From the NCBI GenBank assembly GCA_903821495.1, contig CAIJLM010000263.1, positions 1 through 35,090 on the forward strand: a stretch of DNA of 35,090 nt, in the 5' to 3' direction. The stretch comes from an uncultured Chthonomonas sp. GTDB taxonomy: Bacteria > Armatimonadota > Chthonomonadetes > Chthonomonadales > Chthonomonadaceae. Of this stretch, positions 1 to 35,090 are shown piece after piece (the stretch's first letter is position 1; each line of letters begins with the position of its first letter). Both the position numbers and the translations under genes were made by a program. The notes beneath the pieces were generated by a model. It searched no databases and was not told where the DNA came from. It worked only from the letters and a program-made list of their open reading frames with translations.

Positions 1-98
1 AGAAAGGCATGAGTTGGTCGAAAAAAGGAAGTCGGACGCTCGCCGCGCTCAAAGTCGCAGAACTCAATGGGCAGTGGAACCAACTTTTTGCCGCATAA
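1..98 (+). CDS. C-terminal fragment of a transposase-like protein (5' end outside window)
   Basis: Read from base 3, the frame gives KGMSWSKKGSRTLAALKV followed by AELNGQWNQLFAA and a TAA stop at 96-98. A short 'G-M-x-W-S-K-x-G-x-x-x-L-A-x-L-K/R ... NGxW' tail resembles the extreme C-terminus of several transposase families (ISKra4 / UPF0236-ISLre2-like), from memory of those families. Only about 31 residues are visible, so the exact family and whether the full gene is intact cannot be told. No terminal inverted repeat could be identified between the stop and the next gene. An alternative is the tail of an unrelated protein. Confidence 0.4.
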   Translation, partial: KGMSWSKKGSRTLAALKVAELNGQWNQLFAA

Positions 99-251
99 AT
101 CCAGCCCCACTGTTTGGAGAGGAACAAAGCCTCTTGTGGTATCCTAGAGGTAGGCTGAGGCAGAGGGCGACGTGGTATCTACATGGATACACTATTACCG
201 CTTGCGTAACTACCCCCGCAACCCTAACTCATGCGAGAGGCGCGAAAAACC

Positions 252-1304
252 ATGAAATCTACACACAAAAACGCTCTTTGTCTCCTCTACGCTATGGCGT
301 ATCTCTCTACCCAAGCCATAGCGCAAACCCGCTCGCCTCAGCGCGCCCGCTACGCATTTCAGGTGGCATGGTCGGAGCTACTCCCGCAAGACACACAACT
401 GATAGATGTCGGGCGCATTAAGCACACCGAAGAGAACTACCTCGTCACCCTCTCCGCCTCGCGAACGCCCAAAGACACGCAGAGAACGCTCACCCTCTCT
501 CTTTGGAGCGGAAACCGCTTTATTTCAGAAGGCTCCGCCACCCTCAAAGGCGCGGCGACGGACGCTCTCTTGGTAGGACATTTTCGCACCTCCTTGCCGA
601 ACGCTAGCGCAGAGGGCGTTAATAGCGCAGTAAAGGAGAGCGCGAAAAACGCGCCTCGCACACGCAATATCCAGATTGTGACCTCCGACAGCGTTTTCGA
701 GTGGAGCGGCAAAGGGTTGGAGCGTATTGCGCCTTCACCGATAGGCGTAAAGTTGGGAGTGGCGCGGGGGAAACAGCCGGGCTTAATGATTGCGGGAGTG
801 GGAGATGGCTCTTCGTCTTACGCCTTTGAGGGGGCGAACCTCAATGCCGTCGCCGAATTTACGCCCCCCGCCGAAAACGAGACGTATGCGTTTTACGGAT
901 GCGGGACGCAGGTCTATCCGGGGGCGGAACTTTTGCGAATTGGAGGGGGAGCGCGTTATGTACAGTCTTACTGGAAAAATCTGAACTACTGGATGATTGG
1001 CTACACGCCCGGTAAAATTAGCCCCATACAAGACAATCCCAAAGCCACCATCGGCGATAGCGTCATCCTTCTTATGCCCAGAGCGAGCGGAAACGTGAAG
1101 TCGTTTTGGGCGACCTCCCCAACGGATATGGAGGAGGTGTGGCGAAGCGATGGCTTTCCGGGGCGTATACTGGATGTGCGGGTAGGCGACCCCAAAAACG
1201 ATGGGGCGGACGGCATACTCGTACTCGTCGCGACAAACGAGGAGAAGGAGCGCCGCCTCTATTTCATTCGCAAGGTAGATTTGCTCGCCCCGCGCCGCCC
1301 GTAG
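252..1304 (+). CDS. Secreted protein of unknown function with a C-terminal VCBS-like motif
   Basis: I do not recognise a named family. The ATG at 252 is preferred over one at 231: GAGAGG lies about 11 bases upstream and the protein then opens with a typical signal peptide (MKSTHK, hydrophobic stretch, ATQAIA-like cleavage region near residues 20-25). The mature part of about 325 residues is rich in beta-strand-like sequence and Gly/Ala. Near the C-terminus GDPKNDGADGILVLVATN resembles a single FG-GAP/VCBS propeller blade with its calcium-loop pattern, and GDGSSSYAFEG earlier may be another degenerate blade. A periplasmic or exported beta-propeller-like role is inference only. Its 3' end overlaps the convergent minus-strand nucleotidyltransferase gene by 41 bases. 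Confidence 0.7.
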   Translation: MKSTHKNALCLLYAMAYLSTQAIAQTRSPQRARYAFQVAWSELLPQDTQLIDVGRIKHTEENYLVTLSASRTPKDTQRTLTLSLWSGNRFISEGSATLKGAATDALLVGHFRTSLPNASAEGVNSAVKESAKNAPRTRNIQIVTSDSVFEWSGKGLERIAPSPIGVKLGVARGKQPGLMIAGVGDGSSSYAFEGANLNAVAEFTPPAENETYAFYGCGTQVYPGAELLRIGGGARYVQSYWKNLNYWMIGYTPGKISPIQDNPKATIGDSVILLMPRASGNVKSFWATSPTDMEEVWRSDGFPGRILDVRVGDPKNDGADGILVLVATNEEKERRLYFIRKVDLLAPRRP

Positions 1305-1899
1305 CGAAGAGGCGCGTCGCCTCCGCGTACTCTGCGGGGGTGTCTATATCGGCGAGTATTGTAGGGCGGGATACGGGAACGGCGAGCGTATCCTCTGCGT
1401 GTCGCGTCATAAGCGTTTTCAGCGTAGCGTCTGGGGGTAGAGCGAGTATCTCCGGTATGCAGGAGGCGCGAAACAGAATGGGATGCCCCCGCTTGCCTTC
1501 GTAGGCGGTCTGAACAATAGAGGCTTCACTACTCTTTTGCGCCTCTATCAGCGCCTTCAAAACCTTAGAAGTGACGAAGGGCTGGTCTCCCAACAGCAAC
1601 AAAAAGCCCTGACAGTTCGTAGGTAGCGCGGCTACTCCCGTCTGAATGGAAGAGAGCATTCCCCCCGCTTCGTAGTCGGAATTGTGGACGACGACAGCCT
1701 TATATGCCTCAAGGATAGGGGCTATCTCCTCCCAGTAGCGTCCGGTTACGACAAAGACAGGCGAAACCTCCGCGACGCTTTGCAGGACTTCAAGGAGATG
1801 GGCGAGCAGAGGCTTTCCGTCGAATAGGAGCGTCTGCTTGCAGGTTCCCATGCGTTGAGACATTCCGGCGGCGAGAATAATGGCGGGTAGCGAGGACAT
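1264..1899 (-). CDS. MobA/MocA-like nucleotidyltransferase
   Basis: The 211-residue protein has the signature of the MobA-like NTP transferase domain: LAAGMSQRMGTCKQTLLF at residues 10-27 (nucleotide-binding loop with the conserved Lys), LLLGDQPFV (metal-binding Asp region), GHPILF and a C-terminal DIDTPAEY. These features fit MocA, which transfers CMP from CTP to molybdopterin in building the cytosine-dinucleotide cofactor of xanthine-dehydrogenase-type enzymes. No molybdenum hydroxylase lies in the window, so the substrate is unproven and another sugar- or cofactor-nucleotidyltransferase role is possible. It is the last gene of a minus-strand chain, 11 bases after the preceding stop, with no clear ribosome binding site of its own, which suggests translational coupling. 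It converges on and overlaps the secreted-protein gene. Confidence 0.85.
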   Translation of the reverse strand: MSSLPAIILAAGMSQRMGTCKQTLLFDGKPLLAHLLEVLQSVAEVSPVFVVTGRYWEEIAPILEAYKAVVVHNSDYEAGGMLSSIQTGVAALPTNCQGFLLLLGDQPFVTSKVLKALIEAQKSSEASIVQTAYEGKRGHPILFRASCIPEILALPPDATLKTLMTRHAEDTLAVPVSRPTILADIDTPAEYAEATRLFATGGAGRANLPCE

Positions 1900-1910
1900 G
1901 GGTTAGCGTC

Positions 1911-2519
1911 TTAACTGCGCTCAGACTGGGCGCTGGCGTACTGTGAACACTCGGCGCAAACACTCTCCAACGCGCCGAGCAGTTCCGGTAAATCGTCTGT
2001 TGTATACAGTCCTGATTCCAGAACCGCCCCTCCGAACGACCATCTATAAAACTGCCAAACCTGCCCGTTGCTCACGATACCCAGAACGCTGTGGCGGAGG
2101 TTGTCTTGCAGGTTATTCCAGTGGCAAGCGTACATCTCCGAAAGACACTGCGCCCTACCCTGCAAAAAGTCATCGCGTTTCGCTTCCGCAACGCATAACA
2201 AAGGGGTCGCAGCATAAGCCCGCTTTGGCGTGATAAGGTAGTCGGCAATCCCTGTCAATTCGTTAGTTTCCAGAACGGCGGCTTTCCAGACCTTCAAATT
2301 GGTGTAGCGAGGGACAATTTCGGCGAACAGAGCGTCCATGAGAAGGGTTTTCGCCTGTTCGGTGGTCTGTAGGTCGAACGATTTGAGCCGCTGAAGATTC
2401 TCTTGAAGCGTAGGGCTTGGCGGGCAGGGCGCGGCGTTGATTTGCCAAGGGGTAAACTCCTCTACGGACACCAACCTTAAAGCCTCTTTGAGTGTCAATC
2501 CTGAATACTTGCGTCTCAT
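1911..2519 (-). CDS. PD-(D/E)XK nuclease-like protein
   Basis: A 202-residue soluble protein. The centre carries GIADYLITPKR followed about 15 residues later by LLCVAEAKRDDF and then QCLSEM. The Asp of GIADY and the EAK triad match the D...ExK layout of the PD-(D/E)XK nuclease fold, and the downstream Gln/Glu helix with conserved YACHWNN is like small single-domain members common in cyanobacteria and related phyla. IVSNGQVWQFYRW follows as a strand pair typical of this group. The family is often annotated hypothetical and its substrate is unknown. It may be a domesticated or mobile nuclease rather than a housekeeping protein. It lies 20 bases after the YkgJ-like gene and 11 before the nucleotidyltransferase, so it is probably co-transcribed. 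Confidence 0.65.
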   Translation of the reverse strand: MRRKYSGLTLKEALRLVSVEEFTPWQINAAPCPPSPTLQENLQRLKSFDLQTTEQAKTLLMDALFAEIVPRYTNLKVWKAAVLETNELTGIADYLITPKRAYAATPLLCVAEAKRDDFLQGRAQCLSEMYACHWNNLQDNLRHSVLGIVSNGQVWQFYRWSFGGAVLESGLYTTDDLPELLGALESVCAECSQYASAQSERS

Positions 2520-2539
2520 TGCTAATGCCTTTTCTAAAG

Positions 2540-3070
2540 TTAGCGTCGCCTACGAAACCTAAACTGCTCTTTGAGGGATTCCCATACATTGAAGACGATA
2601 GGGCACTCCTCCACTCGCTGTATCATGGCGAGAGTGCGAGAACGAAACTCGTCTTTGTGGAGATAGGGGTAGCCGCGACAGACATCCGGTCGATGCTCGT
2701 AGACGGTGCAGAGGTTGTTCTCCAAAAATGGGCAGGGCTTAGAGACGATGTGCTTGAAGGTTCCCTCAAAGTCTTTGGTCTCTGCAACGTACCGCTCTGT
2801 AAAATCGCCTACGCTCATTTCAAGATGTTGCGCAAGCCGCTCAATGTCCTCCTCCTCTAAATTGATAGTGAGGACTTTACAGCAGTTGGCGCAGGTTTTG
2901 CAGTCTATCTGGCTCCAAACCCTCTCCGTAGTTTTGTGTACAACGCGGTCAATTTCGCTACTCTCCCTGTCACTCATTTTCAGGAACGTTCGGAAGCGAA
3001 AGTCCTCGTTCTCGTTTCGCTTGGCAGTGCGTTGAATGACCTTTATGTCCCGTATTAGCGAGTCTGGCAT
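2540..3070 (-). CDS. YkgJ-type cysteine-cluster protein (metal/Fe-S binding)
   Basis: The 176-residue protein shows the cysteine pattern of the YkgJ / zinc- or iron-chelating domain (PF03692): CKTCANCCKVL in the first half, then CPFLENNLCTVYEHRPDVCRGYP, and a further Cys in EECPIVF. Members bind a metal or Fe-S cluster; their biochemical role is generally not established. The start at 3070 is supported by GGGAG eight bases upstream, embedded in the last codons of the oxidoreductase gene (5-base gap), implying tight translational coupling. The N-terminus is rich in charged residues and shows no signal peptide, so the protein is probably cytoplasmic. Confidence 0.85.
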   Translation of the reverse strand: MPDSLIRDIKVIQRTAKRNENEDFRFRTFLKMSDRESSEIDRVVHKTTERVWSQIDCKTCANCCKVLTINLEEEDIERLAQHLEMSVGDFTERYVAETKDFEGTFKHIVSKPCPFLENNLCTVYEHRPDVCRGYPYLHKDEFRSRTLAMIQRVEECPIVFNVWESLKEQFRFRRRR

Positions 3071-3075
3071 GGTTT

Positions 3076-4053
3076 TTACTCCCTCAATAGCCCCTGCGCG
3101 AGTATCTTCTCGGCTATCTCCATCGTTTTTACCGCATCTCCGAAGTGAGAAGGCGGCAGAGTTTTGGCGCGTACTCCGTCTATAAAATGACGGTTTTTCG
3201 CCTGAAAGCCGCCGTATACATAGAGGTCTTCGCTTCCGGCTACTTCGCGGGTATCGTACAAAACCCCTTGCGTGTCTCCATCCGCATAGAGAACTCCCCT
3301 GCCCTCGTGTTCCGCCTCCGCGCAGATACCGTGCGCGTGCATCTGAACCCGGAAAACGCGCCGACCGCTCGTCCAGCTATTGATGAGTAGCCCCGTCGAG
3401 TCGTTCTCGAAAGTCAGCATCACCGCGAAGAAGTTGATGTCGGGCGTTCCTAGCCGGCGTGTGACGCTCTCAATGCGCTTCACCTCGCCGCCGCACATCC
3501 AGCGTAGGGTGTCTATCGCGTGTACGCCGTCGTCCATCATGTGGTCACGCGCCCCCAGAAAAGGCTCCGGCAGGCACTTGTAGAACTCGCAAACGGCGTG
3601 GTCTATGGCTCCCCGCAGTTTGCAGGCTTCGTGGAGTTGCACGACCATGGGGCAGGAGCGGCGCTGAAAACTGACCTGCGTGACGCAATCGTGTTTTTCG
3701 GCGAGGTGGGCGAGCACCCGCGCCTGATGCAGGTTCAGCCCCATCGGCTTCTCAATGTAGAGGCTCAAGCCCTGCTCTAAGCACCATGTCCAGACGGGGT
3801 ACATCTGGTCGGGGTTGCCTATCGCATACACCGCGTCGGGCGCAACCTCCTCTATCATCTGGCGGTAAGTGGTCAGACTTGTTGCAGGGTAGCGACGCTC
3901 CACGCGGTACTTGTCGGCGGTGGCGTGGAGGCGGGGCGCGTTCAGGTCGCATATCGCGGCTATCTCCACATCGTCGAAGGAGGCGAGCGAGGGGTAGTGG
4001 ACGCTGTTCGCCATGCTTCCCGCGCCTATCATTGCGACTCGTGTTTTCTTCAT
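3076..4053 (-). CDS. Gfo/Idh/MocA-family oxidoreductase
   Basis: At 325 residues this is the usual length of the family. The N-terminal Rossmann fold opens with VAMIGAGSMA (glycine-rich dinucleotide loop, residues 6-15), with ICDLN after the second strand supplying the ribose-binding acidic residue. EKPMG at 101-105 is the conserved EKP motif containing the catalytic-region Lys. DDGVHAIDTLRW at 174-185 matches the conserved G(x)H-x-x-D element of the substrate pocket. Such enzymes oxidise or reduce sugars, inositols and related polyols with NAD(P); the substrate cannot be read from sequence here. It lies 21 bases after the VWA gene and 5 before the YkgJ-like gene. Its own ribosome binding site is weak. 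Confidence 0.9.
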   Translation of the reverse strand: MKKTRVAMIGAGSMANSVHYPSLASFDDVEIAAICDLNAPRLHATADKYRVERRYPATSLTTYRQMIEEVAPDAVYAIGNPDQMYPVWTWCLEQGLSLYIEKPMGLNLHQARVLAHLAEKHDCVTQVSFQRRSCPMVVQLHEACKLRGAIDHAVCEFYKCLPEPFLGARDHMMDDGVHAIDTLRWMCGGEVKRIESVTRRLGTPDINFFAVMLTFENDSTGLLINSWTSGRRVFRVQMHAHGICAEAEHEGRGVLYADGDTQGVLYDTREVAGSEDLYVYGGFQAKNRHFIDGVRAKTLPPSHFGDAVKTMEIAEKILAQGLLRE

Positions 4054-4074
4054 TTGGGGTGGTTTTTCTCCTTC

Positions 4075-5370
4075 TTAGATACGGTAGGCGTTTCTCGGCT
4101 GCGGCGCGTCCGTCGGGATTACAGGTTCGGCAGGCTCAACTACATCGGGGTTAATATCTAGCATCGAGAAACTCTCCGAAATCTCCGCCAACTCCGCGTT
4201 AGGCTGAGGAAGAACCATCACGGTATGCAGTTTCACGCGCTCCTTACAGACGCTCAACCCCGTACTCTCCATAATATGAGCCAACCCATCCGTGATGAGT
4301 AGAACACTGGCTTCAAGGTTCTCGCTCCGCCGCAGGTTGGCTATGTCCTGCACAGCCACCTTTATCGCGTCGTTTATGCCTGTCGCGCTTCCGTTGAAGT
4401 TGGTGGCGAGAATGGTATCCAAAAGAGCGTCTTTTTCGACGATAGTTCGGGCTTGCAAGGGCGACTCCACGATAGAGGGCGACATCTCCTCGGCGAATCG
4501 CCGGAAGAGGTAGCGCGTTTCGCGCTGTCCCATGTTGGCGCGTAGCGTCGCCATAATGACAGAGAGGGCGAGAACTGCGCTTTTCCCGCGCATAGAGGCG
4601 CTGTAGTCCAGCAGAATATAGAGGAGTTGCCCCCCCTTGCCGTCGCTCCCGTCCATATCAATGGGTATAGGAACCGCTTTCCGCACTTCGAGAGTCATAC
4701 GCCTTTCGATACGCTCAAATTCAAGGCGTTGTTTGATGTTATGGCGTATGGGGATAAGGATTTCGCCCCTCGCGCAACGGTCTACGAGTACCTCCGGGGG
4801 CAGTATCTGGTCGAGCATTCGCCCCTGCCACACCTCATAGATACCTTTCGCCGGGCGCATGGTGAGCGAAGAGAGCGGAAGGTCGCGCCATGTTTCGCAC
4901 GGAATGAAGAGAGTGACATCACGCGCTTCGCGGACAACCTGCTCTCGCATGAGCGTCTCTTGTCCTGTCGCCGTATCGCCCCGCTCCCCGCCCGCTAGCA
5001 CCTTTGAAACATGAAGCCAAGGGGGATTTTGCTCTAGCAGGTAGCGCATCAGGCGCTCAACGTGGTTTCTATCGGAGAAGAAATCGCTTTCAGGAAGGCG
5101 GAAGTTCGCGGCGACAGTCGCTAACTTGCCCACATCCTGTAGGTCTCGATGACGTTGGAGGAGTCTGTCTATATCGGAGGGGGAGAGTTTGGCGGGACCG
5201 CTTCGCTTACCGACGCGGATATGCCAAGGGCGCAGTTGGCGGCTCTTGCGGGAAGACGCAAACATCTCGCTGAGAAGCGCTAGCCACGCCTTCAACAGCT
5301 CCCAGTAGGGCTTCAGTATCTCCTTTAGCCCAACTCTGCGAACAGATTTATGCGTTTTGTTTCCGTTCAC
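4075..5370 (-). CDS. VWA-domain (MIDAS) protein
   Basis: The 431-residue protein ends in a von Willebrand A domain. LLYILLDYSASMRGK carries the DxSxS metal site (D255, S257, S259); NFNGSATGINDAI supplies the MIDAS Thr, and VLLITDGLAHI the later Asp. The N-terminal 240 residues include a basic, Arg-rich segment and no membrane helix, so it is likely cytoplasmic. The layout recalls ViaA-like proteins that act with MoxR-type AAA+ ATPases, but no MoxR gene is in the window. The start is GTG at 5370, chosen because GGGGGA lies five bases upstream. It begins 34 bases after the mdh stop and heads a chain into the oxidoreductase. Partner and function are unknown. Confidence 0.85.
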   Translation of the reverse strand: MNGNKTHKSVRRVGLKEILKPYWELLKAWLALLSEMFASSRKSRQLRPWHIRVGKRSGPAKLSPSDIDRLLQRHRDLQDVGKLATVAANFRLPESDFFSDRNHVERLMRYLLEQNPPWLHVSKVLAGGERGDTATGQETLMREQVVREARDVTLFIPCETWRDLPLSSLTMRPAKGIYEVWQGRMLDQILPPEVLVDRCARGEILIPIRHNIKQRLEFERIERRMTLEVRKAVPIPIDMDGSDGKGGQLLYILLDYSASMRGKSAVLALSVIMATLRANMGQRETRYLFRRFAEEMSPSIVESPLQARTIVEKDALLDTILATNFNGSATGINDAIKVAVQDIANLRRSENLEASVLLITDGLAHIMESTGLSVCKERVKLHTVMVLPQPNAELAEISESFSMLDINPDVVEPAEPVIPTDAPQPRNAYRI

Positions 5371-5390
5371 GTCTCCCCCTCTTCACTTGG

Positions 5391-5406
5391 AACGCGACAG
5401 CGCGTT
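5391..5406 (-). other. Short hairpin over the mdh stop codon
   Basis: AACGCG at 391-396 and CGCGTT at 401-406 (last three digits of 5391-5406) form a perfect 6-bp stem with a 4-base loop that includes part of the mdh stop codon. No U-tract follows on the minus strand, so it is not an intrinsic terminator. It could modulate coupling to the VWA gene or be chance. Confidence 0.3.
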
Positions 5407-6361
5407 ACGGAAGCATGGGCGGCTCGAAACCGCGTAGGGCTGTCACGAGTTCACGCACCGAGTCCGCAGACTTGCCTAGAGCCGCAGTCTCGGCTTCCGT
5501 CAGGTCAATCGCCATAATCTCTTCGATACCCGTCGCGCCGATTCGGGCTGGCAGTCCGAGATAGAGATCGTTGATACCGTAACCGCCGCCGTTGTCTCCT
5601 GTAAAGACGGAGACGGGCAGAATACGCTTGCGGTCGTTGATAACCGCGTCTATCATCTGCGCGATAGCGGCGGAGGGGGCGTAGTAGGCGCTTCCCGTTT
5701 TGAGCAGGTTGACAATCTCCGCGCCGCCCTTACGCGCTCTGACAACAATCTCTTCGAGACGGTCGGCGGGTATCAGTTTGGAGACGGGAATACCGCCGAT
5801 GTTCGTGCTACCGATAAGCGGAACCATGTCGTCGCCGTGTCCGCCGAGTACGTAGGCGTTGACCTCCGCCACGCTCACGCCGAGTTCCGCGGCGAGGAAG
5901 GTTCGGAAGCGGGCTGTGTCCAGAATACCCGCCTGCCCGAAGACGCGGTTCGCAGGGAAGCCGCTCTCGTGTAGGGCGATATGGCACATCGCATCGAGCG
6001 GGTTGGTAAGCAGTATCAGAATAGCGTTGGGCGATTTCGCCACCGCGCTCTTCGTCACCTGCGCGACAATTCCCGCGTTGATTTTCAGAAGGTCGTCGCG
6101 GCTCATGCCGGGCTTTCGCGCCATTCCGCTGGTAATGACGATGATGTCCGAGTTTTCGGTCTCGTCCCAACTATTGGTTCCCGTGATTTTCGCGTCGGAG
6201 CCGATGACGGGCATGGCTTCGAGCAAATCAAGGGCTTTGCCCTGCGGCATCCCCTCCACAATGTCGAAAAGAACCACATCTACATCGCCGCGTATGGCGA
6301 GCCAGTGGGCGAGGGTCGAGCCAGTGTTGCCGGCTCCTGCAATCGTAACTTTCTTACGCAT
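5405..6361 (-). CDS. mdh: Malate dehydrogenase (LDH-like type)
   Basis: Oxidises L-malate to oxaloacetate with NAD in the TCA cycle. The 318-residue protein has the full LDH/MDH signature: GAGNTG (9-14) for dinucleotide binding and D33, which points to NAD rather than NADP. The substrate loop ARKPGMSR (81-88, R82 and R88), N120 in [15 protein letters not shown] with D148 and R151, and the catalytic His in GGHGDD (H175) are all present. The Arg in the loop favours malate over lactate. GGAG nine bases before the ATG supports the start. A small hairpin with 6-bp arms overlaps the stop codon. The TCA-cycle isocitrate dehydrogenase gene lies nearby on the same strand, separated by the glycosidase and the ATPase/TOPRIM cassette. 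Confidence 0.95.
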
Positions 6362-6395
6362 GAGCGTATCTCCAATCTAAAAGGTTATTTTTTTG

Positions 6396-6409
6396 CGCGA
6401 AGGTTCGCG
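6396..6409. other. Palindrome between TOPRIM gene and mdh
   Basis: CGCGAA-GG-TTCGCG forms a compact palindrome just 5' of mdh on the minus strand, flanked by an A/T run. On the minus strand the run following the hairpin is A-rich, not U-rich, so it does not qualify as a terminator for the upstream cassette. Operator or chance are both possible. Confidence 0.25.
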
Positions 6410-6426
6410 AAAAGGGTCTTGCAAAT

Positions 6427-7179
6427 CTATAGCGCAGATAGCCGCTCCAACTCGGTGAAGAGGCGGGCGCACTGCGTGAGCGTTCGGGCGCGTTCTGCGC
6501 TGGTCGTCTGTAACAGTCTATAGCCGTCAGTTTTTGTGAAGTTTCCGCCTGTTTTGGTAGTTTCGCGCCGTTCTTTCGCCCAATCTCTAAACAGGTGTTC
6601 AATAGGATTCTTTTCCAGATTTTCCAAGTCGTCTCCTCCATCGTTTAAGGTTGGAGGGTCTGCAAGAGAGAAATAACGCTGGATGTTGTCTAAATCTGTG
6701 AGAAGCCATGTCTCCATCATCACTACCATAAAGCATATAGAGACAGCTGGGTTCTTGCTAAAAGTCGCCCACTGCTCACTATAAGAAGTGTCCGCCTTTA
6801 CTTTTGTGAAGAGGTTAGCGTCATCTTTCACGAACTGCAAGTAATCTATCTCGCCCACGCTATTTAGGGGGAGGCGCTTCAAGGGCTTTTCCGTGTCTAT
6901 CAGTAGGATATACGCCTTGACATCGGAATTCGCTTCCGCTTGAGCCACTTCCGCGAAGAAGTGATTGGACGCGGATTTTCTGCCTCCTGCGGGCGTTACT
7001 TTCAGCGTGCAATCTGACAATTCGGCTTTGCTTAAAAACGCGCGAAACGCCTCTTCTATTCTCATCACTAGAGGGTTTGCAGTAGCATTTCGATTGCCAA
7101 AACGGTTTCTTCCATCGCCGGGAGGAGGGTCAAGCGATTCACTCTGACCGCCCTCGACAAACAGCCATATTGTCGCCAC
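6427..7179 (-). CDS. TOPRIM-like DUF4276-type protein, partner of ATPase
   Basis: A 250-residue protein whose N-terminus reads IWLFVEGGQSES with E9, followed at residues 90-97 by YILLIDTEKP (D95, E97). A Glu in the first strand and a later DxE/DxD match the TOPRIM metal-binding layout, and the 'VEGG...S' opening with a later 'LLxDxE.P' is characteristic of DUF4276-type proteins as I remember them. ICFMVVMMETWLL is the conserved central 'METW' helix of this group. The start is GTG at 7179 with GGAGG six bases upstream, one base after the ATPase stop, so the two proteins are translationally coupled. By analogy with OLD and PARIS pairs it may be the nuclease or effector controlled by the ATPase; that is inference. 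Confidence 0.7.
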   Translation of the reverse strand: MATIWLFVEGGQSESLDPPPGDGRNRFGNRNATANPLVMRIEEAFRAFLSKAELSDCTLKVTPAGGRKSASNHFFAEVAQAEANSDVKAYILLIDTEKPLKRLPLNSVGEIDYLQFVKDDANLFTKVKADTSYSEQWATFSKNPAVSICFMVVMMETWLLTDLDNIQRYFSLADPPTLNDGGDDLENLEKNPIEHLFRDWAKERRETTKTGGNFTKTDGYRLLQTTSAERARTLTQCARLFTELERLSAL

Positions 7180-7180
7180 C

Positions 7181-8383
7181 TCATACCTCCAAAGGAGGGT
7201 CGTTACGCATTCCTCCGAACACGTTGCGTAACCAGAGGTCGCCCAAAGTATACTCCTCTAGCCAGTGCGACAGGCTATCCGCGTCAAGGCGCGTGATACT
7301 ACTCTTTGCGCCGTCGTGTTCGCACACAAGGACATCCTCTGGCTCGAACATCGAAAGCAGTATATCCGAGTGCGTCGTCACAATAATCTGCGTGTGCGTT
7401 GATGCTTCCTTGAGCAGTTCCGCAATAACCAGTAGCATCTCCGGGTGCATCCCTATCTCCGGCTCTTCTATGCAGATAAGCGGGGGCGGGTTTGGCGAAA
7501 GCAGGATGACCAAGAGGCATAGAAAGCGAAGAGTGCCGTCTGAAATTCGCTGAATCGGAATCTGGCGTGGAGCGCCCGCTATCTCTTCACGCAGAAGGGC
7601 TGTTATCATACCTAATGAACTTACTATTTTTATGGCGCGGGTTCGCGGGAGTATTCGCTTTAGCGTGTTTTCAATTTTGTTAAAGGCATCAGGATTAAGA
7701 GCGTCAAGATGGTTCAGTATAATAGGCAAATTACGAGCGTCAGGGTCAAGGGCATTTTCGTTTTGCGCGTCTGCGCGTTGGGGGCGGCGAATGTTCTCGC
7801 TTAACCCGAATTGAGTGTCTAAGTGAACAAAGCGACTATAAAGAGAAGAGACAACCGCCAGCATAGTATAGTTTTGCGGGTCTTTCCGTTGGGTTAGGAT
7901 AGAACTTTGCGGGCTTACATCTTCTCGCAGTATTGTTTCTAGTTTGCCAAGTCTTTCGGAGTAGATAACGGGACTGCCATATTTATAGTCGTAGAGCGTC
8001 GTTACGCGGTCTGTCGGTTCGTCTGGAATCCATTCGATGATTTCATTGTATATCTCGGTTCGCGAGTTAGATACGCCAAACTCAATGTTATGCCGAAACG
8101 GGGAGTTCGAGGCGTTGCGATTGAACGTAGCCTCAACGGTGACGTTGCAATCGCCGCCATCCCCGTTATAGATCCAATCCTCCGTTCTCCCGTTACTGTT
8201 GAAGAAACTCCAAAAGTTGTTTGGAAGCGCATGAAGTAAATTAAAGGCTTGCAGGAAGTTGCTTTTGCCAGAACCATTCACCCCAATAAGGATGTTAAGC
8301 GCCCCCAATTTAACCTCTATATCCTCGTAGGATAAGAAGTTAGTCAACTTCAACTTTTCGATATAGTAATCAATTCCCGTCAT
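7181..8383 (-). CDS. ABC-type AAA ATPase (RecF/OLD-like), partner of TOPRIM-like protein
   Basis: A 400-residue ATPase of the AAA_15/AAA_21 type. It begins IEKLKLTNFLSYEDIEVKLG, the usual 'lxNF.sf.d' opening of RecF/SMC-like ATPases. Walker A GVNGSGKS is at 34-41, an ABC signature-like RISDGTLRF near 279-287, Walker B LICIEEPEIGMHPE near 302-315, and the H-loop TTHSD at about 338. The start at 8383 is preferred to 8425: it leaves 14 bases after the glycosidase stop, with an AGGA in that gap, and matches where the conserved core begins. The region between Walker A and signature is short, with no long coiled coil, unlike SMC proteins. Its partner gene follows after one base. Confidence 0.85.
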   Translation of the reverse strand: MTGIDYYIEKLKLTNFLSYEDIEVKLGALNILIGVNGSGKSNFLQAFNLLHALPNNFWSFFNSNGRTEDWIYNGDGGDCNVTVEATFNRNASNSPFRHNIEFGVSNSRTEIYNEIIEWIPDEPTDRVTTLYDYKYGSPVIYSERLGKLETILREDVSPQSSILTQRKDPQNYTMLAVVSSLYSRFVHLDTQFGLSENIRRPQRADAQNENALDPDARNLPIILNHLDALNPDAFNKIENTLKRILPRTRAIKIVSSLGMITALLREEIAGAPRQIPIQRISDGTLRFLCLLVILLSPNPPPLICIEEPEIGMHPEMLLVIAELLKEASTHTQIIVTTHSDILLSMFEPEDVLVCEHDGAKSSITRLDADSLSHWLEEYTLGDLWLRNVFGGMRNDPPLEV

Positions 8384-8397
8384 GTTGTGATTACGTC

Positions 8398-10449
8398 CTA
8401 TCCCATAAACTTCCAGGTCACGCACTCATAAGCCGACCGCCAGCCCGTCTCCGTAGCCAGCGCGTTGCCGCTACGCGAGCCATCCGCCGCTACTGAGACT
8501 TCCAGCGTGTGCCAGCGATACGCGCCCCGCTCGAAATCGAAGGTCTCGCCATCATCATCGTAGAGCGCGAACCTGCCCGGCGCATCGCCGTAGTGCCGAA
8601 CTTCCAGCGGAACGGCTACGCCCGTAGGCGGCGCATGGTCGCATTCGGGTTGTAGAGGTATGATACCCCCATTCCGCACAAAGACGGGAATTTTATCCAA
8701 GCCCGGATAGAGCCGATGCGTGGTTCCCCCCTCAAACCGTTCGCCCGTCTCGAAATCGAACCAGTCGCCCGTCGGGAGGTAGAGGTCGCGCCATGTCTCT
8801 CCCGCGAAAAGCGGAGCCACGAGTAGCGAATCCCCCAGATACCAGGCGTACTCTTCGTTTGCGAGGCGTGCCGCCTCTTCCGGCGAGGTAGCGGGGGTTT
8901 CGGAGAGCGTGAGGGCGCGAATAGGCGGTACGCCCTCAAAATAGTACTTCGCGAACGCAGAATAGAGGTAGGGCGTGAGCCGCATACGCAAACGCAGATA
9001 CTTGAGAATGATAGGCTCGACTTCGGGGAAAGACCAGGGCTTTACGCCATCCCACCAGGCGTTCAGTTTCGCCATTGCGGAGAAGCAGACCGTCTGCATA
9101 CGCCGAACCCACTCCTCCGCGCTATCCGCGTTTCGGACTTCAGGAGTCCACAGCAGCCCCGAATAGCCCGAATTGACGAGGGCGCGAATGAACTCGCGAT
9201 GGTCGTACAGGTCGGAGTAGAGGACGCTCGGAAGAGGCGAAGCGCCCGCATTGGAGGCGCGAATCAGCCCGTAAGTGCGTCGATTTCGCGCTTTGAAGAG
9301 GTCGAAAGTTATCTTTTGCAGGGCGAGACCGTATACCTGCCGCATCTGTTCGCCGTCCGCGCCCGATGGAAACGTCGCATGAGCGGGAAACATCCACGAG
9401 GCTCCCGTCAGTTCGCTTCCGTCGCACTCGTCGAGTTTGTAGCCCGAAACGCCAATCTGAACATGGTCGGTATCGTGCTGTTCCTTTAGAATCTCTTGGG
9501 CTTCGGGTAGAGTGAAGTCGGGCGCGATGCCGCCCCACACCGTATGCGAACCGGAGAGCGGCTCTAACTTGGGGTAGATACGGGCGGAGGGGTGAATGTA
9601 GCCATGCTCCCACAGGTTCACCTTGAAGCCGTTCTCGCCCATCTCAGAAACGAACTTCGCGGGGTTGGGGAATCTGTCCGCGCCCCACTCAAAGGTGCAG
9701 GGATAACTGTTGGTCTGCCAACCCGGCTCTAACCCGATAACGTCGCAGGGATAGCCGCGCTTGCGAAACTCCAACGCCTCTTCGAGCGCGAGTTTGTCCG
9801 TATGCTGAAAGTGAACCCGATGCCAGAAACCCAAGCCCCAACGCGGCGGCAACGCGCCCCCGCCAGAGTAGAGGTTATAACGCTGAACGACCTCAAGCAG
9901 GCTGTTACCCGCGAAGACAATCACCTCGAAGTCAGGACTGCCTACCACGATTTCAAGGCAGTGAGACAGGGGCGTGGCTTGCCAGTCGAAGTCGCGTCCT
10001 CTATCGCGGAGGGGGTTGGTAGGCGCTCCCTTACGGACTACGGAGCCGCAACAGAACGTGACTATTCGCGCCGTATTGACCAGTATGCCGTAGTTTTGGC
10101 TAGAGACGAGGAAGGGAACGGGGGCATGGCTCTCGCCGGTGTCTTGTCGGGGGTCGCTGTTGACGCGCAAATAGCGCGTCCGTCCGCGATGATTAACCTT
10201 GAAGAACTGCAGCCCAAGACCATGTAGACTCTCATCGGGGGTGATGGGAAGGCGCAGGACGGTGTTGCACCCTACCGTCTCAAGTTCGGGGGAGGCGAGA
10301 GAGGGGGGAAAGCCTACTTCGCCTAACGCATTTAGCGCTTCGATACGCGGCGGAAAATTGAGGAGGGAGAGCGGAGTCAAGGACTCCGGCTCTCCCGCTT
10401 GAAAACGCCACACTCCGGGCGCAAGAGACGACCACAGCGGCGTTTCCAT
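8398..10449 (-). CDS. Glycoside hydrolase family 31 enzyme
   Basis: A 683-residue GH31 protein with the family's order of parts: N-terminal beta-sandwich (about 1-195), (beta/alpha)8 barrel from RWGLGFWH, and C-terminal beta domains from LYLPTGDWFDFETGE. The nucleophile is D340 in SGYKLDECDG. The acid/base is probably D413 in VLYSDLYDHREF. GLGFWH near 205-210 and LVAPLF after the barrel are family landmarks. GH31 enzymes cleave alpha-glucosides, alpha-xylosides or, in some subgroups, alpha-galactosides. The segment GYSGLLWTPEVRNA after the acid/base differs from the 'G.PFWG.DIGG' of alpha-glucosidases, so the substrate is open. There is no signal peptide, suggesting action inside the cell. 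A strong AGGAGGAGG precedes the ATG. Confidence 0.92.
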   Translation of the reverse strand: METPLWSSLAPGVWRFQAGEPESLTPLSLLNFPPRIEALNALGEVGFPPSLASPELETVGCNTVLRLPITPDESLHGLGLQFFKVNHRGRTRYLRVNSDPRQDTGESHAPVPFLVSSQNYGILVNTARIVTFCCGSVVRKGAPTNPLRDRGRDFDWQATPLSHCLEIVVGSPDFEVIVFAGNSLLEVVQRYNLYSGGGALPPRWGLGFWHRVHFQHTDKLALEEALEFRKRGYPCDVIGLEPGWQTNSYPCTFEWGADRFPNPAKFVSEMGENGFKVNLWEHGYIHPSARIYPKLEPLSGSHTVWGGIAPDFTLPEAQEILKEQHDTDHVQIGVSGYKLDECDGSELTGASWMFPAHATFPSGADGEQMRQVYGLALQKITFDLFKARNRRTYGLIRASNAGASPLPSVLYSDLYDHREFIRALVNSGYSGLLWTPEVRNADSAEEWVRRMQTVCFSAMAKLNAWWDGVKPWSFPEVEPIILKYLRLRMRLTPYLYSAFAKYYFEGVPPIRALTLSETPATSPEEAARLANEEYAWYLGDSLLVAPLFAGETWRDLYLPTGDWFDFETGERFEGGTTHRLYPGLDKIPVFVRNGGIIPLQPECDHAPPTGVAVPLEVRHYGDAPGRFALYDDDGETFDFERGAYRWHTLEVSVAADGSRSGNALATETGWRSAYECVTWKFMG

Positions 10450-10504
10450 TCGATCCTCCTCCTAAAACAACGCGAGAAATGCTCCCCTATTCATGATGCC
10501 TACT

Positions 10505-10534
10505 CCCCTTTCTCCCGCTTGCGGGGGAAAGGGG
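10505..10534. repeat. GC-rich palindromic element A
   Basis: CCCCTTTC-T-CCCGC and GCGGG-G-GAAAGGGG form a 14-position stem with one G-T wobble and a minimal loop, followed by a G-rich tail (GGGGTTGGGGGATAGGGG-type). It lies between icd and the GH31 gene. No T-run follows on the minus strand, so it is not a canonical terminator. It resembles the dispersed 'CCCCTCTCCC...GGGAGAGGGG' palindromes found between genes in many bacteria, and two similar elements occur in this window. Confidence 0.5.
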
Positions 10535-10553
10535 TTGGGGGATAGGGGGCGAA

Positions 10554-11621
10554 CTAGCCTAGTTTTGCGATAATCGCGTCGGCGTACTGCGAAGTTCCGA
10601 CGGCGGTGGGGTCGTTCCTGTCCGCCTTCATGTCGTAGGTCACATCCTTGCCTTCGAGGATAACAGCGCCCACCGCTTTCTCAAGGTTGTCGGCGGCGGC
10701 GTTTTCGCCAAGGTAGCGAAGCATCAGCATACCGGACAGAATGAGCGCGGTGGGATTGACCCGGTTCTGACCTTTGTACTTAGGGGCGGAGCCGTGCGTA
10801 GGTTCAAAGAGGGCGATACCGTCGCCGATGTTCGCGCCGGGCGCGACTCCCAAGCCGCCTACGAGACCCGCGCACAGGTCGGAGAGAATATCGCCGTAGA
10901 GGTTCTCCATCAGAAGAACATCGTAGAGTTCGGGCTTCTGAACGAGTTGCATACACATATTGTCCACCAAAACCTCTTGATACTCAATGTCGGGGTAGTC
11001 GTTCGCTACCTCCTGCGCCATGCGATAGAAAAGCCCGTCGGTGTACTTCATGATGTTGGCTTTCGCGACGGCGGTCACTTTTTTGCGGTTATTCTGACGC
11101 GCATACTCGAAAGCGGCTTTCGCAATCTGACGGCTTCCCGTAATGGAGATAGGCTTCACCGAGATAGCCGAATCTTCGCGAATTTTGCCGCCCGACATAT
11201 CAATTACCTGCTTGGCTTCGGGGGTATGTACGTCCCACTCAACGCCGGCATAGAGGTCTTCCGTGTTCTCGCGAACAATCACGAGGTCAACATCGGTATA
11301 CTTCGAGCGAATACCGGGGTAGTACTTGCAGGGGCGAATACAGGCGTAGAGGTTGAGTTCTTTGCGGAGAGCCACGTTCACCGAGCGGAAACCGCCTCCG
11401 ATAGGGGTGGTGATGGGTCCCTTGAGCGCGACTTTGTTGTGTCGGATACTCTCCAACACAGAGGGAGGAAGGGGCGTCCCCGCAGTCTCCATGATGTCTA
11501 CGCCCGCCTCTTGAATATCCCAGTTAAACGCGACTCCCGTCGCTTCGAGGACGCGCTTCGCCGCCTCTACCAGTTCGGGACCCGTTCCGTCGCCACGAAT
11601 CAAGGTTACATTATGCGCCAA
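10554..11621 (-). CDS. icd: NAD-type isocitrate/isopropylmalate dehydrogenase family protein, probably isocitrate dehydrogenase
   Basis: A 355-residue beta-decarboxylating dehydrogenase. It opens [14 protein letters not shown], contains [18 protein letters not shown] (substrate Arg residues), [28 protein letters not shown] (catalytic Lys and Tyr region), [29 protein letters not shown] (metal Asp) and [41 protein letters not shown] is the isocitrate dehydrogenase version of the substrate loop, so it most likely makes 2-oxoglutarate from isocitrate; homoisocitrate or isopropylmalate is less likely. The short length is like NAD-dependent IDH3-type enzymes. The start is TTG at 11621 with AAGGAG eight bases upstream; the protein begins exactly where family members do. 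Confidence 0.9.
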
Positions 11622-11871
11622 TGAGTTATCTCCTTTGAAATGTTGTGCGTCTACGACGCTGAGTCAATCTTCAAGAACTATTTTGACACAAAATCCGCGT
11701 GTAAATTCAAAAAATCGCGGTTTTTCCTGCGACTTTACGCTTCCAATTTTGCGATAGGCGGTTATGGGAGAGGGAGAGAGCCGCTCGCTTCGCTAAATGG
11801 GAGAGAGAACTCTTGGTCAGAATCGCCTACTGTGTAGCGCGAGGGAAGTATCCCTTACGACCCCAAGTAGC
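11622..11871. other. Gap between icd and polA
   Basis: I see no convincing gene. On the minus strand the icd Shine-Dalgarno AAGGAG lies at about 11630-11635. The A/T-rich stretch at 11680-11725 probably holds the icd promoter, but no -35/-10 pair with good spacing stands out. A G/A-rich segment near 11765-11785 (GGGAGAGGGAGAGAG) might be a decayed copy of the palindromic elements seen elsewhere. Confidence 0.4.
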
Positions 11872-14592
11872 CTATAGCGGCTTCATGTCCGCCCAGTTCG
11901 CCCCCGCCTTCGCCTCCGTTTTGAGCCGCACCGTTATCTCCGGCGAAACCCCCTCCATAAGTCGCACAATTTGCGGCGTTATCTCCGCAAGGTAGCCCTC
12001 TTTCACCTCGAAGAGCAGTTCGTCATGCACCTGCAAAATCATCACGCAGTCCGTAATTTTCTCTCGCTTGAGGAAGTCGTGGACGGCTATCATCGCCAGT
12101 TTCATAATGTCGGCGGCGGTTCCTTGAATGGGCATATTGACGCAGGCGCGCTCCGCGAACTGCCGCATACTGAAGTTTGCGCTATCCAGTTCGGGGAAGT
12201 AGCGTCGCCGCCCCATCAGCGTCTGCACGTACTTCTGTTCGTGCGCGAGGGCTTTCGTCTGTTCGATATACTGCTTCACGCTCGGCATACGCTCGAAGTA
12301 GTCGGTTATCCATGCGTTCGCGGTCTGAACATCTACGCCCAGCGTCTGCGCGAGACTAAAGCCGCCCTGCCCGTACAGCACTGCAAAGTTGATGGTCTTC
12401 GCTTGCCGCCTCATGTCCGAAGTGACCTCCGCGAGAGGCGCGCCGAACACCCGTGAAGCCGTCGCCGCATGGATGTCTTCGTCCTGCTTGAAGGCTTCCA
12501 CGAGAGTGGGGTCTTGCGCGATGTGCGCGAGTAGGCGGAGTTCTATCTGCGAGTAGTCGCAGGAGAGCAGAATTTTGCCTTTGGGGGCGGTGAAGGCGCG
12601 GCGAATTTCACGCCCTACTTCGGAGCGCACGGGGATATTCTGCACGTTCGGCTCGGTAGAACTGAGCCGCCCTGTACTTGCCACCGTCTGGTTGAGAGAG
12701 GTGTGTATGCGCCCTGTGACGGGGTTGCGAAGTTTGGGGAGCGCGTCGGCGTAGGTGGATTTGAGTTTGGAGATTTCTCGGTATTCGAGTATCTTTCGCG
12801 CTATCTCATGCTCTCCCGCCAACTGCTCTAGCAAATCCGCGCCCGTCGAGTAGCCCGTGCGTATCTTCTTACCAGTGGGGAGTTGCATCTTCTCAAAGAG
12901 GACAACCTGCAACTGTTTCGGCGAGTTGAGGTTAAATATCTCTCCTGCGAGTTGGTAGACGTGTTGGGCTATCTGTTCGCTCTCTCCCGCCATGCGCGTA
13001 GAGAGTTGCACGAGGTAGTCCATATCCACATAGATTCCCGCCTCCTCAATCGAAGCCAGCGTGGGAACAAGGGGCATATCCACCCGCTCCATAACCTCCG
13101 ACATTTCGAGTTCTTTGAGTTCCGCCTTCATAGGCTCCACCAGCGCGAATATCAGCGCGGCGCGCTTACCGAGCGTTTCAGGCGTGGGTATGGCGACGAC
13201 TTCGAGCGGCACGCCGAGATAGTCGTTGGCGAGGTCGGGGAGAGAGAAGGCGGAGCGCCCCGCCTTGATGAGAAAGCCCGCTATCTCCGTATCAAATACG
13301 AAGGGGGAAACATCAATTCCAGCGCGTTCCAGCAGAATTTCGAGGTATTTGGAGGAGTGCCCTGCCTTCAGAATCGCGGGGTCTTCTAGCATGGAACGAA
13401 CGGCGTTCACACTCGGACGAAACTCCTCGCTCTTCTCCTCGTCAAAGTCGAACAGTCCGCCAATGCTTTCGCTTGCAGGGGCGGAGGTGTCTAGCGGGAG
13501 GTAGTAGGCTTTTTCGTTGGACGCGGAGAAGGCGATTCCGTGCAGAACGCCCTGCATGGCGCTTCCGTCGGCGTGGGGCAGTATCGCTACCTTTTTCGCC
13601 GCAATAACCTCATTCAGCGCGTTGTCTAGCGCGTCTTGCGAGGCGACTATCTCTACTGTCGGGGCGAACTGCGCGGTCAAGGATTGGGAGGACTGTGCGT
13701 TCAACTCCTCTTCGGGCAGAGGAATGCGGCGCAGGAGGCTACGGAATTCGAGGTCTAGGAAGAAGTCGCGTAGCCCGCGCCACGTTTCGGCGGTGGGCGC
13801 GTAGGGTTCGATGTCGTGGTCGAATGGCACATTTATTTCGATGGTGGCGAGACGCTTGGAGGCGCGGGCTTGCTCTTGATTCTCCCTCAGCGATTTTTGC
13901 GCTTTGGGAGGCGTAACCTCATCCAGTTTCTCTATTAACTCCTCAACAGAGTTCCATTTCTGGAGGAGAGCGGTTGCCGTCTTTTCGCCAACGCCAGGAA
14001 CGCCGGGGATGTTGTCGGAGGTGTCTCCTACCAGCGCCTTCCAGTCGGCTATCTGCGAAGGGGTGATTCCGTATCGCTCCACAACGGCGGCGGGGTCGTA
14101 GATTTTAATGTCGGTCACGCCGCGCTGAGTCATTAAAACGTGAACATGGTCGGTCACGAGTTGGAGTTGGTCGGAGTCTCCTGTAAAAATCCCGACTTCG
14201 TAGCCTTTCTCCGCGCCGCGCCGTGCGAGAGTGCCTATCAGGTCGTCGGCTTCGTACCCCGCCATCTCCGCCGAAGCGATACCAAACGCCGCGATAAGGT
14301 CTCTCGCAACGGGCATCTGTAGTTTGAGGTCGGAGGGAGTTTCAGGGCGGTGCGCTTTGTACGCCTCGTACTCCTGACTGCGGAGAGTGGGCGCGTGCGC
14401 GTCCCAACAGACGACCATAGCGGTAGGAGTTTCGGCGCTGAGGACGGTGAAAATCATGTTCGCGAAGCCGTAGAGCGCCCCCGTAGGGCGGTTGTCGCGT
14501 GTGGTAAGCGGGCGACCTCCAAAGAAAGCGCGGAAGAGTAGACTGTAGGCATCTATGAGAACCAAACGCTTGCGGGGCTGTTCATCCGCCAT
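11872..14592 (-). CDS. polA: DNA polymerase I with vestigial proofreading domain
   Basis: A 906-residue family A polymerase for gap filling, Okazaki fragment processing and repair. The N-terminal 5' nuclease (about 1-290) begins LVLIDAYSLLFRAFFG and includes YEADDLIGTLA and GDTSDNIPGVPGVGEKTA. The polymerase domain has motif A LLSCDYSQIELR (near 679), the O-helix RRQAKTINFAVLYGQG (near 727) and motif C QVHDELLFEV (near 855). The middle 3'-5' exonuclease-like domain lacks the catalytic acidic residues: the expected DxE strand reads VAILPHADG, and the ExoII region reads GHSSKYLEIL. Proofreading is therefore probably lost, as in Taq and Bacillus Pol I. The ATG is preceded by AAAGGAG about 11 bases upstream. 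It stands alone between two gaps. Confidence 0.96.
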   Translation of the reverse strand: MADEQPRKRLVLIDAYSLLFRAFFGGRPLTTRDNRPTGALYGFANMIFTVLSAETPTAMVVCWDAHAPTLRSQEYEAYKAHRPETPSDLKLQMPVARDLIAAFGIASAEMAGYEADDLIGTLARRGAEKGYEVGIFTGDSDQLQLVTDHVHVLMTQRGVTDIKIYDPAAVVERYGITPSQIADWKALVGDTSDNIPGVPGVGEKTATALLQKWNSVEELIEKLDEVTPPKAQKSLRENQEQARASKRLATIEINVPFDHDIEPYAPTAETWRGLRDFFLDLEFRSLLRRIPLPEEELNAQSSQSLTAQFAPTVEIVASQDALDNALNEVIAAKKVAILPHADGSAMQGVLHGIAFSASNEKAYYLPLDTSAPASESIGGLFDFDEEKSEEFRPSVNAVRSMLEDPAILKAGHSSKYLEILLERAGIDVSPFVFDTEIAGFLIKAGRSAFSLPDLANDYLGVPLEVVAIPTPETLGKRAALIFALVEPMKAELKELEMSEVMERVDMPLVPTLASIEEAGIYVDMDYLVQLSTRMAGESEQIAQHVYQLAGEIFNLNSPKQLQVVLFEKMQLPTGKKIRTGYSTGADLLEQLAGEHEIARKILEYREISKLKSTYADALPKLRNPVTGRIHTSLNQTVASTGRLSSTEPNVQNIPVRSEVGREIRRAFTAPKGKILLSCDYSQIELRLLAHIAQDPTLVEAFKQDEDIHAATASRVFGAPLAEVTSDMRRQAKTINFAVLYGQGGFSLAQTLGVDVQTANAWITDYFERMPSVKQYIEQTKALAHEQKYVQTLMGRRRYFPELDSANFSMRQFAERACVNMPIQGTAADIMKLAMIAVHDFLKREKITDCVMILQVHDELLFEVKEGYLAEITPQIVRLMEGVSPEITVRLKTEAKAGANWADMKPL

Positions 14593-14645
14593 ATTGAAGG
14601 AAACTCCTTTGGAAAATTGAACGTCTCTCTTAGCCCCTCTCTAAT

Positions 14646-14675
14646 AAGTCCCTCCCCAAAAACGGAGAGGGACTT
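14646..14675. repeat. GC-rich palindromic element B
   Basis: AAGTCCCTC at 14646-14654 pairs with GAGGGACTT at 14667-14675; the stem continues by two more pairs around one mismatch to a six-base loop (AAAAAC). It lies in the 147-base gap downstream of the TPR/membrane gene and upstream of polA. No U-tract follows, so termination would be weak. Same general design as the palindromes at 10505 and 30924. Confidence 0.5.
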
Positions 14676-14739
14676 GCTAAAGAGAAGGTTCCCCAATCCC
14701 ATCTCGCTACAAGAGGCTCTGCGGGATAGGTTTTACCCT

Positions 14740-16143
14740 CTAACTATTTGCAAGCGTAACCGCGGTCATCAGCGTGCGTACCCAACAGACAAGGAACCCG
14801 ATACCGCCTATCAAATACGCCACAAAGCCTAGCCCCGCAAAAATGCCCGCACGCGACACCAGCCCTAGAAATGCCACGAGGAGACCGCCTAGTAGCAGAT
14901 AGCCGCTAATTTTGAACGTGTTCACTGCGCCCTGCGCTTGCGACTCAGCCAGTTGGTTATTCACCCCTACAGCAATCTGCCTAAAACCCGCACAGATGCA
15001 GTACAGCGCCCCGAAGTAGAGGCAAACCGCCACAATGCCAAAAATCACAACTCCCGCCACAACTCCCGCCGCCGCTCCTCCCATTACCGCCATCTGTTCC
15101 GGTGTTAGGTCTTGCGAACTAGCGCCGCTCATGGGCTGACCTGTAGGGCTAATTAAGCCCGCATTACGGTTGCGTTGTCGCGGAGATACCCCTGATGACG
15201 CTCCGAAGGGGTTGTTCCGCCCTGTGGTCGTAGTGAAGCCCGGCGACTGCGCTAGAGGGTTAGGCTGTTGTGATGAGAAGAGCAGACCAAAGGTAGAGAG
15301 AAGCGTCCAAGCCGACATCGCCAAAGCCACAAACGCAATGGTCTTTACTTTAGTCGCCCGCCACACCAGAACCATTCCTACAGCCATCGTTGCGAGTGCA
15401 ACCCAAGCGAAGAGGTTTAACAAGCGCATACTACCTATGGCGGACATCATCGCTTCCGGTTTTCCAGAGGATATCGCTCCCATGACAGACGAAAACATCC
15501 AAACGATACTCACAATGATGATGGCAATGTAGGCGTACCCGCCGTAGCCGTACATCAGTAGCCCCTTGCGGTTTTTCTCCATGTCCACATCCATACTGGG
15601 GTAGGGATAGGGAGACTGATGGGCGTTGTAAGCCGCTGGTTGGGGCGCTTGAGCGTACCCCTGTTGCGGAGGCGCATAGGGACTGGGCGAGCCTAAGCCC
15701 TGTTGCGGATTGATAGGCGTGTACTGCGGGGGCTGATAGGAGGGAGCCTGTTGCGGAGAGATAACCTGCGTGGGAACCTGCGCCTGCGAGGCATCCTGCG
15801 GAGGGCGAAGGGCATTTAACGCCTGTTGCGCCTGCGGGTACTCCGGCTGAAGCATGAGGGCTTGCTCGAAAGCGGTAGCCGCTTCGTTCGCCCAACCCGC
15901 CTTTTGAAGCGCAATACCGAGATTGAAACGCGCCTGCGCGTTGGACGGCTGTAGGTGTACCGACTGCGTAAGGATGGTCACAGCGTCGTTGGCGCGGTTC
16001 GCCTGAGCGTAGGCGGCTCCAAGATAGAGGTGCGCGTTAAAGTCGTTAGCGTCGTTCTGAATCGCCTGTTCCAAAAGAGGTATCGCGGCGTTTGCATCGC
16101 CCCGCTTCAATGCTTCCAAACCCTGGTCGCTTTCCGTAGACAT
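14740..16143 (-). CDS. TPR protein with Pro/Gln-rich linker and multi-pass membrane domain
   Basis: The start at 16143 (MSTESDQ) is preferred over an upstream ATG at 16176, which has no ribosome binding site; AGGGG lies about eight bases before 16143. The 467-residue protein has three parts. First come about three tetratricopeptide repeats (residues 3-110, e.g. NAHLYLGAAYAQANRANDAVTIL and ARFNLGIALQKAGWANEAATAF). Next is a low-complexity Pro/Gln/Tyr linker (about 110-185). Last come five or six hydrophobic segments starting YAYIAIIIVSIVWMF and ending LIGGIGFLVCWV, with a long Asn/Ser/Gly-rich loop between the third and fourth. I do not recognise a function. A cytoplasmic TPR scaffold anchored to the inner membrane is the likely topology. 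Confidence 0.8.
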   Translation of the reverse strand: MSTESDQGLEALKRGDANAAIPLLEQAIQNDANDFNAHLYLGAAYAQANRANDAVTILTQSVHLQPSNAQARFNLGIALQKAGWANEAATAFEQALMLQPEYPQAQQALNALRPPQDASQAQVPTQVISPQQAPSYQPPQYTPINPQQGLGSPSPYAPPQQGYAQAPQPAAYNAHQSPYPYPSMDVDMEKNRKGLLMYGYGGYAYIAIIIVSIVWMFSSVMGAISSGKPEAMMSAIGSMRLLNLFAWVALATMAVGMVLVWRATKVKTIAFVALAMSAWTLLSTFGLLFSSQQPNPLAQSPGFTTTTGRNNPFGASSGVSPRQRNRNAGLISPTGQPMSGASSQDLTPEQMAVMGGAAAGVVAGVVIFGIVAVCLYFGALYCICAGFRQIAVGVNNQLAESQAQGAVNTFKISGYLLLGGLLVAFLGLVSRAGIFAGLGFVAYLIGGIGFLVCWVRTLMTAVTLANS

Positions 16144-16176
16144 AGTGCCCCTGCCTTTCCAAAAGATGTGTCGCAT

Positions 16177-16353
16177 GATAAAATGACTGACTTACGTTAC
16201 GCAGATAGAGCAGACCTGACCCGCATCCCAAAACAGGAGCGGCGGACTAGCGCGTAACGCGAGTTACTATTTTTGTATTCGCTTTGCAGAGAGATAACTC
16301 CTTCTTGCCGTGTAAAAAAGGTACAATAGATACCAGATACCTAAAAATTTAGC
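16177..16353. promoter_or_regulatory. Divergent upstream region of the TPR/membrane gene and purH leader
   Basis: This A/T-richer gap must hold promoters for both directions. A TACAAT at 16322-16327 could be the -10 of the purH transcript, giving an RNA start near 16334 just ahead of the aptamer, but no good -35 lies at the right distance. A small palindrome CTAAAAATTTAG lies at 16341-16352. No gene is seen here. Confidence 0.35.
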
Positions 16354-16430
16354 AACGAGCATAACTGGCGTTCACGAAGAGACACTTCGGGGGAATGCGC
16401 GTTGAGGAAAGCGTCGCTCGCCTGGGCACT
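16354..16430 (+). ncRNA. ZTP (pfl) riboswitch upstream of purH
   Basis: The leader shows the conserved core of the pfl motif: ATAACTGGCG at 16361-16370, a hairpin CGAAG/CTTCG at 16375-16389, GGGGGAATGCGC at 16389-16400, and CGCCTGGGCA at 16419-16428. These elements, in this order just upstream of a purine gene, define the aptamer for ZMP/ZTP, the AICAR nucleotides that pile up when 10-formyl-THF is short. PurH consumes AICAR ribotide with 10-formyl-THF, so sensing by its own mRNA makes physiological sense. Known ZTP riboswitches turn expression on. Boundaries are approximate. Confidence 0.88.
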
Positions 16431-16465
16431 CTCGACACACTTTCGAGAGGCTGAGGCGATTTTTT
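16419..16465 (+). terminator. Riboswitch-controlled intrinsic terminator before purH
   Basis: CGCCT at 16419-16423 can pair with AGGCG at 16454-16458, enclosing a 7-bp helix CTCTCGA/TCGAGAG (16429-16435 with 16443-16449), and the stem is followed at once by ATTTTTT (16459-16465). The CGCC strand is also needed for the aptamer, where it faces GGCG at 16367-16370. The two folds exclude each other, so ligand binding should prevent termination and switch purH on. A second possible hairpin, 16449-16458 with 16467-16476, overlaps it and could serve as an alternative. Confidence 0.7.
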
Positions 16466-16519
16466 GCGTCTTAGCCGCTCTTACGACCACCGTTTTTGCA
16501 CAGAAAAGGAGTTTGAAAC

Positions 16520-18139
16520 ATGGCTGGACAGGCTACAGAAAAGCGTCGCGCTCTACTCAGCGTCTCCGATAAGTCGGGGCTGACGGAGTTCGCTCAGGGT
16601 TTGGCGGCGCTAGGTTTTGAGATTATTTCGACGGGCGGGACGGCGACAGCCCTCGCCAACGCGGGGCTTTCCGTCCTCAATATCAGCGAAGTGACTGGAT
16701 TTCCTGAGATGCTAGAGGGGCGCGTCAAGACTCTCCATCCCGCGGTGCATGGGGGACTGTTGGCTGACCGCGCCAAGCCTGAACACCTCGCGGCTATCGC
16801 GGAGCATGATATTCGCCCCATCGACCTTGTGTGCGTGAACCTCTACCCGTTTGCGGCGACGGTGGCGAAACCAAACGTAACTCTAGAGGACGCGATTGAG
16901 AACATAGACATAGGCGGACCTGCAATGATTCGCTCGGCGGCGAAGAACCACACGGGCGTGGCGGTTGTGGTGAACCCCGCCGACTACTCCGCGATATTAG
17001 AGGAGATGACCGCGAATGAGGGGAGCCTCAGCCTAACGACGCGCCGTCAACTTGCGGCGAAGGCTTACGCGCATACCGGGCAGTACGACGCATACATTAG
17101 TCAGTGGCTTCTACAGCGTTTCGCGAAAGAGGCGGGGAGCGATGCGCCCGACTTTCCGCAGGAGATGGCGCTGGGCTATCGCAAGGCGCAGGACTGTCGC
17201 TACGGCGAGAACCCGCACCAACGCGCTGCGTTCTATGTACAGCCGGGAGTAACTGAGCCGTGCGTCGCGAACGCGAAGCAGTTGAGCGGCAAGGAGCTCT
17301 CCTTCAATAACATCTACGACCTGAACGCCGCCCTTGAGACCGCGAAGGAGTTTACGGAGGAGGCGCAACCCTGCGCCGTGATTATCAAGCACACGAACCC
17401 CTGCGGCGTTGCTCTGGGGGCTACGCTTGCGGATGCGTTTCAGAAGGCGCGAATGGGCGATTCTATCTCGGCGTTCGGGGGGATTCTCGCGGTGACTCGC
17501 CCGATTGATGTGGCTACCGCCGAAGAGATAACGGGCAAAAACACCTTCTTCGAAGCGATTATCGCGCCCGGCTACGAGGCGGCGGCGATTCCCATCCTCA
17601 CCGAAAAGAAGAAGTGGGGCGCGAACCTGCGCCTACTCGAACTCGGAGACCTGACAGGATGGCGGGAGAAGGCGGGCGCGACAGGGAACGACTACAAGCG
17701 AGTGACGGGCGGTATCCTCGTTCAGTCGCCTGACCATATTGTGATAACGGCGGCGGATTTGAAGGTCGTCACGAAACGCGCTCCCACGCAAGACGAGATT
17801 GAGGAGCTGCTCTTCGCGTGGAAGATTGTGCGACACGTCAAGAGTAATGCGATTGTCTTCACGAAGGGGCGGCAGGTGGTGGGCGTAGGCGCGGGACAGA
17901 TGAACCGCGTCCGCTCGGTGCGTCTCGCTGTGGAACAGGCGGGCGAACAGGCGAAGGGCGCTGTCGTGGCTTCCGACGCTTTCTTCCCATTCCCAGATGG
18001 TCCCGAAACGGCGGCTAAAGCGGGTATTACCGCTATCATCCAGCCCGGCGGTTCTGTGAAAGACGCTGAGACGATTGAGGTTGCGAACCGCTACGGTATC
18101 GCGATGGTGTTTACGAGCGTGCGGCACTTCCTGCATTAA
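16520..18139 (+). CDS. purH: Bifunctional AICAR transformylase / IMP cyclohydrolase
   Basis: Catalyses the last two steps of purine synthesis: formylation of AICAR ribotide with 10-formyl-THF, then ring closure to IMP. The 539-residue protein has the N-terminal cyclohydrolase domain (RALLSVSDKSGL, GRVKTLHPAVHGGLL, VNLYPF, ENIDIGGPAMIRSAAKN). It also has the C-terminal transformylase domain (RYGENPHQ, VIIKHTNPCGVA with the catalytic Lys-His pair, DSISAFGGI, GQMNRVRSV, DAFFPFPDGPE). It ends in the family's typical FTSVRHFLH. AAAAGGAG about eight bases upstream supports the ATG. It is preceded by a ZTP riboswitch and followed by a strong hairpin, so it appears to be a single-gene unit. Confidence 0.97.
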   Translation: MAGQATEKRRALLSVSDKSGLTEFAQGLAALGFEIISTGGTATALANAGLSVLNISEVTGFPEMLEGRVKTLHPAVHGGLLADRAKPEHLAAIAEHDIRPIDLVCVNLYPFAATVAKPNVTLEDAIENIDIGGPAMIRSAAKNHTGVAVVVNPADYSAILEEMTANEGSLSLTTRRQLAAKAYAHTGQYDAYISQWLLQRFAKEAGSDAPDFPQEMALGYRKAQDCRYGENPHQRAAFYVQPGVTEPCVANAKQLSGKELSFNNIYDLNAALETAKEFTEEAQPCAVIIKHTNPCGVALGATLADAFQKARMGDSISAFGGILAVTRPIDVATAEEITGKNTFFEAIIAPGYEAAAIPILTEKKKWGANLRLLELGDLTGWREKAGATGNDYKRVTGGILVQSPDHIVITAADLKVVTKRAPTQDEIEELLFAWKIVRHVKSNAIVFTKGRQVVGVGAGQMNRVRSVRLAVEQAGEQAKGAVVASDAFFPFPDGPETAAKAGITAIIQPGGSVKDAETIEVANRYGIAMVFTSVRHFLH

Positions 18140-18156
18140 GGGCGAGTTACCTTGTA

Positions 18157-18194
18157 CATAGGCATCCTGTATCGCGCTATCCAGGATGCCTATG
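18157..18194 (+). terminator. Perfect 13-bp hairpin after purH
   Basis: CATAGGCATCCTG at 18157-18169 and CAGGATGCCTATG at 18182-18194 form a perfect 13-bp stem with a 12-base loop, 17 bases after the purH stop. No T-run follows (next bases CGCCCGTTCGCG), so it may block 3' exonucleases or act as a Rho-type or transcription-factor site rather than a classic intrinsic terminator. Confidence 0.5.
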
Positions 18195-18245
18195 CGCCCG
18201 TTCGCGCTTCTTCCTACTAGAGTGAATGAGGCTTGCGTATCCCTC

Positions 18246-18275
18246 TTGACATTGCTTGAGAGACAAGTGTATACT
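18246..18275 (+). promoter_or_regulatory. Sigma-70 type promoter for the Uma2 gene
   Basis: A perfect TTGACA (18246-18251) and TATACT (18270-18275, five of six consensus) are spaced by 18 bases. The predicted transcript starts near 18282, about 35 bases before the ATG at 18317. This is the clearest vegetative promoter in the window. Confidence 0.75.
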
Positions 18276-18316
18276 TTGTTTTAGGAGCGACCATTTGTGA
18301 GAGGAGACTATAAATT

Positions 18317-18907
18317 ATGACAACCTTTGCGCCACTCTCTCCGAAAGTCAAGCGTTGGACGGTGGAGGAGTGCGAAAACCTCAGAACGTTGGGCGTATTA
18401 CAGGGACGCTATGAACTGATTGAAGGGATGATAATCGATAAGATGGGAAGCGGAGGAAGACACGCTAAACTAACGACGATTCTGATGGCGCTTTTACTGC
18501 GCCTGTTTTCAGGAGACCAGATTCGCGTACAGCACTCAATTCGCATTTTGGACGCATTGGGGCGCTACAATAAGCCGGAGCCAGACATCGCCATAACAGC
18601 AGAGGGCGCTATCGCTTATGACGATAACCCCCTTCCCGAAGACATTCTTCTCGTCGCAGAAGTCTCGGATAGTAGCCTCGAATACAACATGACCACGAAA
18701 GCGAACCTCTACGCCCGTGTCGGCATACCGGAGTACTGGATAGTGGACGCGGAGGGCGAACGCCTTCTTGTTCACCGCGAACCGTCCGAAACGGGGTACG
18801 CGGCGGTAACGATACTGCTGGCGGGAGATACGGTAACCCCGCTCTCTCGCCCGGACGGCGCTTTGCCTGCCGCGGATTTATTTCCGAAGGCGAAGGGGGA
18901 AGCTTAG
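18317..18907 (+). CDS. Uma2-family (DUF820) PD-(D/E)XK nuclease-like protein
   Basis: A 196-residue member of the Uma2 family, very numerous in cyanobacteria and some other phyla. YELIEGMII near 32-40, EPDIAI (D90), LLVAEVSDSS (E115) and MTTKANLYARVGIPEYWIVD (K128) follow the family's PD-(D/E)XK order. The family is annotated as putative restriction-type endonuclease, with no cellular role established. AGGAG about ten bases upstream supports the ATG, and a strong promoter lies just before. It is a single-gene unit between purH and a convergent minus-strand gene. Such genes are often multicopy and mobile, which would fit its isolation here. Confidence 0.9.
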   Translation: MTTFAPLSPKVKRWTVEECENLRTLGVLQGRYELIEGMIIDKMGSGGRHAKLTTILMALLLRLFSGDQIRVQHSIRILDALGRYNKPEPDIAITAEGAIAYDDNPLPEDILLVAEVSDSSLEYNMTTKANLYARVGIPEYWIVDAEGERLLVHREPSETGYAAVTILLAGDTVTPLSRPDGALPAADLFPKAKGEA

Positions 18908-18944
18908 TAGCGGTGACGCTACAGCGCCTCAGACTTCGTCCTAA

Positions 18945-19568
18945 TCACTTCAATTCACTCCAGTCTGGCGCGTAGTTCGGCATCTTTGTTTCGTCGCTGA
19001 CTTTCTTCCATGGCAAGGTTGGAATGATAGCGTCTATATGTCTTTCAATGCCCTCAAGAGCCTTTGCAGGGGATTTCTCGTATTTCGCATGGAACTCTCT
19101 CCCCCAAGCCTTTACCGTTTTGCGCCTGCCGCTTTTTATTACGCTAACGACCGCATACGGCATATCGGATGCCACAAAACCGTAGGATGGCTTCAATTTA
19201 CCGAAATGGCTATCTTCTATCAATTTGGCTAAACGCACGAATTCTGACTGCGGGATTGTCGCTCTATACGTCCCCCGTTCATGTTCTCGCAAGCCGTACC
19301 CGATATAGGTCGCTGTTCCGTCGCTCTGTAACGTCAACGTATAGAATGGGCTAGGGTTCATTGTGAAGCCTGGAACACGCTGAATCGTAATCTCCGTAAT
19401 TGGAAGGGGCGTTTTGCTTGCGGCTTTAATTGCGTTTAACGCCTCCTCTGATGTGCCGTTTTTTGTAGTACGGCATCCTGCAAACGCCAAAACTATGAGG
19501 AGAACGTTGAGCGTCTGACACAACCTGCGTCGCCGAATCGAGTAGCCCGGATGGTTCTCGCCTGGCAT
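18945..19568 (-). CDS. Lipoprotein with DUF6438-like domain
   Basis: The start at 19568 is chosen over one at 19631: AAAGGGG lies about nine bases upstream, it avoids overlap with the preceding gene, and it places a basic RRRR patch before a hydrophobic helix and a lipobox-like AFAGC, with Cys32 as likely lipidation site. The mature part (about 175 residues) contains ITIQRVPGFTMNPSPFYTLTLQSDG, then YRATIPQSEFVRLAKLIEDSHF and VVSVIKSGRRKTVKAWG. The 'PxYtltlxxdGxxxY.G......G.y...i...ef..L' pattern is that of DUF6438 proteins. Its function is unknown. It follows a secreted-protein gene by 37 bases and converges on the Uma2 gene. Confidence 0.75.
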   Translation of the reverse strand: MPGENHPGYSIRRRRLCQTLNVLLIVLAFAGCRTTKNGTSEEALNAIKAASKTPLPITEITIQRVPGFTMNPSPFYTLTLQSDGTATYIGYGLREHERGTYRATIPQSEFVRLAKLIEDSHFGKLKPSYGFVASDMPYAVVSVIKSGRRKTVKAWGREFHAKYEKSPAKALEGIERHIDAIIPTLPWKKVSDETKMPNYAPDWSELK

Positions 19569-19605
19569 GAGTTCGCCCCTTTCCAGAGACAGGAGAGAAT
19601 ACGAG

Positions 19606-20529
19606 TTAATGTTGGGCGACTTCGATTGCATAGACTCTCCTGAACCGCTTTGCGAGGCGAGCGGTATTCAAATCGCTACTCTGTTCCAGGTTATGTATGA
19701 TGCGCCTTACTTTTGGGTAACGTCGCGGCTTGTTGGATTTCGCCCAGTCGCCGGATACAGAGTAAGCGCATTCCGCAAGACTCTTCATATCATCAGGGCT
19801 AGATGCCGCCACCAAAAGGCGCCCCGGGTATTTCAAGAATAGTTTTCCGATGGTATCCAGACTATCCTCTGCCATAAAGCCATCCACAGGGGCGCGAAGG
19901 TATGCCCGCATCAGGGGAGCCGAGTGATTTCTGGAGTAAAGCGTTTTCACCGCGCCCGCCACCCCCTGCGCCCCGTAAGGGTCTTGTCCTTGAGGTTTGA
20001 ACCCAGCCTCTTGAAGTTTAGCGGGCGTGTGCTTCATCAAATGTATCGATTCAACCACGCGGAGGGCGTTCTTTTCAAAGTCAATCCCATAATACGCCAG
20101 AACAAAAGAGACGCTTGTGTAGGCGCGGGTTCCCCGGTAAAGCGCCTTTCGGATAGGGGTGAGGCGACGTGCAATCTCGGCAGACGGCATCCTATCAAAA
20201 AAACGTTTGGCGGCTTTATGCGCTGACATCTCCGCCGCCTCTTGCTCGGAAGCAACGCCCCAAAAACCATACCGCGCGAGACACCATCGCACTAGAGTCC
20301 TATCCTCTTTCGAGAGTGGAGGAGAAGATAGTATGGGAATATCCGTCGCGGGAACGGTGTGCGCCCCGGAGTCGCTCGTCCAGAAGGGCGCTTTTGTTTG
20401 CTGCTTTGACGGAGTTTTAGACGCGTTGTTGGCGGCGGCATAACTGTAGAGGAGAGTCGAGAAGAGCGTAACAACAAGCCCGACACGAAGAAAGACGGCG
20501 CAGATTCGGTTGAAATGCGTTGCAGGCAT
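19606..20529 (-). CDS. Secreted protein of unknown function
   Basis: A 307-residue protein I cannot place in a family. It begins with a signal peptide: hydrophobic FLRVGLVVTLFSTLLYSYAAA at about 13-33, with cleavage likely after AAA or AAN. A Lys/Ser/Thr-rich spacer follows (to about residue 60), then a mainly helical domain with LVRWCLARYGFWGVASEQEAAEM, YTSVSFVLAYYGIDFEKNALRVVESIHLM and a basic C-terminus. The YGIDFEKNALRVVESI and AVKTLYSRN segments suggest helical repeats, but this is weak. AGGAGG about 11 bases upstream supports the ATG. It is likely co-transcribed with the downstream lipoprotein, which points to an envelope role. Confidence 0.7.
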   Translation of the reverse strand: MPATHFNRICAVFLRVGLVVTLFSTLLYSYAAANNASKTPSKQQTKAPFWTSDSGAHTVPATDIPILSSPPLSKEDRTLVRWCLARYGFWGVASEQEAAEMSAHKAAKRFFDRMPSAEIARRLTPIRKALYRGTRAYTSVSFVLAYYGIDFEKNALRVVESIHLMKHTPAKLQEAGFKPQGQDPYGAQGVAGAVKTLYSRNHSAPLMRAYLRAPVDGFMAEDSLDTIGKLFLKYPGRLLVAASSPDDMKSLAECAYSVSGDWAKSNKPRRYPKVRRIIHNLEQSSDLNTARLAKRFRRVYAIEVAQH

Positions 20530-20593
20530 GGGGATTGGCCCTCCTAATTTGTTGAATACGGCGGATACCGTTCAAAGCCGGCAAACATGGGTT

Positions 20594-20618
20594 AAAAAAG
20601 CGTTTTGCGCTCTTTTTT
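20594..20618 (-). terminator. Intrinsic terminator after the yyaL-like gene
   Basis: On the minus strand AAAAAGAGCG, a five-base loop and CGCTTTTTT form a stem of about ten pairs with one G-U, ending in six U. It lies 31 bases beyond the stop at 20650. The A/U symmetry means it could also act on the opposite strand. Confidence 0.7.
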
Positions 20619-20649
20619 CATTATTCGCTATCTAAACGCCGATTCCTCC

Positions 20650-22728
20650 TCACTTCAACTGCCCCCGCAACGCCTCTGCCGACGTAACCGGCTCCTTGCA
20701 AACGAAGTTCGTGCAGACGTAGGCGGCGGGCTTGCCGTCGCGAAGGGAGCGCCCCTCAAGAAGCGGAACGCCCTCTGGAAGCGACTCGCCATCGGGAGCG
20801 AACGCGACGACGCGATTCGGGAGGTAGGTTTCGTAAATAACGCGGCGCAGGGCTTGCGTTTCGGGGGCGTTCAGGTCGCCGACAAGGGCTATCTCTTTCG
20901 GGGAGTCGAGGTAGAAGTCCAGAACGCTCAAGCCCCGCGCAAAACCGTAGGGCATTTTTTGATAGACATCGCCTAGACTCCGCAACATTCGCGCAGTCCG
21001 CTCCCGATAGTCGTTGCGCCCCAGCAGGAGGGAGAGTTTCAGCATGACCTCCATCGCCACCGAGTTGCCGCTCGGCGTGGCGTTGTCGTCCCAGTCTTTC
21101 GGGCGATGGACAAGGGCTTCGTGGTCGCCGCTCGTCGTAAAGAATCCGCCGCCCTCCTCGTCCCAGAAGTAGGTCAGCATGGAATCCATCAGTTCCGCCG
21201 CCGTGTTCAGCCACTGCCCGTCGCCCGTCGCCTCGTAGAGCCACAGTAGCCCCTCCGCATAGCAGGCGTAGTCCTCAAGATAGCCGTTCAGTTTCGCTTT
21301 GCCGTTTCGGGCGGTGCGAAGAAGCCGTAAATAGCCCTCCTTATCCCTGAAAGCGAGGGTTGAAAGTACGAAATCAGCGTTGCGAATAGCCGCTTGCAGG
21401 AAGTCTTCGCGCTCGAAAATAAGGTAGCACTCCGCGAACCCGCACAACATCATCCCGTTCCAGGCGGTCAGGATTTTGTCGTCGAGACCGGGCTTCACGC
21501 GCTTTTCGCGCTCTGCAAGCAGTTTCGCTCGCGCCCCATCCAGAGCCGCCGCCGTCTCCTCTAGCGATAAGCCGAACTGTTTTGCAACGCCCCGCGCATC
21601 CTTCACCACGTGGAGAATGTTCGTCTCCTCCCAGTTGCCGTGTCGGGTCACATCGTAGAAAGCGGAGAAGAGCGCCGCGTCGCGCTCCCCAAGCAGGGCG
21701 ACGACCTCCGCCTCCGACCAGACGAAAAACTTGCCCTCCACGCCCTCGCTGTCCGCGTCCTGCGCCGAGTAGAAGCCCCCGTCCGCGCTCGTCATTTCCC
21801 GCAGAACATACTCCAGAGTCTCCTCCGCTACTCCCCGATAGAATGCTTTGCGCGTTACCTGATAGGCGCGGGCGTAGGTCTGAACCAGTTGCGCGTTATC
21901 GTAGAGCATCTTCTCGAAGTGGGGCGCGAGCCATGTCGCGTCCGTGCTATAGCGATGGAAGCCCCCGCCGAGTTGGTCGTACATACCGCCCAGCGCCATG
22001 CCGTGCAGCGTCTTCTCCACCATGTCGAGGGGGTCTTGTCGGCGTGTGCGGGCGTGGAGTTTGAGGAGAAAGTTCAGCGTGTCCGGCTGAGGAAACTTAG
22101 GCGCTCCCCCGAATCCGCCGTGCGTCGAGTCGAAACGTTGCGCCAGTTGACTGTACGCCGTATCCAGCATGGAGGTCGTGAGCAGTTCACCGGAGGCGCG
22201 GGAACCTAGTTCGCTCTCCGTCGCCAACGCCTTCGCGATGTCCGCCCCCTGCTGTTCCAGTTCGCCGCGCCTGCTCGTCCACGCTTCGGCAATCGCATAG
22301 AGGAGGCGCGGAAAGCCCGGTTTGCCGTACATATCCTGCGGAGGGAAGTAGGTTCCGCCGTAGAAGGGCTTCCCGTCCGGCGAGAGAAAGACCGTCATGG
22401 GCCAGCCCCCCTGCCCCGTCAGCAGTTGCACCGCCGTCATGTAGATAGCGTCTACGTCGGGGCGCTCCTCCCTGTCCACCTTCACGTTCACAAAGTAGCG
22501 GTTCATTATCGCGGCGATGTCGGGGTTCTCGAAACTCTCCCGCTCCATCACGTGACACCAGTGACACGCCGAGTAGCCCACCGAGAGCAGGACGGGGCGA
22601 TTGGTCTCCCGCGCTATGCGGAACGCCTCCTCGCCCCACGGGAACCAGTCCACGGGATTGTGGGCGTGTTGGAGGAGGTAGGGGCTAGTCTCGTCGCTCA
22701 GGCGATTGGTGTGCAGGGGAGTGGTCAA
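20650..22728 (-). CDS. YyaL/SSP411-type protein: thioredoxin-like domain plus (alpha/alpha)6 barrel
   Basis: A 692-residue protein of the DUF255/thioredoxin_7 family (COG1331; bacterial YyaL, mammalian SPATA20). The family signature [21 protein letters not shown] opens the protein (given as residues 8-28, shortened in parts), followed by [12 protein letters not shown] with a CxxC pair at C55 and C58, [11 protein letters not shown] and [13 protein letters not shown]. The rest forms helical pairs resembling an (alpha/alpha)6 glycosidase or epimerase barrel. No reaction is established for the family. The start is a TTG at 22728, five bases after the previous stop, with AAAGGA about ten bases upstream; no ATG occurs before the signature. 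It is the last gene of a three-gene operon that ends at the terminator near 20600. Confidence 0.92.
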
Positions 22729-22733
22729 TGGCG

Positions 22734-23459
22734 TTAATCCTTTGGTTTGGTATCTGTCTTCCCGTTCTCGAAGCCGCCGTTCCAGTTGAAGATGTTGCCG
22801 CCAAGCCGACCGTAGAGCGGGTTATGTAGCGGGGAGGCGGCGTAGTAGGCGACCTTCACCACAACGATATGCCCGTCTGCGGCGACAACCGCCGTCTTAC
22901 CCGTTCGAGCGGAGGGGTAGGGGCTGTAGCCGTCTATGCGCTCCGTCGTATCGGTGTACTCCCAGACGGCGATAGGTCTCTTGTCAGAGGTTGGCGAAAG
23001 GGGGTCGCGCCACGCGCTACCCGCCTCCACAAAGAGAGCGGTCTGAGCGGGAATTTCAAGGTTTTCGAGCGGGTAAGCCCCCTTGCCGAAGGTATTCCAG
23101 AAGCGATAGTTCAGGGCGTACCCTGTGGCGACGGGCTGTCTATTTCGGGCGTGGAGGGTGTTCGGAAGCAGGGGGTTGAGCGGGTTTTCGAGGTTGCTTG
23201 GGTCGATATAGGCGGAGAGAAGTTCCGTCCAGCTCGTTAGTTTACCGTCCGCATCTACGTAAGACATGGGCGTTGGCAGACCGTCCCAGTCTTGCGCGTA
23301 GAGCAGGTAGCCTATTCCTAGTCGGCGTAGATTCGTGAGACCCAACTGGATTTTCTGGTCTTCAAGAGACTTCTGTAACAGCGTATAGCCTATAAAGCCC
23401 GCTATCGCCAGCAGTAGCCCTCCGCCAATAACCAATCTAGCGCGTTTCGGGTTCATCAT
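22734..23459 (-). CDS. Degenerate pseudopilin-like membrane-anchored protein
   Basis: After a basic MNPKRAR it has one membrane helix ([20 protein letters not shown]), then [23 protein letters not shown], which matches the 'xNLKQIGxAxxMYxQDxDExxP' start of the soluble part of DUF1559/H-X9-DG-type pseudopilins, and later [12 protein letters not shown] in place of the usual 'H-x9-DG' element. The normal prepilin peptidase site (G-F-T-L-I-E) is absent, so it is probably anchored uncleaved. The start is uncertain: a GTG at 23486 would overlap the permease gene by 13 bases with no obvious ribosome binding site, while the ATG pair at 23459/23456 has only weak SD-like bases. I chose 23459 because it gives a cleaner N-terminus. 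It sits in an operon between an ABC permease and the YyaL-like gene. Confidence 0.65.
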
Positions 23460-23473
23460 GCGCGTCTCTGTCT

Positions 23474-25129
23474 CTAAGCCTCCCACTGATATTTTTCGAT
23501 ACGCTTCGCCCCCAGTGTTAGGGAGGTAAAGACGATATACGCCGTAAGCGCAAGGTGTAGTATACCCGCAAGAAGCCAGATAAGATACGGCTTATCCGGG
23601 TTCCAGAACTGTAGATAGAGCCATGCGCCTAGCATAGCGACAAAGGTAACGCCGATATAGACGACAGCGCCGAAAAAGCCGAGTACAAGCGCCCATACGC
23701 TCACCCGTTGCGCCGGATTCTCGTAGATGAAGCGAGGAAAGGTGGCGGAGATTCCCACGCCCAAGCCGCATAACCCGCCCGCGCAAATCATTACGAAAAG
23801 CGGAAGAATCAGCGCGAAATACCACTCCATCCGTCCTACGACAATGGTGTAGAGGATGAAGAGTCCGCTAATGCCTCCCGATACCAGCGTACTCATCACG
23901 AACTTCGCCCAGAGAAGCCGTCTGCCTGTGTTCGGAGAGGAGAGGTACTGCCAAAAACTCTGCCCCTCTAACCCAATGGAGGAGAGGGAGAGAATACTCG
24001 TCTGCATAAAGAGGATAATACCGACCATCGTGAACGACAGAGGCAGAAATCCCTCTCGCATATCCGTATCGCCGCCCGTCATCACCAGTACAAGAGGCAC
24101 GACAATCAGCAGGGCGGGCATGAGTAGTTGAGAGAGAAGAACGGTATCGCGTTGGACGTAGATAAGGTCTTTACGGATAAGCCCCGCGATTGGCATAGCG
24201 AAGTAGCGATACCAGCCTCTGCTGAACGAGGATGCCTCCCCTGCGAACGCGCCTGCGCCCTCCTCCTCCTCTGCAACGCTTGCGGCGGAGATGTTCAACT
24301 CTCCGAGTTTCAGGCAGAGCAGAAACAGCCCCCCGTTTATCCCCGTGATAAGCGCGAGATAGGCGAGAGCGCTTCTCCATGTCGCTTCGGGGTGGACGAG
24401 GGCGCGAAGCAGGGAGACGAACCAAGCGGATGGCATGACGCGAGGTATCACAGAGGTCGGGATTTTCGGCATGACGGGCGCGGAGAGCATACTTCCCGAA
24501 AATACGTCATGATGGAGCGGGATGTGTTGCGCCTGCACAAGGACAATCACGCAGACAAACAGCCCCATTATCACGTTCAGGAGGGCGATAACGGAGCGTA
24601 TACGCCGCATACCCAGCAGTTGTAGCAGAATGAGTAGCCCTAGCGACGTGAACAGGATAGGCAGTAGCGCGAACTGCGCCACCATAACAGGCAGTAAGGT
24701 CCACCCCAATAGGCTGACCTTGAGGGCGAAGGCGCACGCTCCTATTGCAGGAACTCCTAACACCATGAACTGCAAAGAACTGGTTACAGTTGCATCTATC
24801 AACTTCGCGGCGATGATGGCGCGGGGGGGCAGAGGCGCGTGAAAGAGCAGGGTGTAGTCTTTAGATTGCAGGAGAGTGGAGGCGATAAACGGCACGGCTC
24901 CCGCAAAAAGAAACAGGAAGAGGAGATAGAAGACCTGATAGGAAATCTCATTGAGGGCGCGAATCCGTTGCGCGAAGGCGAACAGCCCTGCAAACAACCA
25001 AAACACTCCCGCGAACATAAGAACCCCAAGTAGGCTGAGGAGCGCTGTCCAAACAGGATGACGACGCAGGGAATCGAAGAGGGTGTTTTTAGCGCTTTGC
25101 AGGCGGACTCGCATTAGTAGGAGAAACAT
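23474..25129 (-). CDS. ABC-2-type exporter permease
   Basis: A 551-residue protein with about 12 membrane helices, arranged as two similar halves of six, each preceded by a cytoplasmic segment. AGAVPFIASTLLQSKDYTLLFHAPLPPRAIIAAKLID in the first half is the typical 'xxxLLxsxDlxLLxsxPlsxxxixxaKxl' of large bacterial ABC-2 permeases (putative ABC exporter, PF16949-like). GWYRYFAMPIAGLIRKDLIYVQRD starts the second half, followed by LEGQSFWQYLSSPNTGRRLLWAKF, the mirrored element. It would form the membrane channel of an exporter, but no ABC ATPase gene lies nearby. A central acidic loop AEEEEGAGAF lies between halves. It is the first gene of the operon, with a TATAAT promoter about 40 bases upstream. 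Confidence 0.85.
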   Translation of the reverse strand: MFLLLMRVRLQSAKNTLFDSLRRHPVWTALLSLLGVLMFAGVFWLFAGLFAFAQRIRALNEISYQVFYLLFLFLFAGAVPFIASTLLQSKDYTLLFHAPLPPRAIIAAKLIDATVTSSLQFMVLGVPAIGACAFALKVSLLGWTLLPVMVAQFALLPILFTSLGLLILLQLLGMRRIRSVIALLNVIMGLFVCVIVLVQAQHIPLHHDVFSGSMLSAPVMPKIPTSVIPRVMPSAWFVSLLRALVHPEATWRSALAYLALITGINGGLFLLCLKLGELNISAASVAEEEEGAGAFAGEASSFSRGWYRYFAMPIAGLIRKDLIYVQRDTVLLSQLLMPALLIVVPLVLVMTGGDTDMREGFLPLSFTMVGIILFMQTSILSLSSIGLEGQSFWQYLSSPNTGRRLLWAKFVMSTLVSGGISGLFILYTIVVGRMEWYFALILPLFVMICAGGLCGLGVGISATFPRFIYENPAQRVSVWALVLGFFGAVVYIGVTFVAMLGAWLYLQFWNPDKPYLIWLLAGILHLALTAYIVFTSLTLGAKRIEKYQWEA

Positions 25130-25167
25130 AGAACGCCGTAGCCCCCTTCGTTGTAATCTGTTCCTAC

Positions 25168-25198
25168 ATTATAGCCCCTGCTACGCCATATCGCGCAA
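25168..25198 (-). promoter_or_regulatory. Promoter of the permease / pseudopilin-like / yyaL operon
   Basis: On the minus strand a perfect TATAAT lies at 25173-25168, with TTGCGC at 25198-25193 upstream. The spacing is 19 bases and the -35 is weak (three of six). Transcription would start near 25160, about 30 bases before the permease ATG. Confidence 0.45.
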
Positions 25199-25228
25199 TA
25201 GCCTTCGCAATGTAAGAGGTGCGCGGGG

Positions 25229-25777
25229 CTACTCTACATACATGGTAGCGAGAGGTTTGCGGAACCCGGGTGGCTGAACGTAGTTCACCCACTGCTGCTG
25301 CTCTTTGGGGGTGAGAGTGTCGAAAACCTGCTGTTCCGCCCGGGTCTTCCACTCGTCCAACTCATGCGCGACTTTGGAAGTAGGGGACATAAAAGCGGGC
25401 GCGCCCGCTGTACGGCTTCCACTCTCCTGTTTCCACTCCTGAAGCGCCTCATCCAAGCGCGTTTCCGTACGCCGTTGAAGGTCTCCCAACACCTCCTCCG
25501 CCTTGCGCCGCACTTCGGGTCGCAACTGTAGCCTCGTCGCGACCTCCTCATCCGCCAGCGACAAAATCCCTTTTTTAAGACGCGCTATCCTATTGGCTTC
25601 TTCAAAACGCTTCGCCGTCTCTGCATCGTATTCGTAGTACCCCGCTTCATGCGCTCTGGTTTGGGCTTGCGCCGTAGAGCGCGTACTCGCCTGCCATGGC
25701 GAAATACGAAACACGACGAAGGTTCCCGCCATGAAGAGGGTTGTCGTAAGGAATGGGTTGTAAAGCGTCTTTCTCAT
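25229..25777 (-). CDS. Small exported helical protein, Spy/CpxP-like
   Basis: The start at 25777 (MRKTLYNPF) is preferred over 25804: GGGAG lies about ten bases upstream and the signal sequence then begins at once (NPFLTTTLFMAGTFVVFRI). The 182-residue protein continues with a charged helical region: TAKRFEEANRIARLKKGILSLADEEVATRLQLRPEVRRKAEEVLG, then a Gln/Glu/Lys-rich stretch, and near the C-terminus DTLTPKEQQQWVNYV. A 'L...P..r......' helix pair with an LTPxEQ element recalls the Spy/CpxP (LTXXQ) family of periplasmic chaperone-like and metal-sensing proteins. The match is weak and the function open. It is divergent from the CRTAC/ASPIC gene, with a shared 237-base upstream region. Confidence 0.6.
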   Translation of the reverse strand: MRKTLYNPFLTTTLFMAGTFVVFRISPWQASTRSTAQAQTRAHEAGYYEYDAETAKRFEEANRIARLKKGILSLADEEVATRLQLRPEVRRKAEEVLGDLQRRTETRLDEALQEWKQESGSRTAGAPAFMSPTSKVAHELDEWKTRAEQQVFDTLTPKEQQQWVNYVQPPGFRKPLATMYVE

Positions 25778-26014
25778 TGAACAGTGTCTCCCTGTTTTTA
25801 TCAACCTAGATTATTCTGCCTATATTTGGCGGTCTCTTCTCCACTCTGTTACTCAAAAGACGAGGCAGGGCGCGGCAAGTTTCGGCAGATTTACAAAAAA
25901 CATTTGGAATGTCGGGATTGCGCTCTCCTTATCGCGCAGAGGGTGGGGAGAATCGTAGGGGCGTGTAGAATAGTAACACGCAACCCAACTCTTGTTCTGG
26001 AAGGAGGCGTAACC

Positions 26015-27703
26015 ATGTCGGCGAAAAGCGTAGCGCCCGCCCGCCTCTGCGCTCTCTTATCTCTTATCATAGCGTCGCTTCTGTTGTTGAGCGGGGGGTG
26101 TTCGCGCCCCGCGCCTGTCTCCCCGCCCCCAACTGATGGCGCTACTTCGGCGACAGCGGATGGCGGCGTTCGCTTTGTGAATGTCGCCGCCAACGCAGGG
26201 CTAAAGTATCGCTGGGAAGCCCCCGCCCGCCGCCCTCTTACCATCCTGGATAGTATTGGGAACGGTTGCGCTTTCCTCGATTACAACAACGACGGAAACC
26301 TCGATATTCTGCTCGTCGGCTCCAAACTCGCGCTCTATCAGGGAGATGGCAAGGGCAAGTTTAAGGATGTCACCGTGCAAGCGGGACTCGCGAACCTTAG
26401 CGGACATCTCCTCGGTTGCGCCGTGGGGGACTACGACAACGACGGCTACCCCGACCTCTACATCAGCGGCTACCATACGGGGCTACTTCTGCACAACGTA
26501 GGCGGTCAGCGATTCGAGGATGTCACTCGCGCCGCAGGAGTACAACCGCAGTCATGGGGAACCTCCGCCGCCTTCGGCGATATAGATGGCGACGGCAAAC
26601 TCGACCTCTATGTTGGCAACTATGTACGTTTCGACTCCTCCTCTCAACAACTCTGCAAAACCAACGCGGTCGATACCAGTTGTCCGCCGGGAATCTACGA
26701 TGGCGCGCCGGGGCGGCTCTACCGTAATCTTGGCGGAGGGCGCTTCACGGATGCGACTCGCGCATGGGGCTTACAGGCTTCGCTCGGAAAAACGCTAGGA
26801 GCTGTATTTGCAGACTTCGATGGCTCTGGGCGGCAGAGCCTCGCCCTCGCGAATGACGAGGTTCCCGGCGAACTGTATCTGAATAGGGGCGGCTCTTTTG
26901 TGAATATCGGAGCGACTTCGGGGCTTGCCTACTCCAACGTGGGGCAACCGCAGGCGGGGATGGGACAGGATTGGGGGGATTATGACAACGACGGCAGACT
27001 CGACCTTACGGTGATGACCTTCTCCTCCGAACTCAAGCCCGTCTATCATAACGAGGGAAACCGTCTTTTTACGGACAACTCGAACCAGTTGGGGCTTTCA
27101 AACGTAACGATTCCGTATGTCGCTTTTGGCGTGAAGTGGCTGGATGCGGATAACGATGGCTGGCTCGATTTGATGATAACTAACGGGCATACCTCCGATA
27201 ATATCGCCGAAACGGGGCAAGCCTACACCTACCGCGAGCCTACGCTCTTCCTGAAAAATGAGAAGGGAACTCGTTTTAATCGCGTCTCGCTTCCCGATTT
27301 AGACCGCCCCATTGTCGGGCGGGGACTCGCTATCGGCGACTACGACAACGACGGACGTATGGACGCGCTCATCGTGGATTCGGAGGGCGAAGTCGTTCTT
27401 CTGCACAACGAAACGCCAAAAGCGGGACACTGGCTCGCCCTGCGACTTATTGGCGCGACAGGAAACCGAGACGGCTACGGCGCGGAGGTGACGCTTGAGA
27501 CCGCGACGCGAAAAATCACGCGCCACTGCCACGCGGACGGCTCCTACCTCTCTAGTAGCGACCCGCGTGTTCATTTCGGCTTGGGCGCGGAGGCGGAGGC
27601 GAAAAAAATAGTGATACGCTGGACGAACGGCAAAACGCAGACCCTTGGAAACGTCAAGGCGGACGCTATTCTCATCGTCAAAGAGGGAGTCTCTACGAAA
27701 TGA
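26015..27703 (+). CDS. CRTAC/ASPIC-UnbV lipoprotein with FG-GAP (VCBS) repeats
   Basis: The start at 26015 follows AAGGAGG (26001-26007), eight bases upstream. The 562-residue protein begins with a signal peptide ending LLLLSGGC; Cys29 is the likely lipidation site, though the lipobox is imperfect. About seven FG-GAP/VCBS blades follow, each with a calcium-loop: DYNNDGNLDI, DYDNDGYPDL, DIDGDGKLDL, DFDGSGRQSL, DYDNDGRLDL, DADNDGWLDL and DYDNDGRMDA. These build a seven-bladed beta-propeller. The last 95 residues are an ASPIC/UnbV domain (HWLALRLIGATGNRDGYGAEV ... VHFGLG ... IRWTNGKTQTL), as in CRTAC1-type proteins. Surface binding or adhesion is likely, but the ligand is unknown. Its TGA stop overlaps the ATG of the TPR gene by four bases. 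Confidence 0.92.
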   Translation: MSAKSVAPARLCALLSLIIASLLLLSGGCSRPAPVSPPPTDGATSATADGGVRFVNVAANAGLKYRWEAPARRPLTILDSIGNGCAFLDYNNDGNLDILLVGSKLALYQGDGKGKFKDVTVQAGLANLSGHLLGCAVGDYDNDGYPDLYISGYHTGLLLHNVGGQRFEDVTRAAGVQPQSWGTSAAFGDIDGDGKLDLYVGNYVRFDSSSQQLCKTNAVDTSCPPGIYDGAPGRLYRNLGGGRFTDATRAWGLQASLGKTLGAVFADFDGSGRQSLALANDEVPGELYLNRGGSFVNIGATSGLAYSNVGQPQAGMGQDWGDYDNDGRLDLTVMTFSSELKPVYHNEGNRLFTDNSNQLGLSNVTIPYVAFGVKWLDADNDGWLDLMITNGHTSDNIAETGQAYTYREPTLFLKNEKGTRFNRVSLPDLDRPIVGRGLAIGDYDNDGRMDALIVDSEGEVVLLHNETPKAGHWLALRLIGATGNRDGYGAEVTLETATRKITRHCHADGSYLSSSDPRVHFGLGAEAEAKKIVIRWTNGKTQTLGNVKADAILIVKEGVSTK

Positions 27704-28890
27704 AACGCCCGCTTCTACTGGTCTCAACTCTTGCGGTTCTCGCCACTGTGTGGGGTGTTACGATAGCGCGTGACCGCCAGTTTCGCAGTTGGATAGCCAC
27801 CGCGCCACGTAACGAGGCGGAGGCTTATGTCGCCTCGCATCCCGACCAGCCCGACGCGCTACTGCGCCTCGCTTTTCTGCTTCGTAGCGCGGGAGAGCGA
27901 GAGGCGGCGGAGAGACGGGCGCGTCACGCTGTAGAGGTTGCGCCGAGCGATGAGCGATGCTGGGTGGAGTATTCACGGGCGGCAAGCGACGACAAAGAGG
28001 CGATACGGGGACTGGAAGGCTTCTTGAAACTACAGGCGGATAGCGCTCCCGTTCGGGCGGAGTTGGCGCGGCGCTACCTCTTGGCGGGAGACGTTTCCAC
28101 TACGCGACCGCTTATCGAAAAGGCGCTACAGGCTTCGCCCGAATCGCCGGACGCGAACCGGGTGCAGGGCGACCTCTTCTCGGTGTTGCGCCAACTGCCC
28201 GACGCGGAGAAGGCGTATCGCAAATCGCTCGCCCTGCACGACGACAACGAGACCCGCCTCGCCCTCGCTCGAACGCTCATTCCCCTGCAACGCTACGCCG
28301 AGATAGCGGGGCTATGCGCCCCCGTTGTAAAGGCGGGCGTTTCCTCCGAAATCTCGCAGGAACAGCGCGCTGAGGCGCTCGTCTACACCGCTGGCGGTAG
28401 GCTCTACGCCCCCCTAACTCCGCAGGAGATAGAGGGGCTACAGGCGCAGTTGCGAGAGGCGGATTCGCTCTCCAACGCGCTTCACGCAGAGGAGAGGTTT
28501 CTCGCGCCCTACTTTCTGGGGGAGAGTTTTCTGCGCTCTGGCAGACCAAAGGAGGCGATAGAGCCTCTGGAGCGAAGCGTTAAACGGAACCCGATGTTTC
28601 CGGGAAGTCTCTTTTCGCTTTCAAGGGCGTACCGCCTCGCCGGAGAGAGCGCGAAGGCGGATAGCGCTACCGTCCGTCATGCGCGTATTAGCCGCCTTCT
28701 AGGAGAGTTGGAGATGTATAGCAATCGCCTGACGCAGAAGCCGGACGATGCGGAAGCCATGCTACGCCTTGCGGGAACCTTCGAGGAGATGGGGAACAAG
28801 GGGCAAGCCATCTCCCTCTATCGAAAACTGGCGGCGCAAGAAAAATACGCGGATACGGCTCAGAAGCGGCTCAAGGCGCTGTTGCAGTGA
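27700..28890 (+). CDS. Membrane-anchored TPR protein, partner of the ASPIC lipoprotein
   Basis: A 396-residue protein with an N-terminal hydrophobic segment (LLLVSTLAVLATVWGVTIA), either an uncleaved anchor or a signal peptide, followed by tandem tetratricopeptide repeats over almost the whole length. Clear units include PDALLRLAFLLRSAGEREAAERRARHAVEVAPSD, ANRVQGDLFSVLRQLPDAEKAYRKSLALHDDN, APYFLGESFLRSGRPKEAIEPLERSVKRNP and AEAMLRLAGTFEEMGNKGQAISLYRKLA. TPRs mediate protein binding. The ATG overlaps the stop of the CRTAC/ASPIC gene (ATGA), so the two are translationally coupled and probably work together in the periplasm or at the outer membrane. I recall ASPIC and TPR genes or domains being joined in other phyla, which supports the pairing. 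Confidence 0.88.
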   Translation: MKRPLLLVSTLAVLATVWGVTIARDRQFRSWIATAPRNEAEAYVASHPDQPDALLRLAFLLRSAGEREAAERRARHAVEVAPSDERCWVEYSRAASDDKEAIRGLEGFLKLQADSAPVRAELARRYLLAGDVSTTRPLIEKALQASPESPDANRVQGDLFSVLRQLPDAEKAYRKSLALHDDNETRLALARTLIPLQRYAEIAGLCAPVVKAGVSSEISQEQRAEALVYTAGGRLYAPLTPQEIEGLQAQLREADSLSNALHAEERFLAPYFLGESFLRSGRPKEAIEPLERSVKRNPMFPGSLFSLSRAYRLAGESAKADSATVRHARISRLLGELEMYSNRLTQKPDDAEAMLRLAGTFEEMGNKGQAISLYRKLAAQEKYADTAQKRLKALLQ

Positions 28891-28904
28891 GCGGCGCTGT
28901 TTTC

Positions 28905-29369
28905 CTACTCCAAACAGCCCAACATAGAGGCGATATAGGTAATTTGCCCCTGATGGTACGTCATATTCCAGTAGGGAAACGCGAGTATCTCCGCAAGCGA
29001 AGACTTGCCCCAAGGCAGGTCTACCTCCGCCTCTAACTCGTCATCGGGAAACGCGCCGATAACTGCGACTGCTTTGCGCGTATTCTCTTCCAGAAGGGCT
29101 TTGAGGCTCTCCCAATCCAGCGCGGAGACCTCCGCTTTTGCACTCAGAAAACTCTCAAAACCGCCGGAGGGCCATACACGAGTTTGAATGAGCGTTACGG
29201 TGTATCCGTTCAAGACAGCGCACTCAGCCACTTGGTCGAGGGCGGTTCTGCTCTTGGCTTCCGGACTCCATGCGCGTCTGTCTTCGGGGAGGCGGAGGTA
29301 GGCGGTTACGAGTTCCGCGGCGGCTTTGGTGGCAGACGTAGCCAAAAAGGTTTGGAGGGTGAGAGACAT
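28905..29369 (-). CDS. DinB-like four-helix protein
   Basis: The start at 29369 (MSLTLQTFLATSATKAAAEL) is chosen because AAGGAG lies seven bases upstream; an upstream in-frame ATG at 29489 has no ribosome binding site and adds a non-conserved tail. The 154-residue protein has the DinB-superfamily pattern: a first helix, SRTALDQVAECAVLNGYTV in the second, a long third region WESLKALLEENTRKAVAVIGAFPDDELEAEVDLPWG, and FPYWNMTYHQGQITYIASMLG in the last. YHQGQI carries the His that normally binds the metal with two others; the usual first His (in 'h...e') is replaced, so metal binding is uncertain. Many such proteins are thiol- or metal-dependent transferases. The reaction is unknown. Confidence 0.75.
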   Translation of the reverse strand: MSLTLQTFLATSATKAAAELVTAYLRLPEDRRAWSPEAKSRTALDQVAECAVLNGYTVTLIQTRVWPSGGFESFLSAKAEVSALDWESLKALLEENTRKAVAVIGAFPDDELEAEVDLPWGKSSLAEILAFPYWNMTYHQGQITYIASMLGCLE

Positions 29370-29548
29370 TAAGAGGCTCCTTCGTAGGTAGTTGGTGAGC
29401 GTCCGCAACTGCTCTGCGTTCGCATCCACTACAGTATACGAAGAAGCCTCTTGAAAAGTGGCGCTACTACGAGAAAAAAATACACTCATTTTTGTTTTTA
29501 TAAGAGAGAAAGCGCCCCGAACTCAGACGCGCCAACTTGTGATAGATA
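29370..29548 (-). promoter_or_regulatory. Upstream region of the DinB-like gene
   Basis: The 179-base gap contains a TATACT on the minus strand at 29438-29433, about 65 bases before the DinB-like start, suitable as a -10; the -35 region is weak. An A/T-rich stretch lies at 29474-29504. No further gene is seen. Confidence 0.35.
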
Positions 29549-30136
29549 CTAAGCATAGAAGGCGATGTTGCGCCATACAGTGCGCCAAACGCCCCCCTCC
29601 TTGCGAAGCATATAGGTTCCAGCGGCTCCATGAGGCGTAGGTCCGAAGTGAAAACGCACTACAACGCGGTTTCCGTCTTGGGAGTAGCCCGGAAGACCGA
29701 CAGCCGCCCAACCGCAGGCTTTGGGATGCCTCTTCTCGAACGTTCGCCACGATGTGTCAAGCGAGGGGACAAGAACAATCTCCGTGTGAACAGGCTTGAA
29801 ATCGGTCAAACTAATGGGAGCGGAGTTGCGTCTCATCAGGCTCTGACGAATATCGACGGTTATCTCTTGCGCTTGGCTCTCCGTCAACTCGCCGTTCATC
29901 TGCTCCTCGTCAAATAGTCCGCTCGTCTTATTCTCCAAAGCGATTTGAGGCTGACCTTTCTCGAAATCGAAGAGGCTACTTCCGTACTCTTTATGCGTCC
30001 GCAAGTCCAGAAGCAGGGTCTCCCAGACCCTCCTATCCTCTTCCGTTACCTGCCGCTCTTTGTCCCACTGTTGCGCTTTAATGCGGTCTCGCTCGCTCTC
30101 TTTCTGGAACAGCGCGTCCCACTCGCGCTGCGCCAC
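29549..30136 (-). pseudogene. Downstream part of the frameshifted ankyrin gene (coiled coil plus C-terminal beta domain)
   Basis: This frame gives up to 195 residues starting from a GTG at 30136. It opens with a charged helical segment (QREWDALFQKESERDRIKAQQWDKERQ), continues with a Glu/Asp-rich stretch, and ends in a compact beta-rich domain: SWRTFEKRHPKACGWAAVGLPGYSQDGNRVVVRFHFG and then GAAGTYMLRKEGGVWRTVW. That end resembles secreted domains of the 'vgFs.dg..Alvyv......aG.gyy.l.k..g.Wk' kind seen in several phyla. There is no signal peptide of its own. The frame lies -1 to the ankyrin gene and is open for 51 bases before the GTG. It is more likely the severed C-terminus of that gene than an independent protein. 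Confidence 0.6.
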
Positions 30137-30900
30137 ATCCCGCTCTTTTTGCAGACTGTAAGACGACGCGCCTTGCCGCCGGCTTTCCTAAGTAGCGCCG
30201 CTTTCTCTACGTTATCTGACATAACGGAGTATTTGTACGGCAAAAGGGCGTATTCTAGCGGAGTGAACCCAAAGTGGCGCGAATTCACGTTCGCCCCGCG
30301 CTTCAGAAGCAGTTTCACGGTTGCCGCATCCGCCGTTTGAACCGCCATGAAGAGCGGCGACTGGCTTCCCTTATTGACATCAGCCCCATTATCTAACAGG
30401 AGTTGAATAGTCTCTCGCTGAGACCCATTGGCGGCGAAAACGAGCGCGGTATCGCCAGAGGCGTTCAAGGCGTTTGGGTTCGCGCCTCGCGCCAAGAAAA
30501 GGCGAACGAGGGCGGTATGATAAGAGGTGACGGCTTCCATCAGAGGCGTGTGGTCGTACTCCCCGCCATCGTTTACATTGGCTCCTTTTTGAAGCAGTAG
30601 ACGCGCCATGCCTATATCGCCCCTCTTCGTCGCAAGCATGAGGGCGGTGTTTCCCAGATAGGGCTTACGAGCGTCGGGAGCGTCGGTGGAGAGCGGTTTG
30701 GGGAGAAGTATCTCTCGCGTATTGGGGTTGGCTCCCTGCCCCAAGAGTCTTTTCGCGCCCTCTTTATCGCCACGCTTCACGGCGGCGAGCAGGGCGGAGT
30801 TCCGCTCTTGCGGCGGCGAGCCGAAAGCCGATAAGGACGATAGGAGAGCGAGCGAAATCAGCCCCACTGCAAGGTATCTTCTCCCTATTTCTCGGCGCAT
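30046..30900 (-). CDS. Exported ankyrin-repeat protein, probably frameshifted near its end
   Basis: The 284-residue product begins with a signal peptide (YLAVGLISLALLSSLSAFGS) after a GAGGAGG ribosome binding site. It then carries five good ankyrin repeats and a sixth degenerate one, e.g. GNTALMLATKRGDIGMARLLLQKGANVN, DHTPLMEAVTSYHTALVRLFLARGANPN, GDTALVFAANGSQRETIQLLLDNGADVN and SPLFMAVQTADAATVKLLLKRGANVN. After the last repeat (LLRKAGGKA) the sequence turns into low-quality Arg/Ser/Lys-rich text to the stop at 30046. A run of five A at 30150-30146 on this strand is a likely slip: one more A would join the repeats to the frame at 29549-30136, giving an exported protein of about 450 residues with ankyrin, coiled-coil and beta-domain parts. 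Confidence 0.85.
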   Translation of the reverse strand: MRREIGRRYLAVGLISLALLSSLSAFGSPPQERNSALLAAVKRGDKEGAKRLLGQGANPNTREILLPKPLSTDAPDARKPYLGNTALMLATKRGDIGMARLLLQKGANVNDGGEYDHTPLMEAVTSYHTALVRLFLARGANPNALNASGDTALVFAANGSQRETIQLLLDNGADVNKGSQSPLFMAVQTADAATVKLLLKRGANVNSRHFGFTPLEYALLPYKYSVMSDNVEKAALLRKAGGKARRLTVCKKSGMWRSASGTRCSRKRASETALKRNSGTKSGR

Positions 30901-30923
30901 GGCATCCTCCTCATCCGATACTA

Positions 30924-30960
30924 CTCTAGCCCCTCTCCCAATGTGGGGGAAGGGCTAGAG
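30924..30960. repeat. GC-rich palindromic element C
   Basis: CTCTAGCCC (30924-30932) pairs with GGGCTAGAG (30952-30960), and the stem continues inward by about six pairs with one mismatch and one G-T to a five-base loop. It lies between the beta-helix gene and the ankyrin gene. No U-tract follows. The CCCCTCTCCC core is shared with the elements at 10505 and 14646. Confidence 0.5.
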
Positions 30961-31047
30961 ATTAACTTGTGACCACCGTCTCTTCTGAGGCGGGAGATTA
31001 GTAGGGGATGTAGAGCTACTTCAGCCTCCATCCAGAGGTGAAATAGC

Positions 31048-32394
31048 CTACTCTCTCAAGTTCGTGACGTGGTTATTGGAGACTTTCCATGTCTTTGCGA
31101 AGTTCGGGTCTGACGGCAAGACGATTCCACGAATGTTCGGCGGCGTAGGTCGGTCATCGTAGACCATATTGCCAGAGAAAACGCCGTTCGCGTAGTTTTT
31201 GACATGGATGACCGTCGGGTACTTAGGGTCTACCTTCTCATCGGTGACGCAGTTGCGGAAGATATTATTGGAGATATTCCCTCCTATCACGCTCAACATC
31301 ATCCCTATCTCTGTGGTTCCTTGAATGAGGTTGCTTGTCACAACCTGCCCCTCTCCCTCAACCCATAGCCCGCGTTCTGAGTTCACAATGCGGTTTCCCG
31401 TTACTACGGAGTTCTTGCCATTCACTCTGATTCCCTCGTGCGCGCCAGTGATGACATTTCCTGTTACGGTAATATCGTAACATTTCGGTCCCATGTGAAC
31501 GCCTACAGAGCCTTTAATCGCGGGAGTAATGGAGTCTATGGTGTTGCCTGAGACTACGACGGCGTGCGCCGACTTGGTAATGTCTATCCCGCTATTCGCC
31601 TTCTCAAATGAGTTCCCGACAATAGAGACATCCTCTGCATCGCCGTCCATGGTGTTCGGTTCAAGGTCGACGCTCGCCGCCGATAGGGGGTCGCCCGTGA
31701 AGTAACAGCCCGTGATACGAATGTGTCTCCCGCCCGTCACCGAGATATTGTTGCGCATATTGCGCTCCAACGAGACGCCGGATATCAGAATGTCGGAGGG
31801 GAATATCTTCGCTGTGGCATCGGCTCCCGCAGAGCCGATGTAGATTCCATCGCCAAGAAGACTGTGCTTCTCGCTATTCGTAGGCATATTCTTAATCACC
31901 ATATCTTTAATGGTGATATGGCGCGAACTGCCTCGAATAATAATTCCTCCCAGCGTTCCAGTCGGGTTTTTATCGTATTCGCCATCTATCTGCCCGCCCT
32001 GAATGGTGATATTCGATTTGCTCTTAATCGTAAACAGAGCTTTTCCCTTCTCTATGCTTCGGAACTTGAGCAGGGCGGCGTTTGAGAGCGTTATCTTTTG
32101 ATTGTCCTCAAGGTTGATAGGTCCTGTAATGACATAGTCTCCCTTAGGCACAAAGATATCTGAGGAGGCGTTCACCGCTTTTTGGAAGGCGGCGGTGTCA
32201 TCGGTGTTTCCGTCGCCTTTCGCTCCAAAAGCGCGAACCGATACTGTCTCCATGTTGTTCTCTTTTTGCCCGCGGGCGGAAGCCGGTTGCGGCATCGTCG
32301 CGTAGAGGAAAACTCCCCATAGCGCCAAGCCCGCTAACGATACACGCCCTCCGGTTTGGAGACGACTTTTGTTCAACCATCTTTCAGTGTTCAT
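31048..32394 (-). CDS. Secreted right-handed beta-helix protein (pectate-lyase-3 type)
   Basis: A 448-residue protein with an N-terminal signal or anchor region (GGRVSLAGLALWGVFLYATMPQPASARG). Next comes VSVRAFGAKGDGNTDDTAAFQKAVNA, the hallmark opening of pectate-lyase-3/GH28-type beta-helices and tailspike-like proteins. About ten parallel-helix coils follow with Ile/Val/Asn ladders, e.g. NITIQGGQIDG, HIRITGCYFTG, DVSIVGNSFEKANSGIDI, AVVVSGNTIDSI, YDITVTGNVITGAHEGIRV and SVVTGNRIVNSERGLWV. Proteins of this type bind, cut or epimerise polysaccharides; catalytic residues cannot be assigned from this layout. It is next to an O-antigen-ligase-like gene and a flippase gene, so an extracellular polysaccharide lyase, hydrolase or epimerase role is plausible. 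A 7-bp hairpin lies just upstream at 32420-32436. Confidence 0.88.
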   Translation of the reverse strand: MNTERWLNKSRLQTGGRVSLAGLALWGVFLYATMPQPASARGQKENNMETVSVRAFGAKGDGNTDDTAAFQKAVNASSDIFVPKGDYVITGPINLEDNQKITLSNAALLKFRSIEKGKALFTIKSKSNITIQGGQIDGEYDKNPTGTLGGIIIRGSSRHITIKDMVIKNMPTNSEKHSLLGDGIYIGSAGADATAKIFPSDILISGVSLERNMRNNISVTGGRHIRITGCYFTGDPLSAASVDLEPNTMDGDAEDVSIVGNSFEKANSGIDITKSAHAVVVSGNTIDSITPAIKGSVGVHMGPKCYDITVTGNVITGAHEGIRVNGKNSVVTGNRIVNSERGLWVEGEGQVVTSNLIQGTTEIGMMLSVIGGNISNNIFRNCVTDEKVDPKYPTVIHVKNYANGVFSGNMVYDDRPTPPNIRGIVLPSDPNFAKTWKVSNNHVTNLRE

Positions 32395-32419
32395 ATCGCT
32401 ACCTTATGCATCTTTCTGG

Positions 32420-32436
32420 AAGAGAGGGTCTCTCTT
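32420..32436. other. Short hairpin upstream of the beta-helix gene
   Basis: AAGAGAG and CTCTCTT form a perfect 7-bp stem around a three-base loop, in the 55-base gap between the polymerase-like and beta-helix genes. There is no U-tract, so at most it attenuates or stabilises the mRNA. Confidence 0.3.
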
Positions 32437-32449
32437 CGTTTTCTACAGT

Positions 32450-33820
32450 CTATTCGTTAGTTGTAACGCTCGCTAAGGAGGTATCAGGAGGGGGCGGCAA
32501 GCGCTTTCGCTTTGTTTTTTCCCCTGTCAATAGGTTTGGGATATGGAAGACAAAAGCGACCATCAGAACGCCGTGCAGGTGAATCAGGAGGTTGTGCCAT
32601 GTCGCCGCCACTACCATGATATAGACTCCATAGCGCGTCACATAGTATCTTTCGTCTGGGTCTGGAATAACTCTCCAAGACCTTGCTAGGGCGGAAATCA
32701 TAATCCCTATGAAGATAAGCATATTTATCCAACCGATTTCGCCAAACAGCAGAACGTAGGTGTTGTGCGCCCCCAAGTACACGCCTGGAGATACCTGTGT
32801 AACTCCCTCCTTAAATTGAAAAAACCCTTTACCATACCAAGGTTGTGAATACGCTTTCGTCAAAGAGTCGGACAAAACGCCGAATCGCCCCTTGTACCCC
32901 TGCCTCTGGTCGGAGACATTTTGGAATCTCTGAAATTTGGGGTTATGTTGTAGCGTATCGAGGTTGACGAGAATCAGCGTCATTAATATGGATATCGCCA
33001 CCCCTATTTTTGCGAACGTCGTGGCGACTCGCCTGTAGTCTCCCGCCTGCCACTGGAGTATGGCTCGCCGGGCGACGGCGAAAATAAGAGCGAGTATTAA
33101 CATATACTGCGAAGTGCGGCAGAAAGTTAAATAGATTGCTACTAAACCGAATATTCGCGAGAAAAACGCGAGGCGCGGATTCGCCCATACCGAAAAATAG
33201 AGGCAACCCACGAAGACGTAGCTCGCGGCGTTGGGGTTCGTGAAGATACCGGAATAGCGTCCTACGTTTTCCAGATTGAGGAGAGATTTTTTGTCTAGCA
33301 CGAGAAAGGCGTAGTACTGTGGATAGCGATAGCCCAGTAAAGAGATGAGAGTGTTCAGAATCAAGCCTATCTGAAGACCGTTCGCAAATATCCTCAGCTC
33401 TTTTTTGCCTGCCAGCGCCGCCGCGCAGGCGTAAACAGTCACCATTTCGCGAGCGTAGCTACGAAACGCCTCAAACAGCATCGGAGCCTTATCCTCTAAA
33501 ACCAGAATGCCCCAAAGGTGATAGAGTGTCAGAAAGCCGGTTAGTATATGAATATACCGCACTCTCCACCAGAACGTTCTATCTCTAATCATACATATAT
33601 ACAGCCCGATGATGTACGTGGCGAGATAGCCGTAGATGATGATAAGAGTGCGTCCGCCAATCCACTCCAAAAACCCCGTAAACACGAATGCGAGTACAAA
33701 GCAGAACAGGATGCGAATCCGTTCTACGATATTCGCGCCCCAGTAGTAGCGGTAGAGGCGTGAGAATGGGTTTTGCGTGTAGCGATGCGGTATAGGGCTA
33801 TGGAGGGTTTCTGTACTCAT
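32450..33820 (-). CDS. O-antigen ligase / polysaccharide polymerase family membrane protein
   Basis: A 456-residue integral membrane protein with about ten to twelve helices (e.g. ILFCFVLAFVFTGFLEWIG, TLIIIYGYLATYIIGLYICM, LILALIFAVA, VAISILMTLILVNLD, INMLIFIGIMISALA, VYIMVVAATWHNLLIHLHG). A large periplasmic loop before the last helices contains RFGVLSDSLTKAYSQPWYGKGFFQF and then GAHNTYVLLFGEIGWINMLIF. The 'G.....HN.yl....E.G..g....' segment is the Wzy_C signature of WaaL ligases and Wzy polymerases. YSGIFTNPNAAS matches the family's second conserved loop. It probably polymerises exopolysaccharide repeat units or ligates them to a carrier in the inner membrane. It lies 62 bases after the flippase gene. 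Confidence 0.85.
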   Translation of the reverse strand: MSTETLHSPIPHRYTQNPFSRLYRYYWGANIVERIRILFCFVLAFVFTGFLEWIGGRTLIIIYGYLATYIIGLYICMIRDRTFWWRVRYIHILTGFLTLYHLWGILVLEDKAPMLFEAFRSYAREMVTVYACAAALAGKKELRIFANGLQIGLILNTLISLLGYRYPQYYAFLVLDKKSLLNLENVGRYSGIFTNPNAASYVFVGCLYFSVWANPRLAFFSRIFGLVAIYLTFCRTSQYMLILALIFAVARRAILQWQAGDYRRVATTFAKIGVAISILMTLILVNLDTLQHNPKFQRFQNVSDQRQGYKGRFGVLSDSLTKAYSQPWYGKGFFQFKEGVTQVSPGVYLGAHNTYVLLFGEIGWINMLIFIGIMISALARSWRVIPDPDERYYVTRYGVYIMVVAATWHNLLIHLHGVLMVAFVFHIPNLLTGEKTKRKRLPPPPDTSLASVTTNE

Positions 33821-33882
33821 TGAGGTTTCTTTTTAAGGCTAGGCTCTGTGTTGTTTTAACTTAGCGTGTAGTGGCGTTGGAC

Positions 33883-35090
33883 TTATCGCCCTGTGTTGGA
33901 GGCGGAGAGAGCGACTCTACGCGCCTTTAGTTTGCCTTTCAGCCATTTCTGAGGCTCCTGCACCGCGGAGGTGAAAAGGGCGCTCAAAGGCTCTTTCGTA
34001 TGAATACGATAGAGATAGAGAACCGTTAGGGCGGATACCCAGTAGGCTACGGAGGAGGCTATCGCCGCCCCCACGATGTGAAATTTTGGAATTAGCGCAA
34101 AGTCTAGTATCACCGTCGCGACTAGCCCGCTCATCGTCGCGTGAGCGCTCGCCTGCGGCTTCCCTAGCCCCGCCATCAGCGCCATCAACATCTGCGCGAT
34201 GGCGTAGCCCAACATACCCGGCAGAAGCCATAGCGCAGGGGGAACCGCCTGTATGTTGTGCTTGCCATAGTACCAAGGCATGAACCAAGGCAGGACGATA
34301 AAGGCGAGTAGAATGCCAACAGAGGTCAGTGCGAACGCCATGCCCAGCATCAGTCCCGGCAGTCTCTTTCGCTCCTCCTCGGATGCGCCCGCGATTTTGG
34401 GCTGAAGCACCGCCGCCATAGAACTCGGTATATAGAGCAGGAGTTCCGCCATAGAGGTCGCAATCGCATAGAGACCCGTGAGCGTGGAGTTTAGTAGCGT
34501 GTTCACAAGAAGCGCGTCCAGGCGGTTGTTTAGGTTCTGAGCCAGTTTTGCGAGGCACGATTTCAGCCCATAGTGAAGGTAGGTCGCCTTCCAGTCTTCG
34601 GGTAACTGCCAGTGATAGACAAGATTGTGCTTTTTGCGTAGTACGAAGAACGCGTATATCGCCGCTAATGCGATAGAGCCTATCTGGAGGTACATGATGT
34701 TGACTGAGCTTACAATACTACCGACGCTCATGCCCCTATGCGTTATCCAGACAGGAGCCAAAACCCCCACCTGAAAAAGATAGGGCAGTACAAAGGCGTT
34801 ATTGCGGGAGCGAAAATCCATTAAAGCGTGAAGCGTGTCCGTCACGAAGCCATGAAAGAGTACGACAACGCACTGTACGCAGGAGGAGATGACTATGGCT
34901 AGAGCGATTCCGTTGAATATATATCTGTGCGCGAACGTTTCGAGTAAGAAGTAGGCGATAACGATAACGAAAGGCATTCCGAGCAGAAAGCGCAGACTTA
35001 TGGCGACGGAGTCTTTGAGCGTCTGCACTCTGTCTTCATTCTTGTTGACATTGTAGATAATCGCGCTTGTAACGCCTAGCGAAGCCAGAG
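33883..35090 (-). CDS. Wzx-type polysaccharide flippase (5' part outside window)
   Basis: The frame is open to the right edge of the window, so the start lies beyond 35090; a GTG at 35028 is internal, since LASLGVTSAIIYNVNKNEDR upstream of it is typical of the family. The visible part, about 402 residues, has around ten to eleven membrane helices (LLGMPFVIVIAYFLLETFA, IAIVISSCVQCVVVLFHG, IMYLQIGSIALAAIYAFFVL and others). It contains HYGLKSCLAKLAQNLNNRLDALLVNTLL, the characteristic 'yglks.l......l..r.D.llv......'.., and GLYAIATSMAELLLYIPSSMAAVLQPKIA of MATE/Wzx polysaccharide exporters. It would move lipid-linked repeat units across the inner membrane for the neighbouring polymerase-like protein. 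Confidence 0.85.
   Translation of the reverse strand, partial: LASLGVTSAIIYNVNKNEDRVQTLKDSVAISLRFLLGMPFVIVIAYFLLETFAHRYIFNGIALAIVISSCVQCVVVLFHGFVTDTLHALMDFRSRNNAFVLPYLFQVGVLAPVWITHRGMSVGSIVSSVNIMYLQIGSIALAAIYAFFVLRKKHNLVYHWQLPEDWKATYLHYGLKSCLAKLAQNLNNRLDALLVNTLLNSTLTGLYAIATSMAELLLYIPSSMAAVLQPKIAGASEEERKRLPGLMLGMAFALTSVGILLAFIVLPWFMPWYYGKHNIQAVPPALWLLPGMLGYAIAQMLMALMAGLGKPQASAHATMSGLVATVILDFALIPKFHIVGAAIASSVAYWVSALTVLYLYRIHTKEPLSALFTSAVQEPQKWLKGKLKARRVALSASNTGR

What the first reader, a model, noticed from the sequence alone, without database searches (positions are those of the whole stretch)
29549..30900. Ankyrin gene split by a -1 frameshift at an A5 run
Ankyrin repeats end cleanly at LLRKAGGKA and then turn to low-quality sequence, while the -1 frame carries a well-formed coiled coil and beta domain without a signal peptide or good start. 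Adding one A to the A5 tract at 30150-30146 would fuse both into one exported protein. The tract (TGC AAA AAG in the ankyrin frame) also allows programmed -1 slippage to be considered.
Basis: partly seen in the sequence, partly recalled or inferred. Interest (0 to 1): 0.55.

Follow-up and report, generated by a model that had tools for sequence, protein, structure and literature searches.

The report
Ankyrin gene broken by a frameshift
Two neighbouring reading frames in an uncultured bacterium are the two halves of one exported ankyrin-repeat protein, which related bacteria encode in one unbroken gene; the break looks like an ordinary small mutation or sequence error, not a regulated switch.

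Summary
On the minus strand, an exported-type ankyrin ORF (30900-30046) and a second ORF in the -1 frame (30136-29549, open back to 30187) are two halves of one gene. Six uninterrupted single-ORF relatives in five genomes of Fimbriimonadaceae carry the whole architecture: leader, ankyrin part, variable linker, C-terminal domain. Their profile matches ORF1 over model positions 20-258 and ORF2 over 230-435. The ORF1 tail is not coding-like; the overlapping -1 frame is. The frame change lies between 30187 and 30049, most likely about 30177-30139. The A5 run (30150-30146) is inside, but neither codon usage nor alignment singles it out. Programmed -1 slippage is not supported: 0 of 6 fused relatives is split, and there is no slippery heptamer, no upstream SD-like stimulator, and a downstream hairpin of rank only 24 of 63 among the genome's own AAA-AAG sites. 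Best reading: an accidental indel, either recent mutation or consensus error, in an accessory gene (no ORF2 match in 16 of 16 other genomes of the family). Reads would decide. Low interest; the unnamed protein family is the only mildly new item.

The parts
30046..30900 (-). ORF1: hydrophobic leader, ankyrin repeats, then an out-of-frame tail (about the last 30-42 residues)
30906..30912 (-). Shine-Dalgarno-like GAGGAGG, 5 nt before the ORF1 ATG
   Evidence: sequence; SD motif test
30817..30900 (-). signal-peptide-like N-terminus (arginine-rich, then hydrophobic run); judged by eye, no predictor run
   Evidence: sequence
30166..30810 (-). ankyrin-repeat region, ORF1 residues 31-245
   Evidence: Pfam; profile of six fused relatives
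30139..30177 (-). interval that most likely contains the frame change (hard bounds 30187 and 30049 for a single change; codon usage alone would allow down to about 30124)
   Evidence: codon model; frame-switch alignment to six relatives; upstream stop of the -1 frame
30146..30150 (-).
29549..30187 (-). ORF2 open frame (first possible start GTG at 30136): linker with predicted helices plus C-terminal domain
29558..29710 (-). most conserved C-terminal part, predicted beta strands (model of low confidence)
   Evidence: alignments; structure (mean pLDDT 44.1)

Best explanation
One gene for an exported ankyrin-repeat protein with a conserved C-terminal domain has lost its reading frame through a small accidental indel in the variable linker. 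As written, translation makes the leader and ankyrin repeats followed by a short nonsense tail, and the C-terminal domain is not made as part of the exported product. Both halves keep normal codon usage and each aligns to the family without a further frame break, so the change is either recent in the sampled population or an error in the assembled consensus. Shown: the two halves match consecutive parts of one family of single-ORF proteins. Inferred: the loss of function, the recency, and that it is accidental.
For: Six uninterrupted relatives: L047 (G096), L048 and L064 (G100), L049 (G105), L050 (G095), L052 (G129). Their profile matches ORF1 at model 20-258 (E 4e-62) and ORF2 at 230-435 (E 1.1e-48). 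Coding signal switches frame between about 30178 and 30124. Summed alignment scores are highest at 30172-30145. The ORF1 tail alone does not match the family (E 0.34). ORF2 has no leader by eye and no core SD motif at its first start codon; ORF1 has both (for SD). No ORF2 match in 16 of 16 other genomes of the same family, genus included, which fits an accessory gene.
Against: No reads were available, so mutation and consensus error cannot be separated. The relatives are only about 30-42% identical to either ORF, so the former frame of this very copy is inferred rather than seen. Against an error: other such splits are rare in this genome (1 further case in 557 kb, which looks like a chimeric join). 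Against a real mutation: Antonov et al. 2013 (PMC3711429, passages) expect homology-validated singletons to be sequencing errors rather than genuine indels.
Confidence: 0.9

Rival explanations
1. Sub-case of the best reading: the frame change is not in the organism but is a consensus or assembly error.
For: The genome is a 733-contig draft. Both halves look preserved. None of the six fused relatives is split. Homology-validated singleton frame transitions are expected to be sequencing errors (PMC3711429, passages). One apparent chimeric join was found in another contig (L098).
Against: Long tail-overlap splits are not more frequent here (2 in 557,470 bases) than in a single-contig genome of the same family (2 in 400,000 bases) (the scan misses splits with short tails); A5 is a short run.
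Confidence: 0.42
2. Programmed -1 ribosomal slippage at C AAA AAG makes some full-length protein besides the ankyrin-only form.
For: An A_AA.G tetramer is present in the ORF1 frame and heads the tetramer hierarchy in E. coli (PMC4066793, passages). The site lies inside the allowed interval.
Against: No X_XX.Z_ZZ.N heptamer between 30190 and 30046 (run list). Tetramers need a strong stimulator (PMC4066793). No SD-like element 6-17 nt upstream, and the best hairpin 4-10 nt downstream ranks 24 of 63 among own-genome AAA-AAG sites. Local folding z-scores are only -0.70 to -1.40. In-frame CAAAAAG occurs 30 times in 331 own-genome ORFs. 0 of 6 fused relatives is split.
Confidence: 0.04
3. Two separate proteins, the second started by re-initiation at GTG 30136 (translational coupling or a genuine gene fission).
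For: A purine stretch AAAGAG lies 6 nt before the GTG. Free-standing relatives of the C-terminal domain exist (L044, L051, L053, Rhodanobacter L083).
Against: These four free-standing relatives have hydrophobic leaders of their own (by eye; for L051 and L053 behind an internal ATG); ORF2 has none. No core SD motif (found at 190 of 320 first starts of long ORFs, 1618 of 6671 internal start-like codons, present at ORF1, absent at ORF2). The start lies about 90 nt upstream of the ORF1 stop, not within 10 nt as in the coupling criterion of PMC3711429 (section 11). The ORF1 tail is not coding-like.
Confidence: 0.04
4. Phase variation: a reversible on/off switch by slipped-strand mispairing at the A5 run.
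For: A homopolymer in a gene for an exported protein.
Against: Five A is below the 7-nt minimum used in PMC3711429 (section 11). No tandem repeat lies near the site. 4.1% of 40-nt windows in ordinary genes hold an A5 run.
Confidence: 0.02

Closest known systems
Uncharacterised single-ORF ankyrin + C-terminal-domain proteins of Fimbriimonadaceae (e.g. L047/L082, MAG Fimbriimonadaceae bacterium isolate SJ693, contig JADZBW010000364.1)
   Same: Leader, ankyrin part with an N.REIL..KP stretch, AGGK motif, linker, and the C-terminal PGYSxDG...FGPTPHGAAGTY...W block; 38% identity to ORF1 and 42% to ORF2.
   Different: The relatives have one open frame; the window copy is split in the linker.
Free-standing proteins with only the C-terminal domain (L044 in the same order; L051, L053; Rhodanobacter sp. 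C03 L083)
   Same: Conserved C-terminal block (for L044 34% over 50 residues).
   Different: Own leader by eye and no ankyrin part in the same ORF.
Programmed -1 frameshift genes (dnaX, IS3-type transposases)
   Same: AAA-AAG in the ORF1 frame near the frame change.
   Different: No heptamer, no stimulator found, no conserved split.

Membership tests
Frame-disrupted copy of the ankyrin + C-terminal-domain family | Both halves match consecutive parts of one single-ORF family | tested here: met
   ORF1 model 20-258, ORF2 model 230-435
Frame-disrupted copy of the ankyrin + C-terminal-domain family | Relatives are uninterrupted | tested here: met
   6 of 6 ankyrin-fused relatives found among 291 phylum genomes are single ORFs
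Frame-disrupted copy of the ankyrin + C-terminal-domain family | The indel is present in the organism's DNA | not testable with these tools
   no reads
Programmed -1 ribosomal frameshifting | X_XX.Z_ZZ.N heptamer or Z_ZZ.N tetramer at the frame change | tested here: inconclusive
   A_AA.G tetramer present, heptamer absent (motif definition PMC4066793)
Programmed -1 ribosomal frameshifting | Stimulator: SD-like 6-17 nt upstream or a strong hairpin 4-10 nt downstream | tested here: not met
   no SD-like element (21 of 63 sites have one); best hairpin -16.7 kcal/mol, rank 24 of 63
Programmed -1 ribosomal frameshifting | Split and site conserved among relatives | tested here: not met
   0 of 6 fused relatives split
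Programmed -1 ribosomal frameshifting | Full-length product made from the native sequence | not testable with these tools
   needs reporter or proteomics
Translationally coupled gene pair | Downstream start within about 10 nt of the upstream stop | tested here: not met
   GTG 30136 against a stop codon at 30048-30046
Phase-variable gene | Repeat or homopolymer of at least 7 nt at the frame change | tested here: not met
   longest run is A5; no tandem repeat there

The most novel reading that the evidence does not exclude
The split is real in the organism and leaky -1 slippage on the A_AA.G tetramer (or re-initiation at GTG 30136) makes both an ankyrin-only and a full-length exported protein from one gene, a lineage-specific recoding event in an Armatimonadota bacterium.
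Probability: 0.04. Interest if true: 0.45.

Novelty: new member of a known kind. Interest (0 to 1): 0.12.

Why it matters
Mainly for annotation: the two ORFs would probably be called as two separate genes, whereas they are one gene of an unnamed exported ankyrin family whose C-terminal domain has no significant Pfam or NCBIfam match in the searches run here. If the split were shown to be programmed, it would be an unusual recoding case outside mobile elements, but nothing found here supports that.

Tried and rejected
Programmed slippage: tested by motif, upstream SD, downstream hairpin against the genome's own AAA-AAG sites, and conservation; rejected as unsupported. The hairpin scan used hairpins of 17-80 nt, shorter than the 140-nt limit in PMC4066793. 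Phase variation: A5 too short, no repeat. Translational coupling: long overlap and no core SD. Same-genus orthologs to date the break: none found; the ankyrin hits in G001-G003 are repeat-level, best 38% identity over query residues 83-220. ORF2 relatives in plasmids (tblastn) and viral contigs (pattern scans): none found. The phage and E. coli collections were not searched. Naming the C-terminal domain: no significant match in Pfam (one of nine members had a weak hit, E 0.024), NCBIfam or PHROGs (weak hit, E 0.087). In the PDB, the best sequence hits were E 1.3 and, by profile, two coat proteins (E 0.0057 and 0.22) and a REM1.1 chain (E 1.3), taken as chance. Both structure models are poor for the C-terminal domain, so no fold search was made. 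The pattern scan of genome contigs with three sequences found only the SJ693 protein and one Rhodanobacter protein (the first try found none); it did not report the other fused relatives, so its sensitivity is low.

Limits: the six relatives are not independent (five genomes, one family by the tool's label f14). Their ankyrin parts were recognised by alignment and profile match to ORF1, not by a Pfam scan of each. Score differences between switch points are a few half-bits per sequence. In one search, one of the 15 non-window matches (G104, L079) was not read. Training left out ORFs overlapping the two studied here; training did not. The split scan needs a tail overlap of at least 45 nt and fixed score thresholds, so it misses many possible indels.

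Full report
What is there. On the minus strand, ORF1 (30900-30046, 284 aa) starts with ATG behind a GAGGAGG, has a signal-peptide-like N-terminus by eye, and carries ankyrin repeats. ORF2 (30136-29549, 195 aa from GTG; open back to 30187) lies in the -1 frame and overlaps ORF1 by 91 nt. ORF2 has no Pfam match at E <= 0.1. The window lies on a contig of a 5.37-Mb, 733-contig draft genome. The phylum is inferred: one same-phylum genome without a name (G096) holds the protein that one search finds at 100% identity in a record titled Fimbriimonadaceae bacterium isolate SJ693, so the window is from Armatimonadota. G100 (one contig, 5.2 Mb) may be Fimbriimonas ginsengisoli, whose genome is given as 5.23 Mb in the abstract of PMC4072686; G005 (one contig, 3.44 Mb) may be Chthonomonas calidirosea, a name recalled from no call. 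Neither was tested.

Coding signal. A codon model from 111 own-genome ORFs gives 34 codons of the ORF1 tail -2.7 and the same stretch in the ORF2 frame +9.8; in-frame pieces have median 5.7 (5th percentile 0.5), open out-of-frame pieces medians -4.8 and -4.3. Position-wise G+C shows the same switch. The best single switch point is 30169, with weight spread from 30178 to 30124; the TGC, AAA and AAG codons at the A5 get 0.023, 0.042 and 0.037.

Relatives. With ORF2 as query, 1 of 60 other genomes has a weak match (G028), and 0 of the 16 other genomes of the same family, genus included. A two-row profile (A1) found matches in 19 of 291 phylum genomes, own genome included, at E <= 0.01, and a nine-row profile (A2) in 14 of 291 at E <= 0.001. 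Reading the ORFs showed six uninterrupted proteins with leader, ankyrin part, AGGK/AGAK-type junction, variable linker and the C-terminal domain: L047, L048, L049, L050, L052, L064, from five genomes (G100 has two). L051, L053 and (more weakly) L044 are free-standing proteins with leaders by eye. In G028 (L044) an ankyrin ORF, a 173-aa ORF and the C-terminal-domain ORF lie in a row as separate genes. The remaining six matches are weak and cover 42-160 of 202 profile positions; one of them (L079) was not read. No other split copy was seen among those read.

Same gene. A profile of the six fused proteins matches ORF1 over 20-258 (E 4e-62) and ORF2 over 230-435 (E 1.1e-48). ORF1 cut at residue 245 keeps 192 of 198 bits, and the tail alone does not match (E 0.34). 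So the two ORFs are consecutive parts of one gene. A frame-switch alignment against each relative puts the change most likely within about 30177-30139; totals are 3249 at 30166, 3243 at 30154, 3240 at 30172 and 3230 at the A5 codons. By single relatives, L047 ranks the A5 codons first by 2 points, L049 peaks at 30154 with the A5 codons 1 point lower, and the other four favour 30172 or 30166. The A5 is the longest homopolymer in the stretch, and 4.1% of 40-nt windows in ordinary genes have one, so it is a plausible but unproven site.

Is it programmed? Escherichia coli tests put A_AA.G first among tetramers, but only with a strong stimulator (PMC4066793, passages read). Here there is no heptamer and no SD-like element 6-17 nt upstream (21 of 63 AAA-AAG sites have one), and the best hairpin 4-10 nt downstream ranks 24 of 63. 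Local folding is not unusual (z -0.70 to -1.40). CAAAAAG in frame occurs 30 times in 331 own-genome ORFs. By the scheme of Antonov et al. 2013 (PMC3711429; outline, passages, sections 10 and 11 read), programmed cases form clusters of five or more with a conserved site, coupling was scored with start and stop within 10 nt, and phase variation was screened with runs of at least 7 nt. None of these is met; a homology-validated singleton is read as an error or a recent indel.

Mutation or error? A scan for long tail-overlap splits found 2 in 557,470 own-genome bases (81 sequences) and 2 in 400,000 bases of the single-contig genome G005. The other own-genome case is a glycoside hydrolase 3 running into an M3 peptidase in mid-domain, which looks like a chimeric join. 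The assembly is therefore not obviously indel-ridden, but an isolated error cannot be excluded. Without reads I put real recent mutation and consensus error at about equal odds.

Function. By architecture, the intact relatives are exported proteins with an ankyrin part, of a kind that usually binds other proteins (general knowledge), and a small C-terminal domain of unknown role, which also occurs alone in secreted-type proteins, for example in Rhodanobacter. Structure prediction is good for the ankyrin part only. The likely consequence of the split is loss of the C-terminal domain from the exported product. That is inference.

Noticed in passing
L098 (G000:C114) about 14424-14623: A glycoside hydrolase family 3 ORF runs into the middle of a peptidase family M3 ORF in another frame; both domains are cut, which looks like a chimeric contig join.
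   Followed up: partly
L047, L048, L049, L050, L052, L064: Unnamed family of exported-type ankyrin + C-terminal-domain proteins with no Pfam or NCBIfam name found for the C-terminal domain; G100 holds two paralogs.
   Followed up: partly
L044 290-2139: In a same-order genome (G028) an ankyrin ORF, a 173-aa ORF and a free-standing C-terminal-domain ORF, each with a hydrophobic leader by eye, lie in a row on one strand.
   Followed up: partly
G000, whole genome: 33 ankyrin-type matching places to ORF1 in this one genome, itself included and sometimes several per protein: a large ankyrin repertoire.
   Followed up: no
window 31048-33820: Upstream neighbours on the same strand are a right-handed beta-helix/pectate-lyase-like protein (Pfam) and a multi-spanning membrane protein that looks like an O-antigen ligase (by eye), suggesting an exopolysaccharide locus.
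   Followed up: no
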